This document shows, in pieces, positions 1 through 63,719 of a stretch of 63,719 bases of DNA (position 1 is its first letter; each line of letters begins with the position of its first letter). The notes under the pieces were generated by a model. The model worked only from the letters and a program-made list of their open reading frames with translations. It was not told the DNA's origin and did not search any database. This stretch comes from a virus: positions 1 through 63,719 of IMG/VR virus record IMGVR_UViG_3300038441_001768. One strand, written 5' to 3'. The position numbers and the translations under genes are program-made.

Positions 1-297
1 TGGGCCCCTGACCAGGTGTGGGTGGAGATTAAGCCGCCCAGCGATACATTCGACGATCCACGCTGGGCGGAGCTGGCCGAGGGGAGCGGGCTGATCGTCC
101 TCGTGCTGCGTGGCCTGCACCGGCGGGGCGACACCTGCGGGCGCGACCACATGGTGCGCTTCTGGCACCCGGAGGGCGTCGTGGCAGACGTCCCCCGGAT
201 GTGGACCGGACAGCGGTTCGCACCGGCGTGGGACGCCGCCTCGGCGGCCCGGTTCGACCGCCGCGCGCCCGCCGGCCGGAAGGGGAGGAGAACGTAA
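1..297 (+). CDS. 3' part of a gene of unknown function, possible ExK nuclease domain
   Basis: The frame is open from the first base, so the gene probably begins outside the window; a GTG at 16 is a possible but weak start. The visible start reads PDQVWVEIKPP, followed by alternating hydrophobic segments (GLIVLVLRGLH). A P-D...V-E-x-K-P arrangement is typical of the second half of PD-(D/E)xK or TnsA-like nuclease folds, which phages often keep beside replication genes. It lies 57 bp upstream of the primase-polymerase and is probably co-transcribed with it. The nuclease reading is an inference from a short motif. Confidence 0.55.
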   Translation, partial: WAPDQVWVEIKPPSDTFDDPRWAELAEGSGLIVLVLRGLHRRGDTCGRDHMVRFWHPEGVVADVPRMWTGQRFAPAWDAASAARFDRRAPAGRKGRRT

Positions 298-353
298 GTG
301 CCCACGCCCCAGCAGACCAAGGAAGCACGGACCAAGGAATCGAGGAACCACCG

Positions 354-3300
354 ATGACCACGTACGTGGACACGAACGCGGGGCAGGTGTCGGACCACCA
401 CCTGGCGGAGCTGGACGCCAGCGAGATCGCCCCGGAGCACCGCGAGGCACGCGGGTACGAGACGCTGTACGGCACCGACGAGGACCGCGCGAGGCTGCGC
501 GAGGAGTCCATCCCGGTGTGGGCCTGGCGCGAGGACACGGCCTTCCCCGGACTGTTCATCCCGATGTACCGGGTGACCGGCGAGCGGATCGGCGCGCAGT
601 TCAAGCCCGGCCAGCCGCAGCCGAACAGCAACGGCAGCGAGAGCAAGCCGGTGAAATACGCCACCCCCAAGGGCACCAAGCCGCGCCTGGACGTCCCGCC
701 GCTCATGGCGACAGCCGTCCGCGCCGGGGCCGCCCCGTTGTGGATCACTGAGGGTGTGAAGAAGGCCGACTCGCTCGCCTCCAAGGGCCTCGCGGCCATC
801 GCGCTCTCGGGCGTCTACAACTGGCGCAGCCGGCTGGGCACGCTCGGCGACTGGGAGGACATCCCGCTCAAGGGCCGGGTCGTGGTGATCTGTTTCGACT
901 CCGACGCCCGGCACAACTCCAACGTGCTGAACGCGATGCGCCGGCTCGGCATGTGGCTGGAGTCCAAGGGCGCCGCCGACATCCGGTACCTGATCGTTCC
1001 GCAAGAGGTCGACGGGACCGCCGTCAAGGGCGTGGACGACTACTTCCACGCGGGCGGCACGCTGGAGGGCCTGCGGGACGCGGCCACCTCCGAGATGCCT
1101 TCGGACAACAACCGCGACGCCGCGTTCAGTGACGCGGTCCTCGCCGACACGGTGTGCTCCGACGTCCTGGAGGGCCATTACCGGTGGGCCGCCGGTCTCG
1201 GGTGGATGCGCTGGGACGGCAAGGTGTGGACCGAGTGCACCGACGCCACGGTGATGGAGGAGATCCGACTGTGGGCCCTGGCCGGCTTCCAGCGGGTGCT
1301 GGAGAAGTGGCGCGCGGAGCCGAACAAGGACTTCCGTACCGAGCAGGAGGGGTGGCGCGGGGCCCTCGCCGCGTCCAAGCTGGGCAACCTGCTCAAGCTG
1401 TCCAGGGGCATCCTGGAGTCGGCCGCGACGGACTTCGACTACGACCCTGACGCGCTCAACTGCCAGAACGGCATCCTGGACCTGAAGACCGGCGTCCTCA
1501 CCCCGCACGACCCGGACCGGCTGATGACGAAGATCACCGGCTGCGACTACGTCCCCGCGACGTTCCACCCGGACTGGAAGCAGGCGCTGGAGGCGGTACC
1601 GGCGGCCGTGCTGGACTGGTTCCAGATGCGCATGGGCCAGTCCATCACCGGCCACACCCCGCCGGACGACCTGATCCTGATCCTCCAGGGCGGCGGGTCC
1701 AACGGGAAGGCGCTGGACACCGACACGCCGATGCTCACCGCCAACCGTGGCTGGACAACCATGGGCGACCTCGTGGCCGGTGACGAGGTGTACGGCCCGG
1801 ACGGGCAGCCCACAAAGGTCACGCACGCGTTCGACGTCCTGCACGGACGCCGCTGCTACCGGGTGACCACGACCGACGGACGGTCCGTCGTGGCTGACGC
1901 GGACCACCTGTGGACCGTCCGGCTGAGCAAGGGGACGAGCAAGCTCAACAGGCCACGGTGGGTCACGCTGACCACCGAACAGATGGTCCAGCGGGGCGTC
2001 TACGCCCGTACGGGAGGGGGCCGCGCGGGGCTTCGGTTCCGGCTGCCCGAACAGCAGCCGATCCAGTCCAAGCCAGTTGATCTGCCGTTTGACCCCTACG
2101 TGCTCGGTGCCTGGCTGGGGGACGGGGAGAGCGCGGGTAACCGCCTCACCTGCCACCCCGACGACGTTCAGATCGTCGAGGAGATCCGGGCAGCCGGCAT
2201 CCCGGTGCGAAGGCAGAACACCCCGTACGCGTGGGCTCTCGGGGACGGGGGCGGTCGTGGCAAGCGCAACGGCCAGTCCATCACCGAACAGCTCCGGTCC
2301 CTGGGCGTGCTGAACAACAAGCACATCCCGGAGCAGTACCTGGCCGGGTCCCAGGAGCAGCGCCTGGCGCTGCTTCAGGGACTCATGGACACCGACGGCT
2401 TCGCGTCTGCGGGGCAGGGTCAGGCCGTGTTCACGTCCACCCGCAAGTGTCTGGCAGACGGGGTGCTGTACCTGGCGCGGTCGCTGGGGTGGAAGGCGAC
2501 GGTAAAGGAGTCCGTGGCGACCCTGAAAGGCGTTGCCGTCGGTCCGAAGTGGATGGTCACGTGGACGCCGGGTCCTGATGGGTTGAACCCCTTCCGGCTG
2601 GCCCGCAAGGCCGGCCGCATCAGCGCCTCCCGCCCGCGCGTGCGCACCTCGGCGCCGAGCATCGCGGCCATCGAGAGGGTGGACTCCAGGCCGGTGCGCT
2701 GCATCACTGTGGACCGCGAGGACGCCCTGTACCTCGCCGGCCGGGACCTGGTCCCCACGCACAACTCTACCGTCATGGACGCCATCGCCAAGTCGGCCGG
2801 CAAGCGCGGCGGCTACCACACGGCTGTCGCCGACCGGGCGCTGCTCGGCAACGCGAGCGACAACCACCCCACCGAGATGATGGACTTCATGGGCGCTCGC
2901 CTCGCGGTGCTGGAGGAGACACCGGAGGCCAAGCGCCTGGACGTCAACCGGGCGAAAAAGTTGGCGGGCACCGACCAGATCACGGCCCGCAAGATGCGGC
3001 AGGACAGCGTCACCTTCTCCACGACGCACACGCTGATCATCAACACGAACCACAAGCCGCTGGTGGAGGAGTCCGATCACGGCACGTGGCGCCGGCTGGC
3101 CATGCTCGTCTTCCCGTACAAGTACTGCAAGCCGTGGGAGGCGTGCACGGGGCCCAACGACCGGCCGGGGGACCTGAACCTGCGCCAGCGGGTGAAGACC
3201 GACGAGCGGGTCACTGAGGCCGTCCTGGCGTGGCTGGTGGACGGGGCCCGCAAGTGGTACGCGGCCGACATGATCCTGCCCCCGCCGCCGGCGGAAGTGG

Positions 3301-5765
3301 CGGAGGCCACCCTGGAGTGGCGCCGGGAGTCGGACCTGGTGCTGTCCTTCATCGGGGACGTCCTGGAGTTCGACTGGGACTCCCACATCTACGCCCCGGA
3401 GCTGCGCGAGGCGTTCAACAAGTACCTGGCCGACAAGGGCCACCGGGAGTGGACGGACAGGACGTTCACCGCCCGATTCGGAAGCCACGACGAGTGCTCG
3501 CGGAACGGGGTCGCCCGGAAGCGGATCAAGACCCGCGAAGGGCGGTCCACGCTGGACCCGGGGCTCGCCGTACCCAATCCGTACTACGCGTGGCTGGGAA
3601 TCCGGTTCCAGGACCCGAACGGAAACGGCCAGCTCAGCGAGGGTGAGGACAACCCGGTACCGTCGGTACCCTCTTCTCCCGTTAACAATGAAATCGGCCC
3701 TCGTATAGGAGGAACAGGAGAACACGGTACCGACGGTACCGGCCCTCGAACCGCCCCCGGAGGGGACCCTTTCGGAGGTGATCCGTTCGCGGAAGCGGAA
3801 GCCGATCACGCGCCCGTGGCCACCGTCCCCGCCCCGTCCCCGCCGCCGGCCGCCGAGACCGTGCCCCCGCGCGCCGGCGGGTCCGTCGGGTTCGACATCG
3901 AGTCGCACAGCGCCAAGCGACTGTTCGTTCACAAGGACATCGGCGGCGACCCGTACACCCGGCTGTCCGGCTACGTCACCGAGGACGGGACCGAGGTCGT
4001 CGTCAACTCCGTGGACGAGCTGATCCGGCGCCTGGAGGACGCGGACGAGATCTACGGTCACAACCTGCTCGGGTTCGACCTGATGGCCCTCGCCCGCCAC
4101 CACGGCGCCGACTACGACAAGCTGGCCGCCAAGACGGTGGACACCCTGCGGTGGGCGCAGACCATCGACCCGCCCGGCGCCGCGCACGAGAAGCCGTGGG
4201 CGGCCAAGGGCTATTACGGTCTGGACGGCCTCGCCGCCCGGCTCGGCATGTCGGGCAAGACCGACGACCTGAAGGCCCTCGCCCTCAAGCACGCCCCCGA
4301 GGAGATCGACGGGCGCAAGCTGAGCACCGAGGAGCGGTTGGAGATCGGTTTCGGACGTATCCCCGCCGACGACCCGGAGTACCGCGCCTACTTCAGCGGC
4401 GACCTGAAGGCGACCCGGGGCGTGCGGCGCGCCCTGGGCGAGCCGACGGACTACGTCAGGCGTGAGATGCGCGTGGCGCACATCCAGCACCGGCCGACCC
4501 TGACCGGGTGGAAGGTGGACGTCCCCGTCCTGCGCGAGATGGTGCAGGCGGAGGCGGACAAGCGGCAGGAGTCGCTGGAGTGGCTGCACGAGAACTGCGG
4601 CGTGCCGCTGACCCGCTCCGTCGGCAAGGGCCGGGGCAAGAACAGGGTGTTCACCGACGAGCCGGTGAAGTCGCCGCTGTCCACCACCGAGGGCCGTGGG
4701 GCGGTCATCGCCGCGTTCGCCGACCGGGGCGCCAACTTCTACCCCAAGACGGCCTCCGGACTGATCAGCCTCAACAAGGATGCGCTGGGCGAGTCGTCGT
4801 ACATGGTGGGCAAGGGCGCGAACGCCCGGACGGTCCCGGCGATGCTCAACCCCAACGTGCTGCGCACCTTCGCCGAGGGCGGCGCCGACGTGGACGCGCT
4901 GCGCGAGATGTGCGGCCACATCGTCACCGTGACCTCCACGGTCCAGAAGTACCAGGAGATCCTGGACCACCTCGTCGGCGACCGGGTCCACCCGCAGGTC
5001 GGTGACCTTCAGGGGTCGGGCCGGTGGGCGTACGTCCGCCCGTCGGTGACCAACATCGGCAAGCGTGGCGGCAAGGTGGGCCAGCGCCGCCCGCTCATCG
5101 CCGACGACGGACACCTGCTGATCTGTTTCGACATGGACCAGGTCGACATGCGCGCCATCGCCGGCCACTGCCAGGACCCGGCGTACATGCAGAACTTCGC
5201 GCCCGGAGCCGACGCGCACAGCATGATCGCCGAGGCAGTGTTCGGCCGGGCCGACGGCGAGTGGCGCGACAACGCCAAGCGCATCGGCCACGGCTGGAAC
5301 TACGGCATGGGTGTGAAGGGCATCGCCAACTCCGGTGTGGAGATGGAGCTGGCGCAGAAGTTCGACGACCAGATGAACGCCCAGTACCCGGTGCTGTGCG
5401 CCTGGCGGAACGAGGTGCGCGAGCGGGGCGCGGCCGGACAGATGCTCGACAACGGGTTCGGCCGGCTCATGCGCTGCAACCCGGACCGCGCGTGGACGCA
5501 GGCGCCCGCGCTCATGGGCCAGGGCGGCGCCCGGGACATCATGTGCACGGGCCTGCTGCGCCTGACCGACATGCTGCCCGAGGCCCTGGAGTGGCTGCGC
5601 TGCGTCGTCCACGACGAGGTGGTCCTGAGCGTCCCCGAGCACCTGGTGGACGGCGTCCGGGAGGCCGTGCTGGAGGCGTTCACGTTCGAGTTCAAGGGCG
5701 TGCCGATCACGGCCGGTGCGAGCAAGGCGGCCCGGTCGTGGGACGCCTGCTACGCGAAGGACTGA
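354..5765 (+). CDS. Fused primase-helicase-family A DNA polymerase, intein-containing
   Basis: A 1803-residue replication protein; about 1451 residues after intein removal. In order: a Toprim/DUF3854-like primase region (GVKKAD near residue 134, VVICFDSDA near 180); a D5-type SF3 helicase with Walker A GGGSNGK-S/T (residues 447-452, interrupted by the intein after K) and an INTNHKP sensor near 895; a Gly/Pro-rich linker (about 1100-1178); a DEDD 3'-5' exonuclease (FDIES near 1180, YGHNLLGFD near 1230); and a PolA polymerase with motif A DMDQVDMR (about 1593), motif B KRIGHGWNYG (about 1642) and motif C VHDE (about 1751). The ATG at 354 is preferred to the upstream in-frame ATG at 201 because it follows GAGGAACC and avoids a long overlap with the preceding gene. 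A primase, helicase and polymerase in one chain would be a self-contained replisome core. The linker DNA contains an 85-bp inverted-repeat element. Confidence 0.93.
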   Translation: MTTYVDTNAGQVSDHHLAELDASEIAPEHREARGYETLYGTDEDRARLREESIPVWAWREDTAFPGLFIPMYRVTGERIGAQFKPGQPQPNSNGSESKPVKYATPKGTKPRLDVPPLMATAVRAGAAPLWITEGVKKADSLASKGLAAIALSGVYNWRSRLGTLGDWEDIPLKGRVVVICFDSDARHNSNVLNAMRRLGMWLESKGAADIRYLIVPQEVDGTAVKGVDDYFHAGGTLEGLRDAATSEMPSDNNRDAAFSDAVLADTVCSDVLEGHYRWAAGLGWMRWDGKVWTECTDATVMEEIRLWALAGFQRVLEKWRAEPNKDFRTEQEGWRGALAASKLGNLLKLSRGILESAATDFDYDPDALNCQNGILDLKTGVLTPHDPDRLMTKITGCDYVPATFHPDWKQALEAVPAAVLDWFQMRMGQSITGHTPPDDLILILQGGGSNGKALDTDTPMLTANRGWTTMGDLVAGDEVYGPDGQPTKVTHAFDVLHGRRCYRVTTTDGRSVVADADHLWTVRLSKGTSKLNRPRWVTLTTEQMVQRGVYARTGGGRAGLRFRLPEQQPIQSKPVDLPFDPYVLGAWLGDGESAGNRLTCHPDDVQIVEEIRAAGIPVRRQNTPYAWALGDGGGRGKRNGQSITEQLRSLGVLNNKHIPEQYLAGSQEQRLALLQGLMDTDGFASAGQGQAVFTSTRKCLADGVLYLARSLGWKATVKESVATLKGVAVGPKWMVTWTPGPDGLNPFRLARKAGRISASRPRVRTSAPSIAAIERVDSRPVRCITVDREDALYLAGRDLVPTHNSTVMDAIAKSAGKRGGYHTAVADRALLGNASDNHPTEMMDFMGARLAVLEETPEAKRLDVNRAKKLAGTDQITARKMRQDSVTFSTTHTLIINTNHKPLVEESDHGTWRRLAMLVFPYKYCKPWEACTGPNDRPGDLNLRQRVKTDERVTEAVLAWLVDGARKWYAADMILPPPPAEVAEATLEWRRESDLVLSFIGDVLEFDWDSHIYAPELREAFNKYLADKGHREWTDRTFTARFGSHDECSRNGVARKRIKTREGRSTLDPGLAVPNPYYAWLGIRFQDPNGNGQLSEGEDNPVPSVPSSPVNNEIGPRIGGTGEHGTDGTGPRTAPGGDPFGGDPFAEAEADHAPVATVPAPSPPPAAETVPPRAGGSVGFDIESHSAKRLFVHKDIGGDPYTRLSGYVTEDGTEVVVNSVDELIRRLEDADEIYGHNLLGFDLMALARHHGADYDKLAAKTVDTLRWAQTIDPPGAAHEKPWAAKGYYGLDGLAARLGMSGKTDDLKALALKHAPEEIDGRKLSTEERLEIGFGRIPADDPEYRAYFSGDLKATRGVRRALGEPTDYVRREMRVAHIQHRPTLTGWKVDVPVLREMVQAEADKRQESLEWLHENCGVPLTRSVGKGRGKNRVFTDEPVKSPLSTTEGRGAVIAAFADRGANFYPKTASGLISLNKDALGESSYMVGKGANARTVPAMLNPNVLRTFAEGGADVDALREMCGHIVTVTSTVQKYQEILDHLVGDRVHPQVGDLQGSGRWAYVRPSVTNIGKRGGKVGQRRPLIADDGHLLICFDMDQVDMRAIAGHCQDPAYMQNFAPGADAHSMIAEAVFGRADGEWRDNAKRIGHGWNYGMGVKGIANSGVEMELAQKFDDQMNAQYPVLCAWRNEVRERGAAGQMLDNGFGRLMRCNPDRAWTQAPALMGQGGARDIMCTGLLRLTDMLPEALEWLRCVVHDEVVLSVPEHLVDGVREAVLEAFTFEFKGVPITAGASKAARSWDACYAKD
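1710..2765 (+). mobile_element. Class 3-like (WCT) intein with LAGLIDADG endonuclease, in the helicase P-loop
   Basis: A 352-residue in-frame insertion between K452 of GGGSNGK and the Ser-Thr that completes the P-loop. It starts with Ala (ALDTDTPM) rather than Cys or Ser and ends VPTHN before Ser. The triad typical of class 3 inteins is visible: Trp in block B (DADHLWTV), Cys in block F (VRCITVD) and Thr in block G (VPTHN). The centre holds two LAGLIDADG-like motifs (VLGAWLGDG and LLQGLMDTDG), so it is a full intein with a homing endonuclease. Splicing is needed to restore helicase ATP binding. Assignment to class 3 is from these motifs only. Confidence 0.9.
3656..3740. repeat. 85-bp inverted-repeat element, copy A (inside polymerase linker)
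   Basis: The outer arms GGTACCGTCGGTACC (3656-3670) and GGTACCGACGGTACC (3726-3740) are exact reverse complements and each is nearly palindromic. The complementarity continues inward, giving about 24-bp arms with 22 matches. The 55-bp core contains GTTAAC and a TATA. A second copy with the same 15-55-15 geometry and a similar core lies at 47888-47972. Here the element is translated as part of the low-complexity linker between helicase and exonuclease. Confidence 0.8.
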
Positions 5766-5770
5766 GCGCC

Positions 5771-5977
5771 GTGACTGACATGGTGATCGGAACGGAGATG
5801 TGCCCGGCGTGCGGCCGGGTGGTGTGGCTGGTCCGGTTGCACGCCGGCCCGGCGTACTCGCACCTCGGCGTCGGGCCGTGCCTCGGGGACTCGTTCCTTC
5901 CGGTGCGTGACGCCGAGGCGGTACGCCGCATCCGCGAGCGCGGCGGCGAGCGGCTGCGGCTGGCGGCCCACCCGTGA
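5771..5977 (+). CDS. Small cysteine-containing protein, unknown function
   Basis: A 68-residue protein starting at GTG 5771, nine bases after a GAAGGA inside the end of the polymerase gene; an ATG at 5780 is an alternative. One CPAC knuckle near residue 11 and a further Cys (GPCLG) suggest a small zinc or metal site, and the C-terminal third is Arg-rich. It follows the polymerase stop by 5 bp and is probably in the same transcript. No function recognised. Confidence 0.65.
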   Translation: MTDMVIGTEMCPACGRVVWLVRLHAGPAYSHLGVGPCLGDSFLPVRDAEAVRRIRERGGERLRLAAHP

Positions 5978-6003
5978 ACGGGCGCCGGGACGGCTCCGAG
6001 GGG

Positions 6004-6040
6004 TTGTCCCGGCACCGTCGACAGTGGTTTAATTAAATCG
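6004..6040 (+). promoter_or_regulatory. Early promoter/operator, conserved phage family (P1)
   Basis: TTGTCC (6004-6009), 18 bp, then TTTAAT (6028-6033) in the extended context TGGTTTAATTAAATC. The same arrangement precedes seven other early units in both orientations. The -10 sits inside an imperfect 18-bp dyad, so a repressor operator is likely. It drives the gene at 6112 and those after it. Confidence 0.75.
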
Positions 6041-6111
6041 AGTGGTCCGGGTCGTTCGGCGATTCACCGGCGGCCCGGTTCACTGACCAAGGAGTCGAGG
6101 AAGGCAGGGCC

Positions 6112-6453
6112 ATGGACTACTTCCAGAAGGAAGCCGCCGAGCGCCAGCGGGACATCGACGCGGCCCGTCGGTGGGCCGAGGGCGCCGGGAAGAACACCCG
6201 CGACGGGTTCCCCGAGTGGTGCGGGAATACCGGTCGGAACGGCGACTACGCGGCGGCGCACGCCGTGTGGCTGACGTCGCCGGCCCGCATCGAGCGGTGG
6301 GCCGAACGCAGCGGCATCTTCGTCGGCAAGGGCTTCGCCCGGTGGTACCTCGGGGAGGGCCGCACCGACACCTTCGCGGACGCCTACGAGATCTACCGCG
6401 CCATGGTGCACGCCGAGGCCGAGGCAGCCCGAGTGCAGCGGACGGAGGCCTGA
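6112..6453 (+). CDS. Hypothetical early protein
   Basis: A 113-residue soluble, acidic, helix-rich protein with many Trp and Ala residues (DGFPEWCGNTG near 40, GFARWYLGEG near 80). The two halves have a similar spacing of W/G motifs, which hints at a weak internal repeat. First gene after promoter P1; its leader carries GACCAAGGAG and GAGGAAGG. No family recognised. Confidence 0.7.
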   Translation: MDYFQKEAAERQRDIDAARRWAEGAGKNTRDGFPEWCGNTGRNGDYAAAHAVWLTSPARIERWAERSGIFVGKGFARWYLGEGRTDTFADAYEIYRAMVHAEAEAARVQRTEA

Positions 6454-6455
6454 CC

Positions 6456-7151
6456 ATGACGACGACACTGGAAGCCCTGGCCACCGGGGCGAAGCACGAC
6501 CCGGCGATACTCCTGCCGAACCTGTGGTCCGAGCTGCTGCGCTGCGTCGAGGCCATGTGCCCGTGCGGCAACACGGCGCGCGTCGACCGTGGCGGCACGC
6601 TGGGCACGCACGAGCCGAAGTCGACGTGGGACATCGACGGCCAGCGCCGTCCGGCGATCCGGGACGCAACCGGCATCGGGTGGACCTGCCGTTACAGCGG
6701 CCGGACCGCCACCCTGGACGCAGCCCTGGAACGCGACAACGTCCTGACCCCGGCCGAGAAGCACGCACGGGACACCACGGAGCGCAGGCTCCGGGCGGGC
6801 ATCACGGACACGGCGCCCGAGGGCTACGCACTGCCGAAGCCGGTCGCCGGCCTGTTCGCGCTCGCCGAGGCCAACGGCTGGACCACGCAGCAGGCGTGGG
6901 CGCCGCGCGACGACGGCTTCGCCCTGAATCTCCGGGTGGGCCGGGCGGCCGACGAGGGCCGGCGCTGGCAGTACGACCTGACGTACTTCGTCGCCCCTGG
7001 CGTCGCCCGCCGGACCCAGTTCGGGCTGAGCGTCACCCCGGACCGCCCGGCCCCGCACGACACCCCGTCCCTCAAGGCCATCCGGGCCGTCGTCGAGGCC
7101 ATCCGGGCCGTCGTCGAGGCCAACCCGGTACCGGCGGAGGACGCTGCGTGA
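6456..7151 (+). CDS. Hypothetical protein with tandem C-terminal repeat
   Basis: A 231-residue protein starting at ATG 6456, two bases after the previous stop. A CPCG knuckle near residue 36 and a later Cys suggest a small metal site; residues 130-200 look like a compact alpha/beta domain. The C-terminus repeats AIRAVVE twice because of a 21-bp tandem duplication (7077-7118). Function not recognised; early-operon position. Confidence 0.7.
   Translation: MTTTLEALATGAKHDPAILLPNLWSELLRCVEAMCPCGNTARVDRGGTLGTHEPKSTWDIDGQRRPAIRDATGIGWTCRYSGRTATLDAALERDNVLTPAEKHARDTTERRLRAGITDTAPEGYALPKPVAGLFALAEANGWTTQQAWAPRDDGFALNLRVGRAADEGRRWQYDLTYFVAPGVARRTQFGLSVTPDRPAPHDTPSLKAIRAVVEAIRAVVEANPVPAEDAA
7077..7118 (+). 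repeat. 21-bp tandem repeat in coding sequence
   Basis: Two exact 21-bp units (GCCATCCGGGCCGTCGTCGA plus G) followed by the first bases of a third. Each encodes a seven-residue helix-like unit AIRAVVE. The exact identity implies recent slippage or duplication. Confidence 0.9.
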
Positions 7152-7369
7152 CAACGCGGCTGGCGCACACGCGTATCGCGGCCTCGCCAACCGACTGCAC
7201 CGCCTGCGCGCGGATGGACCCGTCCCGGGCGTTCTGCGGCCTGTGCCGCGCGACCCGGGGCCTGCCCGCCTGCTGGCGGTGCGGCGACAAGCGATGGACC
7301 GTGACGAACGACCGATGGGGTCGGTGCCCCTGCGCCACCCCGACCAAGGAAGCGAGGAACGAGGAATGA
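7148..7369 (+). CDS. Small zinc-ribbon-like protein
   Basis: A 73-residue protein, GTG start overlapping the preceding stop by 4 bp. It has four Cys pairs or near pairs (CTAC, CGLC, CWRC, CPC), enough for two zinc knuckles, and is otherwise short and basic. Tight coupling to its neighbours puts it in the P1 early operon. Possible nucleic-acid or protein binder; function not known. Confidence 0.65.
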   Translation: MTTRLAHTRIAASPTDCTACARMDPSRAFCGLCRATRGLPACWRCGDKRWTVTNDRWGRCPCATPTKEARNEE

Positions 7370-7989
7370 GCAACGACAAGGGTCACGGCTACGACTGGAG
7401 CGACCTGCGCGACAGGCCTGCCCGGGAACTGGCGGTCGGCGACACGTTCGTGTCCGGCCTGGGCGCGTTCACGGCGTACTTCACGGGCCGGGACGGACGC
7501 GTGCGCCCCGCCATGGGCTGCGAGCCGCCCGGCGGCACCGCGTGGACCGTCACGGCCCGGGACGGCAACGACACCACCTGCCGGGGCCACGACGGCCGTA
7601 CGGAGTCGCAGGAGATCCCGGACGGCGCCCGCGTGCTGCTGGTCGTCCCGCCCGAGCCGGTCGGCACCGTGCTGGCGGTCAACTCCCACCGGGCGGCCGA
7701 CCGGCTGAAGCGGGCGCTGGGGCGCAAGCCGGCCGCGTACTACGACAAGGCGATGAGGCGAGGCGGCAAGTTCGTCGTGCTGTACGGCGACGACGTGGCG
7801 ACGGCGCTGGAGATCACGTCGGTCACCCGGACCCGGTTGAAGCCCGAGGACGTCGCGCTGTGCCTCAGCAGCCGGACGACGGTGGACGACGACGGCCTGC
7901 GCGTCACCTACGACGACTCGGAGCACGCCCGGCGCGAGGCGGACCGTGCGGCCGGCCGGCGGACCGGGGAAGCGAGGGCCGACGCGTGA
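7366..7989 (+). CDS. Hypothetical early protein
   Basis: A 207-residue protein, ATG 7366 preceded by GACCAAGGAAGCGAGGAACGAGGA and overlapping the previous stop. The N-terminal half reads as a small beta-rich domain (PARELAVGDTFVSGLGAF, then GARVLLVVPP); residues 105-190 form a basic alpha/beta segment (RAADRLKRALG, KFVVLYGDDVATAL). No catalytic motif visible. The next gene starts inside its stop. Confidence 0.7.
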   Translation: MSNDKGHGYDWSDLRDRPARELAVGDTFVSGLGAFTAYFTGRDGRVRPAMGCEPPGGTAWTVTARDGNDTTCRGHDGRTESQEIPDGARVLLVVPPEPVGTVLAVNSHRAADRLKRALGRKPAAYYDKAMRRGGKFVVLYGDDVATALEITSVTRTRLKPEDVALCLSSRTTVDDDGLRVTYDDSEHARREADRAAGRRTGEARADA

Positions 7990-8369
7990 GCGTCCACCTG
8001 GAGTGCGACCGCTGCGGGTTCCAGGAACAGACGTCCAGCGTGATGCTGTTCGCCGGGACCGTGGGCCCCGGCATCCCGACGGCGCGTCCCGAGCTGCCGG
8101 ACGGCTGGACACGGTCCCGGCTCCCGGCCGAGGACGGTTCGGCGTGGGACCGGGAGCTGTGCCCCGGCTGCAAGGCGGAACTGCTGCGGTTCATGGCCGG
8201 CGCCCCGGTCGTCGACATCCGGTCGGTGTCGGAGCAGTCGGCTGTCTGCCGTGGGTGCGGGCACCTCGTCCACCAGGGCACGGAGTGCCCGGCACTCACG
8301 ATGCCGGACGGGCCGGGCCCCGCGCGCACCTGCGGATGCAAGGCGGAGGGAGTGGGGACCGATGGCTGA
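7986..8369 (+). CDS. Cysteine-rich early protein, probable zinc-binding
   Basis: A 127-residue protein from GTG 7986 (4-bp overlap). Three Cys pairs, CDRC near residue 8, CPGC near 59 and CRGC near 87, plus a terminal CGC, suggest a multi-zinc fold resembling the cysteine-rich small proteins common in actinophage early regions. Function unknown. Confidence 0.65.
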   Translation: MSVHLECDRCGFQEQTSSVMLFAGTVGPGIPTARPELPDGWTRSRLPAEDGSAWDRELCPGCKAELLRFMAGAPVVDIRSVSEQSAVCRGCGHLVHQGTECPALTMPDGPGPARTCGCKAEGVGTDG

Positions 8370-8823
8370 GCGACGCACGCGGCTGGTCGTGGACATCGTC
8401 TGGAACGGGCCGGACGCGCCCCGGCCGGACGAGCACTACTACAGCGACGACGAGCTGGCCCGGGTGTCCACGGACTGGATCGTGGGCGCGGTCGAGGACC
8501 ACGACGACTGCCCCCGCGTCACCGTGACCGAGGTGGGCGGAGCGTCGGCGGACCGGGGCCGGGACAGCGGTGAGGCGCTGACGTCCGTGCGCACCGTGCT
8601 GAGCCGGGCCGAGACGGCGCTGGGGGAGCTGGGGCCCGAGGGCACCCGGACGGAGTTCCCGCCGAGGACAGGCGACCAGGCGCAGGACAACTACCCCCTG
8701 CGCAAGGCGGGGAGGTTCGAGGACCCCGACGCCCCGTCCATGCGGCAGGCCCTGCGGGCCGTCGTCGCACTGCTGGACCCTTGGCGGAAGACCGGCCGGA
8801 CCAAGCGCTCCACCTGTCACTGA
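8362..8823 (+). CDS. Hypothetical acidic early protein
   Basis: A 153-residue protein, ATG 8362, overlapping the preceding gene by 8 bp and preceded by GGAGGGAGTGGGGA. It is acidic in the first 60 residues (VVDIVWNGPDAP, YYSDDELARV) with a helical region later. Last gene of the P1 operon; a strong hairpin follows 15 bp downstream. No family recognised. Confidence 0.65.
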   Translation: MAERRTRLVVDIVWNGPDAPRPDEHYYSDDELARVSTDWIVGAVEDHDDCPRVTVTEVGGASADRGRDSGEALTSVRTVLSRAETALGELGPEGTRTEFPPRTGDQAQDNYPLRKAGRFEDPDAPSMRQALRAVVALLDPWRKTGRTKRSTCH

Positions 8824-8837
8824 CCGCCGCTCACCAC

Positions 8838-8877
8838 CGACGAAGCCCCGGAGCCCTCCCGGCCCGGGGCTTCGTCG
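8838..8877 (+). terminator. Terminator of early operon
   Basis: A perfect 14-bp stem, CGACGAAGCCCCGG (8838-8851) with CCGGGGCTTCGTCG (8864-8877), and a 12-nt loop. Almost the same stem closes operons near 22904, 25789 and 60001. Confidence 0.85.
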
Positions 8878-8949
8878 CGTCTCCGGAACGATCATGGCCC
8901 TTCGCCGTCTTAACATCGCCGCGTCCGCCGACCGGGTGAAGGGGTAGCG

Positions 8950-9777
8950 ATGACCACGACCGTCGGGACCGAGCGGGTCCCCCTGGAAGACCTCACACCG
9001 TTCCCTGGCAACGCCCGGCGCGGCGACGTGGACGCGATCCTCGAATCGCTGCGCGCGAACGGGCAGTACAAGCCGCTCACCGTTCGCCGGCACGGCGAGA
9101 CGCTGACGATCCTCGCCGGGAACCACACGTATCTGGCGCTGCTGCGGCACGAGGAGTCCGACCGCGAGGACTGCCGGGACTGGGAGCTGGCCAACGACCG
9201 CCCGTGCCAACTCTGCGTCAACGTGGAGGCGGACGACCCGACAGCCCTCTCCCACCTCATCGAATGCGACGACGCCACCGCCACGCGCATCAACCTGGTG
9301 GACAACAAGGCGGCCGACGACGGTTCCTACGACGACGAGGCGCTGGCCGCGCTGCTCGCCTCGCTGGACGGCGGCCCGGTCGGCACCGGCTACACCGACG
9401 AGGAAGCCGACTCACTGCTGGCGAGGTACGAGGAGGAAGAGGTCGTCGAGTACACCCGCCCGGCAGTCGCCGAGTACAACGACGACCCCGAGGAGCGGAA
9501 GGCCCGGGTGGACCGCCTCGGTGGCGAGAACAGCCAGCCGTACGAGTCGCGCGGTGTGCGGGACATCTTCCTCGCCATGCCCAACGCCGAGGCCGACGAG
9601 CTGGGCCGCTGCATCATGGCGCTGCGCGAGCACTTCGGCGCGATGACGCAGAGCGAGGTCGTGCTGCGGGCGGCCCGGGTGGCCGTCGCGGTCATGGACG
9701 GCGCGGACGCGGGACTGACCCTCGCGGACTGCCTGAGCCGGGGGGAAGCCGTCTACAACCCCGGGGCCGAGGAGTGA
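8950..9777 (+). CDS. ParB/sulfiredoxin-fold protein, first gene of hypermodification operon
   Basis: A 275-residue protein with an N-terminal ParB/Srx-like domain: LEDLTPFPGNARRGDVDAI near residue 12, then a GQYKPLTVRR strand and ILAGNHTYLAL (residues 55-65), the usual G-x-H/R catalytic or nucleotide-binding stretch. The rest is acidic, ending in a helical region. ParB-fold proteins recur in predicted phage DNA-modification loci and may act as CTP/ATP-dependent switches or nucleases; which applies here is not known. Starts after a promoter-like gap and overlaps the next gene by 4 bp. Confidence 0.8.
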   Translation: MTTTVGTERVPLEDLTPFPGNARRGDVDAILESLRANGQYKPLTVRRHGETLTILAGNHTYLALLRHEESDREDCRDWELANDRPCQLCVNVEADDPTALSHLIECDDATATRINLVDNKAADDGSYDDEALAALLASLDGGPVGTGYTDEEADSLLARYEEEEVVEYTRPAVAEYNDDPEERKARVDRLGGENSQPYESRGVRDIFLAMPNAEADELGRCIMALREHFGAMTQSEVVLRAARVAVAVMDGADAGLTLADCLSRGEAVYNPGAEE

Positions 9778-10856
9778 GCGACACACTGACGGCCGGTCTC
9801 GACTTCCGGCTACCGCAGTACCGGCGGGAGGTGTTCCTGCGGTTCTACGAGTGGTCGGTGCGTCACCGCTCGTTCCCTGGGGGAGTGCACTACGCGCTGC
9901 CGCACCTTGCCGACGCACTCGACTGGGACACCGAGCAACGATTCTGGGCGGCGTTCCTCAACGCCAACACGCAGAACCCTGTCACCACGCTGCTGCTCAT
10001 GCAGGCCGCATCGCGCCCCGGCGACGCGGACGGGGCCGTGGAGTTCTGGCGGGGGCACTACCGCGAGCTGGAGTGGGACACCGACCGCCGGTACCACAAG
10101 GCCCGGTTCGCGGACGCGGTGGACGGGTATCGGCGGCTGACCGGCCCGGGGCCGGACGCACAGGCCCGGTACTTCCGGCTGCCGCACGAGTGGGGCGCGT
10201 GGTGGGACGCCGCCGCCGCGATACCGACCATGGGCCGGCTGTCCACCTGGAGCTACCTGGAATACCTGCGCATCCTGGAGTGCGGAGCCCCGGACGCTGA
10301 CACGCTGCTGCTCACGGACATCCCCGGCTCCCGCAGCCACCGCAACGGCCTCGCCCTCGTCGCCGGCCGGGACGAGTGGATCGCTGACAAGCAGCTCGGG
10401 GACCCCGCGTTCGGCTACACCCCGGACGTGCTCAGCGAACTGGCGTCCGTCGGCTACGGTTTGCTGGCCGAGGCGCGACGCCGGGTCCCAGGGGACCGCA
10501 CGGTCGGCTATCTGTCGCTGGAGTCGGCACTGTGCACGTACAAGAGCTGGCACAAACCGAACCGTCGCTACCCCGGCGTCTACAACGACATGCTGCATGA
10601 CCGGCTGGTGCGTGCGGAGAACCGGTTCGGCCGGCGGTTCGGCGTCATCTGGGACGCCCGCCGAGAGGCGCTGCCCGCCCGGCTGCGGCTGGAGGACAAC
10701 CCCGGGGACCCCGGCTGCGTGCCGGTCAAACAGAACTGGTACCGGACCACCGGTCAGGTCATCGGCATGGCGGACGACTGGCCTTGCTTCACCAACGGTT
10801 TCGACCGGTTGGTACGGGACGGGCTGCTCGGCCAGAGGGAGCGTGCGTGGATCTGA
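9774..10856 (+). CDS. aGPT-Pplase-like enzyme (amino acid/amine:hydroxymethyl-base transferase)
   Basis: A 360-residue protein, GTG start overlapping the ParB-like gene. Signature segments of the alpha-glutamyl/putrescinyl thymine pyrophosphorylase family are clear: FYEWSVRHRSFPGG near residue 23, FLNANTQNPVTTLLL near 60, LESALCTYKSWHKPNRRYPG near 250, and a C-terminal VKQNWYRTTGQ. In phages such as SP10, phiW-14, ViI and M6 this family attaches an amino acid or polyamine to an activated (pyrophosphorylated or phosphorylated) 5-hydroxymethyl base in DNA. Here it should act after the kinase and before the PLP enzyme. The acceptor base (U or C) cannot be read from sequence. Confidence 0.82.
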   Translation: MSDTLTAGLDFRLPQYRREVFLRFYEWSVRHRSFPGGVHYALPHLADALDWDTEQRFWAAFLNANTQNPVTTLLLMQAASRPGDADGAVEFWRGHYRELEWDTDRRYHKARFADAVDGYRRLTGPGPDAQARYFRLPHEWGAWWDAAAAIPTMGRLSTWSYLEYLRILECGAPDADTLLLTDIPGSRSHRNGLALVAGRDEWIADKQLGDPAFGYTPDVLSELASVGYGLLAEARRRVPGDRTVGYLSLESALCTYKSWHKPNRRYPGVYNDMLHDRLVRAENRFGRRFGVIWDARREALPARLRLEDNPGDPGCVPVKQNWYRTTGQVIGMADDWPCFTNGFDRLVRDGLLGQRERAWI

Positions 10857-11716
10857 ACTCCTGGCTCAGCCCGGTGGAGAACCGGGGCGGCCGTCTCTAC
10901 AAGCGGGAAGACCTCGCCGCGCTGCCTGTCGGCGTCAACGGCTCCAAGCTGCGCGCCTGCGAGCACCTGATCGGCCGGGCCGCCCGCGCCGGCGCCAAGC
11001 GGGTCATCTCCGCCGCCTCGGTGCTCTCCCCGCAGAGCGCCATGGCCGCCGTCCTCGCACGGCGCCACGGCCTCGGCTGCACGGTCGTCGTCGGCGGCAC
11101 CAAACCCACCACAGCCATCCGGCACCCGTCCATCCGCATGGCCGTGGACCACGGGGCGGGCCTGGAGTTCGCGGCCGTCGACTACAACCCGGCGCTTCAG
11201 TCCTACGCGCGCAGGCTCGCCGCCACCGACCCCGCCGCGTACTGGCTCCAGTACGGCATCACCACCCCACCCGCCGCCACCCGCGAGGAGCTGCTGGACT
11301 TCCACGCGGTCGCCGCCCGGCAGACGGAGAACCTGCCGGACGGGGTGGGGACGCTGGTGGTGCCGTTCGGGTCCGGCAACACGGCGGCCGGTGTGCTCAT
11401 GGGCTTGGCCCAGCGATCGTCGGCCGACCGCCCCCGAAAGACGGTGCTGGTGGGCATCGGCCCGGACCGGAGGGCCTGGCTGGCAGACCGGTTCGCCGCC
11501 ATGGGTCTGGAACTCCCGGCGTACGAGCACCTGGACCTGCACGGCTCCGGATACGCCTCCTACGGCGACAAGATGCCCGGCACCGCCGACGGCATCCGCC
11601 TGCACCCCACCTACGAGGGCAAGGTGGTGCGCTACCTGAACGAGAAGCGACCCGACTGGTGGACCCGCCGGGACGGCACGACGTGCCTGTGGATCGTGGG
11701 AGGACCCATCTCGTGA
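10847..11716 (+). CDS. PLP-dependent enzyme, ACC deaminase/fold-type II family, DNA-modification associated
   Basis: A 289-residue protein, GTG 10847, overlapping the transferase by 10 bp. The PLP lysine lies in GVNGSKLRACEHL near residue 27; the phosphate-binding loop is VPFGSGNTAAGVLMG near 170; YGDKMPG near 230 closes the active site. This fold-type II family includes 1-aminocyclopropane-1-carboxylate deaminase and D-cysteine desulfhydrase. In hypermodification loci such enzymes are proposed to remodel the amino-acid adduct on the base (decarboxylation, elimination or isomerisation). Specificity is inference from context. Confidence 0.82.
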   Translation: MDLNSWLSPVENRGGRLYKREDLAALPVGVNGSKLRACEHLIGRAARAGAKRVISAASVLSPQSAMAAVLARRHGLGCTVVVGGTKPTTAIRHPSIRMAVDHGAGLEFAAVDYNPALQSYARRLAATDPAAYWLQYGITTPPAATREELLDFHAVAARQTENLPDGVGTLVVPFGSGNTAAGVLMGLAQRSSADRPRKTVLVGIGPDRRAWLADRFAAMGLELPAYEHLDLHGSGYASYGDKMPGTADGIRLHPTYEGKVVRYLNEKRPDWWTRRDGTTCLWIVGGPIS

Positions 11717-12288
11717 TACGTGGCCTGCTGTACGTCATCGGCCCGCCGGGGGTGGGCAAGTCCACGCTTGTCCGGGAGCTGCGCACCGGCTGGGACACAG
11801 AGGTGGACCGGCACCACGCCGTCCCCCACACCCGTCTCAACCACCCCGCCACCGGCCGCACCGCCGGACTGGAACTCGGGGTGCCCCGCGAGGACTTCCC
11901 CGGCACCGACGCCCTGGCCATGGACATAGGGCCCCGGGCGCTCCAGTTTCTGTCGGCCAGCTACACGCCCTTCGCCGTGGGGGAGGGCGCGCGGCTGGCC
12001 ACCCGGCCTTTCCTCGGCGGACTGGCGCAGCAGGGCGTGGCGGTCACGGTGGTGGAGCTGATGGCGTCACCGGCGCTGCTGGATCAGCGGTGGCGCGAGC
12101 GCGGGGCGCGACAGAACCCGTCCTGGCGCAAGGGTGCGGCCACCCGGGCGTCCCGCCTGGCCGACTGGGCCGCCGGTGCGCCGGGCGTCCGGCTGCGGTG
12201 CATCGACGTGGAGCAGTACAGCCCGGCGGAGATGGCGGCCGAGGTGCGCGACGTCTTCCCGCCGATAACCCCGGAGGTGAACCGTTGA
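11713..12288 (+). CDS. P-loop kinase, probable hydroxymethyl-base DNA kinase
   Basis: A 191-residue protein, GTG 11713, 4-bp overlap on both sides. Walker A GPPGVGKST near residue 10, and a basic helix region later (QRWRERGARQNPSWRKG near 130) like the lid of small nucleoside or base kinases. By analogy with the 5-hydroxymethyl-uracil DNA kinases of ViI and M6, it would phosphorylate the hydroxymethyl group made by the downstream dioxygenase so that the transferase can displace it. The kinase fold is visible; the substrate is inferred. Confidence 0.78.
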   Translation: MIRGLLYVIGPPGVGKSTLVRELRTGWDTEVDRHHAVPHTRLNHPATGRTAGLELGVPREDFPGTDALAMDIGPRALQFLSASYTPFAVGEGARLATRPFLGGLAQQGVAVTVVELMASPALLDQRWRERGARQNPSWRKGAATRASRLADWAAGAPGVRLRCIDVEQYSPAEMAAEVRDVFPPITPEVNR

Positions 12289-13187
12289 TCTCTATTCGTC
12301 TGCGCTCCCGGATTGGCAAGCAGGAGCTTGAGGAAAAAGCTGGCAAGGTACTCGGGGACGACGCCTACAACGTGAAGCTGACAGGGCCAACCCGGGTGTT
12401 CCTGCCCAACGGGCAACCGCTGTGCGTCTACCTACCCGGCGCGATGAAGGACGTCGTCACCGAGGAGCAGTACGCGATCCTGCACAGCCTGCGACGGACC
12501 ACAACAGGGAACCGGGGCCCCGCCTCGGGCTCCAAGGCCGTTCGTGCGGGCGCGCAGAAACGGCAGTACTTCAAGGCGGTCAGCTCCAGCATCCTCGGGG
12601 CGTTCGACCCCGGGGGCACCTTCAGGTTCTGCCGCCTGACGGCCTGGACCGGCAAGAACCTCCCGGAGTGGGAGGCGCTGCACCCGGCGTTGCAAGCCGT
12701 AGCCGGGGCGATGCAGGAACACGTCCCCGAGCGCTACGCGGCGCAGATGGAGGAGATCGAGCGGACGCACCCGGACTGGGTGGTGCCCGGTACCCCGTTC
12801 ACGACGGTCACCGTCAACAACACCTACCCAACCGGTGTGCACACCGACAAGGGCGACCTGGACAAGGGGTTCAGCACGATCTTCGCGCTCCGTCGGGGCA
12901 CGTACACCGGAGGGACGTTCGTGTTCCCGGAGTTCCGGGTGGGCGTGGACCTTCAGGACGGCGACCTGATCCTGATGGACGCCCATCAGTGGCACGGCAA
13001 CACGGCCATCGTCTGCGCCTGCGGTGAACGACGGACGGCCTACTGCGAGGACTGCGGGGCGGAACGCATCTCGGTCGTCTCGTACATGCGCACCGCGATG
13101 ACCCGGTGCGGTAGCGAGGCCGAGGAGATCGACCGGGCCCGGGAGTACCGCGAGCGCACCAAGGGCGTCCTGCGCGAGACCCGTTAA
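12285..13187 (+). CDS. TET/JBP-type 2-oxoglutarate/Fe(II) dioxygenase
   Basis: A 300-residue protein from TTG 12285, which overlaps the kinase stop and follows GGAGGTGA. Iron ligands H186-T-D188 (PTGVHTDKGD) and distal H237 (HQWHGNT), with an ERISVVSYMR segment near 270 for 2-oxoglutarate binding. Upstream KGFSTIFALRRGTYTGGTFVFPEF matches the TET/JBP core. A cysteine cluster (CACG...CEDC) is inserted between the distal His and the Arg and may bind zinc. Expected reaction: hydroxylation of the 5-methyl group of thymine or 5-methylcytosine in DNA. No cytosine-C5 methyltransferase is visible in the window, which leaves thymine or host-methylated cytosine as substrate. Confidence 0.85.
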   Translation: MISIRLRSRIGKQELEEKAGKVLGDDAYNVKLTGPTRVFLPNGQPLCVYLPGAMKDVVTEEQYAILHSLRRTTTGNRGPASGSKAVRAGAQKRQYFKAVSSSILGAFDPGGTFRFCRLTAWTGKNLPEWEALHPALQAVAGAMQEHVPERYAAQMEEIERTHPDWVVPGTPFTTVTVNNTYPTGVHTDKGDLDKGFSTIFALRRGTYTGGTFVFPEFRVGVDLQDGDLILMDAHQWHGNTAIVCACGERRTAYCEDCGAERISVVSYMRTAMTRCGSEAEEIDRAREYRERTKGVLRETR

Positions 13188-13208
13188 TCATTAGGGAGGC
13201 TAAGGACT

Positions 13209-13841
13209 ATGGCGAAGGGTGACCCGCCCAGCCACCAGCCGAGCCACCGGGCGATGGTGGCGCAGCGGCGCGCACGGGCCATCGAGTTGAAGAACCGGGG
13301 CCTGTCCTGGCAGCAGGTTGCCGAGCAGATGTCCCCGCACTACCTGGACGCCGACGGCCAGCCGTCGGCCGCCGCCGCCTGCGTGGACGTCTCCCGCGCG
13401 CTGAAGCAGGCGAACAAAGAGCTGGCGATGGGGCTGGAGGAGTACCGCGAGGCGGCGCGGATGCGGCTGGACGGCCTGCGCCGCCAGGTCCACGCGGTCC
13501 TCGCCCGGCCGCACTACGTGCTGCACGCGGGGCAGATCGTCCGCGACGAGGACGGCCAGCCGCTGCGCGACAGCGCCCCCGTCCTCGCGGCCGTGGACCG
13601 GCTCATGCGCATCGAGGAGCGACAGGCGAAGATCGACGGCACGGACGCCTCCGAGAAGCTGACCATCGCGCTGGACCGCCGGGTGGACGAGGAGACCACG
13701 GTCGTGGTGGAGGCCATCCTGGCCGGCGCCAACGCCGTGGAGCTGGAGCCGGCGCAGCGGCAGCGGATGCTGGAGGCGGCCGGCGCGCACCTGCGCGTGG
13801 TGGAGGGCGAGGTCGTCGGCGAGAGCGAGGACCCCGGCTGA
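13209..13841 (+). CDS. Probable small terminase subunit
   Basis: A 210-residue protein, ATG 13209 after GGGAGG. An N-terminal HTH (RAIELKNRGLSWQQVAEQM near 25) is followed by a helical region with IEERQAKIDG near 140, the layout seen in actinophage small terminases, which bind pac/cos DNA and hand it to TerL. It sits between the modification operon and the packaging region. HTH proteins of other kinds remain possible. Confidence 0.65.
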   Translation: MAKGDPPSHQPSHRAMVAQRRARAIELKNRGLSWQQVAEQMSPHYLDADGQPSAAAACVDVSRALKQANKELAMGLEEYREAARMRLDGLRRQVHAVLARPHYVLHAGQIVRDEDGQPLRDSAPVLAAVDRLMRIEERQAKIDGTDASEKLTIALDRRVDEETTVVVEAILAGANAVELEPAQRQRMLEAAGAHLRVVEGEVVGESEDPG

Positions 13842-13906
13842 CCAGCGCCGTAGGCGAGCGGGGCAACCCGTGGCATCATCCGGGGCCCGACAACCCAAGG
13901 AGCATC

Positions 13907-14152
13907 ATGGCCCTGCCCACCGACGGATACGCGCCCACGTCCATCGGCTACATGATCGGGACCGACAACAACCTGACCGTGACGGTGTCCGTCAGCGCGA
14001 ACACCGCGTCCCAGCGCGAGGCGGCGGAGCAGTTCCTGCCGTACCTGGAGACCGCGCTGACCGAACTCCGCGACAACTACCAGAGCGGCACGCAGCAGAC
14101 GGTGCTCTACATCGAGCGCACGCACAGCGGCAGCCTGGTCGACGGCATCTGA
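13907..14152 (+). CDS. Hypothetical small protein
   Basis: An 81-residue protein, ATG 13907 after AAGGAG. Reads as beta-strand, beta-strand, long helix, strand (NNLTVTVSVSAN; AAEQFLPYLETALTELRDNY; TVLYIERTH), so a small alpha/beta fold. Flanked by noncoding sequence with its own promoter-like bases upstream. Function unknown. Confidence 0.65.
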   Translation: MALPTDGYAPTSIGYMIGTDNNLTVTVSVSANTASQREAAEQFLPYLETALTELRDNYQSGTQQTVLYIERTHSGSLVDGI

Positions 14153-14226
14153 CTCGGGTTCGGGAGTAGCCCGCCGCCCTCGTGGGTACGACACAGCAGA
14201 CGGCGGTCTGACGCCGCCTCAGCTCT

Positions 14227-14257
14227 GGAACCGCCCGGCGCCGCACCGGGCGGTTCC
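14227..14257 (+). terminator. Hairpin terminator
   Basis: A perfect 12-bp stem GGAACCGCCCGG / CCGGGCGGTTCC with a 7-nt loop, between the 81-residue gene and the epimerase gene. No clear T tract follows (CGCGTTTTCC). Confidence 0.8.
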
Positions 14258-14340
14258 CGCGTTTTCCAGGCCGTTCGGCGATTCCCCGGTCCGTGGCTAC
14301 CCTGCCGCCACGATCAAAGACCACGGAACAAGGGGTGTCC

Positions 14341-15420
14341 ATGCGCGTCCTGCTCACCGGGGCGGCCGGGTTCGTCGGCTCGCACGTCCTGCGTCACCTG
14401 CTCGCCCGCACGGACTGGGAGATCGTCTGCCCGGTGTCCTTCCGGCACAAGGGGCTGCCCGCCCGTGTCGCCTCCGCCGTGTGCGACACCGACTGGGGCA
14501 AGCGCGTGGACATCGTCCACTGGGACATGCGCGCCCCGGCGGACCCGCTGACCCTGCACATGTTCGGGGACTGCGACGTCATCATGAACGTCGCCAGCGA
14601 GTCGCACGTGGACCGGTCCATCGCCCACCCCGTCGACTTCGTGCAGAACAACGTCGCCCTGATGCTCCACGTGCTGGAGGTCGCGCGGGAGATCCGGCCG
14701 CGCCTGTTCCTCCAGATGTCCACCGACGAGGTGTACGGTCCGGCGTACGGCGACCACCGGCACACCGAGTGGGAGACGGCCGTGCCGTCCAACCCGTATT
14801 CCGCGAGCAAGGCGGCGCAGGAGTCCATCGCCGTCAGCTACTGGCGGACCTATGACGTGCCCCTCGTCCTCACCAACACGATGAACATCATCGGCGAGAC
14901 GCAGGACCCCGAGAAGTTCCTCCCGATGGTCGTCCGGGGCCTGCGGGACGGCTTGCCGATCACCGTGCACACCGCGCTCGACGGCACGCCCGGTTCACGG
15001 TTCTACCTGCACGCGCGCAACCTCGCCGACGCGTGGCTGTACCTGACGCGCCGGTACACCGAGGCCGAACCGGAGGTGTGGACGCTGGGCGGCGACATGA
15101 TCCGCATCGCCATGGGCCCGGCGCGCTACGGCGACGGGGTCACGCGGCCCGAGCGGTTCCACATCGTCGGCGAGCGCGAGGTGGACAACGTCGAACTGGT
15201 GCGGATGGTCGGGGAGGTCATGGGGCTGTCCGACGACTACGTCCGGGCCCTGGTGCAGCCGGTGTCCTTCCACGCCTCGCGGCCGGGGCACGACCTGCGG
15301 TACGCCCTGGACGGCTCGCGGATGGCGGCCTTCGGCTGGACGCCTCCGGTGTCCCTGGAGAAGTCGCTGGAGACCACCGTGCGCTGGTCGCTGGACAACC
15401 CCGAGTGGCTGGCCCTGTGA
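14341..15420 (+). CDS. NAD-dependent epimerase/dehydratase (extended SDR)
   Basis: A 359-residue Rossmann protein; ATG 14341 chosen because the NAD motif follows at once (TGAAGFVGSHV, residues 6-16). STDEVYG near 130 and the catalytic Y-x-x-x-K in NPYSASK near 157 are typical of nucleotide-sugar 4,6-dehydratases such as RmlB. The likely substrate is an NDP-sugar. A downstream glycosyltransferase (51955) could use the product, for example to decorate virions or modified DNA; that link is inference. Preceded by GGCGATTC-N-TACCCT, a promoter-like motif also seen before the portal and capsid genes. Confidence 0.85.
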   Translation: MRVLLTGAAGFVGSHVLRHLLARTDWEIVCPVSFRHKGLPARVASAVCDTDWGKRVDIVHWDMRAPADPLTLHMFGDCDVIMNVASESHVDRSIAHPVDFVQNNVALMLHVLEVAREIRPRLFLQMSTDEVYGPAYGDHRHTEWETAVPSNPYSASKAAQESIAVSYWRTYDVPLVLTNTMNIIGETQDPEKFLPMVVRGLRDGLPITVHTALDGTPGSRFYLHARNLADAWLYLTRRYTEAEPEVWTLGGDMIRIAMGPARYGDGVTRPERFHIVGEREVDNVELVRMVGEVMGLSDDYVRALVQPVSFHASRPGHDLRYALDGSRMAAFGWTPPVSLEKSLETTVRWSLDNPEWLAL

Positions 15421-15462
15421 TGGTTTAGCAAAACCATGGAACGGGGATTTAACTAAATGAGT
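15420..15462. promoter_or_regulatory. Two diverged operator-like dyads / promoter
   Basis: A perfect inverted repeat ATGGTTT-AGCA-AAACCAT (15420-15437) has the same 18-bp length and outer bases as the early-promoter dyad. Ten bases on, GGGATTTAACTAAATGAG resembles the -10 dyad. TTTAGC and TTTAAC are 18 bp apart, matching the early promoter spacing, but the -35 is poor. It precedes the triple-HTH gene. Confidence 0.55.
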
Positions 15463-15511
15463 GTCCCGGCCAGACCCGGCGGAACGACCCCGGGCCGTCG
15501 CCGGTCGACAA

Positions 15512-15544
15512 GGACCCCGGGCCAGTGGACGTGGCCCGGGGTCC
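15512..15544 (+). terminator. Leader hairpin before HTH gene (attenuator or terminator)
   Basis: A perfect 12-bp stem GGACCCCGGGCC / GGCCCGGGGTCC with a 9-nt loop, without a T tract. It lies between the promoter-like dyads and the HTH gene start at 15571, so it would be in that gene's leader. Confidence 0.6.
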
Positions 15545-15570
15545 AACCCAATCTACGAGAGGGGCGTCCC

Positions 15571-16389
15571 GTGGATGCAGCACTTCAGCCCATCGTCCTG
15601 ACGGAGCGCCAGCGCCGGCTGCTGTGGCTGCTGTCCGTCGGCCGCCCCCGCGAAGTAATCGCACGGGAGACGGGCGTCACGTCCGTCGGGGTCAAGAGTT
15701 CCTGCAATCGCATTTACCGTCAGCTCGGGGCGTCCACGGCCGCACAGGCCGTACGCAACGGTCTGCTGGCCGGGCACATCGGCCCGTACGAGGATTGCGG
15801 GACGCTCGCAGCCTACCGCCGCCACATCAAGCGGGACGAGGCGATCTGCGCGGCGTGCAAACGCGGCAACCGCGAGCGGGCCGAGACCGAGGCCGCGTTG
15901 CGCAACCGCCGGGTGACCCTGTCCGAGGCCGAGACACGGCTGTTGCGCGCGTTCGACGCCGGCCGCACGGTGGCGCAGATCTGCACCCGTTGGGGCGTCA
16001 GTCAGAAGGTCGTCAAGGAACTCACCGCGTCCGCCTATGCGGCCCTCGGGGTGAGCCACCTGCCTCAGACGGTGCGCCGTGAGGCCGCGCTGCGCGAGGC
16101 CGCCGCCCGGGGTCTGCTCCGCCTGCGGATGCCGGAACCCCGCGTCGTCCGAACCAACCCGGTCACCCTCACGGACACGCAGGTGAGAGTACTCGTAGCG
16201 CTAGAGGACGGGGCGTCCCTTTCCGAGGCGGCACGTGAGCTGAAGATGCATCCGGGGACCCTGTCCACGCGGCTGAGCGAGGCGTACCGGCGCCTGGACG
16301 TGGCGTGGATGGACAAGGCCGACCGCCGCCCCGCCGCCCTGCGCAAGGCTCGTGAGCACGGCCTGCTGCCCGAGCCGGCCACCACCTGA
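15571..16389 (+). CDS. DNA-binding regulator with three LuxR/sigma-region-4-like HTH units
   Basis: A 272-residue protein; GTG 15571 chosen because GAGAGGGG precedes it and the ATG at 15457 lies inside the promoter-like dyad. Three similar HTH units: LTERQRRLLWLLSVGRPREVIARETGV near 10, LSEAETRLLRAFDAGRTVAQICTRWGV near 115, LTDTQVRVLVALEDGASLSEAARELKM near 200. A CAAC knuckle with a further Cys near 70-95 suggests a zinc site between units 1 and 2. Likely a phage transcription regulator, possibly of late genes or of the repeated early dyads; the direct target is not shown. Confidence 0.75.
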   Translation: MDAALQPIVLTERQRRLLWLLSVGRPREVIARETGVTSVGVKSSCNRIYRQLGASTAAQAVRNGLLAGHIGPYEDCGTLAAYRRHIKRDEAICAACKRGNRERAETEAALRNRRVTLSEAETRLLRAFDAGRTVAQICTRWGVSQKVVKELTASAYAALGVSHLPQTVRREAALREAAARGLLRLRMPEPRVVRTNPVTLTDTQVRVLVALEDGASLSEAARELKMHPGTLSTRLSEAYRRLDVAWMDKADRRPAALRKAREHGLLPEPATT

Positions 16390-16409
16390 GCCGTTTGGCC
16401 GTTTCGTGA

Positions 16410-17662
<1,253 letters not shown>

Positions 17663-17689
17663 ACTCGCCGCCGTCTGCATTGCACCACC

Positions 17690-17726
17690 GAGGCCCGCAC
17701 CGACACCCCCGTCCGGTGCGGGCCTC
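17690..17726 (+). terminator. Hairpin terminator before terL
   Basis: A 13-bp stem GAGGCCCGCACCG / CGGTGCGGGCCTC with an 11-nt loop. A TAGACT -10-like hexamer lies at 17660-17665, so a short RNA of about 55 nt between the two cannot be excluded. Confidence 0.7.
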
Positions 17727-17765
17727 GTCGTGCTCCGGAAACCGCGCGCCGCCCGGCAGCCGACA

Positions 17766-19970
17766 ATGGCGGGCATGGCGGACACGAGGCTGAGGAGCCG
17801 CGCGGCGGAGAAGCTGCTCATGCACGCGCGGACGCTGACGGAGCCGCGCTGGACTCCGCTGCCCCACCAGGTCCCGCCGCCCGGCGACTGGTACGGATGG
17901 CTGCTGCTGGCCGGGCGAGGCGCCGGGAAGACCGACGCGTGCGCGCGGTACGTCCACGAGCACGTCATGGGCCCGCCGTGCCTGCCCGGTCCCATCCCGC
18001 ACTGGATCGGGATCATCGCGCCCACCCTCGGCGACGCGGCGACGTCCTGCTACGCCGGCCCGTCCGGCCTGCGGGTGCACAGCCCCGAGGCGAAGATGAC
18101 GACCCGCCAGGGCGGCACGATCATCAAGTGGCCCAACGGTAGCGAGGCCAAGGTGTTCGGCGCGCACAGCCCGGAGGACATCGAGCGCCTGCGGTCCGGC
18201 GGTAACCGGTGCGTGGCCGAGGGCACCCTGGTGCGCACCGAGTACGGAGAGAGACCCATCGAGACCATCCGGCCCGGGGACCGCGTGTGGACGCGCAACG
18301 GCCTGCGAGAGGTTCTGGCGGCCTGGGACAACGGCATCAAGGACGTCGTGCGCTACGACCACGACGCGGGGTCCACGTGGCTCACGCCGGATCACAAGGT
18401 GGCGACGGCCGACGGCTGGAAGCCGGTTTCGCTCGTTCAGCCAACGGAGACAATCTTTACATGGGGAAATACGGGGATTCGATACGGTACGACGGCGTCA
18501 CCTGGCATGCAGGCCCGGACGACTACTACCGGAGCACGCGGCACGGACTGCTGCACCGGTACATGTACGCGCGGGAGGTCGGTCCGATCCCCGCAGGCAT
18601 GCAAGTGCACCACCGCAACCACAACAAGCGGGACAACCGGGTCAGCAACTTCGTGCTGCTCGCGCCGGGCCAGCATTGGCACGAGCACGGCGAGGAGCGC
18701 GGAGAGGACTGGCACCGTAAGGGCGGCCGGGCAACCTGGGACCGCGCGGAATACCGGGACTTCACCTGTCAGCGGTGCGGCGCAGTCTTCCGCTCCCGAG
18801 GGACGACCGGAGCGCGGTACTGCCCCGGAGCCTGCCGGGAGGCTGTTGCTCCGTCACGAGCACGGGAGCAGCGGGTGTGCGGCGTGTGCGGCGACGCGTT
18901 CGAGTGCCAGCGCCGGAACCCGACCCGCACTTGTTCGCGCCGGTGCACTTCGGTCCTCGCGTACCAGTCGCGCCGTGCGCGTGTACGACCTGACGATTGA
19001 ACACGATCACGAGTTCTTCGCGGGCGGCCTGCTCGTCTCCAACTGCCTTGCGTGGCTGGAGGAGCTGGCCGCGTGGCGCTACCTGGACGACACCTGGGAC
19101 CAGATGCGGTTCGGCCTACGCGTCGGCCCACGCCCGCACTGGATCGCCTCCACCACCCCCAAGCCCCGGGCCCTGATCAAGAAACTCGCGGCCGGCGGTG
19201 TGGGCAACGTCGTGCGCACGCACGCGTCCATGTACGACAACCCCCACCTGCCCGAAGACATCCGGGCCGCGCTGGAGGACGCCTATGCGGGCACGCAGAT
19301 CGGTCGGCAGGAACTCCACGCGGAGATCATCGACGCCGACGAGAACGCGCTGTGGAACCGCGCGATGATCGACGACCACCGGGTGCGCCCGAGCGACCTG
19401 CCCGACCTCGCACGGATCTCCGTCGGGGTGGACCCGTCGGGCGGCCGGGGCGAACAGGGCATCGTCGTCGTCGGCAAGGCGGTGCAGGAGCACGTGCGGG
19501 CCGACGGCCGCCCGACGCAGCTCGCGCACGGCTACGTCCTCGCCGACAGGTCGTGCCACCTCTCCCCGGACGGCTGGGGCCGCCGCGCGGTGCAGGCCGC
19601 CGTCGACCACGAGGCGGACGACATCTGCGTGGAGGTCAACTTCGGCGGGGACATGGCCGTCAACACGATCCGCGCGGCGGCCGACGCCCTGGGCGTGCGC
19701 ATCCCCATCAAGGTCGTGCGGGCGACGAGGGGGAAGAAGGTCCGCGCGGAGCCGGTCAGCGCCCTTTCGGAGCAGGGCCGGTGGCACATGGTGGGGGAGC
19801 ACCCGGAGCTGGAAGACCAGATGTGCACCTGGTACGACGAGCTGGACTGGAGTCCGGACCGTCTGGACGCGATGGTCTGGCCGGCCTGGCACCAGCGGAT
19901 CGTGAAGGCGACCATGACCGGCATTGCCGTGGCCGGCGGTCTGTCCTCGGCGACACGCTCCATCGGGTGA
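17766..19970 (+). CDS. terL: Large terminase subunit, intein-containing
   Basis: A 734-residue precursor; 456 residues after removal of the 278-residue intein. Walker A GRGAGKT (residues 50-56); the intein (149-426) sits just before the Walker B-like CLAWLEELAAW; a C-terminal RNase H-fold nuclease has acidic residues in SVGVDPSGG, CVEVNFGGD and RLDAMVWP. It is the motor that packages DNA into the prohead. ATG 17766 is chosen over upstream codons because the terminator hairpin precedes it. The middle of the intein, read in this frame, is an odd Thr/Ser/Arg-rich stretch because another gene occupies a different frame there. Confidence 0.92.
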   Translation: MAGMADTRLRSRAAEKLLMHARTLTEPRWTPLPHQVPPPGDWYGWLLLAGRGAGKTDACARYVHEHVMGPPCLPGPIPHWIGIIAPTLGDAATSCYAGPSGLRVHSPEAKMTTRQGGTIIKWPNGSEAKVFGAHSPEDIERLRSGGNRCVAEGTLVRTEYGERPIETIRPGDRVWTRNGLREVLAAWDNGIKDVVRYDHDAGSTWLTPDHKVATADGWKPVSLVQPTETIFTWGNTGIRYGTTASPGMQARTTTTGARGTDCCTGTCTRGRSVRSPQACKCTTATTTSGTTGSATSCCSRRASIGTSTARSAERTGTVRAAGQPGTARNTGTSPVSGAAQSSAPEGRPERGTAPEPAGRLLLRHEHGSSGCAACAATRSSASAGTRPALVRAGALRSSRTSRAVRVYDLTIEHDHEFFAGGLLVSNCLAWLEELAAWRYLDDTWDQMRFGLRVGPRPHWIASTTPKPRALIKKLAAGGVGNVVRTHASMYDNPHLPEDIRAALEDAYAGTQIGRQELHAEIIDADENALWNRAMIDDHRVRPSDLPDLARISVGVDPSGGRGEQGIVVVGKAVQEHVRADGRPTQLAHGYVLADRSCHLSPDGWGRRAVQAAVDHEADDICVEVNFGGDMAVNTIRAAADALGVRIPIKVVRATRGKKVRAEPVSALSEQGRWHMVGEHPELEDQMCTWYDELDWSPDRLDAMVWPAWHQRIVKATMTGIAVAGGLSSATRSIG
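18210..19043 (+). mobile_element. Class 1 intein in TerL hosting an out-of-frame HNH gene
   Basis: Splicing blocks in the TerL frame: block A from Cys (CVAEGTLVRTEYGERPIETI, then RPGDRVW), block B WLTPDHKVATADGWK, block F RVYDLTIEHDHEFFAGG, end LLVSN before Cys+1. The usual penultimate His is Ser. Between block B and block F, about 540 nt encode a normal HNH protein only in the other frame, while the TerL frame stays open by composition. The splicing domain is therefore continuous with a long non-family filler. Confidence 0.85.
18461..19000 (+). CDS. HNH homing endonuclease nested out of frame in the terL intein
   Basis: A 179-residue protein in the frame one base before the terL codons. ATG 18461 follows GGAGA by 10 nt, so it can start independently. 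HNH signature VHHRNHNKRDNRVSNFVLL (H50, H51, N59, N63). Two later zinc-finger-like Cys sets (CQRC...CPGAC and CGVC...CSRRC). It is a typical DNA-cutting homing enzyme that would mobilise the intein. The last 40 bases overlap the intein block F. Known HNH family; the nested arrangement is what is unusual. Confidence 0.85.
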   Translation: MGKYGDSIRYDGVTWHAGPDDYYRSTRHGLLHRYMYAREVGPIPAGMQVHHRNHNKRDNRVSNFVLLAPGQHWHEHGEERGEDWHRKGGRATWDRAEYRDFTCQRCGAVFRSRGTTGARYCPGACREAVAPSRAREQRVCGVCGDAFECQRRNPTRTCSRRCTSVLAYQSRRARVRPDD

Positions 19971-20053
19971 CCAGGCTTCGCCGTTGCCCGAGATGGTGAA
20001 TCGGGGGATCTGCCCTACCCTGCCCCGGGATTGATCCCCTCAAGGAGGCAGTC

Positions 20054-20419
20054 ATGGGCAAGGTCTACGGGCGAGAGCCGGCGGTATGGCTGGCGGCCGT
20101 CGGCGCGGTGTGGCAGATCCTGAGCGCCTTCGGCTTCGGGTTCGACGCGCAGCTCCAGTCCATCATCACGGCCGTCGTCGCGGCCGTCCTCGGCGTCATC
20201 GTCGCCGTGCAGGTGGGTGACGGCATCATCGCCGCCGTCAACGGTCTCGTGGTGGCAGGGGTGTCACTGGTGAGCTACTTCGCGTTCGAGTGGAGCGCGG
20301 AGGACCAGGCGAAGGTCGTGGGCGCGGTCATGCTGCTCGTCGCGTGGTTCGTCACCCGGCCGAACGTGGCCGCGCCGCAGCCCGCAGCCGTCTCACCGTC
20401 CGGCCGTCTCGTCGCTTGA
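20054..20419 (+). CDS. Small membrane protein, possible holin
   Basis: A 121-residue protein, ATG 20054 after AAGGAGG. Three hydrophobic segments (about residues 10-28, 33-55, 57-75) and one near 90-103, then a Pro/Ala-rich tail. Size and topology fit a holin, but it is far from the endolysin at 50703 and a second candidate lies there. Confidence 0.6.
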   Translation: MGKVYGREPAVWLAAVGAVWQILSAFGFGFDAQLQSIITAVVAAVLGVIVAVQVGDGIIAAVNGLVVAGVSLVSYFAFEWSAEDQAKVVGAVMLLVAWFVTRPNVAAPQPAAVSPSGRLVA

Positions 20420-20427
20420 CGCAACCG

Positions 20428-20478
20428 GGTCACCAGGCGCAACGTCTCTCCTATGGCGGGGCGTTCGGCCTGGTGACC
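20428..20478 (+). terminator. Hairpin after membrane gene
   Basis: 11-bp arms GGTCACCAGGC (20428-20438) and GCCTGGTGACC (20468-20478), exact complements separated by 29 nt. Confidence 0.5.
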
Positions 20479-20530
20479 ACCTCCAATCGTCGCCCGACAG
20501 GGCGTCCCGTCCACGACCCTGGAGCGCCCC

Positions 20531-20965
20531 GTGCCCGCCTGGCTGCTCGTCGCCTGCATGATCCTCGCCAGCTACCGCGCCTCCCGCCTCGCCGCGAAGG
20601 ACACGTTCCCGCCCGTGTTGTGGCTGCGCGACCGCCTCGCCGGCGGGTGGCGACCGCTCACCGACCGGGAAGAGGAGAAGTGGGGCCCGGTGCCGGGTCT
20701 GTCGGACGACGAACCGTTCGTGCGGCACCCCTCCCTCGGCACCCTGACCCGACTCGACGGCCGGGTGAACCGCTACGTCCGCCGGGCCAAATGGTCGCCC
20801 CACTGGCTCGCCGAACTGATCACCTGTCCGTGGTGCGTGTCCGGGTGGCTGTCGGCCGCGATCACAGCCGGCGTCGCCTTCACCGTCGGCGTCCCGGCGC
20901 CGCTCCTCGTGTGGGGCGCGGTGTGGGCCGGCGCCGCACTGCTCGCCTCGCGGGAATGGGCCTGA
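20531..20965 (+). CDS. DUF1360-like membrane protein
   Basis: A 144-residue protein from GTG 20531. An N-terminal hydrophobic start, a charged middle with RLDGRVNRYV, then a CPWCVSGW motif near residue 100 leading into a long hydrophobic segment (SAAITAGVAFTVGVPAPLLV). CxxC-xSGW before a membrane helix is the hallmark of DUF1360 proteins. Role unknown. Confidence 0.7.
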   Translation: MPAWLLVACMILASYRASRLAAKDTFPPVLWLRDRLAGGWRPLTDREEEKWGPVPGLSDDEPFVRHPSLGTLTRLDGRVNRYVRRAKWSPHWLAELITCPWCVSGWLSAAITAGVAFTVGVPAPLLVWGAVWAGAALLASREWA

Positions 20966-20996
20966 CCGCCCTCGCCGGACCGATAGCCTTCGGGGC

Positions 20997-21248
20997 ATGG
21001 ACGTCACGAGAAACCCCGACGGGAGCCACACACCGTCGTACGACCCCGAGTGGCCGCCACACCTGGAGGTCCAGTGGACCGCAGGGGTCGCAGCCTGTGA
21101 GACCGGACTGCGTATCCACGTCGTCGACCTGGACGACGACAAGTACGCCGTGCACGTGGGCGGCAGCGGCCAGAGCCCGATGGACCGGGCGAGCGTGTAC
21201 GCGTACCTGGACGGGGTCGTCGCCGGTGCGCGGGAGGCACGGCGTTGA
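20997..21248 (+). CDS. Hypothetical small protein
   Basis: An 83-residue protein with a mixed strand-helix pattern (LRIHVVDLDDDKYAVHVGG, then SVYAYLDGVVAGARE). The TTG start of the next gene overlaps its stop. Unknown function. Confidence 0.6.
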   Translation: MDVTRNPDGSHTPSYDPEWPPHLEVQWTAGVAACETGLRIHVVDLDDDKYAVHVGGSGQSPMDRASVYAYLDGVVAGAREARR

Positions 21249-21613
21249 CCAAGGAACCCCGCACCCCTGCCCAGCTCGCCGACGACGCCGCCGAGGCAGT
21301 CCGCGCCCTGGCCCACGCCACCCTGTCCCGTCCGGCCGCCGGGTGGGAGTACCCGAGCGACGCGTACAGCACCGTGGCGAACCTGGCGATCCTGGCGAAC
21401 CGGCTCACGCAGGCCGTTGGCCAGTTGGAGGGGTTCGTCGGTGAGATGGAGGACGACGGCCGTCTGCGCAGCGACCACGGGCCGGACGATCTGGAGGTCC
21501 GGCTGCTCGCCTTTCACAGCGCCATGGCCGAGGCCATCCAGAAGACTCGCGCGCTGTACGCCTCCCTGGACCGCGCGCACCAGGCCCTCGGCTCCGTCGG
21601 TTCCCCGGAGTGA
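21245..21613 (+). CDS. Hypothetical helical protein
   Basis: A 122-residue protein starting at TTG 21245, overlapping the previous stop and followed at once by the GACCAAGGAA motif. Almost entirely amphipathic helix (residues 8-110), acidic. Probable dimeric helical bundle; function unknown. Confidence 0.6.
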   Translation: MTKEPRTPAQLADDAAEAVRALAHATLSRPAAGWEYPSDAYSTVANLAILANRLTQAVGQLEGFVGEMEDDGRLRSDHGPDDLEVRLLAFHSAMAEAIQKTRALYASLDRAHQALGSVGSPE

Positions 21614-21650
21614 CCGCACGCTGTCGGCGGGTGCCGGTAGCGTACGGGCC

Positions 21651-22199
21651 ATGACGACCGAGGAACCCCGGGGTGCCCGCACCCACGCCATCCCGCTGCC
21701 TGAGTCCCGCCGGGTCAAGCGGGCCATCGACAGCCTGGAGACCGGGCTGGACGCCCGCAGGCCCGCCGGTGCGCAGCACCCGATGGGCGACGCCGGGTAC
21801 GCCGCGCAGTATGTCGGCCTGCTCAAGGGCCTCGTGGCGCAGATGGAGGAAGGGCTGCGCGGCGGGCCGCTGGAGGCCGACGTGCAGAAGGGGTGGTTCA
21901 CCGCGTACGAGCGGGACCTGCCCGCGATGCTGTCGGGCCTCGCCGGACAGTTCCGGGCCCTGTCGGAGTTCGCCCGGCAGGGCATCGTGCAGGTGCCGCA
22001 GGCGAGTCAGCAAATGTCCGTGGCCGCCGTCGCGCTGCTCGCGGCGTACCACGCGTTCGGCGCCGCGTCGGAGATCGCCGTGGGCACCGGCTCGGAGGAC
22101 TTCCACGCCGACGAGGTGGCCCGGCACTCGGAGGAGATGTACGGGGCCGCCGACATGCTCACCGACTACGTGGCGAAGAAGCGGGCCGAGGGGTTGTGA
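21651..22199 (+). CDS. Hypothetical helical protein
   Basis: A 182-residue helix-rich protein, ATG 21651. Similar in character to the preceding gene (long amphipathic helices, YVGLLKGLVAQMEEGL; FRALSEFARQGIVQV). The stop lies inside the next promoter's -35. Function unknown. Confidence 0.65.
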   Translation: MTTEEPRGARTHAIPLPESRRVKRAIDSLETGLDARRPAGAQHPMGDAGYAAQYVGLLKGLVAQMEEGLRGGPLEADVQKGWFTAYERDLPAMLSGLAGQFRALSEFARQGIVQVPQASQQMSVAAVALLAAYHAFGAASEIAVGTGSEDFHADEVARHSEEMYGAADMLTDYVAKKRAEGL

Positions 22200-22228
22200 C
22201 AACGACCTCGGGATGATTTAATCAAACC
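22194..22228 (+). promoter_or_regulatory. Early promoter/operator (P2)
   Basis: TTGTGA (22194-22199), 17 bp, TTTAAT (22217-22222) within ATGATTTAATCAAACCAA. Overlaps the end of the preceding gene and drives the 59-residue gene. Confidence 0.7.
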
Positions 22229-22256
22229 AAGGAACCCGACCAAGGAAGGAACGGCC

Positions 22257-22436
22257 ATGGACCGTACCGCGCTTGCCCACCAGGTGTCCCTCACCCTCGG
22301 TGACCACACCGGGGACTACGACATCGACGCCGTCGTGGAAGACCTGGTCCAGGAACACGGACCCATCGAGAACATCGACGCCGTCCCCAATGACGTCTAC
22401 TGGGAGACCGTCCGCAAGCACGACCGCGCCGCCTGA
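22257..22436 (+). CDS. Small acidic early protein
   Basis: A 59-residue protein, ATG 22257 after GGAAGGAACGG with two GACCAAGGAA-like motifs. Acidic, with VVEDLVQEHG and a DVYWETVRKHD end. Short for automatic gene calling but supported by its own promoter, leader and terminator. Function unknown. Confidence 0.7.
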   Translation: MDRTALAHQVSLTLGDHTGDYDIDAVVEDLVQEHGPIENIDAVPNDVYWETVRKHDRAA

Positions 22437-22449
22437 CCCGCGCGGCCAG

Positions 22450-22480
22450 GGAGCCCCGGAGCCACACGGCCCGGGGCTCC
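22450..22480 (+). terminator. Hairpin terminator
   Basis: A 10-bp stem GGAGCCCCGG / CCGGGGCTCC with an 11-nt loop between two small early genes. Confidence 0.75.
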
Positions 22481-22506
22481 ACAGTTCAGACCAAGGAATG
22501 ATGACC

Positions 22507-22893
22507 ATGGGGCGCGAGACGTTCGCGGTGAAGCCGAGGCAGACGTACGTGCCGTGTCGGACCTCCGCCGGGTCCCGGTGCCGGCCGTTCGTCGTGGAGC
22601 GCGTGCACGGTGACGACGTCTACGTCTGGGACCCGTTCGGCGGTATCAAGGGCCTCGGCGGGCACCGGTGGGTGAAGGTCTCGTCGCTGCACCCGACGGG
22701 CCTGACCGACAGGGGCGCGGAGCGCCGGACCGGATACCGGCTGCACTCCGCGCCCGCGCCGGGGCAGGAGCTGTGCGGGATGTGCATGACCTACGTCGAC
22801 CCCGACGCCCTCGCCGTCTCGGCGTGGGGCTCCGGGCACAGCGCCTGCAAGCCGTGCATGGCGGACATCGAGCAGCGGTACGGACAGCGTTGA
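22507..22893 (+). CDS. Hypothetical protein with C-terminal zinc ribbon
   Basis: A 128-residue protein; ATG 22507 sits 8-9 nt after CCAAGGA (ATG 22498 and 22501 are closer alternatives). An SH3-like beta-rich N-terminus (PFVVERVHGDDVYVWDPF) and CGMC...CKPC near residues 90-115 for zinc. Ends just before a bidirectional hairpin shared with the integrase gene. Confidence 0.65.
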   Translation: MGRETFAVKPRQTYVPCRTSAGSRCRPFVVERVHGDDVYVWDPFGGIKGLGGHRWVKVSSLHPTGLTDRGAERRTGYRLHSAPAPGQELCGMCMTYVDPDALAVSAWGSGHSACKPCMADIEQRYGQR

Positions 22894-22903
22894 CCGCACC
22901 GCA

Positions 22904-22939
22904 ACGAAGCCCCGGAGCCGCATCGGCCCGGGGCTTCGT
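22904..22939. terminator. Bidirectional terminator between early gene and integrase
   Basis: A 12-bp stem ACGAAGCCCCGG / CCGGGGCTTCGT with a 12-nt loop, between converging genes. Same stem sequence as at 8838. Confidence 0.85.
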
Positions 22940-22943
22940 CGTG

Positions 22944-24044
22944 TCACAGGAACCGGTCCACCAGGCCCTCGTACACGCGGACGGCCGCCGCCGCGTGCGT
23001 CCGCTTCAGCGCCTCGTCGTCGCGGCGGCGGATGTAACGCATCGTCGTGGACAGGTGGCTGTGGTCGGCGAAGCGCCGGATGTCGTCCGGCGTCGGCTTC
23101 CCGTCCTGCGCCTTCTGCCCCTCGTCGTACATGTGGGTGAGCTTGCTCGCGCGCAGCACGTGCGGGGTGAGGTCCCGGCCGGGCAGGACGCCGGCCGCGC
23201 GGCCGAGGCGGTTCAGCAGCCGGTCCACCGCGTGCCGGTCCATCGGCCGGCCCTCGTCGTCCAGGAACAGCGGCCCGGACTCCTGTCCGTCCCAGCACCG
23301 GGCGCCCAGCTCGCACAGCAGCGGCGGCAGGGTGAACACGCGGCCCTTGCCGCCCTTGCGGGTGAGGTCCAGCTTGCACTCGCCGCCCACCGACCTGATG
23401 TCCCGCCGGTCGGCCGCGCAGCACTCGGAGACCCGCCCGGCCAGGGTGTAGATGAGCACCGGGACGAACGCCTGCCGCGCCGTGGCCGCCTGTTCCACCA
23501 CGGCCTGGAACTCCTCCACCTCCAGGACCGGCGTCATCGCCGTCTCGTCGTGCTGGTCGATCACCGGCCGGTCGTACCGGGTGATCGGGTTGACGATGTC
23601 CAGCCGGGTGCGGAACTTGGTGTACTCGATGAGCGAGGTCAGCGAGGAGCACAGCCGGTTGACCCGGCGGGAGCCCAGCTTGATGTCGTCGGTCCACGCG
23701 CGCCAGTGCGGGATGACGTCCGGGGTGATCGCCCCGAGGTACCACGGCTCGGTGCCCACCAACTCCCGGCCGGCGCGGGCCCAGTGCCGGACGTCGTCCG
23801 CGTACTCGCGCCGGGTGCCGTCGGAGGTGAACCGCTCGGAGGACAGCCACCCGCAGACGTGTCCGAACGTCTCGCGCTCGCACAACTGGTGCAGCAGGTC
23901 CAGCCGGTGTACGCGCGGCCCGAGCCGGCGCGTCCTCGGGTCACGGGGCGCGACGGTGCCCAACCGGTCCCGCAGGGTCATGACGGTGCGCAGCGCCGGG
24001 TCGTCGGCGGCGAGCGTTCCGGGTCCCGGGGTCATGATCGTCAC
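22944..24044 (-). CDS. int: Tyrosine recombinase (integrase)
   Basis: A 366-residue protein from GTG 24044; ATG 24035 is an alternative. N-terminal SAM-like DNA-binding half (residues 1-170), C-terminal catalytic half with Arg in LAGRVSECC, Lys in RKGGKGR, H-x-x-R in TPHVLRASKLTH, His in ADHSHLSTTMRY and the nucleophile Tyr at about 337 (MRYIRRR). It should integrate the phage or resolve dimers. It is the only leftward gene between the small early units, and the upstream region holds a strong palindrome. No attP is proven, but see the tRNA-like sequence near 60.9 kb. Confidence 0.9.
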   Translation of the reverse strand: MTIMTPGPGTLAADDPALRTVMTLRDRLGTVAPRDPRTRRLGPRVHRLDLLHQLCERETFGHVCGWLSSERFTSDGTRREYADDVRHWARAGRELVGTEPWYLGAITPDVIPHWRAWTDDIKLGSRRVNRLCSSLTSLIEYTKFRTRLDIVNPITRYDRPVIDQHDETAMTPVLEVEEFQAVVEQAATARQAFVPVLIYTLAGRVSECCAADRRDIRSVGGECKLDLTRKGGKGRVFTLPPLLCELGARCWDGQESGPLFLDDEGRPMDRHAVDRLLNRLGRAAGVLPGRDLTPHVLRASKLTHMYDEGQKAQDGKPTPDDIRRFADHSHLSTTMRYIRRRDDEALKRTHAAAAVRVYEGLVDRFL

Positions 24045-24081
24045 GGGCGATGAGCCTACCGGGGCCCGTCGACCGGCTCCT

Positions 24082-24099
24082 GCAAAACACACGTTTTGC
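24082..24099. promoter_or_regulatory. 18-bp palindrome upstream of integrase
   Basis: GCAAAAC-ACAC-GTTTTGC, 7-bp perfect arms around 4 bp, AT-rich in a GC-rich background, 38 bp upstream of the integrase start. Could be an operator or a recombinase site. Confidence 0.6.
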
Positions 24100-24155
24100 G
24101 CTTCGCCCAGAGCGATTCTGCGGCTGCCGGGTTCCGTGGCATCCTCCGCTCCGGG

Positions 24156-24195
24156 TTGTCCTTCGGCCCGCGAGTATGATTTAATCAATCCATCG
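24156..24195 (+). promoter_or_regulatory. Early promoter/operator (P3)
   Basis: TTGTCC (24156-24161), 18 bp, TTTAAT (24180-24185) in TATGATTTAATCAATCCAT. Divergent from the integrase gene; drives 24239 onwards. Confidence 0.75.
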
Positions 24196-24238
24196 GACGG
24201 GGTGCCGTCCGACAGACCAAGGAAAGAAGGAACCGGCC

Positions 24239-24622
24239 ATGGCCGACAATCCCAGTCAGGCGGGCGCGCCCCGGAGCGCCCTGCCGTTCGAGATCGTGAT
24301 CGAAGGGCCCGGCTTCCGTCAGTCCGACAGGTACGCCACGGAAGACGAGGCGTACGCCGAAGCCCGGCGCATCCGGGACGAACGCGGCCGTGCGGACAGG
24401 GTGGCCTTCCGCACGAAGTTCGGTCACACGGGCACCTACGCCGTAGGCGGTGTCATGGTCAACAGGTGGAACCCTCTTACGCGGCGGTGGGCCAGCCACG
24501 CGCAGCCCTGGAGCAGGAACCGTCCGAAGCCCGGGGCCCTTACCCCGCTGCCGCGCGACTGGCACGGCGACCCGCTGCCGGCCGACTGGTACGCCGACCC
24601 GTCCGACGGGGAGAACTGGTGA
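24239..24622 (+). CDS. Hypothetical early protein
   Basis: A 127-residue protein, ATG 24239 after GACCAAGGAAAGAAGGAA. The N-terminal half is a small alpha/beta unit (FEIVIEGPGFRQSDRYATEDEAYAEARRI), the end is Trp/Pro-rich (PLPRDWHGDPLPADW). Overlaps the next start by 4 bp. Function unknown. Confidence 0.65.
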   Translation: MADNPSQAGAPRSALPFEIVIEGPGFRQSDRYATEDEAYAEARRIRDERGRADRVAFRTKFGHTGTYAVGGVMVNRWNPLTRRWASHAQPWSRNRPKPGALTPLPRDWHGDPLPADWYADPSDGENW

Positions 24623-25275
24623 GCAGCGTGACCCGACGCGAGATGCCCAAGACGGAGCGCGCGGCCCGCGACGCGATGAAGCCCTACGTCCGCGACGGCC
24701 TCATCAGCCAGGCCGAGGCGAACAAGGTGCTCCGCAAGGGACTCACCCTGGTGGAGAGCGTCGTCCGCGACAACTACTCGCCGGACCAGACGCTGTACTA
24801 CGCCGGCAAGGTCGCGGCGGCGCGAGAGGCGTTCGACGCACAGGACAACCCCGTGGTGCGCGTCATCCTCCGGGGCAAGCTGATGGGCTGGGAGATGTAC
24901 GCGGCCGTCTACGCTGTGGTGCGCGAGGAGCACGGCGACACGGACATCCCGACGGGCCTGGCCGAAGAGGTCGTGACTACTGTCCGCGAGACCGCGCGGG
25001 AGGCCCGCGAGACGTACCGCGTCCTGATCGAACGCCACCACCCGCGCGGCGGCATGATCGGCGCCGGCGTCCGCGTGGTGTCGGCCGCCGACAAGGACGA
25101 GGCCGCACGCATCGCGGTCGCCGAATCCGTGGACTTCCGCCGGGAACAGAACGCAAAGGCCCGCGCGGAGATGGCTCGCACCGGCCAGACCTGGCCGCTC
25201 CCGTCCGAGGACCCGAAGGACTTCGTGGTCAAGAACGTCCGCCGCGCCCCGAGGCGTAAGGCCGCCACGGTCTGA
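24619..25275 (+). CDS. Hypothetical helical early protein
   Basis: A 218-residue protein, GTG 24619 overlapping the previous stop. Helix-rich and basic; a first region LISQAEANKVLRKGL near 30, a centre MGWEMYAAVYAVVREEHGD near 90, and a basic C-terminus (VKNVRRAPRRKAA) that could bind nucleic acid. No family recognised. Confidence 0.65.
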   Translation: MSSVTRREMPKTERAARDAMKPYVRDGLISQAEANKVLRKGLTLVESVVRDNYSPDQTLYYAGKVAAAREAFDAQDNPVVRVILRGKLMGWEMYAAVYAVVREEHGDTDIPTGLAEEVVTTVRETAREARETYRVLIERHHPRGGMIGAGVRVVSAADKDEAARIAVAESVDFRREQNAKARAEMARTGQTWPLPSEDPKDFVVKNVRRAPRRKAATV

Positions 25276-25335
25276 CCCGCCTGCGCACCGGCGCCTCGAT
25301 CCGGGGCACCGGCCGATCCGAGGATGGTCCCGGGG

Positions 25336-25374
25336 TTGTCTTCTCCGCAAGGTCATGGTTTAATTAATTCATCG
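25336..25374 (+). promoter_or_regulatory. Early promoter/operator (P4)
   Basis: TTGTCT (25336-25341), 17 bp, TTTAAT (25359-25364) in ATGGTTTAATTAATTCAT. This dyad is identical to the one on the other strand at about 55.94 kb. Confidence 0.75.
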
Positions 25375-25418
25375 GGACGGGGTACCGGACCGACAGACCA
25401 AGGAAGAAGGAACCCGCC

Positions 25419-25775
25419 ATGAACACCACCGCCACCCGCACCGCCGCCCCCGCCATGGTCTGCATCGCCGCCGTCCTGCGCGAGCACGAGGCGCTGCTGG
25501 CCAAGTACGGTGTCCACGGCGTCGCCGGTGTCCTCGCCTACATCACCGCCGACGGCTACGGCTACCGCTACGACGAGGACAACCCGCTGCCCCTGCTGGC
25601 CCGCCGCATCGGCCGCATCGGCTCCCGCATCGCCGGTGTCCGCCGCGTCAACCGCCGCACCGTCGAGACCCACGAGGTGGGCGAAGCCCGTATGCGGGAC
25701 GGCATCCTGCTCCAGGACATCGCCAACACCATCGACTCCCTGCTCACCGGCGGCGGGGTCGTCGGCCGCACCTGA
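25419..25775 (+). CDS. Hypothetical early protein
   Basis: A 118-residue protein, ATG 25419, with GACCAAGGAAGAAGGAACCC in its leader. Helical N-terminus (MVCIAAVLREHEALLAKYG), a tyrosine-rich turn (DGYGYRYDED) and an Arg-rich middle (RRIGRIGSRIAGVRRVNRR). Monocistronic, closed by a hairpin. Function unknown. Confidence 0.65.
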   Translation: MNTTATRTAAPAMVCIAAVLREHEALLAKYGVHGVAGVLAYITADGYGYRYDEDNPLPLLARRIGRIGSRIAGVRRVNRRTVETHEVGEARMRDGILLQDIANTIDSLLTGGGVVGRT

Positions 25776-25788
25776 CCCGCAGACACAC

Positions 25789-25826
25789 CGAAGCCCCGGG
25801 ACTCCACCACAGGTCCCGGGGCTTCG
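25789..25826. terminator. Bidirectional hairpin terminator
   Basis: A 13-bp stem CGAAGCCCCGGGA / TCCCGGGGCTTCG with a 12-nt loop, between converging genes. Confidence 0.85.
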
Positions 25827-25839
25827 TCGTTCCCGTGTC

Positions 25840-26220
25840 TCACACGGGCCAGTGCCGGCCGCCCGCCTGCCCGAAGGCGCCGACGTACACCCGGTGCAGG
25901 TATCCGCCGGGCTGCCAGTGGGTACCCCGCCTGCCGGAAATAAACCTGTGACCCGTGCGGGCCATCACACGGGCCACCTCCGGGAACTGACGGTCCAGCA
26001 GAAGCGCGGACAGCTCCACCGCCACCGGCGCGACGAGAGCGGCGGCGTCCTCGTCCTTGGTGGCCTCGTGCACGGCGGCCCGGACGGCGAGGACCCGTAC
26101 GGCATCGGCCACGCACCCGGCCACGTCCGGCATCTCCGGGTCCGCCGTCCAGGCGTCGTGGATCTCCGCCGCGCGGCGGACGGTGTCGGTGAGGGTGGGA
26201 AGGCCGAGTGTGGCGGGCAT
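25840..26220 (-). CDS. Hypothetical protein divergent from the XRE regulator
   Basis: A 126-residue protein from ATG 26220 with a good CCGGAGGACATC leader. Mostly helical (TDTVRRAAEIHDAWTAD; CVADAVRVLAVRAAVHEATK) with a basic C-terminus (RTGHRFISGRR). Divergently arranged with the XRE-TPR gene over a shared region that has tandem 11-bp repeats, so the two are probably co-regulated. Function not recognised. Confidence 0.65.
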   Translation of the reverse strand: MPATLGLPTLTDTVRRAAEIHDAWTADPEMPDVAGCVADAVRVLAVRAAVHEATKDEDAAALVAPVAVELSALLLDRQFPEVARVMARTGHRFISGRRGTHWQPGGYLHRVYVGAFGQAGGRHWPV

Positions 26221-26292
26221 GATGTCCTCCGGGGGTTGCTGTCGTAATGGCCAGTCAACCCCCTGCCACGGCCCGCGCGTAGCTGCCAGACT

Positions 26293-26325
26293 GTAGGCCA
26301 GGCGTAGGCCAGCCGTAGACCAGAG
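26293..26325. promoter_or_regulatory. Three tandem 11-bp operator-like repeats
   Basis: GTAGGCCAGGC, GTAGGCCAGCC and GTAGACCAGAG lie head to tail, one helical turn each, in the divergent promoter region. This spacing suits cooperative binding by the adjacent XRE-type regulator. Confidence 0.7.
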
Positions 26326-26350
26326 ACCAGTGACCAGGACCGAGGAAGAC

Positions 26351-27646
26351 ATGTCGACAATCGGCGAACGCATTCGCGCCGCCCGGGAGGCCCGGACCCC
26401 ACGGTGCAGCCAGGCCGCCCTCGCGGACCAGTTATCGGAGCTGCGCTGGGGACGGCGGGGACACTGCGACCGGCAGCAGGTCTACCGGTGGGAGACCGGC
26501 CGGCGTATCCCGGTGGACTGGCTCCCCTACATCGAACAGGCGCTGGGCGTCGCCCTCCAGGATCACTTTCGCGGTGCTGCGGAAGTGACCGCCGGCCCGG
26601 ACGACACGGTGACCTCGGTCATGACCCTTGGGGGAGACGACGTGAACCGGAGGACGTTCCTCGCCGCCTCGGCCGGCGCGGGCCTGGCCGCCCTGGACCT
26701 CCCGGACCCCGAGGCGGTGACCCGGCGCGTGGCCCGGTCCGGCCCGGCGGCCGTCGGCATGGGCGAGGTGGCCGCCGTGCGCACCATGACCGGCACCCTC
26801 GGGGACGCGGCCTCGGAACTGGGCGGCGGACACGCGCGGCACCTCGCCGTGCGCTACCTGACCGAGGACGTACGCCGGTGGCTGGACGGCCGGTACACCG
26901 CAGCCGTGGGCCGGGAGCTGTTCGCGGCGACCGCCGAACTGGTCCACCTCATCGGCTGGATGGCGCGGGACGAGGGCAACGTGGGCCTGAGCCAGCGCTA
27001 CCTCGTCCACTCCGTACGGCTGGCCACCGAGGCCGGGGAGAACGAGCTGGCGGCGACCGCGCTGCGCGGGCTCGCTGACCAGGCCATCGACCTCGGGCAC
27101 ATCCCCACGGCGGTGCGGCTGGCCGAGGCGTGCGAGGAGCGCGGCCGGCGGCTGGACAACCCCAAGGCGCTCGCCTACTACCGCAACACCCTCGCGCGGG
27201 CGAAGGCGGCCGACGGCGACCGCGCCACGGCGGCCCGGCTGCTGTCCGCCGCGCAGGGCGCGATGGAGCACGCCCCGTCCGCTCCGGGGCAGTCGTGGGC
27301 GTCGCACTACAGCCACGGCCGGTGGGCGCACGACTCCGGGATGATCCACGCCCGGCTCGGTGACCTCGCCGCCGCCGAGGAGCACCTGAACCTGGCACTG
27401 GACATTCACGGCCTGGACCGCAAGCGCACGCGGGCCATCGTGCTCGCCGACCTGGGACACGTGCAGCTCAAGCGCGGCAACACCGCGCAGGCGCTGCACA
27501 CCTGGGACGACTTCCTGACGTGCTCCGCCGGCGTGCAGTCCACGAAGATCTCCGACGGCCTGGCCACCGTGGCCGCGCGACTGCCGTCCGTCCCCGACTC
27601 GCCGGCCGTCACCGACCTGCGCGAGCGGGTGTCCGCGCGGCTGTGA
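26351..27646 (+). CDS. XRE-family HTH regulator with TPR-like C-terminus
   Basis: A 431-residue protein, ATG 26351 after CGAGGAAGA. HTH at residues 1-70 (IGERIRAAREAR, CSQAALADQLSELRWG, QQVYRWETGRRIP); NRRTFLAASAGAGLAAL near 100, the odd stretch common in Streptomyces XRE-TPR proteins; then antiparallel helical repeats of TPR type to the end (AEEHLNLALDIHGL, LADLGHVQLKRGN). Such proteins sense small molecules or peptides in Streptomyces. It could control the graspetide cassette 80 bp downstream or lysogeny. Looks transferred from a host. Confidence 0.82.
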   Translation: MSTIGERIRAAREARTPRCSQAALADQLSELRWGRRGHCDRQQVYRWETGRRIPVDWLPYIEQALGVALQDHFRGAAEVTAGPDDTVTSVMTLGGDDVNRRTFLAASAGAGLAALDLPDPEAVTRRVARSGPAAVGMGEVAAVRTMTGTLGDAASELGGGHARHLAVRYLTEDVRRWLDGRYTAAVGRELFAATAELVHLIGWMARDEGNVGLSQRYLVHSVRLATEAGENELAATALRGLADQAIDLGHIPTAVRLAEACEERGRRLDNPKALAYYRNTLARAKAADGDRATAARLLSAAQGAMEHAPSAPGQSWASHYSHGRWAHDSGMIHARLGDLAAAEEHLNLALDIHGLDRKRTRAIVLADLGHVQLKRGNTAQALHTWDDFLTCSAGVQSTKISDGLATVAARLPSVPDSPAVTDLRERVSARL

Positions 27647-27728
27647 GCCCCGGAACACCCTGACCTCTTCCCACGGCCCGGCGTCCACCCGGCGCTAGGC
27701 TCGGCCCCTACACGAGAAGGAACAGACT

Positions 27729-28001
27729 GTGACCGCCACCCTCACCCCGTTCGCACTCCTCGTCGCAGACCCGGAGCCGCCCACCGACCGCACGCCGGCG
27801 CACACGTACGACCGGCTGCGCCAGCTCAACATCACCCCGGCCGGCGACGCCGTGGTGGACGTCGCCGACGTCTGGGCCACGACCATGACCCACAACAACA
27901 AGGGATTCAAGCGGGACGACGACTTCGCCGACGCCACGCCCGCGCTGGTCGGACCGACCATGACCCACAACTCCACCGGGCTCAAGAAGGACGACGACTG
28001 A
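27729..28001 (+). CDS. Graspetide (ATP-grasp RiPP) precursor peptide
   Basis: A 90-residue peptide from GTG 27729 after GAGAAGGA. The leader (TPFALLVADPEPP, YDRLRQLNITPAGDAVVDV) fits the putative ATP-grasp target RiPP family found next to SAV_5884-type maturases. The C-terminal part has two core repeats, TMTHNNKGFKRDDD (52-65) and TMTHNSTGLKKDDD (77-90). Thr residues followed by an Asp cluster are what ATP-grasp macrocyclases join by side-chain ester bonds. The final residues are the second Asp cluster. The ring pattern is not predictable here. Confidence 0.85.
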   Translation: MTATLTPFALLVADPEPPTDRTPAHTYDRLRQLNITPAGDAVVDVADVWATTMTHNNKGFKRDDDFADATPALVGPTMTHNSTGLKKDDD

Positions 28002-28003
28002 TC

Positions 28004-29011
28004 ATGCCGCTCCCACCCACCGTGCTTGTCGTCACCTCCCCCGGCGACCTCGGGGCCGACATGGTGATACGGCAGATTCAGGAACGCGGCGTCTCCATCC
28101 ACCGCGTCGACCCGTCGGACCTCGCGCGCCCGGGGGTCCTGACGATGACCGGTCTCTCGGACGGCGAGCCGCTACGGTTCACGCTCTCGGACGCGCACCG
28201 GTCCACCCTGTCGCAGTCGGTCGTGTCGGTTCTCTGGTGGCACCCCGGCCTGCCGGGCGGGTGGGAGCAGCAGGAGTCCCGCGTCATCCTGGAGGACTTC
28301 CTGTTCGGTCTCGACGACGTGCTGTGGGTCAACCACCCGCACCGCGCCCTGTCGGCGAGGCCGGGGCCGAGGCAGTTGCGGCTGGCCGCGTCGCTCGGGT
28401 TACGCACGCCGCCCGCCCTGTTCACCAACGACCCGAGCCGTGCCGTCACGTTCGCCCGGGAGCAGGGCGGCCGGGCGGTGTGCAAAACCCTCACCGCGCA
28501 CCCGTCCCGGTTCGTCCAGGCCCGGCTCACGACGGCCGAGGAGATCGAGGACGCGGCCGACAGCGTGCGCCAGGCCGTGTGCTACCTCCAGCGGCCGGTG
28601 GACAAGGTGTACGACGTCCGGCTGACCGTGGTCGGCGACCGCGCGTTCCCCTGCAAGGTGACCTCCGGGGGCGCGCTGGACTGGCGGGCCGCCCCGGAGC
28701 GGGACCTGCGGTTCGAGGCCGTGGGCGCCAGCCTGCCCCTGGTCCAGAAGGTGCAGCGGCTGATGGACGCGTTGGGCCTGGAGTACGCGGCGCTGGACTT
28801 CGCCGTCGATCGTGACGGCACGTGGTGGTTCCTGGAGGCGAACCCGTTCGGCCAGTTCGGGTTCGTGGAGGCGGCGACCGGCATGGTCATCTCGCGCGCC
28901 GTCTCCGACCACCTCGTCCAGACCGCGCTCGCCACCCGCGTCTACACCCCGGGAGGCGGCCACCGCGCGTCTTCCGGGGCGGCGTGGCAGCGGGGTTCCG
29001 CCGGCGCGTAG
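28004..29011 (+). CDS. ATP-grasp RiPP maturase, SAV_5884-like graspetide synthetase
   Basis: A 335-residue protein, ATG 28004, two bases after the precursor stop. Pre-ATP-grasp domain (VLVVTSPGDLGADMV...SVLWWHPG), WVNHPHRALSARPGPRQLRLAASLGL hinge, ATP-grasp domain with YDVRLTVVGD near 205 and metal ligands in DFAVDRDGTWWFLEANPFGQFGF (about 266-288). It should activate Asp/Glu side chains by phosphorylation and close ester or amide rings on the 90-residue precursor. No partner methyltransferase (TgmC type) or dedicated protease/exporter is adjacent. A hairpin follows. Confidence 0.85.
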   Translation: MPLPPTVLVVTSPGDLGADMVIRQIQERGVSIHRVDPSDLARPGVLTMTGLSDGEPLRFTLSDAHRSTLSQSVVSVLWWHPGLPGGWEQQESRVILEDFLFGLDDVLWVNHPHRALSARPGPRQLRLAASLGLRTPPALFTNDPSRAVTFAREQGGRAVCKTLTAHPSRFVQARLTTAEEIEDAADSVRQAVCYLQRPVDKVYDVRLTVVGDRAFPCKVTSGGALDWRAAPERDLRFEAVGASLPLVQKVQRLMDALGLEYAALDFAVDRDGTWWFLEANPFGQFGFVEAATGMVISRAVSDHLVQTALATRVYTPGGGHRASSGAAWQRGSAGA

Positions 29012-29023
29012 GGCCGCCCGCTG

Positions 29024-29051
29024 AGCCCCGGAACCGTCGGGTTCCGGGGCT
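29024..29051 (+). terminator. Terminator of graspetide cassette
   Basis: A perfect 12-bp stem AGCCCCGGAACC / GGTTCCGGGGCT with a 4-nt loop. The following 200 bases to the portal gene hold no convincing gene; they end with a promoter-like GGCTATTCGG...TACCAT. Confidence 0.85.
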
Positions 29052-29194
29052 TTGCTGTGGGAGTAGGCGATATGGCCTGGTGCGCGTATGGTGCGCGCAG
29101 TTCCCCGACTTCCTCGGGTCAGGGTGCGCAGGGGTGTGGGCCCCGCTGGTGGTGGCCGGCGGGGCCCACGCATGAGCCGGTCCCGGGCGTCCGT

Positions 29195-29226
29195 AAAACG
29201 GCTATTCGGATGATCGCGGCTACCAT
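29195..29226 (+). promoter_or_regulatory. Possible late promoter before portal gene
   Basis: CGGCTATTCGG followed about 17 bp on by GGCTACCATGCC. Similar pairs (GGCGATTC then TACCNT) precede the epimerase at about 14272 and the capsid gene at about 34385. A weak consensus from three sites. Confidence 0.4.
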
Positions 29227-29255
29227 GCCCCACGATCCGAGCCGGGGAGGTCCGC

Positions 29256-31097
29256 ATGCCGTGGTACGACGTATTCCGGGGACGAGGTGTCACCCACCCC
29301 TCCCCGCTGCCCGCGCCGCAGCCCGAGGCGCTGACGGCCGCCGCAGCAGAGCCACCCGGCCCGGAGACCAAGTTCCTGCGCCGCACGGACCGCTGGCAGG
29401 AAGAGGTCTGGCAGTTCCACGAGAGCCTGGGGGAGTTCAACTACGGCGTCTGGTGGCTCAGCAACATGCTGTCCCGGGTACGCCTGCGCGCCGCCAGGCT
29501 CCAGCCGGACAGCGACGAACCGGAGATCGTCACCGGTGGTACGGCCGCTGACCTGATGATGCGCCTCGGCGGAGGGGTCGCCGGGCAGGCCCAGCTCATG
29601 CGCCGCCTGACGGTGCAGCTCTCCCTCCCCGGTGAGGGCTACCTGGTCGGCGAGCAGGACGGCAAGGTGGAGCGCTGGCAGGTCCGGTCCGTGGACGAGA
29701 TCCGCGTCCAGTCCGGCAAGTACCAGGTGATGGACGAGGAGTCGGCGACCACCGGCCAGGACTGGCGGGACCTCGCGCCGGACCACCACGTCGTCCGCGT
29801 CTGGCGTCCGCACGACAGGTACTTCCACCTCGCCGACTCCCCGGCCCGCAGCGCGCGGGACATCATGCGCGAGCTGGAGCTGGTCAACCGGAAGATCACG
29901 TCTGAGTACCTGTCCCGCCTGGCGTCGGCCGGCCTCGTCCTGCTGCCGGACGAACTGACCTTCCCGGTACGCGAGGAGTTCGCCGACGAGCCCAACCCGC
30001 TCATGGCGGAGTGGATCGAGATCAGCGCCACCGCGATCCAGAACCCTGGCACCGCCTCCGCCGTCGTCCCCATCCCGCTGGTCGGTCCGGCGGACGCCAT
30101 CGACAAGGTGAAGCACATCGACTTCACCCTGAAGATCGACGAAAAGATCATCGAGAAGCGGGACAGCGCGATCAAGCGTCTGGCCACCAAGCTGGACATG
30201 CCCGCCGAGATCCTGCTGGGCATGGGTGACGTCAACCACTGGGGCGCCTGGCAGCTCGAAGAGGGCGCGCTGAAGACGCACATCGCCCCGGTGGCGGAAC
30301 TGATCTGCGACGCCCTCACGCGCGGCTACCTCCAGCCCCGGCTGGAGGCGTCCGGCGAGGACCCTGCCGCGTGGGTCGTCTGGTACGACATGAGCGAGCT
30401 GGCCATGCGCCCGGACCGCAGCGGCAACGCGACGCTGGCATACGACCGCATGGAGCTGTCGCCCGAGGCGTACCGCCGGGAACTTGGTTTCGGCGAGTCC
30501 GACAAGCCGGAAGGCGACGAGCTGCGCAACCTGGCCTTGAAGACCATCATCCGCACGCTGCCGTCCGGCGCCGCGTCCGCCCTCGCGCAACTGCTTGGCG
30601 AGGACGTCCCGCAGATCGTCCCCGTCTCCCCGCAGGACCCCGGCACGGCCGAGGCAGTGCAGGAGGGCAACACCCCGCCGCCTGCGGGCGAGCAGACGTC
30701 CGGGAGCCCTGCCGACCGCCCGGCCCCGCAGGGCGACCAGCCGCCGCCGACGCAGGACGAGACCGGGCCCCCGTCGCAGGCGGCGGCAGCGGAGCGGGCG
30801 CGGCTCCTCGTCCAGCAGGCGCGCACACAGCACATGCTCCGGGTCGGCGCGGCCGGCCGGTGGGAACTGCTGCACCCCGCGCTGTGCGGCGAGCACGAGT
30901 ACTCCTGTCCGTTCACGCACGCGGTCGCCACGGCGGCCCCGTCGGCACGGCCCGGGAGCAGCGGGACCTACCTGTGCCACCTGGACGCCTTCGGCCGCCT
31001 GGTGCTGGACGGCCGCAGCCCCTACGCGGACACCACGGCGATGATCTCTACGTCCCTGCGGCCGAGGGCGGTGAGCGGTCATGGAGCAGCACGCTGA
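29256..31097 (+). CDS. Portal protein
   Basis: A 613-residue protein, ATG 29256 after GGGGAGG. A DNA-entry portal is indicated by position (first gene of the head operon, before MuF/protease and capsid) and by sequence: W-rich N-terminal wing (FNYGVWWLSNMLSRVRLRAAR), central beta-rich stem with LPGEGYLVG, and helical LGMGDVNHWGAWQLEEGALK near 330. The tail from residue 470 is Pro/Gln-rich and then carries Cys/His (HPALCGEHEYSCPFTH). It overlaps the next gene by 17 bp. Confidence 0.85.
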   Translation: MPWYDVFRGRGVTHPSPLPAPQPEALTAAAAEPPGPETKFLRRTDRWQEEVWQFHESLGEFNYGVWWLSNMLSRVRLRAARLQPDSDEPEIVTGGTAADLMMRLGGGVAGQAQLMRRLTVQLSLPGEGYLVGEQDGKVERWQVRSVDEIRVQSGKYQVMDEESATTGQDWRDLAPDHHVVRVWRPHDRYFHLADSPARSARDIMRELELVNRKITSEYLSRLASAGLVLLPDELTFPVREEFADEPNPLMAEWIEISATAIQNPGTASAVVPIPLVGPADAIDKVKHIDFTLKIDEKIIEKRDSAIKRLATKLDMPAEILLGMGDVNHWGAWQLEEGALKTHIAPVAELICDALTRGYLQPRLEASGEDPAAWVVWYDMSELAMRPDRSGNATLAYDRMELSPEAYRRELGFGESDKPEGDELRNLALKTIIRTLPSGAASALAQLLGEDVPQIVPVSPQDPGTAEAVQEGNTPPPAGEQTSGSPADRPAPQGDQPPPTQDETGPPSQAAAAERARLLVQQARTQHMLRVGAAGRWELLHPALCGEHEYSCPFTHAVATAAPSARPGSSGTYLCHLDAFGRLVLDGRSPYADTTAMISTSLRPRAVSGHGAAR

Positions 31098-34000
31098 GGT
31101 GGAAGTCAACGAGGGTGGGGACCTGCTGCGCGGGCAACTTCCGCCGGACGCCGTGGCCGTGGTCCGTCGGCAGTCTCACCCGCACCCACCAGTCCTGACG
31201 GCCGCTGCCGACGGCTCGCACACGCAGGGTTGCATGATCGCCCTCATGCCGACGGCCGAGGACGCCGAACGCCTCGCGGTGCCCGGCGGCGAGCCGGCTG
31301 ACGAACTGCACCTGACGCTGTTCTTCCTCGGAGACGATGGCGCCACCTGGACCGAGGACCAGCGCGACACGCTGGAGAGCCGAGTAAGGAATCTCGTCGC
31401 GGGGCTGCCGACCGTACAAGCGAGGGCGTTCGGCGCCGCTCACTGGAACGGCGGCGGGGACTACCCGTGCTGGGTGTGGTCCGTCGGCGACGATCGGGAT
31501 GCAGAGCCTGCGGGCGGCTCCCTCGTGGAAGCCCGGGTTCTGGCTGGGACCGCACTCACCATGACGATGGACCTCCCGGAAATCCCCGAGCAGCACAGCC
31601 CGTGGGCCGCGCACGTCTGCGCTGCCTACAGCGACGACCCGGCGCTCCTGCCTGAACTGGAGCAGCGGCTGGGCCCGGTGACGTTCGACCGCATCCGGCT
31701 CAGCTTCGGCGATGACGACCGGGACATCCCGCTGTCCGGCGACGCGGTGACGGCCGCTGGCGGGCCGCTGCGCCGGGAGCCGACCGACCTGGAGCTGTCC
31801 AGCCGCGCCGACTTCGCGTCGGTACACGCCGAGTGGGAGGCCGCGACAGCCGGGGCGGTCCAAGCGCTGAAGTCCACGACGGCCGCGTGGCGCCTGGATC
31901 TGCGCGAGCAGATCGTCAAGCACCTCGCCGCCGACGACCCTGAACTGCTGCCGGACCTGACGCTATCCACCCTGGACGCCACCGCCACCCTGACCGGCCT
32001 CATGGAGGAGTACGCGGTCAAGGCCGGCAGGGCCTGCCAACGGGAGGCCGAGGCGCAGGGCGTGACCGTGCCGGACTGGTCGCTGCCCGAGGACGGCGAC
32101 GGCCCCGACGTACTCACCGCAGGGGTCGGCGGACGGCGACTGCTCACCTCCGTCGCCCGGCTCACCTCCGACCTCGCAGCCTCCGCCCTCGTGCAGGCGG
32201 CCAAGCGGAAACTGTCCGGGCTGCTGCGGTCCTCGGCCCCGGCAGAAACGGTGGCGGCGGAGGTGGACCGGGAGCTGGCCACGATGGACGACGCCGGGGT
32301 GCGCGCCTCGGTCGGCTCGGCCATGACGGCCGCGCAGAACGCCGGGCGGCACGCGGTGATGGAGGCCGCGCCGCCCGCCTCCACCTACGTGGCGAGCGAG
32401 ATCCTGGACAGCCGGACGTGCGGCCCGTGCAAGGTCATCGACGGCCGCACCTTCACCACCTTGGACGCCGCCGTCGCGGAGTACCCGGTCATGGGTTACC
32501 GGGACTGCACCGGCGCCCGCTACGGCAACGCCTGCCGTGGCTTCATCGTCGCCGTCTGGCAGGAGGTACGTACGGCGACCACGGCGAGCGGAGAGGAGAC
32601 CGGCATGCCCTGGCACAAAGTGGAGGGCCATTCTGGGTGTCCGGACGGCAAGCCGTGGGCCGTGGTCAAGGACGCCGACGGATCGGTGTCCGGCTGCCAC
32701 GCAACCGAAGACGACGCCGATGATCAACTGGCCGCGCTGTACGCGGCGGAGGGAGACAGCACCGTGACGAGCGCGACCGAGACGGCCGAGGCCCTGGGCA
32801 AGGGCGAGCCGAACCCCGGCACGAAGAAGGACAAGCGGCTGAAGGAGAACCAGTCGGCAGCCGGCGAGGAGGCGCAGTGCCCGCCCGGCATGGAGCCGGA
32901 CGAGGAGAGCGGCGAGTGCGTCCCGGTCGGCGAGCAGAAGGCAGCCGGGCAGGCCGAGGCGCTGGCGCACGGCGCGGCTGCCGACGCCGACCGGGTGGCG
33001 GGCAAGCCGGCTGCGGAGATAGGCGCCGACGGCGAGACGGCGCCGTGGCGTGGCCCGCTGACGGTGGAGGGTATCGAGACCGGCGACGGCCGGGAGTTCA
33101 AGGCGGACGCCCTCACGTGGGCTGACCTGCCGCTGCCGCTGCGCTGGAACAAGGAGGACTCCCACGGCGGGGAGCCCCGCACCATCGCCGTCAACGTGGG
33201 CCGGATCGACCGCATCTGGCGCGAGGACGGCGGCCTGATCATGGGCGAAGGCGTGCTGGACCTGTCCACCGACGACGGCCGCACCGTCCACGGGAAAATC
33301 AAGGGCCAGTTCCTGCGCGGTGTGAGCGTGGATGTCGACTCCATCAAGGACGCCGACATGGAACTGGTGTGGCCCGCAGACCCGGACGCCGACGGCGAGG
33401 GCCCCGACCCGTTCGACATGCTGTTCGCGTCCCCGGAGAAGGTCGTGTTCAACCGGGGCCGCATCCGCGCGGCGACCCTCGTGGACATCCCGGCGTTCGC
33501 GGAGGCGTACATCGCGCTGCTGGGTGAGGACGGCGCGGTCGTCGCCGGCGGCGAGCCCATCGGCGCGGTGCGCGAGACGCGGGTGGCCCGCTTCCGGTCC
33601 CTGACGGTGCAGGCGCCGCAGCGCCCGCCGGCCGCGTGGTTCGCCAGCCCGGCCCTGTCCGTCCCGACCGGGATCACCGTCACCCCGGAGGGCCGCGTCT
33701 ACGGACACGCAGCCCTGTGGGGCACCTGTCACATCGGGCAGGAGGGTGTGTGCGTGACGCCTCCGCACGAGGAGTCGCACCCGTACTTCATGACCGGCAA
33801 CGTGTGGTGCGACGACGGCGGGACCACCTCCGTCGGACAGATCACCGTCGGCACCGGGCACGCGCCGCTGTCGTACGGCCACCGGGCCGCCGCTGACCAC
33901 TACGACAACACCGGGGCCGCCGTGGCGGACGTCGCGGTGGGCAACGACGCGCACGGCATCTGGGTCGCCGGGTCCGTGCGGCCCGGCACCCCGGAGTCGC

Positions 34001-34275
34001 GCATCCACGAGCTGCGCGCGGCCGGGCAGGTGTCGGGCGACTGGCGTCGCATCGGCGGTCACCTGCGCCTCGTCGGCCTGCTCGCCGTGAACGTCCCCGG
34101 CTTCCCGGTGCCCAAGCTGAAGACGGCCCTGGCCGCCGGACAGCAGCTCGCCCTCGTCGCGGCGGGTATCCCGCAGCTCAGCGAGGGACTGACCGAGGAC
34201 GAGTTGGACCAGTGGGCCTACCGGCGCGTCCTGACCGCGCTGTCCCGCCGGGTCCACACCACCGAGGGGAGGTGA
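31081..34275 (+). CDS. 2H-phosphoesterase/MuF-like minor head protein/capsid maturation protease fusion
   Basis: A 1064-residue protein. Residues about 50-220: 2H phosphoesterase (2',5'-RNA ligase-like) with H77-L-T79 (ELHLTLFFLGD) and a second motif H178-V-C180 in which the usual Thr is Cys. Residues about 240-500: MuF-like head-morphogenesis domain ending in SRTCGPCKVIDGRTF and YGNACRGF. Then an acidic linker from about residue 510 (KVEGHSGCPDGKPW). Residues about 650-820: HK97-type prohead protease (LPLPLRWNKEDSHGGE, VSVDVDSI, ATLVDIPAFAEAYIAL). A further C-terminal domain follows. ATG 31081 is assumed; ATG 31234, right before the 2H domain, is an alternative. A phosphoesterase that could be packaged with the head is unusual. 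Confidence 0.82.
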   Translation: MEQHAEVEVNEGGDLLRGQLPPDAVAVVRRQSHPHPPVLTAAADGSHTQGCMIALMPTAEDAERLAVPGGEPADELHLTLFFLGDDGATWTEDQRDTLESRVRNLVAGLPTVQARAFGAAHWNGGGDYPCWVWSVGDDRDAEPAGGSLVEARVLAGTALTMTMDLPEIPEQHSPWAAHVCAAYSDDPALLPELEQRLGPVTFDRIRLSFGDDDRDIPLSGDAVTAAGGPLRREPTDLELSSRADFASVHAEWEAATAGAVQALKSTTAAWRLDLREQIVKHLAADDPELLPDLTLSTLDATATLTGLMEEYAVKAGRACQREAEAQGVTVPDWSLPEDGDGPDVLTAGVGGRRLLTSVARLTSDLAASALVQAAKRKLSGLLRSSAPAETVAAEVDRELATMDDAGVRASVGSAMTAAQNAGRHAVMEAAPPASTYVASEILDSRTCGPCKVIDGRTFTTLDAAVAEYPVMGYRDCTGARYGNACRGFIVAVWQEVRTATTASGEETGMPWHKVEGHSGCPDGKPWAVVKDADGSVSGCHATEDDADDQLAALYAAEGDSTVTSATETAEALGKGEPNPGTKKDKRLKENQSAAGEEAQCPPGMEPDEESGECVPVGEQKAAGQAEALAHGAAADADRVAGKPAAEIGADGETAPWRGPLTVEGIETGDGREFKADALTWADLPLPLRWNKEDSHGGEPRTIAVNVGRIDRIWREDGGLIMGEGVLDLSTDDGRTVHGKIKGQFLRGVSVDVDSIKDADMELVWPADPDADGEGPDPFDMLFASPEKVVFNRGRIRAATLVDIPAFAEAYIALLGEDGAVVAGGEPIGAVRETRVARFRSLTVQAPQRPPAAWFASPALSVPTGITVTPEGRVYGHAALWGTCHIGQEGVCVTPPHEESHPYFMTGNVWCDDGGTTSVGQITVGTGHAPLSYGHRAAADHYDNTGAAVADVAVGNDAHGIWVAGSVRPGTPESRIHELRAAGQVSGDWRRIGGHLRLVGLLAVNVPGFPVPKLKTALAAGQQLALVAAGIPQLSEGLTEDELDQWAYRRVLTALSRRVHTTEGR

Positions 34276-34280
34276 TCGTT

Positions 34281-34343
34281 ATGTGTGGCTGCAACCGTCC
34301 CGCACCGCCCCCGCCGCCCGAGCCGGAACCCATCGGCGGCTGA
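34281..34343 (+). CDS. 20-residue proline-rich microprotein
   Basis: ATG 34281 follows GGGGAGGTGATCGTT, one of the best ribosome sites in the region, 6 bp after the protease stop. It starts MCGCN and then has a run of five Pro and PEPEP. Expression is likely from the leader; the role is unknown. Confidence 0.5.
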   Translation: MCGCNRPAPPPPPEPEPIGG

Positions 34344-34384
34344 CCAGCAGCGACGGCCGGATCGTCTGAGCCTGTGTGGCTTTT

Positions 34385-34420
34385 GGCGATTCGGCCGTTT
34401 GTATGTACCGTGCGCGCCGA
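34385..34420 (+). promoter_or_regulatory. Possible promoter before capsid gene
   Basis: TTTTGGCGATTCGG followed by TGTATGTACCGTGCG, similar to the sites near 14272 and 29195. Consensus weak. Confidence 0.4.
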
Positions 34421-34452
34421 TTCGATCAGACCACTTTCCCGGGAGGTCCGCA

Positions 34453-36237
34453 GTGTCGGAGCCCGAGCTGTTCAGCGCACCCGACGACCTCTCGCTGGTG
34501 GGGGAGTCGGAGCTGCGTGAGCTGGAGTCCACGGCGGTCGCGGAGTTCGACCGCGTTGCCGGACTCGCCAGTCTCACCCCCGAGCACATCAGCTACAGCC
34601 AGCGCCTCACCCGCGACCTGGACCGCCTCCGCGCCGAGCTGCGCGTGCGCGCGGTCCGCGCGGAAGAGGAAGCGGCCTCAGCTCAGCAGGAGCGGACCCG
34701 CCAGATGGCGCTCCTGCGTCAGTCCGTCCACGGTGGCGAGGGCGGCGAGGGCGGTGACGGGGGCGAGGGCGCCGCACCCGTCACCGCCGGCGGCCGGTTC
34801 AACCTGGACGCCGTGGCGGAGGCCGTGGCCAAGGGCGTGACCTCGGTCCTCTACGACGGAAACCCGGACCTGGCGACGCGCCGGGTCGCCTCCCTCTCCC
34901 AGGTGCGCGAGCGGGCCCCGCAGCCCAAGGCACCCGGCACGCAGACCATGGCCGTGACGGCCTCCGTGGACATCCCGGGCGTCGCGGCGGGACAGTCCAT
35001 GCCGACGCTGGAGGCCCTGGGCGAAGCCTTCCGTGCCAAGGCGAAGGCGGTCCCGACGACGCAGTACGGCGACCAGGGCGCCCCGCGTCACCTCGTCGCG
35101 TCGGTGCGCAACCAGTTCGACCACACGGTGGACGACCGGACCAGCGCGAGCACCATCGAGGAGCTGTGGCACTCGATGACGCAGCAGCGCGGGCAGGCGG
35201 ACGCCCTGCTCGCGGGCGGCGGCTGGTGCGCGCCGTCCGAGGTCACGTACGACTTCTTCAACATCGCCGACACGCCGGTGGGCCTCGTCGACCTGCCGAC
35301 CGTCGGTGTCTCCCGGGGCGGCATCCGCTTCCCGGTCAGCCCCAGCATCGGTGACGTGTTCTTCCAGAACGCGGGCTCCAACCCGGCGAGTGGCTTCGGC
35401 GGCTTCGGCGTCACGTTCTCCAACGCGTCCGACCCGTGGCTGTGGACCGAGGCGGACGACATCGCCACCGTCACCGGCTCCGTCAACAAGCCCACCCTGC
35501 GCGTGCCGTGCCCGACGTTCGACGAGGCGCGGCTGGAGGCGTACGGCATCAGCCTGACCGCCGGTAACCTCACCGACGACGCGTACCCGGAGGCGACGCA
35601 AAATTTCATCCGCCTGCTGCGCGCCGCGTACGCGCACGTCATCAACGCGCGGCTGATCTCCCTCATGGTCGCCCGGTCCACGGCCGCCATCACCCTCGGC
35701 GGCAACGTCCCGGCGACGCAGACGCTGCTCAACTCGGTGGAGCTGGCGGCCATCGACTACCGCGCGAAGTTCGCCATGCGTGAGGACGCGGTGCTGGAGA
35801 TCGTCCTGCCGCGCTGGGCGCTCGCCGTCATCCGGGCCGACCTCGCCTGGAGGACCTCGGTCGAACGCGAGTCGGTCAGCGACGCGCAGATCACCGCGTG
35901 GTTCACCGACCGCAACGTGCGCCCGCAGTTCGTGAGCGACTGGCAGGTGCGCGGCACCGGGCAGTTCGGCCGGACCTCCGCCAACATGACGGCCTGGCCC
36001 ACGTCGGTGGACTTCATGCTGTACGCGGCCGGCACGTTCCTGCACGGCAACGGCCTCCAGCTCGACCTCGGCGTGGTGCGCGACAGCGCGCTGAACGCCG
36101 AGAACGACCACACGGCCCTGTGGGCCGAAGAGGCGCACCTGGTCGCCAAGGTCGGTCACGAGTCGCGGCTGTACCGCGCCAGCTTCCAGGTCAACGGTGC
36201 CGGCACCGCCGGGCTCACCGCAGCGGCGCAGATCTGA
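34453..36237 (+). CDS. Major capsid protein with N-terminal scaffold domain
   Basis: A 594-residue protein from GTG 34453 after GGGAGG. Residues 1-100 are charged coiled coil (RELESTAVAEFDRV, RLRAELRVRAVRAEEEAASAQQE), the scaffold or delta domain of HK97-type capsids, followed by a Gly/Glu-rich joint and about 430 residues of the capsid fold (GGWCAPSEVTYDFFNIADTP, GGIRFPVSPS, VPCPTFDEARLEAYGI). The upstream protease would remove the scaffold part. Confidence 0.88.
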   Translation: MSEPELFSAPDDLSLVGESELRELESTAVAEFDRVAGLASLTPEHISYSQRLTRDLDRLRAELRVRAVRAEEEAASAQQERTRQMALLRQSVHGGEGGEGGDGGEGAAPVTAGGRFNLDAVAEAVAKGVTSVLYDGNPDLATRRVASLSQVRERAPQPKAPGTQTMAVTASVDIPGVAAGQSMPTLEALGEAFRAKAKAVPTTQYGDQGAPRHLVASVRNQFDHTVDDRTSASTIEELWHSMTQQRGQADALLAGGGWCAPSEVTYDFFNIADTPVGLVDLPTVGVSRGGIRFPVSPSIGDVFFQNAGSNPASGFGGFGVTFSNASDPWLWTEADDIATVTGSVNKPTLRVPCPTFDEARLEAYGISLTAGNLTDDAYPEATQNFIRLLRAAYAHVINARLISLMVARSTAAITLGGNVPATQTLLNSVELAAIDYRAKFAMREDAVLEIVLPRWALAVIRADLAWRTSVERESVSDAQITAWFTDRNVRPQFVSDWQVRGTGQFGRTSANMTAWPTSVDFMLYAAGTFLHGNGLQLDLGVVRDSALNAENDHTALWAEEAHLVAKVGHESRLYRASFQVNGAGTAGLTAAAQI

Positions 36238-36278
36238 TCCGTCATCGGTGACCGAGCAGGACGTGAAGGGGGCGTGAC

Positions 36279-37172
36279 GTGGCAGGAATCCGGGGCATAG
36301 TCGACGGGCCCGGCTTCGTCGCGCTCCCCAACACACTGTGGGACGCGGCGCAGCACCCGGGCCCGTCGGGGCCGCACTGGCAGCAGGGCGTGACCTGGAC
36401 GGACTGGTGCGGTGGGGCGGACACGACGTACGCCGACGAGTGCGACGCGCTCACCGGCACCGGCGGCGCGGTCCCGGCCGCTGCGCCGCTGGAGCCCACG
36501 GCCGACGGCGGTGTGGACCGTGGGGCCACGGCGTTCACGGTGTACGCCGCGTTCGACTGCTCGCTCATCGGCCTGCCCGACGTGGACCAGGCGGCCGAGG
36601 CGCTGGCGCGCTCCGAGGCGTTCCAGGTCTCCCGGGCGTTCTGGTCGGGGCGGGCCGGCGGACAGGCGGCCGTGTGGCCGCACCTCGCCGCCTCCGCCAC
36701 GCTGGACGACCCGCAGGGCATCCGCCTCCAGACGGCGGCCGACACCGTCTCGGCCACGGCCGCCGACGCGGCCACCGTCATCGGCCGGCTGGACCAGGCG
36801 CTCGCCGAACAGTACGGCGGCGCGGGTGTGGTGCACGTGCCCGTGTCCGCGATGGCGACGCTGAAGGCCCGCCGCCTGGTGTGCGAGGACGAGGCGGACG
36901 GCCTGCCGCGCACGCCGGGCGGGCACCTGATCGTGGCGGCGGCAGGCTACTCGGGGACGGGGCCGGACGGGGCCGCCGCTCCGTCCGGGGCGGCGTGGCT
37001 GTACGCCACCGGCGCCCTGTTCGGCTACCGCTCCGACGTCGCGGTGCGGGACTTCCCCGGCACGTTCGACCGGGCGACCAACACGGTGCGCAAGCAGGCT
37101 TCGCGCACCTACCTGTTCGGGTGGGAGTGCGCGCACCTCGCCGCCCTCATGACTCTCGGCGTTCCCGCGTAA
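36279..37172 (+). CDS. Head-associated structural protein, unknown role
   Basis: A 297-residue protein, GTG 36279 after GAAGGGGGCG. Alternates strands and Ala-rich helices, has DWCGGADTTYADECDAL near 45, and ends with WECAHLAALMTLGVPA. Directly after the capsid gene, so a decoration, head-completion or encapsulin-like second shell protein. Family not recognised. Confidence 0.7.
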   Translation: MAGIRGIVDGPGFVALPNTLWDAAQHPGPSGPHWQQGVTWTDWCGGADTTYADECDALTGTGGAVPAAAPLEPTADGGVDRGATAFTVYAAFDCSLIGLPDVDQAAEALARSEAFQVSRAFWSGRAGGQAAVWPHLAASATLDDPQGIRLQTAADTVSATAADAATVIGRLDQALAEQYGGAGVVHVPVSAMATLKARRLVCEDEADGLPRTPGGHLIVAAAGYSGTGPDGAAAPSGAAWLYATGALFGYRSDVAVRDFPGTFDRATNTVRKQASRTYLFGWECAHLAALMTLGVPA

Positions 37173-37185
37173 GGGGTGAACAGCA

Positions 37186-37881
37186 ATGCCATCAACCGTC
37201 GCCAGCGCGGCAACCGCCATCAAGGGCACGCACGCGAGGATCGTCCGCGTGGACGCCTGCGGCAACCCGGTCACCGGCACCGGCTCTCTGGTCGTCGTGA
37301 CCAAGGGCTTCGTTCAGGTGCAGATGGAGCCGCAGTACGAGGACGGCGAGGAGTTCTTCGAGCGGACTGCGGACGGCTCGCCGTGCGTCAACCAGAAGGA
37401 CGACCCGGTCCTGAAGCGAATGCAGCTCACCATCGACTTCTGCGAGATCAACACCACCGGCGTGGCGTACCTCGCGAGCGCGCGTGAGCTGACCGTCAAC
37501 GGCGCCGGGGTCACCGGGACCGGCTTCGCCTTCGCGGAGGGCACCCCGTCCAACCGGTACTCGCTGGAGGTCTGGCAGCGCGTCGCCGGCTCCGGGGCGT
37601 GCGACCCTTCCGGGGCGCAGCGCTACATCTACAACGCGTGGCCCAACGTCGGTGCCAGCCGCATCGGCACGTACACCGTGGAGAACGGGCGCTCCACACT
37701 CCAGGTGCAGTCCGAGACGCAGGCCGCCTCCGTCACACCGGTGGTCGGCTGGAACCGGGGCCCGGGGTCCACCTCGTGGCTGCCCGCCGGGGACAGTGCG
37801 CAGGCCGGTGAGCACTGGCTGTGGAACCTGACGACCACGGCCCCGCCCACCCCGCAGGTCAACCCGCTCCAGCTCACATGA
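37186..37881 (+). CDS. Structural protein, possible major tail or head protein
   Basis: A 231-residue beta-rich protein, ATG 37186. Strand-rich with VRVDACGNPVTGTGSLVVVTKGFVQVQMEP, then Gly/Thr-rich and a Pro-rich end. Position before the connectors allows a tail-tube or head-decoration role. The next gene starts inside its stop. Confidence 0.6.
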   Translation: MPSTVASAATAIKGTHARIVRVDACGNPVTGTGSLVVVTKGFVQVQMEPQYEDGEEFFERTADGSPCVNQKDDPVLKRMQLTIDFCEINTTGVAYLASARELTVNGAGVTGTGFAFAEGTPSNRYSLEVWQRVAGSGACDPSGAQRYIYNAWPNVGASRIGTYTVENGRSTLQVQSETQAASVTPVVGWNRGPGSTSWLPAGDSAQAGEHWLWNLTTTAPPTPQVNPLQLT

Positions 37882-38171
37882 TCCTGGACCCCGAGCGGCG
37901 GTGGTCGTGCCCCAACTGCACGGCCACCGCCGTCACGCGTGGACCGGGCGACCGCTTCCACGCGTGCCCCGGCCTCGCGGGGCTGCTCGCGCCGATGGTG
38001 CTGGACGGCGTGCGGTGCGCGGTGCGGGCCGTGGCCCGGGAGGACTACGTGGGCGGCGAGGACGTACGCCGTGACGGCGACGGCCGCCCGGTCATGGCCG
38101 TGACGGTGACGAGGGACGACGGTGAGGACCGCGTGGTGTACGCCCCGGCCGCGCACGTGCGAAGGAGCTGA
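37878..38171 (+). CDS. Small zinc-knuckle protein in head operon
   Basis: A 97-residue protein, ATG 37878, 4-bp overlap. CPNC near residue 11, later HAC, then a strand-rich half (MAVTVTRDDGEDRVVYAP). Unknown function; translationally coupled to structural genes. Confidence 0.65.
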   Translation: MILDPERRWSCPNCTATAVTRGPGDRFHACPGLAGLLAPMVLDGVRCAVRAVAREDYVGGEDVRRDGDGRPVMAVTVTRDDGEDRVVYAPAAHVRRS

Positions 38172-38175
38172 ACCG

Positions 38176-38658
38176 ATGGCGTGGACGGAAAGCCGTGTCT
38201 TCCGCGAGTGGGTGCGCGGCCCGATGATGCAGGCGTCCGGGACCGGCTACACCGGGCTGGACTCCGACATCGTCAAGGCCGCGCTGTTCGACAACACGGT
38301 GACGCCGGACCTGGACGCGGTCGTCGGCTCCACCGCCTACGGCGCCGGCACGTGGACGGCGGCGCGCGAGGTCAGCGGCGGCACCAACTGGCCCGCCGGC
38401 GGGCGGCCCCTCGCGTCCAAGACTTTCACCGCGCCGTCCTCCGGGACAGTCACGTTCGACGCGGCGGACCTCGCCGGCGCCGGCTCCCTCACCCTGACCG
38501 ACGCGTACGGCTGCCTCGTCTACGACGACTCCATCACCGCCGGAACCGTCGCCGACCAGGGTGTGGCCTACCTGTACTTCGGCGGCGCGCAGTCGGTGGT
38601 GTCCGGGACCTTCACCGTGGTCTGGCACGACGCCGGTCTGATCACCTTCACCGCGTAG
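38176..38658 (+). CDS. Structural beta-rich protein
   Basis: A 160-residue protein, ATG 38176 after GAAGGAGC. Begins MAWTESRVFREWV, then domains rich in T, G and A strands (KTFTAPSSGTVTFDAADL; GVAYLYFGGAQSVVSGTF). A likely virion protein (decoration or tail). It shares MAWT at the start with the paralogues at 48019 and 48568 but not clearly the rest. Confidence 0.65.
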   Translation: MAWTESRVFREWVRGPMMQASGTGYTGLDSDIVKAALFDNTVTPDLDAVVGSTAYGAGTWTAAREVSGGTNWPAGGRPLASKTFTAPSSGTVTFDAADLAGAGSLTLTDAYGCLVYDDSITAGTVADQGVAYLYFGGAQSVVSGTFTVVWHDAGLITFTA

Positions 38659-38666
38659 GAGGGGCA

Positions 38667-39443
38667 GTGGCGGACGCTCTGCTGTGCGAGGACTGGCCGG
38701 TGTACTGGACGTGCGACGTGTCCGCGCGGTCCCCGGAGGCCACGGGGTACGCGGTGCGCGCGGCCTCGCGCATCCTGTGGGCCCTGTCCGGGCGCCGGTT
38801 CGGGCAGTGCGCGGTGACGCTGCGCCCCTGTGCGGACGACTGCGGCGACTGGTCCGGGGTCCCGCTGTGGGACGGCCCGTCGCTGCTGGTGTCGCGTACG
38901 CCGTGGGACGTCTACCGGCTGCCGTACTGCTCGGGCGGCTGCCGTCGCGGCTGCTCCTGCACGGACCTGTCCACCGTCCGGCTGCCCGCGCTGACGAGCC
39001 GGGTGGACGAGGTGCGGGTGGACGGGGCGGTGCTGGCGGCCGGGGCGTACCGGCTCGCCGGGCGGGACCTGATCCGCGTCGACGGCGCCGCGTGGCCGCG
39101 CTGCAACGACTTCTCCGCCGGTGACGACGAGCCGGGCACGTGGTCGGTGACGGCGGTCGTCGGTGAAGAGGTGCCCGACTCCGGGCGTCTCGCCATGGGC
39201 GAACTCGCCTGCGAGATCGTCAAGGCCATGTCCGGGCTGGACTGCCGTCTGCCGCCGGGCGTGACGCAGCTCGTCCGCCAGGGCGTCACCATCCAGTACC
39301 CGGACATCGGGCAACTGCTCAAGGACGGCCGTACCGGCCTGTACCTGGTGGACATGTTCCTCGCCTCCGAGAACCCGTCGGGCCTGCGCTCCCGGGCGCG
39401 CATCGGGGACGTGGACGCGATCCTGCGGAGGGGGTTGTCGTGA
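38667..39443 (+). CDS. Probable head-to-tail adaptor
   Basis: A 258-residue protein, GTG 38667 after GGAGGGG. Helical N-terminus (GYAVRAASRILWALSGRRFGQCAV), a Cys-rich turn (CSGGCRRGCSC), a beta-rich middle with PGTWSVTAVVGEEVPDSGRLAMGELACEIVKAMSG. The size, order and the RARIGDVDAIL ending fit the connectors of actinophage heads. 4-bp overlap with the next gene. Confidence 0.7.
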   Translation: MADALLCEDWPVYWTCDVSARSPEATGYAVRAASRILWALSGRRFGQCAVTLRPCADDCGDWSGVPLWDGPSLLVSRTPWDVYRLPYCSGGCRRGCSCTDLSTVRLPALTSRVDEVRVDGAVLAAGAYRLAGRDLIRVDGAAWPRCNDFSAGDDEPGTWSVTAVVGEEVPDSGRLAMGELACEIVKAMSGLDCRLPPGVTQLVRQGVTIQYPDIGQLLKDGRTGLYLVDMFLASENPSGLRSRARIGDVDAILRRGLS

Positions 39444-39940
39444 TCGCAGGGGCCGCGCGCTGGTACACCGTCGGCACGCACCTGGTGACCGCTGTGCGGG
39501 ACGGCCTGTCGTCCAAGCCGTCCCGCGTCGGCCTGGTCCCCGGGGAGGTCGCCTGGGACTCGTGCGACTGCGGCGGGATGCTCGCCGTGTCCCTGTCCCG
39601 GCTGTACCTGTCCGAGGGGTTCCCCGAGGAGTCGGAGGCGGTCAACGGCGCCTGCCAGCCGCCGTACGAGGTGGGCCAGTTCACCGTGGCGGTGGTGCGC
39701 TGCGCGCCCAACCCGGACGGCGTGGAGGCTGCCCCGCCGGCCGACGAACTGGACACGGCGGCGGGCCTGCTGCTCCAGGACGCCACCGAGATGCTGGACG
39801 CGGTGTCCGCGCTGCTGTGCCGTCTCAAGGAGGACGACGAGGTGCTGGACTACCTCGTCACGCCGGTGGAGCCGGCCGGCCCGGAGGGCGGGTGTGTGGG
39901 CGTGACCCTGACCGTCCGCGTCTGTCTGGTGCGGGGCTGA
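39440..39940 (+). CDS. Probable head-to-tail stopper/connector
   Basis: A 166-residue protein, GTG 39440. Contains LYLSEGFPEESEAVN, FTVAVVRCAPNP and a helix LDTAAGLLLQDATEMLDAVSALL, then a strand-rich end. Fits the second connector in the head-tail order; identity by context. Confidence 0.6.
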   Translation: MIAGAARWYTVGTHLVTAVRDGLSSKPSRVGLVPGEVAWDSCDCGGMLAVSLSRLYLSEGFPEESEAVNGACQPPYEVGQFTVAVVRCAPNPDGVEAAPPADELDTAAGLLLQDATEMLDAVSALLCRLKEDDEVLDYLVTPVEPAGPEGGCVGVTLTVRVCLVRG

Positions 39941-39941
39941 C

Positions 39942-40307
39942 GTGCCCGCCGCGCGCATCGAGATCCGCGCCGACGGGGTCAACGGCCTGCTGCTGTCCCC
40001 GGACTCGCCGGTGATGAAGGAACTGGTCCGCAAGGCCCGCCGGGTGCAGCGCAACGCCCGGCGCATGGCCCCGGGGAAGATGGGCCGCAAGGTACGCGCG
40101 GTCGTCGTCGGCCGGCACGTGCGCGTGGAGTCCAACCACCCCGCCACGATGTACGTCCACAACGGGACGAGGCCGCACCGCATCTACCCGCGCACCCGGC
40201 AGGTGCTGAAGTTCTCCGTGAAGGGCCGCACGGTGTTCGCCCGGGTCGTCAACCACCCGGGGACGAAGCCGAACCCGTTCATGACCAAGGCCCTGCGCAT
40301 GGGCTGA
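39942..40307 (+). CDS. Tail completion protein (HK97 gp10-like)
   Basis: A 121-residue basic protein, GTG 39942. LVRKARRVQRNARRMAPGKMGRKVRAVV and HPATMYVHNGTRPHRIYP are typical of HK97 gp10-type minor tail proteins: a helix, then a beta-sandwich with a conserved V-N/H-x-G-x-x motif. It sits just before the tail chaperones as expected. Confidence 0.75.
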   Translation: MPAARIEIRADGVNGLLLSPDSPVMKELVRKARRVQRNARRMAPGKMGRKVRAVVVGRHVRVESNHPATMYVHNGTRPHRIYPRTRQVLKFSVKGRTVFARVVNHPGTKPNPFMTKALRMG

Positions 40308-40355
40308 CGGGGCCACCGGAACGATCATGCTACGCGGTGGGCTTACCGTGCGCGC

Positions 40356-40787
40356 ATGACCGAGATGCGCGACTTCAGCAAGAAGCGGAAGGACATCACC
40401 TTCCGCGTGGACGAGGACGTGTTCCAGGCGGCGCGCGGTGTCCCTGCCGAGGTGCTGCTGGACTTCGCCAGGGAGTTCGCCGGCATGGACGTGTCGGCGA
40501 CCGTCGACCAGCAGCTCAAGGCGTTCCGCAGCCTGCTGGACGTCGTGCTGCTCCCGGAGTCGCTGGAGCGCTTCAACGCGCGCATGCGGGACCGGGAGAA
40601 CCCCATCGAGATCGACCAGGTGGAGGACATCGTCACCTGGCTCATGGAGGAGTACGGGCTCCGCCCTACCGAAGCGCCCTCATCCTCGCCGGATGGGCGC
40701 TCCGTCCCGGTACCTGGCATGTCCTTGACGGACAGTACACCGGGCGAGGTGTTGATCTCCGCAGCCTCCCCATCGACCGGTTCCTGA
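40356..40787 (+). CDS. Tail assembly chaperone, N-terminal frame
   Basis: A 143-residue protein, ATG 40356. KKRKDITFRVDEDVFQAARGVPAE at the start and a long helix (FRSLLDVVLLPESLERFNARM), ending in a composition-biased tail past VTWLMEEYGL. The classical gpG role: chaperone of the tape measure. A second frame continues past it. Confidence 0.8.
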   Translation: MTEMRDFSKKRKDITFRVDEDVFQAARGVPAEVLLDFAREFAGMDVSATVDQQLKAFRSLLDVVLLPESLERFNARMRDRENPIEIDQVEDIVTWLMEEYGLRPTEAPSSSPDGRSVPVPGMSLTDSTPGEVLISAASPSTGS

Positions 40788-41011
40788 ACGTCGTCTACTA
40801 CGAGATGAGCCAGCGGGCGGAGCCGGGCGAGAACGAGCCCGAGGACGCAGCGCAGCAGCGGCTGGACTCCGACCTGGAGGTCCGTCTGTGGCGGGTGCCC
40901 GGACAGGACGCGCCCGCCCCGGTGGAGGTCGAAGAGGGAGCGCCGTACTGGTGGCACGGCGACGAGGACGCAAGCCAGGCGTTCCTCGCGGCTCAAGGGG
41001 TGATGTTGTAG
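40661..41011 (+). CDS. Tail assembly chaperone, -1 frame extension
   Basis: Continues in the -1 frame with PPYRSALILAGWALRPGTWHVLDG, SLPIDRFLNVVYYEM and an acidic end, the typical GT-type second part. It has no good start codon, so a fused product by ribosomal frameshift between about 40650 and 40690 is expected. No canonical X-XXY-YYZ heptamer is visible in this GC-rich overlap. Confidence 0.7.
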   Translation, partial: PPYRSALILAGWALRPGTWHVLDGQYTGRGVDLRSLPIDRFLNVVYYEMSQRAEPGENEPEDAAQQRLDSDLEVRLWRVPGQDAPAPVEVEEGAPYWWHGDEDASQAFLAAQGVML

Positions 41012-44000
41012 ATGGCTGGCGTTCTCATCGGGACCGGCTTCGTCCGGATCGACGCCGACACGTCGCCGGCGATGAAGGCAGTCAAGGGCCTCGGGTCCAT
41101 CGGTGCCTCGGCCCTGTCCACGGCGATCCTCCCCGTGACGGCGGCCGTGACGGCGGGTGTCGGCGCGATGACCGCGTCCCTGATGTCCGCCGGCGCGGCG
41201 GCGGGCGGCTTCGCGGCGGCCGTCGTCCCGCAGTTCCAGAAGATCACCGAGGCCGGGGAGAAGCTGGACGCGGCCGAGGAGGCGCAGGAGAAGGCGACCA
41301 TCGCCAAGGCCAACGCGCAAAAGCTGGCCAAGGACATGGGCGTCAAGTACGGCCAGCAAATCAAGATCACGGCCGACATGTCTGCGGAGGCCAAGGCCAA
41401 GGCGCAGGAGTACAACCGGGCGCTGGGCGAGGTCACCACCACGACCAACACCGCCCGCCGGTCACAGGCCATCTACGACGAGAAGATGAAGGCCATGACC
41501 CCGGCCACCCGGGAGACGGCCAAGGCGTTCGAGGGCCTGAAGGACGACATCGACAAGTGGTCGGACAGCCTGTCCGGCACCACCATGCCGATCTTCACCG
41601 CAGGCATCAACAAGCTGCGGGAGATGCTGCCCAAGCTGACCCCGTTCGTGCGCATCGCCTCGCGCGAGATCAAGGAGTTCACCGCCTCGCTCGGCGAGGG
41701 CCAGGCCGGCCGTGTCTTCCGGGAGTTCGGCGCGAACCTCCAGGGCAACGCGGGCAGCGCGCTCGGCAACTTCCTGGAGTCGGTCAAGAACATCACCGTC
41801 GGCGTGGTCGGCATGGTCAACGCGTTCATGCCCGCGCAGTCCGAGGTGTCGGGCGGGCTGGTGGAGCTGACGCAGCGGTTCGCCGACTTCGGCGCGGGCC
41901 TCGGGAAGTCCGAGAGTTTCGCCCTGTTCATGGAGCGGGCGCGGGCGGCCGTCCCGGCCCTGTCCGAGTTCGGCTCGGCACTGGCGGACATCGCCTCGGC
42001 CGCCGGGCCGATGGGCGGGTTCGGCCTGCTCATGCTCCAGGTGTTCGCGCAGATCGTCGCCGCCATTCCCACGCCGGTGCTGAAGCTGCTCGTCCCGGCG
42101 ATCCTCGCCGTCAACGCGGCGCTGAAGCTGTACCGCATCTACCAGGCGGCTGCGACGGCCGCCACGTGGCTGTTCCGCACGTCGGTCACCGCCGCCTCGG
42201 GAGCCGTCTACGCCAGCCGCGCCACGATGATCGCGCACCGGGTCACCCTCGTCGCCTCGGCGGCGGCCTCCCGGGCGGCAGCGGCGGCGACGTGGCTGCA
42301 CACCACGGCGATGAGGGTGGGCCGCGCGGCCATGCTCGCCTTCCGCTACGCGATGGTGGCGGTACGCCTGGCAGTCGTGCTGACCACGGCCGCCTTCCGC
42401 GTGCTGGCCGTGGCGATGATCTCCTCACCCATCGGCATCGTGATCGGCCTGCTCGTCGCCCTCGGCGCCGTGTTCGTGCTGCTGTGGAAGAAGTCGGAGA
42501 CCTTCCGCAACATCGTCAAGGGCGCGCTGGGCGGTATCGCCGACGCGGCGCGGGCCGTCGGAGCGTGGTTCTCCGGGCCTTTCGTCAACTTCTTCACCGG
42601 CGCCTGGGACTGGCTGCGCGACAAGGTCTTCGGCCCCATAGGGCGGTTCTTCACGCAGAAGCTGCCGGCCGCCGCCGGGGCCCTGCGCACGAAGGTGGAG
42701 ATGGCCTGGCGGGTGATGGTGGCGAACGTGCTCGCCGTCTGGCTCGGCCTCAAAGACCAGGTGCTCTCACCCATCGGCCGGTTCTTCACCAAGACGATCC
42801 CCGGCTGGGCGGGCACGGCGCGCGACCGCGTGGTGGGCGCGTGGACCGGTCTGCGCGACCGGCTCGCCGGGGTCTACGAGTCCGTCCGCAACAGGGTCTT
42901 CGCACCCATCGGCGACTTTTTCACCCGGAGGATTCCGACCGGGGCGCGCAACGCGCGGGACAAGGTCACCGGCGCCTGGCGGAGCCTGCGCGACGGGCTC
43001 GCCGACGCCTACGGCTCCATCCGGTCCCGGGTCTTCTCGCCCATCGGCAACTTCTTCACCCGGACGATCCCCGGCTGGGCGCGGACCTTGCGCGACAAGG
43101 TGAAGGGGTATTTCCGGGAGATGCGTGACGGCATCGGCTCCATCTGGTCCGGCATCCGCAGCAAGACGAAGGCGCCCGTGAACTGGGTGCTGGACAAGAT
43201 CTGGAACAAGGGCCTGGTCAACATCTGGGGCAAGATCACCAGTTGGATCGGCCTGGACAACAGGCTGAAGCCGGTCAAACTGCTGGAGTCCGGCGGCACC
43301 GTGGGCCCGCGCGAGCCGATGGGTGTCTTCAACCGGCCGACCGCCATCGTCGGCGAGGGCAACACGACACGGCCCGAATACGTCATCCCGACGGACCCCC
43401 GGTACGGCTCGCGGGCGCGTGCGCTGTGGCAGGCGGCCGGACACCACCTCGGCATCCCGATGATGGAGTCCGGCGGCATCCTCGGCTCCATCAAGGGCGC
43501 CATCGGCTCCGCGCTGGAGAAGGGCGCCAACTTCGGCAAGGGCGCGCTGGACTTCCTGAGCAACCCGGTCGGCAAGGCCAAGGATCTGCTGATGGGCCCG
43601 CTGAAGAGGATCACGGCGGCCATCGGCAAGAGCCCGTGGGCGCGCATGGCCGCGCGCATCCCGCGCATGGCCGTGGACGGCCTCATCCGCGCGGTGAGGT
43701 CGGTCGGCACGGACCTGCTCGGCTTCGGCGGCGGAGGCGGCAACGTGGACATCGGAGGGTCCGGCGTCAAGCGGTGGTCCGGCGTCGTCCAGCAGGCGCT
43801 CCGCCTCGTCGGCCAGCCGGCCGCGTACACCAACATCACCCTGCGCCGGATGAACCAGGAGTCCGGGGGCAACCCCCGGGCGGTCAACCTCTGGGACATC
43901 AACGCCAAGCGCGGATACCCCTCGGTCGGCCTCATGCAGGTGATCCGCCCGACCTTCCAGGCGCACGCAGGCCGGTTCCGCAAGACCGGCCCGTTCATGT

Positions 44001-44377
44001 ACGGCACGTCGATCAACCCGCTCGCCAACATCTACTCCTCGATGCGGTACGCGCTGTCGGCGTACGGCTCGCTGCCCCGGGCATACAACCGGCCCGGCGG
44101 CTACGCACTGGGCACCGACGGCTCCGCGCCGGGCTGGCACTGGACGGGCGAGCTGGGCCCGGAGCTGATGAAGCTGCCCGCCGGGACCCGCATCCGCAGC
44201 CACCGCGCCTCGCTGCGCCAGGCCGCCGCGCCCACCGGCGGGGGCGTGGTCCACCTGACCGTGGAGAACCACGGGGTGATCGGCTCCCGCCGGGAGACGG
44301 AGGACTGGCTGGTGTCGTCCCTGGACCAGCTCCGCCGTAAAGGCCGTCTGCCCAAGGCGCTGGGAGGGACCGCCTGA
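41012..44377 (+). CDS. Tape measure protein with lytic transglycosylase domain
   Basis: A 1121-residue protein, ATG 41012. N-terminal helices (VRIDADTSPAMKAVKGLG, AEEAQEKATIAKANAQ), hydrophobic segments near 350-500, four 45-residue repeats near 532-690, then an SLT-type lysozyme-like domain near 925-1040 (RMNQESGGNPRAVN with catalytic Glu, YPSVGLMQVIRPTFQAH). It sets tail length and should help wall penetration. Overlaps the next start by one base. Confidence 0.92.
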   Translation: MAGVLIGTGFVRIDADTSPAMKAVKGLGSIGASALSTAILPVTAAVTAGVGAMTASLMSAGAAAGGFAAAVVPQFQKITEAGEKLDAAEEAQEKATIAKANAQKLAKDMGVKYGQQIKITADMSAEAKAKAQEYNRALGEVTTTTNTARRSQAIYDEKMKAMTPATRETAKAFEGLKDDIDKWSDSLSGTTMPIFTAGINKLREMLPKLTPFVRIASREIKEFTASLGEGQAGRVFREFGANLQGNAGSALGNFLESVKNITVGVVGMVNAFMPAQSEVSGGLVELTQRFADFGAGLGKSESFALFMERARAAVPALSEFGSALADIASAAGPMGGFGLLMLQVFAQIVAAIPTPVLKLLVPAILAVNAALKLYRIYQAAATAATWLFRTSVTAASGAVYASRATMIAHRVTLVASAAASRAAAAATWLHTTAMRVGRAAMLAFRYAMVAVRLAVVLTTAAFRVLAVAMISSPIGIVIGLLVALGAVFVLLWKKSETFRNIVKGALGGIADAARAVGAWFSGPFVNFFTGAWDWLRDKVFGPIGRFFTQKLPAAAGALRTKVEMAWRVMVANVLAVWLGLKDQVLSPIGRFFTKTIPGWAGTARDRVVGAWTGLRDRLAGVYESVRNRVFAPIGDFFTRRIPTGARNARDKVTGAWRSLRDGLADAYGSIRSRVFSPIGNFFTRTIPGWARTLRDKVKGYFREMRDGIGSIWSGIRSKTKAPVNWVLDKIWNKGLVNIWGKITSWIGLDNRLKPVKLLESGGTVGPREPMGVFNRPTAIVGEGNTTRPEYVIPTDPRYGSRARALWQAAGHHLGIPMMESGGILGSIKGAIGSALEKGANFGKGALDFLSNPVGKAKDLLMGPLKRITAAIGKSPWARMAARIPRMAVDGLIRAVRSVGTDLLGFGGGGGNVDIGGSGVKRWSGVVQQALRLVGQPAAYTNITLRRMNQESGGNPRAVNLWDINAKRGYPSVGLMQVIRPTFQAHAGRFRKTGPFMYGTSINPLANIYSSMRYALSAYGSLPRAYNRPGGYALGTDGSAPGWHWTGELGPELMKLPAGTRIRSHRASLRQAAAPTGGGVVHLTVENHGVIGSRRETEDWLVSSLDQLRRKGRLPKALGGTA
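42606..43145 (+). repeat. Four 135-bp (45-residue) repeats in tape measure gene
   Basis: The motif (V/L)(F/L)xPIGxFFT recurs with its PIG codons at about 42635, 42770, 42905 and 43040, exactly 135 bp apart. Between them are IP-GWA-RD(R/K)V-GAW-LRD-type helices. The exact spacing suggests growth by unequal exchange, with a direct effect on tail length. Confidence 0.8.
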
Positions 44378-47300
44378 TGCCTATCGCCTTCCGTTCCGCA
44401 GGCGCCTCGGTCAAGGCCAACATCGGTGTGTCGCCCACCTGGCAGGTGGTCCCCATGCCCCCGGGCCATCAGGCCGGGGACCTGCTGCTGATCGTCCTCG
44501 CCTACGACAGCAACACCGGCCCCGCCACACCGGCCGGCTGGACGCTGCTGAGCAAGGCCAGCGCCGGGCAGACGCCGTCCGGGGCCAGTTACTCCCGGGT
44601 GCAGACGCGGGTCTACTACCGGGTGGCCACCAGCGGGTCGACCTCGGGTGCGCTGTTCACCTTCTCCCGGGAGCCGTGGCCGACGGGCAGCCCGTACGTG
44701 CTCGGGTTCGCGGTCGCCTACTCCGGGGTCGACCCGGCCGGGCCCATCGAGAAGTTCGCGGCCGTCGGCACCGCCGGCACGGCGTCCTCGCAGACGCACC
44801 CGCAGCTCACCACCGTGGCCGACGGGGACTGGCTGCTGACGCTGCGCACCGGCTCCGCCTGGGGCGCGCGGTCCACGACCATCGCCGGCGGCACCAACAC
44901 CAAGCGGGTCGACGACAACGACGGCATGGGCGAACTGTTCGCCTCGCTGTACGACTCCGACTCCACCATCACCCCCGGTGCGCAGGCGGTCCGCGCGACC
45001 TTCGCCACCGGCGGTGACGGCCTGTGCGCGGGCGGGTCCACGATGTGGTCCGTCGCCTTGAAGCCCGTCACCGTCGCCGCCTTCGCGCTGCCCGGCTCGG
45101 CCGCCGTGTCCGCGACGGCGAACAGCCCGACGGTGGTCACGCAGCCGGGTGGGTGGGACCTGTGCGGGGAGCAGGGTCTGCCCCGTTACCGGTTTGCCAT
45201 CGACTGGAGCGGTGACGGGACCATCGGAGACACCGAGGCGGTGGGCGCGGCGTACGCGGCTGACACCTTCGGCCGCAGCGTCACAGGCGGCTGGGGTACG
45301 GCCGACAGCGGTCAGGCGTGGTCGACGGGGTCCATCGCGTCCAACTTCTCCGTCAACGGCTCCGCCGGTGTGCACGCGGTGAGCACGCGCAGCGCGTCCC
45401 GCTTCTCCACCGTGCCCGCGTCCTCGCCGGACACGGACCTGCGCGTCACCTTCTCCGTCGACCAGACCGCCGCTTCGGACAGCATGTACGTGTACCTGAT
45501 GGCCCGGCACACCGACGCGAACAACTTCTATTTCGTCCGTGTGCAAATGGCGTCCACGGGTGCCGTCGTCCCGACGCTGCGCAAGCGGGTGGGCGGCACA
45601 GAGGTCGTCCTTGCCACCGGGGCCACCGGGCTGACGCACGCCGCCGGGGCGGCCTACGCGGTGCGGCTGCGCGTGGCGGGCAACCGGCTGCTGGCCAAGG
45701 TGTGGCCCGCCGGGAGCGCGGAGCCCGGCTGGCAGGTGTCCGCCACGGACCCCGATCTGACGGCCGCCGGGGCGGTCGGCGTGCGCACCCTTCTGGGCGG
45801 CAGCACGACCAACACGCTGCCGGTGACGTTCCTGTTCGACGATTTCACCGCGTCGTTCACGGCCGACACCGAGGACGTGACCGGGGACATCGTCTCGGAC
45901 GTGTCGGTGAGCTACGGCCGCGACCAGGAACGGCAGCTCAGTCCGGCCGCCGTCGGCTCCGCCGGGTTCACCGTGAACAACACCAGCCGGCGCTACAGTC
46001 CGGAGAACACCGGCAGCCCGCTGTACGGGGACCTGGACCCGGCCCGGCTGATGGGCGGGTCGGTGACGTTCAACGGCCAGACGTACCCCCTGTTCACGGG
46101 CCGCACCGACGACTACAACGTGCACGCGGACTTCGCCGACCGCACGGCGGAGTTCACCTTTCTCGACGGTCTCAACGATCTGGCGGGCGTGAAGCTGTCG
46201 ACGGCCGTCTACACGTCAATGCGCACGGGCGACCTCGTCCGCGCTGTGCTGGACCTGGCCGGGTGGACCGGAGGGCGGGACATCGACCCGGGCGCCTCGG
46301 TGGTGCGGTACTGGTGGCTGGAGGGCACCGACGCGCTGAGCGCCATCAACGACCTGGTGAAGTCGGAGGGCCCGCCGGCCGTCGCCTACGTCGCCCCGGA
46401 CGGGACGTTCGTCTTCCGGGACCGGCACCACCGGCTGCTGCGGCAGGCGTCGCTCACGTCCCGGGCGACGTTCACCGCCGGGCGGCTGGGGGACTGCGCG
46501 GCCGGGGCGCCCGCCGAGGGGTACGACTTCACCAAGCCGTTCACCTACGCCCACGGCTGGCGGGACATCGTCAACGTGGTGGCGTTCGACGTGGAGGAGC
46601 GCAGCCCGGCGCCGGTGCTGGAGGCGGTGTGGTCCGACGAGTCGACGTACAGCCTCGCGCCGGGGCAGTCGGTGGACGTCGCGGTCAACGTCTCGGAGCC
46701 GTTCGTGGGCGCGGTGCTGCCGGTGCTGGGTACGGACGTCACCTACTTCAGCTCGGGCGGCGGGGTGCCGTCCCTCCAGCTCGACCGCCGCTCGGGCGCG
46801 TCGGCGACGCTGACGGTGCGCGCGGTGGGCGGGCCGCTGGAGGTGACACGGCTTCAGCTCCGGGCGCGGTCGCTGGGGGTGCAGCGCACGGTGCGGGTGT
46901 CGATGACCGACCCCGGCTCGGTCGGCCGCCACGGGGAGCGGTCCTACCCGGACAGCGCGCCGTGGGCCTCGCCGGCGGACGCGGAGGCCATCGCCGGGAT
47001 GATCCTGCTGCACTACGCACGGCGGCGGCCCACGGTGCAACTCCGGATCACCTCCAGCGACCCCGCGCACTTCATGCAGGTGGTGCGACGCACCGTCAGC
47101 GACCGCGTCCGCATCGTCAACGAGGAGATGGGGCTGGACGCGGACTTCTTCGTGGAGCGGGTCGCGCACTCCATTCAGCGGTTCAACCGGGCGGGGCAGC
47201 CGCCGGTGCACTCGGTGGTCCTCGGCTGCGAGCGGGACCTGTTGGTCCCGGAGAACGTGTTCACGTTCGACCAGCGCGGCGCGGGGTTCGACCAGGGCGT

Positions 47301-47394
47301 GTTCGACCTGACGGTGGCGGACGCGGCCGACGAGGTGTTCGTGTTCGACGACCCGGTCCAGGGTCAGTTCGACGTCGGGAAGTTGGGCACATGA
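44377..47394 (+). CDS. Minor tail protein, probable distal tail/baseplate component
   Basis: A 1005-residue protein, ATG overlapping the tape measure stop. N-terminal 230 residues: beta-sandwich (WQVVPMPPGHQAGDLLLIVLAYDS; TPAGWTLL), a middle carbohydrate-binding-like sandwich (about 300-500), then a Dit/Tal-like region (DIVSDVSVSYGRDQERQLSPAAVGSAGF; RTAEFTFLDGLNDLAG). Position directly after the tape measure agrees. Confidence 0.8.
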   Translation: MPIAFRSAGASVKANIGVSPTWQVVPMPPGHQAGDLLLIVLAYDSNTGPATPAGWTLLSKASAGQTPSGASYSRVQTRVYYRVATSGSTSGALFTFSREPWPTGSPYVLGFAVAYSGVDPAGPIEKFAAVGTAGTASSQTHPQLTTVADGDWLLTLRTGSAWGARSTTIAGGTNTKRVDDNDGMGELFASLYDSDSTITPGAQAVRATFATGGDGLCAGGSTMWSVALKPVTVAAFALPGSAAVSATANSPTVVTQPGGWDLCGEQGLPRYRFAIDWSGDGTIGDTEAVGAAYAADTFGRSVTGGWGTADSGQAWSTGSIASNFSVNGSAGVHAVSTRSASRFSTVPASSPDTDLRVTFSVDQTAASDSMYVYLMARHTDANNFYFVRVQMASTGAVVPTLRKRVGGTEVVLATGATGLTHAAGAAYAVRLRVAGNRLLAKVWPAGSAEPGWQVSATDPDLTAAGAVGVRTLLGGSTTNTLPVTFLFDDFTASFTADTEDVTGDIVSDVSVSYGRDQERQLSPAAVGSAGFTVNNTSRRYSPENTGSPLYGDLDPARLMGGSVTFNGQTYPLFTGRTDDYNVHADFADRTAEFTFLDGLNDLAGVKLSTAVYTSMRTGDLVRAVLDLAGWTGGRDIDPGASVVRYWWLEGTDALSAINDLVKSEGPPAVAYVAPDGTFVFRDRHHRLLRQASLTSRATFTAGRLGDCAAGAPAEGYDFTKPFTYAHGWRDIVNVVAFDVEERSPAPVLEAVWSDESTYSLAPGQSVDVAVNVSEPFVGAVLPVLGTDVTYFSSGGGVPSLQLDRRSGASATLTVRAVGGPLEVTRLQLRARSLGVQRTVRVSMTDPGSVGRHGERSYPDSAPWASPADAEAIAGMILLHYARRRPTVQLRITSSDPAHFMQVVRRTVSDRVRIVNEEMGLDADFFVERVAHSIQRFNRAGQPPVHSVVLGCERDLLVPENVFTFDQRGAGFDQGVFDLTVADAADEVFVFDDPVQGQFDVGKLGT

Positions 47395-47405
47395 GGGAGG
47401 CAGCG

Positions 47406-47792
47406 ATGGGGATGGAAGTGCCGCAGGAGCGGGTGGCGGTGGCGAGGGCGTACGTGTACGCGGGGGAGTGGGTGGCGGACTGCCCGCGCCCCGGGGCCGC
47501 GCCCGACCGGGCCGGCTGCGGCAATGCGGAGTTCCTGCTGCGGCCGTCGCGCATGGGCGGGCCGAGGGACGCGGAGGTCGGGTTCTTCCTGTGCTCGTAC
47601 TGCGGGATGCAGGCGCCGGTCTCGTGGCCGGACGACCGGCACGCCATCCTCGCGGTGCTGGCCCGCAGGCCGGTGCCGAACACGCGGAACTGGTACCCGA
47701 CGGACCATCCGGTGGCGCTGCGTTTCGGCCTGCCCCACGGGCAGAGCGTGCGGGATCTGGAGGCGGAGGGTGAGGCGCACGGTGTGCGCTGA
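47406..47792 (+). CDS. Hypothetical protein in tail operon, zinc-knuckle
   Basis: A 128-residue protein; ATG 47406 follows GAGGGAGG and is preferred to ATG 47391. A CPRP...GCGN and CSYC pair make a four-Cys site near 25-65; the end is charged. Unknown function; likely not a virion protein. Confidence 0.6.
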   Translation: MGMEVPQERVAVARAYVYAGEWVADCPRPGAAPDRAGCGNAEFLLRPSRMGGPRDAEVGFFLCSYCGMQAPVSWPDDRHAILAVLARRPVPNTRNWYPTDHPVALRFGLPHGQSVRDLEAEGEAHGVR

Positions 47793-48018
47793 GGGCGTGC
47801 CTGCGGCCCCTGGAGGGCTTCGGGAAACGTTAGGCGCTATAAGGGTTAAGGTCGAAAATCCGCAGGTGGGGGCACACAGCAAGATCAGGTACCGCCGGTA
47901 CCGTGTTGTCAGGTTAACCGTGAAATTGGCCTCTCCTATACGTAATGGGGAGCACACGGTACCGGGAGTACCGAAACTAATTCGTTTCGATAAGCGTCCT
48001 TTGGAGGTGGCCTGAACG
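47793..48018. other. 226-bp AT-richer intergenic region with repeat element
   Basis: Between the tail operon and the tail-tip paralogues. Lower GC than its surroundings, no convincing gene, holds the second 85-bp inverted-repeat element and ends with TTTGGAGGTGG for the next gene. A promoter for the next genes is plausible (GCTATAAGGG near 47838). Confidence 0.7.
47888..47972. repeat. 85-bp inverted-repeat element, copy B (intergenic)
   Basis: Arms GGTACCGCCGGTACC (47888-47902) and GGTACCGGGAGTACC (47958-47972), two mismatches as inverted repeats, with complementarity extending inward (GGTACCGTGT / ACACGGTACC). The 55-bp core has the same GTTAAC, TGAAAT-GGCC and TATA in the same order as copy A at 3656. 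Confidence 0.8.
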
Positions 48019-48558
48019 ATGGCCTGGACCGCACCCATGACCGCCGTGGCCGGCGCGACGTTCAGCGCGAGCCAGTTCAACACCTTCGTCCGCGACAACC
48101 TGCTGGAGTGCCCCGCCGCCAAGGCGACGAGCGACGCCCAGTTCTTCGTCTCCACCGGGCCCAACGCCCTCGCCGCGCGACAGCTCGCGCAGGACTCCGT
48201 ACTCACCAGCCAGGGCACCACGTCGATGACCTACGCGGACCTCGCCACCGTCGGGCCCCGGGTGACCGTCCCCACCAGCAGCCGCGCGCTGGTCATGTTC
48301 TCCGCCGACCTCAACAACACCGTGAGCAACGGCGCCTCCACCGTGTCCGTCGGCGTCTCGGGCGCGTCCAGCATCGCCCCGTCCCCCGCCTGGCGCCTGG
48401 TCCGCGACGGCGCGGCGGCCGGCAACGTCTGGCGCATGGGCACGTCCCACCTGTTCGACACCCTGACCCCCGGCATCAACACCTTCACGATGAAGTACCT
48501 CGTCGGCTCGGGCTCCGGGACCTTCGGCAACCGCGAACTGATCGTCCTCCCCTTCTGA
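48019..48558 (+). CDS. Tail-tip or fibre-like protein, paralogue 1
   Basis: A 179-residue protein, ATG 48019 after GGAGGTGG. Begins MAWTAPMTAVAGATFSASQF and NTFVRDNL; the rest is beta-rich, ending GINTFTMKYLVGSG. About the same length and clearly similar at both ends to the next gene, so a tandem duplication. Likely a virion surface or receptor-binding component. Confidence 0.7.
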   Translation: MAWTAPMTAVAGATFSASQFNTFVRDNLLECPAAKATSDAQFFVSTGPNALAARQLAQDSVLTSQGTTSMTYADLATVGPRVTVPTSSRALVMFSADLNNTVSNGASTVSVGVSGASSIAPSPAWRLVRDGAAAGNVWRMGTSHLFDTLTPGINTFTMKYLVGSGSGTFGNRELIVLPF

Positions 48559-48567
48559 GGTGACCCC

Positions 48568-49104
48568 ATGGCCTGGACCGCACCCATGACCGCCATCGCG
48601 GGCTCCGTCTTCACGGCGGCGCAGTTCAACACCTTCATCCGCGACAACCTCGCCGAGGTCGCGCCCGCCAAGGCGACCACCCCGGGGTCCTGGTTCACCA
48701 CCGTCGCCACCAACCAGATCGTCGAACGCACCGCGAAGGTGGGCGTCGACCTGAGCAGCGGCACCACCACGTCCACGTCCTTCGGCGACCTGGACACCGG
48801 CCCCGGCCCGGCCGTCACCGTCGACACCAGCAACTGCGCCCTGATCCTGTTCTCCGCGTCCATGACGAACACCAGCGCGTCCTCGTCCCGCGTCGCGTTC
48901 GACATCAGCGGCGCCACGTCCATGTCCGCCTCCGACAACCGGGGCCTGGCCACCTTCGGCGCGGCCGGGGTCGGCCAGGTCGCCGGGAACGCGGTCTTCC
49001 ACAGCGACCTGACCGCCGGGTCCAACACCTTCACGATGAAGTACCGGGTCGCCGGCGGGACCGGAACCTTCCTGTCCCGGCGCCTGCACGTCATGCCCTT
49101 CTAG
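48568..49104 (+). CDS. Tail-tip or fibre-like protein, paralogue 2
   Basis: A 178-residue protein, ATG 48568 after GAGGTGACC. Begins MAWTAPMTAIAGSVFTAAQF, and ends SNTFTMKYRVAGGTGTFLSR like paralogue 1; the middle differs much more (VDLSSGTTTSTSFGDL against LTSQGTTSMTYADL). The conserved ends and variable centre suit an exposed domain. Confidence 0.7.
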   Translation: MAWTAPMTAIAGSVFTAAQFNTFIRDNLAEVAPAKATTPGSWFTTVATNQIVERTAKVGVDLSSGTTTSTSFGDLDTGPGPAVTVDTSNCALILFSASMTNTSASSSRVAFDISGATSMSASDNRGLATFGAAGVGQVAGNAVFHSDLTAGSNTFTMKYRVAGGTGTFLSRRLHVMPF

Positions 49105-49113
49105 GAGACGACC

Positions 49114-49596
49114 ATGCCAGCCGGCTACACCCCCGTCCGCGTCCACCACGACCACGACACCGGTACGTGGTACGCCACCCTGTCCGGCCGCGAGAGCACC
49201 CCGCCCCGGCCCCTCGCGGCCACCGACCGCGAGAGCGCGCAGACCGAGGCTGCTGGTCTGCTCACGCGCGCCGGGCTCAGCCTCGTCTCCGCCTGGACCT
49301 ACGGCGGTGACGACGAGGCGGGCGCGCACGCCGTGTTCGCCGAGGCCGGTTCGGGCGACGCCACCAAGGCGGGCCTGCTCGCCTTCTGGAAGGCCCACCG
49401 CGTGCTGCTGGCCAAGCTGAGCGTGGACGTCGCGGCGCTCCCCGCAGGCCAGCGCGCACTGCTGTTCAGTCAGGACGTCATGCTCATCGGGCTGGCCAAG
49501 ACTCTCGTGGACAAGGGCGTGCTGTCGGACGACGACCTGACGGCGGCCGTCGGTGCCGTCGGGGCCGCCGACTTCTCCTGGCTGACCGGGCTGTGA
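49114..49596 (+). CDS. Hypothetical protein after tail-tip genes
   Basis: A 160-residue protein, ATG 49114 after TAGGAGACG. N-terminal half a small alpha/beta domain (PVRVHHDHDTGTWYATL), C-terminal half helices (KAGLLAFWKAHRVLLAKLSVDV). Possibly a tail accessory protein. 4-bp overlap with the next gene. Confidence 0.6.
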   Translation: MPAGYTPVRVHHDHDTGTWYATLSGRESTPPRPLAATDRESAQTEAAGLLTRAGLSLVSAWTYGGDDEAGAHAVFAEAGSGDATKAGLLAFWKAHRVLLAKLSVDVAALPAGQRALLFSQDVMLIGLAKTLVDKGVLSDDDLTAAVGAVGAADFSWLTGL

Positions 49597-49925
49597 CCCC
49601 CGTGGACGGCTTCGCCGCTTTCCTCACCCCGACCCTCGGCGCCGGCGGCGTCGTGCTGCTGGTCGTGCTGATGGTGCTGCGCGGGGCGCTGGTGCCCCGG
49701 TCCACCGTGGACCTCGTCGTGCAGGACAAGGACCGGCAGATCGACGTCTGGCGCTCCCTCGCCGACGGCCGCAAGGAGATGATCGACCTTCAGCAGTCCC
49801 AACTGGACCTGCTGATGGGTACGGCCGTGACCACCGAGCGCGTGCTGGACGCCGTCTCCGAGGCGGCCCGCGCCAACCGTGAGGGAGGGGGCGGCCGTGC
49901 GCTGGCGCCGACACAAGGCGAGTAG
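49593..49925 (+). CDS. Single-pass membrane protein with coiled coil
   Basis: A 110-residue protein, GTG 49593. One membrane span (GGVVLLVVLMVLRGALV, residues 18-34), then a charged helix (VQDKDRQIDVWRSLADGRKEMIDLQQ). Common just before actinophage endolysins; probable lysis accessory. Overlaps the next gene. Confidence 0.7.
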   Translation: MTPVDGFAAFLTPTLGAGGVVLLVVLMVLRGALVPRSTVDLVVQDKDRQIDVWRSLADGRKEMIDLQQSQLDLLMGTAVTTERVLDAVSEAARANREGGGGRALAPTQGE

Positions 49926-50118
49926 GGCCGAAGACGAGCGGGCGGCCGAGGACGTCCGCGCGGCGGAGGAAGCGCTGCACGACCTGGAAGGCGACCTCGC
50001 CCGCGCCCGGGAGCGCACGGCGGTGATTTCGGAGATTTCGCGTACCCTGCGGCGGCTGGGTGAACGCAACCACTTCGCCCCGCTGATCAAGGACGCACTT
50101 GGGGGCAAGTTCCAATGA
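49897..50118 (+). CDS. Small coiled-coil protein
   Basis: A 73-residue protein; GTG 49897 follows GGGAGGGGG (GTG 49879 is longer). Mostly one charged helix (AEDVRAAEEALHDLEGDLARARE), ending near a small globular tail. In the lysis region, coupled on both sides. Function unknown. Confidence 0.65.
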   Translation: MRWRRHKASRAEDERAAEDVRAAEEALHDLEGDLARARERTAVISEISRTLRRLGERNHFAPLIKDALGGKFQ

Positions 50119-50432
50119 CGACAGGGGAGACGGTGAACCTGTGGGGCAGCATCCTCGCCCTGTCGGGAAGCCTCACCTTCGTCGCCGTCTACTCCCTGCT
50201 GGCGCGCTGGTGGCGTGACTCCGTCGGCCGGCTGCTCGTCATCAAGGCTCTGGCCATCTCCGCGTTCATGGCCATCTCCATCTGCGTCACCCTGCTCCGG
50301 GCGGACATCGAGGTGCTGCGCACCGTGCGCGGGGTCCTCGCCGCCCTGTTTGGGGCGCTGATGCTCTACCAGGCATGGCTTGTCGGCCGTACGCAGATCA
50401 AGGGAGCGCGCCGTGACACAACCGGCACCTGA
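50115..50432 (+). CDS. Membrane protein, probable holin
   Basis: A 105-residue protein, ATG 50115, 4-bp overlap. Three hydrophobic segments (about 8-28, 40-58, 70-92) and a basic C-terminus (GRTQIKGARR). Two genes upstream of the amidase, so the better holin candidate of the window. Confidence 0.7.
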   Translation: MTTGETVNLWGSILALSGSLTFVAVYSLLARWWRDSVGRLLVIKALAISAFMAISICVTLLRADIEVLRTVRGVLAALFGALMLYQAWLVGRTQIKGARRDTTGT

Positions 50433-50703
50433 CACGTTCCGTCCGCAACTTCCCTCCGTCGGGCGGATCGTCCACTACGTCAGCCACGGCACGCCGGTCC
50501 GCGAGGACGGCAGCCAGGCATACACCGCGCAGTGCCGCGCGGCCATCATCACGGAGGTGGAAGACCCTGCCGGGGAGGCCGGCGGAGGGATCGTTTCGCT
50601 GGCCGTGTTCAACCCGACCGGACAATTCTTCAATCAAGGGGTCTCGCACGTCGACCGCGAGCACATGGCGGGCGGCACCTGGCACTGGCCGGAGCGTGTG
50701 TGA
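50413..50703 (+). CDS. Hypothetical protein in lysis cassette
   Basis: A 96-residue protein, GTG 50413 after AAGGGAG, overlapping the holin gene by 20 bp. Beta-rich (IVHYVSHGTPV, RAAIITEVED, GGIVSLAVFNPTGQFF) with a final GTWHWPERV; this pattern is frequent before or inside actinophage lysis cassettes. Function unknown. Confidence 0.65.
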   Translation: MTQPAPDTFRPQLPSVGRIVHYVSHGTPVREDGSQAYTAQCRAAIITEVEDPAGEAGGGIVSLAVFNPTGQFFNQGVSHVDREHMAGGTWHWPERV

Positions 50704-51692
50704 TGTCGACGACCCCGCTGACCGCAGACCAGTGGCTGCGCATCCTGCGCGCCGAAGGCGTGAAGGTCTCCGAGTACCCGGGCTGGCGCACCCGCTCGCG
50801 CGACTCCGCCACGGGCCTCACCTTCGGCCCGGTGCGGATGATCCTCAACCACCACACGGCCGGCCGGAACTCCCGGGACATCGTCGCCAAGACAGGCGTC
50901 CCCGGCCTGCCCGCCCCGCTCGCACACATCCACCTCGCCAAGGACGGCACGGCCACGATGTGCAGCGCGGGCCGCGCCAACCACGCCGGGCCGATGGCCG
51001 TCAACGCCTACCAGTCCTTCCGCGACGAGCTGTCGGCGCACCCCGCGCCGTCCCGCGCGTCGGGCACCATCGACGGCAACGACGTCAGCTACGGCGTGGA
51101 GACGGAGAACCTGGGCGACGGCACGGACGTCTACCCGCGCGCCCAGTACGACGCGTGGGTGCGGCTCGACGCGGCCGTGTGCCGCCACCACGGCTGGACG
51201 GCCGAGTCTGTCGGATGCCACAAGGAGACGAGCGTGGAGGGGAAGATCGACCCGAAGGGGCCGGTCGAGGGGTACGGCACGCGCGGCCGGTTCACCTTCA
51301 CCCCGGACCAGTTCCGCCGGGACGTCGACGAGCGGCTGAAGCACGGGCCCGACTGGAGCCCCGGAGAGGAAGAGGACCCCATGGCAGGGATGACCAAGCA
51401 GGACATCTACAAGGCGGTGTGGGAGACGGACGCGATCACCGCGCCCACCAGCGCCGCCGACCGCAAGACGAACCCGACCTGGCAGCCGGCGAGCTACCTC
51501 AAGGACATCGGCAACCGGGTGCGGTCGATGGACAGCCGTCTCGCCGCGCAGTCCGCGACCATCGCGGAGCTGACCAAGACGGTCGCCGCCCTCGCCGCCA
51601 ACCGGCAGGACATCGACGAGGACGCGCTGGTCGCCCGGATTCAGGCGGCCATCGAGTCCATAGACATCCGGCTTGAGACCGGCGCGAGCTGA
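50703..51692 (+). CDS. Endolysin: N-acetylmuramoyl-L-alanine amidase
   Basis: A 329-residue protein, ATG overlapping the previous stop. Amidase_2/PGRP domain at about 20-200: zinc His in LNHHTAG, the H of CSAGRANHAGP and H in VGCHKETS. Ends with RFTFTPDQFRRDV. The C-terminal part (220-329) is helical with coiled coil (MDSRLAAQSATIAELTKTV) and probably multimerises. It cleaves the peptide from muramic acid in the wall. Confidence 0.88.
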   Translation: MSTTPLTADQWLRILRAEGVKVSEYPGWRTRSRDSATGLTFGPVRMILNHHTAGRNSRDIVAKTGVPGLPAPLAHIHLAKDGTATMCSAGRANHAGPMAVNAYQSFRDELSAHPAPSRASGTIDGNDVSYGVETENLGDGTDVYPRAQYDAWVRLDAAVCRHHGWTAESVGCHKETSVEGKIDPKGPVEGYGTRGRFTFTPDQFRRDVDERLKHGPDWSPGEEEDPMAGMTKQDIYKAVWETDAITAPTSAADRKTNPTWQPASYLKDIGNRVRSMDSRLAAQSATIAELTKTVAALAANRQDIDEDALVARIQAAIESIDIRLETGAS

Positions 51693-51705
51693 AGGCGGGC
51701 GGGCC

Positions 51706-51921
51706 ATGTCCCAGGAAGCACGCGTGCGCGCGTCCATCGACGAGGCGGTGGCCCGCGCCACGGCGCCGCTGGAGGAGCGCCTGGCGGCCGTAGAGGCCCG
51801 TCTGCGGACCGTGGAGGACGGCGGCGGCCGGACGTCCGCCCCGGAGCCCAAACGGCCGTCTGCGGGTCGTACGGCGCGGGTGAAGGGGTCTGCGGGGGAA
51901 CAGGCCGGGACCGGACAGTAG
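51706..51921 (+). CDS. Small helical protein after endolysin
   Basis: A 71-residue protein, ATG 51706. A charged helix (RASIDEAVARATAPLEERLAAVEARLRTVE), then a basic Pro/Gly tail. Role unknown. Confidence 0.55.
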   Translation: MSQEARVRASIDEAVARATAPLEERLAAVEARLRTVEDGGGRTSAPEPKRPSAGRTARVKGSAGEQAGTGQ

Positions 51922-51954
51922 CCGGGCAGTGGACCAGGGAACGGAGACCGAGGA

Positions 51955-53043
51955 ATGCGAGTCGTCGTCTATCCGGCGGACACGGGCGGGTGCGGGCACT
52001 TCCGGCTCATCTGGCCGGCGGAGCTGCTGCGGGCGGCCGGCCACGACGTGGAGATCCGCCCGCCCGCCGACCGTGGGCTGAAGCTGAAGATCGGCGCGGA
52101 TGACCGGGTGGAAGACGTGCTGGACGTGGATGGCGTGGACGTCCTCGTCTTCCAGCGCCTCACCCACCAGTGGATGGCGGAGGCGGTGCCGCTGCTGCGC
52201 GCCAAGGGCATCGCCGTGGTGGTGGACGTGGACGACGACCTGGCAGCCGTCCACCCGCGTAACCCGGCGTACGAGTCGATGCATCCCCGCTTCGCGGGGA
52301 GGGTCGACCCGCGCACGCGGCAGGTCCGGCGGCACTCGTGGCAGCACCTTGCCGCCGCGTGCCGTGATGCCACGCTGGTCACCGTGTCCACCCCGGCGCT
52401 GCTGGAGCGCTACGCCCGGCACGGCCGGGGGCATGTGATCCACAACCACCTGCCGGACAGCTACTACGGCGTGCCCCGCGTCGATCGCGACACCATCGGC
52501 TGGCCCGCCGCGCTCGCCTCCCACCCGGACGACCCGGCCGTCCTCGGCGGCGCCGTCGCGCGTCTCGTCTCCGAGGGCGGGGACTTCCGCGTCGTCGGCG
52601 ACCCGACCGGGGTGGGCGTGGCGTTCGGCCTGTTCCACGACCCGCAGGGGCGCACCGGTGTGGATGTGCACGGCTGGCCGGCCGCCGTGGCGGGGGACGT
52701 CGGGGTCGGCATCGCCCCGCTGGCGGACACCGCGTTCAACCGGGCCAAGTCGTGGCTCAAGCCGCTGGAGCTGTCGGCCCTCGGCATACCGTGGGTGGCC
52801 TCGCCCCGTGCGGAGTACGTGCGGCTGCACGCACGGGGCGCCGGGGTCCTCGCCGACACGCCGCGCCGGTGGTACCGGGAGCTGCGGCGGCTGACCGGCT
52901 CGGCGGCCCTGCGGGCGGAGCGGGCGGAGGCCGGCCGGGAGGTGGCCGAGGGCCTGCGGCTGTCGGCGAACGCGTGGCGGTGGGCCGAGGCGTGGGCGCG
53001 GGCGCGTGACGTGCAGGATGCGCGCGGCGTGCACGCGGCGTAA
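51955..53043 (+). CDS. Glycosyltransferase, GT-B fold
   Basis: A 362-residue protein, ATG 51955. N-terminal Rossmann half (VVVYPADTGGCGHFRLIWPAELLRAAGHDVEI, DVLVFQRL), a switch (VDVDDDLAAVHPRNPAYE), VTVSTPALLERYA near 145, and a C-terminal half with GVGIAPLADTAFNRAKSWLKPLELSALGIPWVAS, the typical sugar-nucleotide end of family 4-like enzymes. Substrate unknown: virion protein, host wall or modified DNA base. Last gene of the rightward late region. Confidence 0.82.
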   Translation: MRVVVYPADTGGCGHFRLIWPAELLRAAGHDVEIRPPADRGLKLKIGADDRVEDVLDVDGVDVLVFQRLTHQWMAEAVPLLRAKGIAVVVDVDDDLAAVHPRNPAYESMHPRFAGRVDPRTRQVRRHSWQHLAAACRDATLVTVSTPALLERYARHGRGHVIHNHLPDSYYGVPRVDRDTIGWPAALASHPDDPAVLGGAVARLVSEGGDFRVVGDPTGVGVAFGLFHDPQGRTGVDVHGWPAAVAGDVGVGIAPLADTAFNRAKSWLKPLELSALGIPWVASPRAEYVRLHARGAGVLADTPRRWYRELRRLTGSAALRAERAEAGREVAEGLRLSANAWRWAEAWARARDVQDARGVHAA

Positions 53044-53080
53044 GGAAATCTTGTCCCGGGGGCAAATTTACTTCAACTAG

Positions 53081-53114
53081 GCCGGGCGCCCCCTCACTGA
53101 GCGGGACGCCCGGC
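53081..53114. terminator. Hairpin after glycosyltransferase
   Basis: GCCGGGCG (53081-53088) pairs with CGCCCGGC (53107-53114), extended by further partial pairs; between converging genes. Confidence 0.7.
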
Positions 53115-53130
53115 CACTACGTTGTCCCTA

Positions 53131-53169
53131 CTGAAGGCCCTCCCCGATGTCAGCGGGGAGGGCCTTCAG
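53131..53169. terminator. Bidirectional terminator overlapping whiB stop
   Basis: A perfect 15-bp stem CTGAAGGCCCTCCCC / GGGGAGGGCCTTCAG with a 9-nt loop. The leftward whiB stop codon lies inside the right arm. Confidence 0.85.
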
Positions 53170-53570
53170 GCCACCGGCCGGACCGTGGTCCGGGTGCGGG
53201 GCTGGGCGGCGGCCTCGGTCAGCCAGGAGACGCCGCAGGCCAGGCAGAGGGCGTCCATGCTCTCCTCCATGTCGACCACCCTCCGGGACTCGCACGACGG
53301 GCACTTGGCCCGGTTCTTCTTCGCCTTCAGGCGCCTGCGCTCCGCCGTGTCCGTACCACCCCAGTACCCACGCTGACCATACGTCAAGGCGTAGCGCAGG
53401 CAAGTCGCCCGGACGGGACAGGGGTTGCAGTAGGTCTGCGCGGCCTCCAGACCGGCCTCGTCTTCCTTGTCGGGGACGAACGTCTCCAGCGGCGCCCCGT
53501 TGCACAGGGCGTCGTCCTGCCAGCGCACCTCCGACGCGGCGTACCCGCCGACAGTTACCGGTATCACCAT
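53166..53570 (-). CDS. WhiB-family regulator with zinc-ribbon tail
   Basis: A 134-residue protein from ATG 53570 after GAGGAG. Fe-S cysteines C at DDALCNG, CNPCPVRATC, then the WhiB turn GYWGGTD and a basic segment RRRLKAKKNRAK. Past the usual length it has CPSCESRR and CLACGVSW, a second four-Cys site. WhiB proteins bind sigma-A and change promoter choice; phage versions often block host WhiB2 or alter superinfection. The tail is an addition to the usual short phage form. Confidence 0.88.
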   Translation of the reverse strand: MVIPVTVGGYAASEVRWQDDALCNGAPLETFVPDKEDEAGLEAAQTYCNPCPVRATCLRYALTYGQRGYWGGTDTAERRRLKAKKNRAKCPSCESRRVVDMEESMDALCLACGVSWLTEAAAQPRTRTTVRPVA

Positions 53571-53870
53571 CTGACTCCTCGGACGCAGTGACACTTTCAG
53601 ACTGAACTATTGCGGTGTGCACGCGGGTTTGGAACGGCACACACGTAGATAAATGTGCCCCTCACACTAAGTGAGAGACGCGTCTCCGATTGTGAGTCAT
53701 CGCAGCTCAGGGGCGGAGGACTTCACGAATCGTTCACCGGGAGCACGTACCGCGAGGTCAACTGACTTATTGTCAACAGGAGTTGGGGCGGACGCGCGAC
53801 AGCCCCGCCCGGGTGTCAGGAACGGGGCTGTCAACAGATTGTCACCGACCGTCGAGTTCTGGCCAAAGGA
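53571..53870. other. 300-bp noncoding region between whiB and the next leftward operon
   Basis: No gene visible. GC is lower than the neighbours. TGTCAACAG occurs at 53771-53779 and 53829-53837 and related GTCAAC/TTGTCA words lie between, so a protein-binding or origin-like site is possible. The right part holds a terminator (53798-53832), the left part the whiB promoter. Confidence 0.6.
53798..53832 (-). terminator. Terminator of leftward DUF3560 gene
   Basis: A perfect 10-bp stem GACAGCCCCG / CGGGGCTGTC with a 15-nt loop, 39 bp downstream of the leftward stop. Confidence 0.75.
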
Positions 53871-54869
53871 TCAAACGGGGCGGTCGCCCCGCTCCCGCTC
53901 CTCGTGCGCGGCCATCTCCTCGGCGCCCCTGCGCCCGGTGATCCCGTCGTCGTAGCGGGCAGTCCACGTCCAGTCGCTCAGCCGGCCGCCGTCCCCCTTG
54001 CGCACCACGTCCCGCCCGACGCCGATGTGGATGTGCGGGATGGTCAGCGACTTGGGGTTGACCCGCAGCACCTCGTACCAGGTCCCCCGGTACCGCACGA
54101 AGTCGCCGCGCGTGAAGTCGGCCCGGGACCAGACCTTGAACCCCTCGGCCTCGGCCCGCCGGACGACGACCCGCCAGTGGTCGAGCTGGTCGTCCAGCTC
54201 CGCGAGCTGACGGCGCAGCTCGCCGGCGTAGTCGGAGCCCGGGGTGCACCGGGACAGCGACCGCTCCACCCGGCGCCGGTCCGCCTGAAGCTTCTCGATG
54301 CGCCGCAGGGTGCGCGCCGGGTCGTTGCGCCGCTCGCTGTACCCGGCGGCCGTCCCGGCCCGCTCGGCCAGCCGCTCCGCCCGCTGGCCCTCGCCGATGA
54401 ACTTCCGCTCCCCGGCGTCCATGCGCGCGAGGTCCCGGCGGTGACGGCCCTCCGAGTGATGGCCCCGCAGAACCGGCTGGCCCGGAGGGATGTGCTCGGC
54501 TATCTCGCGCGCCCGGCGGTACCCCGCCTCGGACGCGGCCTGCGCCCGGCCGGCCGCGCCGGTGAGCCGTTCCGCCCGGTCCTCGGCGCGCTGCTCGCGG
54601 TCGGCCTCCGCCTCGGCGAACGGCCGCGCGGTGTCCTCGTCGGTGACGACGTCCACGGTCCACCCGGCGGCCTCCAGGGCGTCCTTCGCGCCGTTGATGC
54701 GCCACATCTGCGCGGCCCGGTCCCGGGAGCGCTGGATGCCGAGGCAGCCCAGCGAGGGGAACCAGCGGAAGCCGTGCGGCCGGACGGCTTCCAGGACGCC
54801 GTCGCCCTTGCGGGAACCTTCCAGCAGCGTGCCGTCGGCGCGGGTGTGCGTGATGGTGATGATGCCCAT
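53871..54869 (-). CDS. DUF3560-like protein
   Basis: A 332-residue protein from ATG 54869. ITITHTRADGTLLEGSRKGDGV at the start, WFPSLGCLGIQRSRDR, a long charged coiled coil (about 95-240), then a beta-rich end (DFVRYRGTWYEVLRVNPKSLTIPH). The start segment and coil are typical of DUF3560 proteins on actinobacterial plasmids and phages. Function not known; first gene of the leftward early block as transcribed last. Confidence 0.75.
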   Translation of the reverse strand: MGIITITHTRADGTLLEGSRKGDGVLEAVRPHGFRWFPSLGCLGIQRSRDRAAQMWRINGAKDALEAAGWTVDVVTDEDTARPFAEAEADREQRAEDRAERLTGAAGRAQAASEAGYRRAREIAEHIPPGQPVLRGHHSEGRHRRDLARMDAGERKFIGEGQRAERLAERAGTAAGYSERRNDPARTLRRIEKLQADRRRVERSLSRCTPGSDYAGELRRQLAELDDQLDHWRVVVRRAEAEGFKVWSRADFTRGDFVRYRGTWYEVLRVNPKSLTIPHIHIGVGRDVVRKGDGGRLSDWTWTARYDDGITGRRGAEEMAAHEERERGDRPV

Positions 54870-55028
54870 GGCGGGCCCCCTGTTCCTTGGTCAGGTGATG
54901 CGGTGGTGCGAGCGCCCCGTCCAGTGGGGTGCGGACGGGGCGCTGTGACGCCGGGCCCGGTGGGGGAGGGGCCACGGCGTACCGGCTCGGAGTGTGCCGG
55001 CGGTGGTGCGTATCGCCGAACGGGCCGG

Positions 55029-55472
55029 TCAGGCCGTCGCGGTGCGCGGCGTCCAGTCCTCGGCGTCCGTCCGGCGCAGCCAGGCCGCCGCCGACTGGCG
55101 GCCCTCGGGCGGGAGCAGCACGGACGTCCCGTACTCCTTGCCGCGCGGGCCGATGGCCACCCGGGCGTCGCCGTACGGCGTGAGGCATTCCAGCCGAGCC
55201 CAGGTGTACGTGTTCCAGACGGTGGCCGTCTCGTCGCCGTGGACGGCGAGGCTGGCCCCGTACAGCGTGCCTGGCCGGTCCCCGAGGGCGGCCGGCTGCG
55301 CCTCGCCGGCGAACCACGCCGCGAGCGGGAGCAGCCAGTCGGCCGACAGCAGCACGGTGGTGTACTGCCCGGCGAACAGCCCTTCCACGGTCATGGCCGG
55401 CTTGCCGTCCTCGGGAGGCGTGAACCTCAGCGCGGCGCCCAGGACCGTCCCCGGGATCGTGAGTGCGTCCAT
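55029..55472 (-). CDS. Hypothetical early protein
   Basis: A 147-residue protein; ATG 55472 follows AAGGAAAGCAGGAC. Beta-rich (GTVLGAALRFTPP; MTVEGLFAGQYTTVLLSADWLLPLA) with an end EDWTPRTATA. Unknown. Confidence 0.6.
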   Translation of the reverse strand: MDALTIPGTVLGAALRFTPPEDGKPAMTVEGLFAGQYTTVLLSADWLLPLAAWFAGEAQPAALGDRPGTLYGASLAVHGDETATVWNTYTWARLECLTPYGDARVAIGPRGKEYGTSVLLPPEGRQSAAAWLRRTDAEDWTPRTATA

Positions 55473-55604
55473 GAGTCCTGCTTTCCTTGGTCGGGGGTGC
55501 GGGGAGTGCTCCCGGCCGGTCACGATCCGGCACTTCCGGGTTGAGGGCCCGGCGGACATCCGTTATCCCACGGGAGCGGGTTGGGGCCTAACGGCCCCGG
55601 GCGG

Positions 55605-55889
55605 TCAGTCGGTGATCTCGACGCCGTCCCAGTAGGCGATGGTGCTGAACCCCATCGAGTCGGTGCGCGTCTTGCGGGCCAGCTCCCGCGCGTCCTCGCC
55701 CCGGCCGTCCTCGGCGAGCAGCAGCGCGAGCGAGACCATGAACTCGGTCACCTCGCCGGTGCTGGGGAGGACGACGCCGGCGCAGGTCTCGCCGTAGCTG
55801 GCCGGGTACGACTCGCGGATGCTGTAGTCGTCCTCGCTCAGCTCGATGTTCTCGGCGGCGGTGACGATGTCCTGGCGGGAGAGCTGCAT
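55605..55889 (-). CDS. Hypothetical acidic early protein
   Basis: A 94-residue acidic protein from ATG 55889 after GGAAGAAGGAACC. Helix, turn and strand pattern (QDIVTAAENIELSEDDYSI; VVLPSTGEVTEFMVSLALLLAE). First gene after a conserved early promoter. Unknown function. Confidence 0.65.
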   Translation of the reverse strand: MQLSRQDIVTAAENIELSEDDYSIRESYPASYGETCAGVVLPSTGEVTEFMVSLALLLAEDGRGEDARELARKTRTDSMGFSTIAYWDGVEITD

Positions 55890-55934
55890 GGTCGGTTCCT
55901 TCTTCCGTAGTCCTCGGCCGGCGTGTCCGGCTGA

Positions 55935-55970
55935 TGAATTAATTAAACCATAACGCCCCGGGGAAGACAA
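55935..55970 (-). promoter_or_regulatory. Early promoter/operator (M1)
   Basis: On the minus strand: TTGTCT, 17 bp, TTTAAT (plus-strand positions 55965-55970 and 55942-55947) inside ATGGTTTAATTAATTCAT, the same 18 bases as P4. Confidence 0.75.
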
Positions 55971-55994
55971 CCCCGGGGCGCCGGCTTCGTTCGG

Positions 55995-56201
55995 TCAGTG
56001 CTTGTCCGCCTCGGCGGCCGGGCGCCGCGCGGTCCACCCGATGATCAGGGTCGTGGCACCCAGCGCGATGAAGGCGCCGGACGCCAGGCCCGTGGTCACG
56101 GCGAGGACGGCGGCGCGGTCCTCGGCCGCGCCGGACGCCGCCAGGGCGCTCGTCGTTCCGACGGCCAACATGGCCGCGCCCAGCTTCGTCGACTTCAGCA
56201 T
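55995..56201 (-). CDS. Small membrane protein
   Basis: A 68-residue protein, ATG 56201 overlapping the upstream stop. Two hydrophobic spans (about 8-24 and 33-55) and a basic tail. Co-translated with the 54-residue gene. Function unknown. Confidence 0.6.
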   Translation of the reverse strand: MLKSTKLGAAMLAVGTTSALAASGAAEDRAAVLAVTTGLASGAFIALGATTLIIGWTARRPAAEADKH

Positions 56202-56365
56202 CAGTTCCTCGATTCCTTGGTCAGTGCCTGGCCGATGACGCGGGCGGCCTCGCCGTACAGCGGCTCGTCCACCGGGAGCCGCAGCAGCCGGCCGGCCGCC
56301 TTCGCGGCCTCGCCGTACAGCGGTTGGTCGACGGGACGCATCAGCAGGGTGCGCGGGTCGGTCAT
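56201..56365 (-). CDS. 54-residue protein with internal repeat
   Basis: ATG 56365 after GAACGAGGACCCG. Two similar units PVDQPLYGEAAKAAG and PVDEPLYGEAARVIG, 19 residues apart. Own promoter directly upstream. Unknown function; short but supported by layout. Confidence 0.65.
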   Translation of the reverse strand: MTDPRTLLMRPVDQPLYGEAAKAAGRLLRLPVDEPLYGEAARVIGQALTKESRN

Positions 56366-56409
56366 CGGGTCCTCGTTCCTTGGTCCGCCGGGCCGGCTGT
56401 CCGGCCCGA

Positions 56410-56446
56410 TGAATTGATTAAATCATAAGGGCCCCGAGGTCGACAA
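56410..56446 (-). promoter_or_regulatory. Early promoter/operator (M2)
   Basis: Minus strand TTGTCG, 18 bp, TTTAAT (plus-strand 56441-56446 and 56417-56422) in ATGATTTAATCAATTCAT. Confidence 0.75.
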
Positions 56447-56469
56447 CCCCGGGGCCCTCGGCGGTTCGG

Positions 56470-56796
56470 TCAGCTCTGGCACCACTTGTGCGAGCAGTTC
56501 CACTCCGGGCGGCACTTGGGCGCGCGACGCTCACGGCCGTCCAGGCAGATGCCGCACGGGTCGGAGTTCGGATTGTCGAGTGACCGCTGCGACGGAAGCC
56601 CGAAGTTGTTGATCATGTCGGCGGGCGCGGCGATGCCGCAGTGCCGGTACAGGTCGCCCCGCCCGCGCCACGTCCACACCCGGCCGTGGCTGTCGGTGAT
56701 GTCCGGGTGCTCGGCGCGCTCCAGCTCGGCCAGCGCCGCGCGGGCATCCTGCCAGTCGGCGATCAGCCGGCCCACGGCCTCGGTTACGTTGCTCAC
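56470..56796 (-). CDS. Hypothetical protein with Cys/His C-terminus
   Basis: A 108-residue protein from ATG 56796 after GGAGACG. Helical N-terminus (EAVGRLIADWQDARAALAELE), then CGIAAP, CGIC and CSHKWCQS that could form a zinc site. Next to the sliding clamp gene. Unknown. Confidence 0.65.
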   Translation of the reverse strand: MSNVTEAVGRLIADWQDARAALAELERAEHPDITDSHGRVWTWRGRGDLYRHCGIAAPADMINNFGLPSQRSLDNPNSDPCGICLDGRERRAPKCRPEWNCSHKWCQS

Positions 56797-56839
56797 GTCG
56801 TCTCCTCGGTTCTGGTTCGGTCAGTTGAGTACGGTGCGG

Positions 56840-58039
56840 TCAGCGCTTGAGCCGCACCGGCATGAGCATGTGCACGAAGCCCTCGCCGGTGACGGCCTCG
56901 CCGTCGGTGAGGACGAACGGCTTGAGCGAGGTCCGCGCGTGGACGACCACCGCCGGACCGTTGAACGTCCCGAGGGCGTCCAGCAGGTACGCCCCGTTCA
57001 CCACCATCGGGGCGTCCAGGCTCCCGCCGGCCAGCGCCTCGCCGCCCACGGCGACCCCGCGCACCCGGTCCTGCACCCCGTCGTCCAGGCCCGGCGAGAC
57101 GGTCACGCCAGCCGGGGCGAACTCCAGCAGCACGTGCGGCGCCTTGAGACCCTTGGCCTTGGACAGGGCGTGAGCCTTGCGGACCGCCCGCGTCAGGGCC
57201 TCACGGTCCACCCGCACGGCCAGCGGCAACGCCCCCGACGGGAGCATGCCCCACAGGTCCGGGAAGTCCCCCGCCGCGACCGGGCAACGCACCGTCACCG
57301 TCACCGCTCCGACGGTGAACGTCACCCAGTCGTCCATCACCCCGACGGTGACCGGGCCGGTGTGCCTGCCCAGCAGCCTGGACATCTTTTCCAGCAGCCA
57401 CGCGGGCACCAGTGCGGCAGTCTCCGCCCGGCCTCCGTCTATCGCCTCCACCTCGCCCACGGTGACGCGGTAACGGTCGGTGGCGGTCAGGCGCAGCACT
57501 CCGCCGGCGATGCGCAGGTGCACGTACGTCAGCGCCGGCAGCATGTCGTCCCGGCCGGCGGCGGCGGGCAGCACACGGGCCACCCGCGCGAACCACTCCG
57601 CGCCGTTCACGGTCACCTGCCCCGGGGCGTCCGGCGGGAAGGCCGGGTATTCCTCCAGCGGCAGCGTGTTGAGCGGCACCGCCAGGTCCGGCGTGGACAG
57701 CGTCCCGTCGTCCACGGTGACTCGCGTGCGGGCGGCCACGGCCGTCTTCTCGCCGGCGACAGCGGCGGCCAGGACGTCCTTCGCGTCGTAGAAGTTGAAC
57801 AGGCTGGCCCCGTCGCCTCCCGTCCCGCCGTCCACGCGGACGGACACGGAAGTCTCGTAGTCGAACGCGCGCAAGGTGAGCGCGCCGTCGGACGTCTCGG
57901 CCATCACCCCGCCCAGGATGGGGACGGGCGGCTTGGCGGCGACCCCGAGCGCCACGGTCTTCAACGCGTCGGACAGTTCGCGGTGGGTGGTGGTGAAGCG
58001 GGCCGGGGCCGTCTCGGGTGCCTGCGCGTGCGTCGTCAT
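56840..58039 (-). CDS. dnaN: DNA polymerase III beta subunit-like sliding clamp
   Basis: A 399-residue protein from ATG 58039. Three clamp repeats: LSDALKTVALGVAAKPPVPILGGVMAETSDGALTLRAFDYETSV at the start, LPALTYVHLRIAGGVLRLTATDRYRV near 170, and PMVVNGAYLLDALGTFNG near 345, ending in HMLMPVRLKR as bacterial clamps end in M-PMR. Forms a ring dimer on DNA. Unusual alongside a family A polymerase; may serve host Pol III, the fused polymerase or a late-transcription link. Confidence 0.9.
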   Translation of the reverse strand: MTTHAQAPETAPARFTTTHRELSDALKTVALGVAAKPPVPILGGVMAETSDGALTLRAFDYETSVSVRVDGGTGGDGASLFNFYDAKDVLAAAVAGEKTAVAARTRVTVDDGTLSTPDLAVPLNTLPLEEYPAFPPDAPGQVTVNGAEWFARVARVLPAAAGRDDMLPALTYVHLRIAGGVLRLTATDRYRVTVGEVEAIDGGRAETAALVPAWLLEKMSRLLGRHTGPVTVGVMDDWVTFTVGAVTVTVRCPVAAGDFPDLWGMLPSGALPLAVRVDREALTRAVRKAHALSKAKGLKAPHVLLEFAPAGVTVSPGLDDGVQDRVRGVAVGGEALAGGSLDAPMVVNGAYLLDALGTFNGPAVVVHARTSLKPFVLTDGEAVTGEGFVHMLMPVRLKR

Positions 58040-58072
58040 GTCTTCCTCGTTCCCTGGTCGGTTCCGGTTCGA

Positions 58073-58348
58073 TCAGTTGTGCGCGGCGGCGCGGTGCTGT
58101 TCGTCCACGCCGATGCGGGAGACGGCCAGCAGGGCCTCGCCCTCGGGGCAGTCCGCCCGGTCGTCGCGCCGGCAGTCGGCGCAGCCGACGACGTGGAAGC
58201 GGTAGTCGGAGAACGCGGCGTGGTACGGCATGGACTCCACCAGCCGCTGCTCGGGGACCTTCAACGCGGTCAGGTCCGTGTACCCCTCCAGCTCCGCCGC
58301 CTCGCTCATGGCGTCCGGCTCCCATTCGGCCCATGTCGTCTGCCGCAT
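58073..58348 (-). CDS. Hypothetical small early protein
   Basis: A 91-residue protein from ATG 58348. Acidic N-terminus, VGCADCRRDDRADCPEG near 54-70 as a Cys cluster, then a strand. Begins the M3 promoter unit, 34 bp before dnaN. Unknown. Confidence 0.65.
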   Translation of the reverse strand: MRQTTWAEWEPDAMSEAAELEGYTDLTALKVPEQRLVESMPYHAAFSDYRFHVVGCADCRRDDRADCPEGEALLAVSRIGVDEQHRAAAHN

Positions 58349-58394
58349 GTCGGTTCCTCGTTCCGTGGTCTGCCGGTCCGGCCGTCCGTCCCGG

Positions 58395-58430
58395 TGACTT
58401 AATTAAATCATAGTCGCCCGTCCGGGACAA
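58395..58430 (-). promoter_or_regulatory. Early promoter/operator (M3)
   Basis: Minus strand TTGTCC, 17 bp, TTTAAT (plus-strand 58425-58430 and 58402-58407) in ATGATTTAATTAAGTCAC. Divergent from parA. Confidence 0.75.
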
Positions 58431-58512
58431 CACCCGCGACCCTTCCGGCGGAGCCCGCCCGGCGCTCGCTACGCTCATCCCGGACCACCGACCGAGGAAC
58501 CGGGAGACAGGC

Positions 58513-59178
58513 ATGACACGACTACCAGCCGAGGGCAGGCGCATCGGCGTCATCGGCAAGGGCGGCAGCGGCAAATCCACCACCTGTGGTCACCTGCTCG
58601 CGCACTGGGGCTCCACCGGCGTCCCCGCCGTCGGCATCGACGCCGACGACCCCGGCGAGCAGGAGGACGGCAGCCTGTACGCCTGGTCGGACAGCGCGGA
58701 TCTCGGCGCCCCGGTCTACCGCGCGCCCGCCGCGTCCCGCATCGCCGACGAGGCCCGCCGGCTCACCCCACCCCACGGCCTGGCGCTCATCGACACCGGG
58801 GCGTGGGAGCGCCGGTCGGGGAACGCGCACTTCGCCGTGCTGGCCGCCAGTGACCTGGTCGTCCTCGCCGTGCAGCCCACCCCGATAGAGCTGGAGCGCG
58901 CCGGCTCGGTGCTCAAGGCAGTCGAGCAACTGGAAGCCGTCGGCGTCGTGCCGCCCCGGCTGCTGCTGCTCATGACGATGGTCAACCGCTCCGCGTCCTC
59001 CGCCCGCGAGACGCGGGAAGACCTGACGGGCGCCGGCTTCACCGTGATGCGTACCGAGGTGCCCCGCAGCGACGGCCGCGACGGCTACGCGCAGGCGTTC
59101 GGCCGCCCGCCCCGCATAGAGCAGGGCAGCCCCATGGCGCTGCTCGCCGGCGAGCTGCTGGACGAGGTGACCCGGTGA
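58513..59178 (+). CDS. parA: ParA-family partition ATPase
   Basis: A 221-residue protein, ATG 58513 after GGAACCGGGAGACAGG. Deviant Walker A KGGSGKSTT near residue 16 with the signature first Lys, GIDADDPG switch near 40, LALIDTGAWERR near 90 and VVLAVQPTP. ParA moves DNA by nucleoid gradients. 4-bp overlap with a centromere-binding partner: a partition operon divergent to the dnaN operon. Confidence 0.88.
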   Translation: MTRLPAEGRRIGVIGKGGSGKSTTCGHLLAHWGSTGVPAVGIDADDPGEQEDGSLYAWSDSADLGAPVYRAPAASRIADEARRLTPPHGLALIDTGAWERRSGNAHFAVLAASDLVVLAVQPTPIELERAGSVLKAVEQLEAVGVVPPRLLLLMTMVNRSASSARETREDLTGAGFTVMRTEVPRSDGRDGYAQAFGRPPRIEQGSPMALLAGELLDEVTR

Positions 59179-59990
59179 GCACCGCACGCCCCCGCGTCGA
59201 CCGCGCCGCGCTGCTCACCGGAGCCCGGTCCCGCGTCGCCGCGCCGGCCGTCAACCCGCTGCTGCCCGCGCAACCCGAGACGCCGGACCCGTTCGCACCC
59301 CGGCCGCTCGACCCGGCGGCCGTCACCGGCACCGACGAACAGCGTCTCGCCGCGTTCGAGGCGGCCATCTCCGAGGCGCAGGAGACGGCCGCCGGGTCGC
59401 TCAAGGCGGCCCGCGCACGGTTCGTCGTGGAGGCCGGGACGGCGCTGCGCGCGATCCGGGACGACACCCTGTTCCGGCTGACGCACGAGACGTTCGAGGA
59501 CTACATCAGGCAGCGGTGGGACATGGACCGCACCCGCGCCTACCAGCTCATCGACGCCGCCCCGGTCATGCTGGTCATGTCGAAAATTTTCGACACGGCG
59601 CCGGTGGAGTCGCAGGCCCGCGCCCTCGCCCCGGTCCTCGCCGCCCACGGGGAGGTCGCCGTGCGCGAGGTGGTCGCCGCCGCACGGCAGTCCGGCGACA
59701 AGGTCACCGTCAAGGCGATCCGGGGAGCGGCCGACCGGCTCAACTACCTTCCGCCGCCCGCGCCCGCCCCGGCCGAGGGGCAGCCGGCGGAGCCGGTGAC
59801 CGAGCACACCCCCGAGCAGGCCCGCGCACTCGTCCGGCTGGAACAGGGTCTGGCCGCGCTGCGCGGTGCCCACCGGGCGCTGCGCGGGCGGGTCATCGCC
59901 GACGCCCTGGAGGCCGATCCGGAACGGGGTCAGGTGCTGGCCGCGCAGGTCCGCGACCTCGCCGGGAAGATCGACCGCCTCACGCGGTGA
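59175..59990 (+). CDS. ParB-like centromere-binding partner
   Basis: A 271-residue protein, ATG 59175 overlapping parA. Helical; HTH-like region ALRAIRDDTLFRLTHETFEDYIRQRWDMDRTRAYQLIDAAPV near 95-135 and a final leucine-rich helix (LVRLEQGLAALRGAHRALRG). Second gene of a parAB-type operon; the ParB CTPase motif is not obvious. DNA site not identified. Confidence 0.72.
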   Translation: MSTARPRVDRAALLTGARSRVAAPAVNPLLPAQPETPDPFAPRPLDPAAVTGTDEQRLAAFEAAISEAQETAAGSLKAARARFVVEAGTALRAIRDDTLFRLTHETFEDYIRQRWDMDRTRAYQLIDAAPVMLVMSKIFDTAPVESQARALAPVLAAHGEVAVREVVAAARQSGDKVTVKAIRGAADRLNYLPPPAPAPAEGQPAEPVTEHTPEQARALVRLEQGLAALRGAHRALRGRVIADALEADPERGQVLAAQVRDLAGKIDRLTR

Positions 59991-60000
59991 GCGGACACGA

Positions 60001-60035
60001 CGAAGCCCCGGCGCCGTGAGGGCTCCGGGGCTTCG
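60001..60035. terminator. Bidirectional terminator after parAB
   Basis: An 11-bp stem CGAAGCCCCGG / CCGGGGCTTCG with a 13-nt loop between converging genes. Confidence 0.85.
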
Positions 60036-60047
60036 GGCTGTGCGGGG

Positions 60048-60227
60048 TCAGCAGGGCGTGCCACAGGCGGTGCAGGGACCACCCCACAGCGGGACCCAGC
60101 GGCGGGGCTGGTCGTCGCCGACCGGTAGCGGGAACCCTTCCGGGTCGAACCGTGAGCCCGCGTTGCAGATAGGTCGGGGCTCCACGTTCAACGGGTCCGT
60201 GTCGGACGCCTTCACGTACGTCGCCAT
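60048..60227 (-). CDS. Small protein with C-terminal Cys motif
   Basis: A 59-residue protein, ATG 60227 after GAGGGGTAG, two bases after the upstream stop. Contains EPRPICNAGSRFDPEGFPLP and ends GGPCTACGTPC, a metal-knuckle-like tail. Unknown; short but coupled. Confidence 0.65.
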   Translation of the reverse strand: MATYVKASDTDPLNVEPRPICNAGSRFDPEGFPLPVGDDQPRRWVPLWGGPCTACGTPC

Positions 60228-60229
60228 GG

Positions 60230-60898
60230 CTACCCCTCGCCCGCGAGACGCTTCAGCGACTCCAGCGCCGCCTCGTCGGCGTCGGTGAATTCGTCACCGC
60301 GCGAGAACATCTGCTCCTGCGCGAGGCCCACGGCGTAGCGCAGGATCGCGCGCTCGTCGTCGGACAGGAGCGACGCGGCGTGGTCCCGGGCCAGCCCCGC
60401 CAGCCAGTCGGGCAGCCAGCCGATGTCCTCGGGCGCTGCGTCCGCCTCGCCGGCGATGGCTCGCAGTTGGGCCGTGGCCCATCGGGCGCCGTCACAGAAG
60501 TCGGCCGTGTCCTCGGCGGTCTGCGGCACGTCCTCCGCGTCGATCCGGTCGGCCGCGCCCCGCAGGACGTCGGGCAGCGTCTGCCGGGAAGGCATCTCCC
60601 CGTCCCAGCCGTCGTCCCGCGCGGGCTTGCCGTCGGCCAGCCACTTCACGTAGTCGGCCAGGATCGAGTCCTCAGCCCCGTCCTGGTCCCACCGGTCCGG
60701 GTCGGCCATCGTGGCCTGGATGCCGTCTCGCAGCCGCCGGTACGCCTGCGCGTCCAGCACGAGGCTGGAGGGGTTCAGGTCGCTGCCCAGGATCTCCCGG
60801 CGCGCTTCCTCGTGGTAGTCGTCCAGCTTCCGGGCCGCGTCTTCCGGGCTGATGCGGGCCCCGGTCAACCGGGCGTAGACCCACTCTCGTGCGCTCAT
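60230..60898 (-). CDS. Hypothetical early protein
   Basis: A 222-residue acidic helical protein from ATG 60898 after GACCAGGGAAGTGAGGAAG. DDYHEEARREILGSDLNPSS near 27, ILADYVKWLADGKPA near 80, AILRYAVGLAQEQMFSRGDEFTDADE near 185. Family unknown. Confidence 0.65.
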   Translation of the reverse strand: MSAREWVYARLTGARISPEDAARKLDDYHEEARREILGSDLNPSSLVLDAQAYRRLRDGIQATMADPDRWDQDGAEDSILADYVKWLADGKPARDDGWDGEMPSRQTLPDVLRGAADRIDAEDVPQTAEDTADFCDGARWATAQLRAIAGEADAAPEDIGWLPDWLAGLARDHAASLLSDDERAILRYAVGLAQEQMFSRGDEFTDADEAALESLKRLAGEG

Positions 60899-60934
60899 GC
60901 TTCCTCACTTCCCTGGTCGTCGGTGGTCTGTCGG

Positions 60935-61033
60935 TGGTGGGCCTGTCCGGACTCGAACCGGAGTCTCCCGGAGCGCGGGAACCGACCAAGGAACGCGCTT
61001 CACGGGTGCACTGCCTGACTGTGCTACAGCCCC
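60935..61033 (-). tRNA. tRNA-like sequence with abnormal anticodon arm
   Basis: On the minus strand: GGGGCTG acceptor strand pairs with CAGGCCC except one G-G mismatch; GCAC / GTGC D stem with AGTCAGGCA loop; TCCGG TTCGAGT CCGGA T-arm; discriminator A and encoded CCA. The 44 bases between the D and T arms form no normal 5-bp stem with a 7-nt loop; the best is GCGCG / CGCGC with a 16-nt loop. Either a decayed tRNA, a special tRNA-like RNA, or a captured tRNA serving as attachment site. Confidence 0.4.
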
Positions 61034-61097
61034 GTGTGCCGCAGGCCCGTGAGCCTGCGAGCGGTGCCGGGATCGCGGCTCCCGGCCGGCCGTCGTG

Positions 61098-61349
61098 CTA
61101 CGCCTCGCCGACCCAGTGAGCCCGCGCACCCTTCAGAATGTCCTCGTTGGTCGTCTCGCCGTCCTCGCTCCAGTCGTAGAAGACTCCGTCCAGCCACTTG
61201 GCGAATGCGTCGGCGGAGACGGCGGGGAGACCACCCCCGTGGGGGTCCTCGGCCCACTCACGGATGTCGTACGTCGACAGGGCTTTCACACCGGGCCGGT
61301 CGTCGCCGTCCTCCATCTCGGCCAGGGCCTTCAGCAGGTTCTTGTTCAT
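61098..61349 (-). CDS. Hypothetical acidic early protein
   Basis: An 83-residue protein from ATG 61349 with GAGACGAGGAACGAC upstream. Acidic, helical, with VKALSTYDIREWAED, AFAKWLDGVFYDW. Unknown function. Confidence 0.65.
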   Translation of the reverse strand: MNKNLLKALAEMEDGDDRPGVKALSTYDIREWAEDPHGGGLPAVSADAFAKWLDGVFYDWSEDGETTNEDILKGARAHWVGEA

Positions 61350-61369
61350 GTCGTTCCTCGTCTCGGCGG

Positions 61370-61966
61370 TCAGTGACCCGCGACGCGGGCCGCGTTGGCC
61401 ATGTCGGCCTCGGTCTGCTGCGTGCCGCCGCCGTTGACCAGCAGGTAGAACCTGGCCTCGTCTGCCTCGGTCGCGCACGCCTTCGTCTCGGCGACCATGA
61501 ACTGCGCTCGGTTGGCGAAAATCCGCTGCCCCGGCACGGTCAGACCGGTGTACCGGACGTACGGGCCGTCGCAGGTGTCCTCGGTGAATTCGATGCGGTC
61601 GGTCGGGAACCATGACGCGGGGACGGCGAACTCGCCGGCGAACCACATGCACGCGGTGGTGAGTCGCTGCCGGCCGTCGATGACCGCCCAGAAGGCACCG
61701 CCCGTCTCGTACGGGTCGCGGCCGGGGTTGGCCGTGCGCCACTCCTCGGTGGCCCGGTCGGCGAGGATGACAACGCCAACGGGCAGGCCGCGCAGCCAGG
61801 ACTCCACCAGGGCGATGCGCTGGTCGGTCGTCCACACGCTGCCGCGCTGGTACGGCGGGCTGAGCAGGAGGTGCCCCTCGGTGACGGTTCGTGCGATTTC
61901 GCGCGCCTGACGGGCTGAGGGGTTCAGGCTGGCGTGTTCCAGCGGGGCGGCGGTCTGCCTGGTCAT
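61370..61966 (-). CDS. DUF262/GmrSD N-terminal-like protein
   Basis: A 198-residue protein from ATG 61966. DUF262 features: PPYQRGSVWTTDQRIALVESWLRGLPVGVVIL near 37-68 and VIDGRQRLTTACMWF near 94-108 (the DGQQR-type nucleotide-binding motif), then a ParB-like end. GmrSD-type enzymes with this domain restrict glucosyl-hydroxymethylcytosine DNA, but the nuclease D domain (HNH) is missing. Alone it may be a nucleotide switch, regulator, or anti- or exclusion factor. Confidence 0.8.
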   Translation of the reverse strand: MTRQTAAPLEHASLNPSARQAREIARTVTEGHLLLSPPYQRGSVWTTDQRIALVESWLRGLPVGVVILADRATEEWRTANPGRDPYETGGAFWAVIDGRQRLTTACMWFAGEFAVPASWFPTDRIEFTEDTCDGPYVRYTGLTVPGQRIFANRAQFMVAETKACATEADEARFYLLVNGGGTQQTEADMANAARVAGH

Positions 61967-62033
61967 GGTCGGTTCCTCGTTTCCGTGATCGGTGGGGCCG
62001 GGGCGACGGTGCCCCGGCCGTCGTGCGCCAGGT

Positions 62034-62621
62034 CTACGGGGTGGTGCGCTGGGCGATGAACTCCGCCGCGTTGGACGCGCCGAACATGCCGCGCGAGCCG
62101 ACGGGGCCGACGGCCGACCACACGCCGCACGGCTCGCCCGTGACCGCGTGCGGCTCCGGGCGCAGCGTCCAGTCGATGTCGTTCGTGGTCACGGTCACCG
62201 TGCCGTCCGGCCGCGCGGAGGGGTCCAGCCCCTTGGCCCGGAGGGCCGCGAGGAGCGGGGCCGACAGTTCGGGCGCGGCCGGGGTCACCGGCTCATCGGC
62301 GGACAGGTCGTCCTCGTCGCAGGTGCCGCACAGCGTGTACCCGCCGTCGGTGCGGCCGAGTTCGGTGGCCCACTGGTCGCGGCACACGGCGCAGCGCTGC
62401 GGCTCCACCACGGTCTCGCCGGTCGCACGGTCGGTGACCCGGATCTCCAGCTCTCCGCCCCGCGCGTTCGCGGCGCGCAGCGTGTCGAGCATCGCGGCCT
62501 CGGCCGCGCCCAGGGTCCACTTCGCGTTTCGGACCGGCTTGTCGCCGTCCCACGCGTACACGACGGCGTACGGCATGGACTGGCCCTTGCTGTGGCCTCC
62601 GCCCTTGCGGGGTGCGCTCAT
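62034..62621 (-). CDS. Hypothetical protein with zinc-ribbon centre
   Basis: A 195-residue protein from ATG 62621 after GAACGAGGAACCG. N-terminal alpha/beta segment (YAVVYAWDGDKPVRNAKW), CAVCRDQW and CGTCDED near 78-102, and a C-terminal half that could bind ligands. First gene after promoter M4. Unknown. Confidence 0.65.
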   Translation of the reverse strand: MSAPRKGGGHSKGQSMPYAVVYAWDGDKPVRNAKWTLGAAEAAMLDTLRAANARGGELEIRVTDRATGETVVEPQRCAVCRDQWATELGRTDGGYTLCGTCDEDDLSADEPVTPAAPELSAPLLAALRAKGLDPSARPDGTVTVTTNDIDWTLRPEPHAVTGEPCGVWSAVGPVGSRGMFGASNAAEFIAQRTTP

Positions 62622-62657
62622 GGTCGGTTCCTCGTTCCCGGCCGGTCCACCCGGCCA

Positions 62658-62694
62658 TTGATTTAATTAAACCACAGGGCCCCGGGACGCACAA
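62658..62694 (-). promoter_or_regulatory. Early promoter/operator (M4)
   Basis: Minus strand TTGTGC, 17 bp, TTTAAT (plus-strand 62689-62694 and 62666-62671) in GTGGTTTAATTAAATCAA, almost the dyad of P1. Confidence 0.75.
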
Positions 62695-62724
62695 CCCCGG
62701 GACCCTGGCGAGTCTGGCCGGCCG

Positions 62725-63606
62725 TCAGCGGCCGTACTGCTCCGCGCCGTGCGAGACGTAGCCCTTGCCGTCGCAGTGGCTGCACGCGGCGACCGACACG
62801 GACTCCACCACGCCCGTCCAGTGGGTGACCTGCTGCTGCCACTGCTCCAGCGCCTCGGCGTAGTTGTCGGCCGCGACCCGGTCCGGGATCGGCAGAGTCA
62901 GACGCCGGTTGACCTTCACCGGCACGTGCCTGCCCGACTTCAGCGGCCGGCCGCCGCGTCCGGTGTTGGCACGCCACTCGGTGCGGGGCTCGTCGTACGG
63001 GACGTACAGGCTCACGTGCACGCCGGGCCTGTTCTGGAAGTTCAGGGAGACGAAGTCGACGCGCGGCATCCCCTTGAAGACGGCCATCAGGTGGGCGGCC
63101 AGGCCAGGGATGTGCCCGGGGAACAGGTGCGCGTACTCCGTCCGCTCGGCCAGCATGTACGGGAGCTGCGCGACCCACTGCGGCTCGTCAGGTGCCGGCG
63201 GCTCCCGGCCCTCCAGGAACACCACCGGGCCGTCGTAGACGTGCTCCAGCGGCGGCTGCTCCTCGGTGACGTCCGTGTAGAACGACCACAGCGCGTCCTC
63301 GTCGCCCCTCACGCGCTCGTTCCGCTCCTCGACGGTGAGGGTGGCCGGGTAGCGCACGGACTCCGCGTTCGGGTCGATCAGCCGGTAGCCGACGGTCTTC
63401 GGCCGGGGCTGAGCCGTGGCGGTGAGCCGGACGGCCTCGCGGTCCGTGGCCCACCAGTCGCCGTGCAGCTCCGCCATCGGGCGGCCGTCGGCGAACATCC
63501 CGGTCAACTTGGCGCGGGCGGTGAACCCGGGCCGGCCGAACGCGTCCGGCACCGGCAGGTGGTACAGCCGGCGGCCGTCGGGGTGCTTCAGCGCGTAGAC
63601 GGTCAT
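62725..63606 (-). CDS. Hypothetical early protein
   Basis: A 293-residue protein from ATG 63606 after GGAACGAGGAACCGACTC. Middle region VYDGPVVFLEGREPP, VDFVSLNFQNRPGVHVSLYVPYDEP, and a C-terminal CSHCDGKGYV knuckle. Family not recognised. Confidence 0.65.
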   Translation of the reverse strand: MTVYALKHPDGRRLYHLPVPDAFGRPGFTARAKLTGMFADGRPMAELHGDWWATDREAVRLTATAQPRPKTVGYRLIDPNAESVRYPATLTVEERNERVRGDEDALWSFYTDVTEEQPPLEHVYDGPVVFLEGREPPAPDEPQWVAQLPYMLAERTEYAHLFPGHIPGLAAHLMAVFKGMPRVDFVSLNFQNRPGVHVSLYVPYDEPRTEWRANTGRGGRPLKSGRHVPVKVNRRLTLPIPDRVAADNYAEALEQWQQQVTHWTGVVESVSVAACSHCDGKGYVSHGAEQYGR

Positions 63607-63638
63607 GAGTCGGTTCCTCGTTCCTTGGTCGGTGGTCG

Positions 63639-63719
63639 TCAGGACGCGGCGGCCGGGACGTCCAGCATCCGCAGGCCGAGGTGCAGGCCCCGGTCCCGGC
63701 CGGCGCTGTAGACGCGCTG
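63639..63719 (-). CDS. 3' end of a leftward gene cut by the window
   Basis: Only the last 26 codons are present (start beyond the window): open from the edge to TGA at 63639, ending LRMLDVPAAAS. Its stop is followed by a GACCAAGGAACGAGG leader for the next gene. Too short to identify. Confidence 0.55.
   Translation of the reverse strand, partial: QRVYSAGRDRGLHLGLRMLDVPAAAS

Follow-up and report, generated by a model that had tools for sequence, protein, structure and literature searches.

A five-gene operon of a soil actinobacterial virus predicted to hypermodify thymine in DNA with a TET/JBP dioxygenase and enzymes related to those of phage ViI

The modified base of Salmonella phage ViI is reportedly 5-(2-aminoethoxy)methyl-dU, serine being attached through its side-chain oxygen. 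ViI uses a dUMP hydroxymethylase, a kinase (gp67), a transferase (ADDT, gp247) and a PLP enzyme (gp226). The characterised phage TET enzymes act on 5-methylcytosine and occur with C5-methyltransferases, as far as Burke 2021 is relayed in PMC12730594. In Rhodococcus phage Tonitrus, a five-gene TET-containing set for thymidine hypermodification has been reported (PMC11955845). Systems of the type described here have been predicted earlier, and such a set is less new than a sequence-only reading of the present locus had stated. The operon analysed here belongs to a soil actinobacterial virus and lies in a window of 63,719 nucleotides (positions 1 to 63,719 of IMG/VR record IMGVR_UViG_3300038441_001768; Table 1). 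Its ADDT and PLP enzyme are of the same families as those of ViI, and both systems have a P-loop kinase. Unlike in ViI, the genes form a single tight operon, and the window has no dUMP hydroxymethylase but a TET/JBP dioxygenase and a ParB-fold protein instead. Because these two proteins stand where ViI has the hydroxymethylase, oxidation would follow replication. It is likely that the operon encodes a post-replicative thymidine hypermodification pathway that starts with a TET/JBP enzyme and otherwise follows ViI chemistry.

Table 1. Genes of the putative hypermodification operon
Product	Position	Strand	Start codon and protein length	Families
ParB-fold protein	8950-9777	+	ATG, 275 aa	phrog_723
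ADDT (aGPT-Pplase2), ViI gp247 type	9774-10856	+	GTG, 360 aa	PF18724, phrog_3271
Fold-type II PLP enzyme, ViI gp226 type	10847-11716	+	GTG, 289 aa	PF00291, phrog_3650
P-loop kinase, putative 5-hydroxymethyl-pyrimidine DNA kinase	11713-12288	+	GTG, 191 aa	PF18751, phrog_800
TET/JBP 2OG-Fe(II) dioxygenase	12285-13187	+	TTG, 300 aa	PF12851

The overlapping five-gene operon proposed from the sequence is borne out by the gene calls, by overlaps of 4, 10, 4 and 4 bp (in the order from ParB to TET) and by selection. A GA-rich stretch resembling a ribosome site precedes every internal start. All five genes are intact in a relative (L014) at dN/dS 0.16-0.29 and are, by this measure, under purifying selection. 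The set is found again in 21 contig clusters (clustering at 90% identity); this recurrence and the intact copy in L014 argue that it did not arise by chance. The exact set is absent from the isolated phages in the collection searched, a nucleotide megablast search of 50,697 phage records with the operon region found no match, and by sensitive blastn no record matched more than 22% of the operon. The five protein families named earlier are also supported, as ADDT, PLP enzyme, kinase and TET exceed curated Pfam cut-offs and ParB is placed by its PHROG. A sugar-nucleotide dehydratase (14293-15420) was considered as a sixth pathway step and not counted, because it lies past a terminase-small-like gene and is present in 21 loci versus 42 for that gene.

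The ADDT scores 42.3 bits against PF18724 (curated cut-off 26.2) and 2e-77 against phrog_3271, which contains ViI gp247. The ViI and M6 proteins were left out when profiles were made from relatives of the ADDT and the PLP enzyme. The ADDT profile gives 172 bits to ViI gp247 and 4.6 bits to M6 gp51, placing the enzyme in the gp247 family and not with the M6 gp51 type. The AF2 model of the ADDT (pLDDT 89) matches PUGT of phage PaMx11 (Z 17.6), a solved 5-phosphomethyl-dU glycinyltransferase whose substrate is, per its deposited name, 5-phosphomethyl-dU. ADDT was not found in plasmids. The PLP enzyme scores 50.7 bits against PF00291 (curated cut-off 35) and matches phrog_3650, which contains ViI gp226, at 1e-72 versus 3e-10 for phrog_7093 (M6 gp52). 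Its relatives' profile gives 286 bits to gp226 versus 30 bits to M6 gp52, and the PLP-lysine motif NGSKLR and the loop GSGNTAAG are conserved. By these comparisons the enzyme is of the gp226 family and not of the M6 gp52 kind, and by analogy it is proposed to be a putative decarboxylase of the attached amino acid. The transferase had been said to add an amine or an amino acid. Because it is of the gp247 kind and is accompanied by a PLP enzyme of the gp226 kind, addition of an amino acid followed by decarboxylation is preferred, and an amine fits less well. Serine specificity is suggested by the relationship of the ADDT to gp247, to which it is 26% identical, and there is roughly an even chance that serine is used and that 5-(2-aminoethoxy)methyl-dU is the final base. 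This same 26% identity leaves room for another amino acid, and the PLP enzyme may instead catalyze elimination, deamination or exchange, so that a thymine target would yield an undescribed base. The PLP enzyme is about 30% identical to gp226, is without the N-terminal extension and middle insertion of gp226, and its relatives with solved structures are D-cysteine desulfhydrase and ACC deaminase, decarboxylases not being among them. In addition, some relatives of the locus have a gp247-type ADDT without a PLP enzyme, for example the complete phage Prince, in whose genome none was found. Such an outcome is nevertheless fairly unlikely, given that the ADDT and the PLP enzyme fall jointly in the gp247 and gp226 families and that in TET loci the PLP enzyme accompanies gp247-type and not M6-type ADDT. 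A new final base, which the sequence-only reading had envisaged, is the less likely outcome, and the known ViI base is the simplest prediction.

The dioxygenase matches PF12851 (Tet_JBP) at 64.6 bits and 8e-18 (curated cut-off 34.9). Its AF2 model (pLDDT 91.8) matches TET2 at Z 20.9 (rmsd 3.5, 262 residues), followed by CMD1 (Z 18.9), NgTET1 (18.5) and CcTet (17.6). A PDB sequence search found no relative of the ADDT or the TET, although fold comparison matched both. By profile and by fold, then, the 9774 product is an ADDT and the 12285 product a TET/JBP enzyme, and neither is placed in an unrelated family. His186-x-Asp188, His237 and Arg261 are invariant across 39 TET sequences; judged by motif, the two histidines and Asp188 would form the iron triad and Arg261 would be the 2OG arginine. 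Asp191, a base-contact position three residues past the iron aspartate, was tried as a marker of thymine versus 5-methylcytosine and is uninformative; the residue is Asn in the Prince-type subfamily.

The target of the dioxygenase can be approached through the genes that replace it. When loci were collected by their ADDT alone, 27 were obtained, of which 19 have a TET, five a thymidylate-synthase-like hydroxymethylase, three neither and none both. Over whole records, a dUMP-type hydroxymethylase occurs in only five, all without TET. No ThyX was found in any record of the set examined, and the window and the 76.5 kb contig that overlaps it contain neither PF00303 nor PF02511. The hydroxymethylases in the TET's slot retain Asn at the dUMP-recognition position, like those of ViI and M6. 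By gene content, TET takes the place of a dUMP-type hydroxymethylase beside the same ADDT-PLP-kinase block. This mutual replacement favours thymine over 5-methylcytosine and makes thymine the quite probable target, narrowing the earlier claim of a 5-methyl pyrimidine; oxidation on DNA and the order dioxygenase, kinase, transferase and PLP enzyme are supported as first proposed. In a cytosine version of the pathway, a C5-methyltransferase would make 5mC, TET would convert it to 5hmC, and an amino-alkyl group would then be built on this base by the kinase, ADDT and PLP enzyme. A C5-methyltransferase (PF00145, 1e-13) does lie about 1.2 kb past the window end; the contig that carries it belongs to the same virus and is 100% identical to the window in their overlap. 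The closest relative has a 79%-identical copy of this gene. The cytosine version would also agree with the pairing described for characterised phage TETs in what PMC12730594 relays, and some TETs of the window's subfamily adjoin TAGT glycosyltransferases. However, a C5-methyltransferase is missing from most TET-type records, among them the complete genomes of Prince and Tonitrus and contigs 76-101 kb long; one hydroxymethylase-type record carries one. A profile of these methyltransferases found none in the census loci (flanks up to 8 kb), and the ADDT-PLP-kinase block also occurs beside the dUMP-type hydroxymethylase. A cytosine target is therefore distinctly unlikely. Neither the operon nor the gene directly downstream of it encodes a TET-associated glycosyltransferase; a glycosyltransferase of a different family is located at 51955-53043.

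The kinase matches PF18751 (Ploopntkinase3) at 88.9 bits and 4e-25 (curated cut-off 27) and phrog_800 at 4e-13, and matches ViI gp67 directly at a weak 10.8 bits. The ParB-fold protein, which is DNA-binding-like, matches phrog_723 at 8e-40 and has no Pfam match. ParB is found in 51 of 56 TET-bearing clusters versus none of eight ADDT-PLP-kinase clusters without TET (Fisher p ~3e-7), and this distribution suggests that it may act as a partner that targets or loads the dioxygenase. Family alone does not secure the role of the kinase, since its relatives adjoin the terminase in hundreds of mycobacteriophages; PHROGs labels the family terminase small subunit. The ParB family is likewise widespread (333 phage records, many without TET). 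Both proteins could then serve packaging or partition, the modification unit being ADDT, PLP enzyme and TET only. This reading is very improbable: every ADDT cluster of the census has the kinase, phrog_800 also includes M6 gp54, which adjoins M6 gp51-53, and ParB and kinase stay with TET when the enzymes between them are exchanged. In the corresponding locus of Streptomyces africanus NRRL B-24243 (contig NZ_MUKA01000058), homology to the window ends at 9746 and returns at 11725. An M6-type ADDT and a FAD enzyme related to solved flavin-dependent lyases replace the ADDT and PLP enzyme, and ParB, kinase and TET are kept at 84-86% protein identity; with this M6-type cassette the predicted base is 5-aminomethyl-dU. 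The TET tree requires eight switches between ADDT-PLP and M6-type cassettes. Such swaps are what a common early intermediate with interchangeable finishing enzymes would predict.

In the preferred thymine pathway, the TET/JBP enzyme, probably helped by the ParB-fold protein, would act on selected thymines in DNA and hydroxylate their methyl group, giving 5-hydroxymethyluracil, whose hydroxyl the kinase would phosphorylate to 5-phosphomethyl-U. The ADDT would exchange the phosphate for an amino acid; as in ViI, this is most likely serine, joined by the oxygen of its side chain. The PLP enzyme would decarboxylate the attached amino acid to leave a positively charged aminoalkoxy group, the end product most likely being 5-(2-aminoethoxy)methyl-dU. 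The modified DNA would withstand restriction or other DNA-targeting defence. We infer each reaction, the role of ParB and the protective function. A more tentative reading, on balance doubtful, is that the operon makes an undescribed base, either hydroxymethyl-U bearing an amino acid that has been decarboxylated or remodelled in another way, or hydroxymethyl-C with an amino-alkyl group, at sites set by a ParB-guided TET, and that phages exchange the finishing cassette to change the base. If the thymine pathway holds, phages reach ViI-like thymine decoration from two first steps, a nucleotide-pool enzyme or a TET on DNA, with the same downstream enzymes. The use of thymine in DNA by a prokaryotic TET would become directly testable, and the pathway would allow T in ordinary DNA to be given an amine handle with nucleotide pools unaltered. 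Repeated cassette exchange would alter the final base, a pattern to be expected where host defences that sense modification exert pressure.

Each of the other known systems shares part of this arrangement. In the phage TET systems of Burke 2021, as relayed, TET/JBP enzymes act on DNA, and a C5-methyltransferase is found in the window's virus as well; those systems have glycosyltransferases, whereas the operon has a kinase, ADDT and PLP enzyme instead. Pseudomonas M6 and PaMx11 resemble the window in overall logic, and PUGT of PaMx11 shares the fold of its ADDT, but they use a glycine-type ADDT, radical SAM or flavin enzymes and the hydroxymethylase route; no radical SAM enzyme was found in the window or the overlapping contig. 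Tonitrus clusters ParB, a Tet-like protein, aGPT-Pplase2 and kinase as in the window. Unlike in the window, its ADDT is M6-type, a further gene has a weak Rossmann-type (ApbA-like) match, its genome has no PLP enzyme, and its TET belongs to the other phage TET subfamily. In Mycobacterium cluster B phages such as Prince and Zemanar, genes 1-4 encode ParB, a 'thymidine hydroxylase', an ADDT 55% identical to that of the window and the kinase, although the TET subfamily is distant and the gene order differs. In Glutamicibacter phage Montesquieu, the ADDT (46%), PLP enzyme (38%) and kinase are ordered as in the window, with a hydroxymethylase and aGPT-Pplase1 where the window has TET and ParB.

All five genes that the sequence-only reading placed at 8950-13187 are present at those coordinates, and the 4-10 bp overlaps it claimed between them are 4, 10, 4 and 4 bp, read along the operon.

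Genes of the operon, with positions in the window and start codons
Gene	Position	Start codon
ParB	8950-9777	ATG
ADDT (amino acid:DNA transferase)	9774-10856	GTG
PLP enzyme	10847-11716	GTG
Kinase	11713-12288	GTG
TET/JBP dioxygenase	12285-13187	TTG

A terminase-small-like gene begins 21 bp 3' of the operon. All five genes are under purifying selection (dN/dS 0.16-0.29, compared with the related locus L014). Four of the five proteins exceed curated Pfam cut-offs, including the ADDT and TET/JBP products, for which that reading had proposed a profile check; the ParB protein gave no match in the Pfam search and matches phrog_723 at 8e-40. Modelled from 39 sequences at a mean pLDDT of 91.8, the TET protein matches the folds of TET2 (Z 20.9), CMD1 (18.9), NgTET1 (18.5) and CcTet (17.6), with AlkB-type enzymes scoring about 14 or below; every aligned sequence retains His186, Asp188, His237 and Arg261. 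The ADDT model (pLDDT 89.2) best matches the PaMx11 5-phosphomethyl-dU glycinyltransferase PUGT (8z2m; Z 17.6, rmsd 3.2, 251 residues); the next matches, DNA glycosylases, reach at most Z 8.8.

The ADDT and PLP enzyme fall on the side of phage ViI rather than M6. The only PHROG matched by the ADDT is phrog_3271, which contains ViI gp247, and the PLP enzyme matches phrog_3650 (ViI gp226) far more strongly than phrog_7093 (M6 gp52); M6 gp51 belongs to phrog_6364. When profiles are built from loci of environmental and actinophage origin, leaving out ViI and M6, they agree with the PHROGs: the ADDT profile scores 172 bits on gp247 and 4.6 on gp51, and the PLP profile 286 bits on gp226 and 30 on gp52. 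The kinase shares phrog_800 with M6 gp54 but resembles ViI gp67 only weakly. ViI gene numbers were assigned via the orf numbers in notes of the ViI record, and the chemistry of these ViI proteins is taken from the literature.

Among 27 loci found by searching viral contigs with ADDT alone, TET is present in 19, a thymidylate-synthase-like hydroxymethylase in 5 and neither in 3; the two never occur together (0/27). In whole records the hydroxymethylase occurs in only five, none of which has TET (0/5). Two distant subfamilies occupy the TET slot (the window type and the Prince type; L032, L106). The slot's hydroxymethylases, like those of ViI and M6, retain the uracil-recognizing Asn, located by motif from the known residue of thymidylate synthase. 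The simplest reading of these gene contents is that both enzymes would yield one intermediate, 5-hydroxymethyluracil in DNA. One finding speaks against this reading and makes a cytosine route possible in this virus: a C5-methyltransferase (variant motifs PCPP and EQV; a 79% identical copy is in the closest relative, G002) is encoded about 1.2 kb past the window end, at 12316-13335 of L107 (IMGVR_UViG_3300028812_000003), a contig of the same virus whose overlap with the window is 100% identical. C5-methyltransferase genes are scattered: of 37 records, 6 have one (in one case below the cut-off), and a hydroxymethylase-type record is among the 6. They are absent from most TET-type records, among them the complete Prince and Tonitrus genomes; their profile has no match in the census loci. 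The methyltransferase is thus not a fixed partner.

The finishing enzymes appear interchangeable between related operons, judging from sequence comparison. The Streptomyces africanus locus (L040) matches the window DNA at 84-85% identity as far as 9746; similarity is then undetectable until 11725, where the match resumes at that level. Exactly ADDT and PLP are exchanged, for an M6-type ADDT (phrog_6364) and an FAD enzyme (PF01266) whose entire length is related to flavin-dependent lyases of known structure (E 2e-4). The TET tree needs eight switches between the two cassettes, and its well-supported branches force at least six gains or losses of either label. The S. africanus operon offers a practical test case; the strain, NRRL B-24243 (L040/L115, 92.7 kb contig), is cultured. 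A radical SAM-SPASM protein adjoins ParB and TET in two loci (L055 6826-7998, L098 6820-7998), with neither ADDT nor kinase found, and is possibly a third kind of finishing step. A TAGT glycosyltransferase (PF20691) adjoins a window-subfamily TET at L071 7222-7998, in a record where no C5-methyltransferase was found; a weaker PF20691 match lies beside the TET at L095 6804-7793. One clade of TET operons has low-molecular-weight phosphatase-like and weak amidoligase-like genes between ADDT and kinase (L066 6028-6519, L070 5203-6081).

In the census, ParB accompanies 51 of 56 TET clusters and none of 8 ADDT-PLP-kinase clusters without TET (Fisher p ~3e-7, using 50/55 and counting clusters as independent despite their relatedness). 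This association fits a role in which ParB would pick or load sites for on-DNA oxidation by TET, a step for which the hydroxymethylase route has no use. The ParB family is widespread elsewhere. Mycobacterium phage AlanGrant (L005 1-5796) has a PLP enzyme (47% identical) and a kinase next to a ParB protein that is fused to a methyltransferase-like domain; neither TET nor ADDT was found in its genome.

The window, an IMG/VR record of 71% GC, has portal, capsid, tape measure, integrase and ParA genes. Given these genes and the relatives in Streptomyces africanus and Actinomadura rayongensis genomes, the virus is likely temperate, with a streptomycete or a relative as host. One 1854-aa frame (201-5765) with primase-helicase and DNA polymerase matches has an intein-like insertion interrupting its Walker A motif (GSNGK | ... 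THN | ST); another lies in the terminase large subunit (17523-19970; from CVAEGTLVR to VSN|C). The window also encodes a dTDP-glucose-dehydratase-like protein (14293-15420), found again close to roughly half of the most closely related TET operons, and a glycosyltransferase (51955-53043).

Systems of this kind were reportedly predicted by Iyer in 2013. A five-gene set including TET has been reported in Rhodococcus phage Tonitrus (PMC11955845). Cluster B mycobacteriophages, like the window, carry ParB, TET, ADDT and kinase. Specific to the window system are its ViI-type ADDT-PLP pair headed by TET, found in none of the isolate records of the phage collection, the use of TET in place of a hydroxymethylase, and the exchange of cassettes between relatives.
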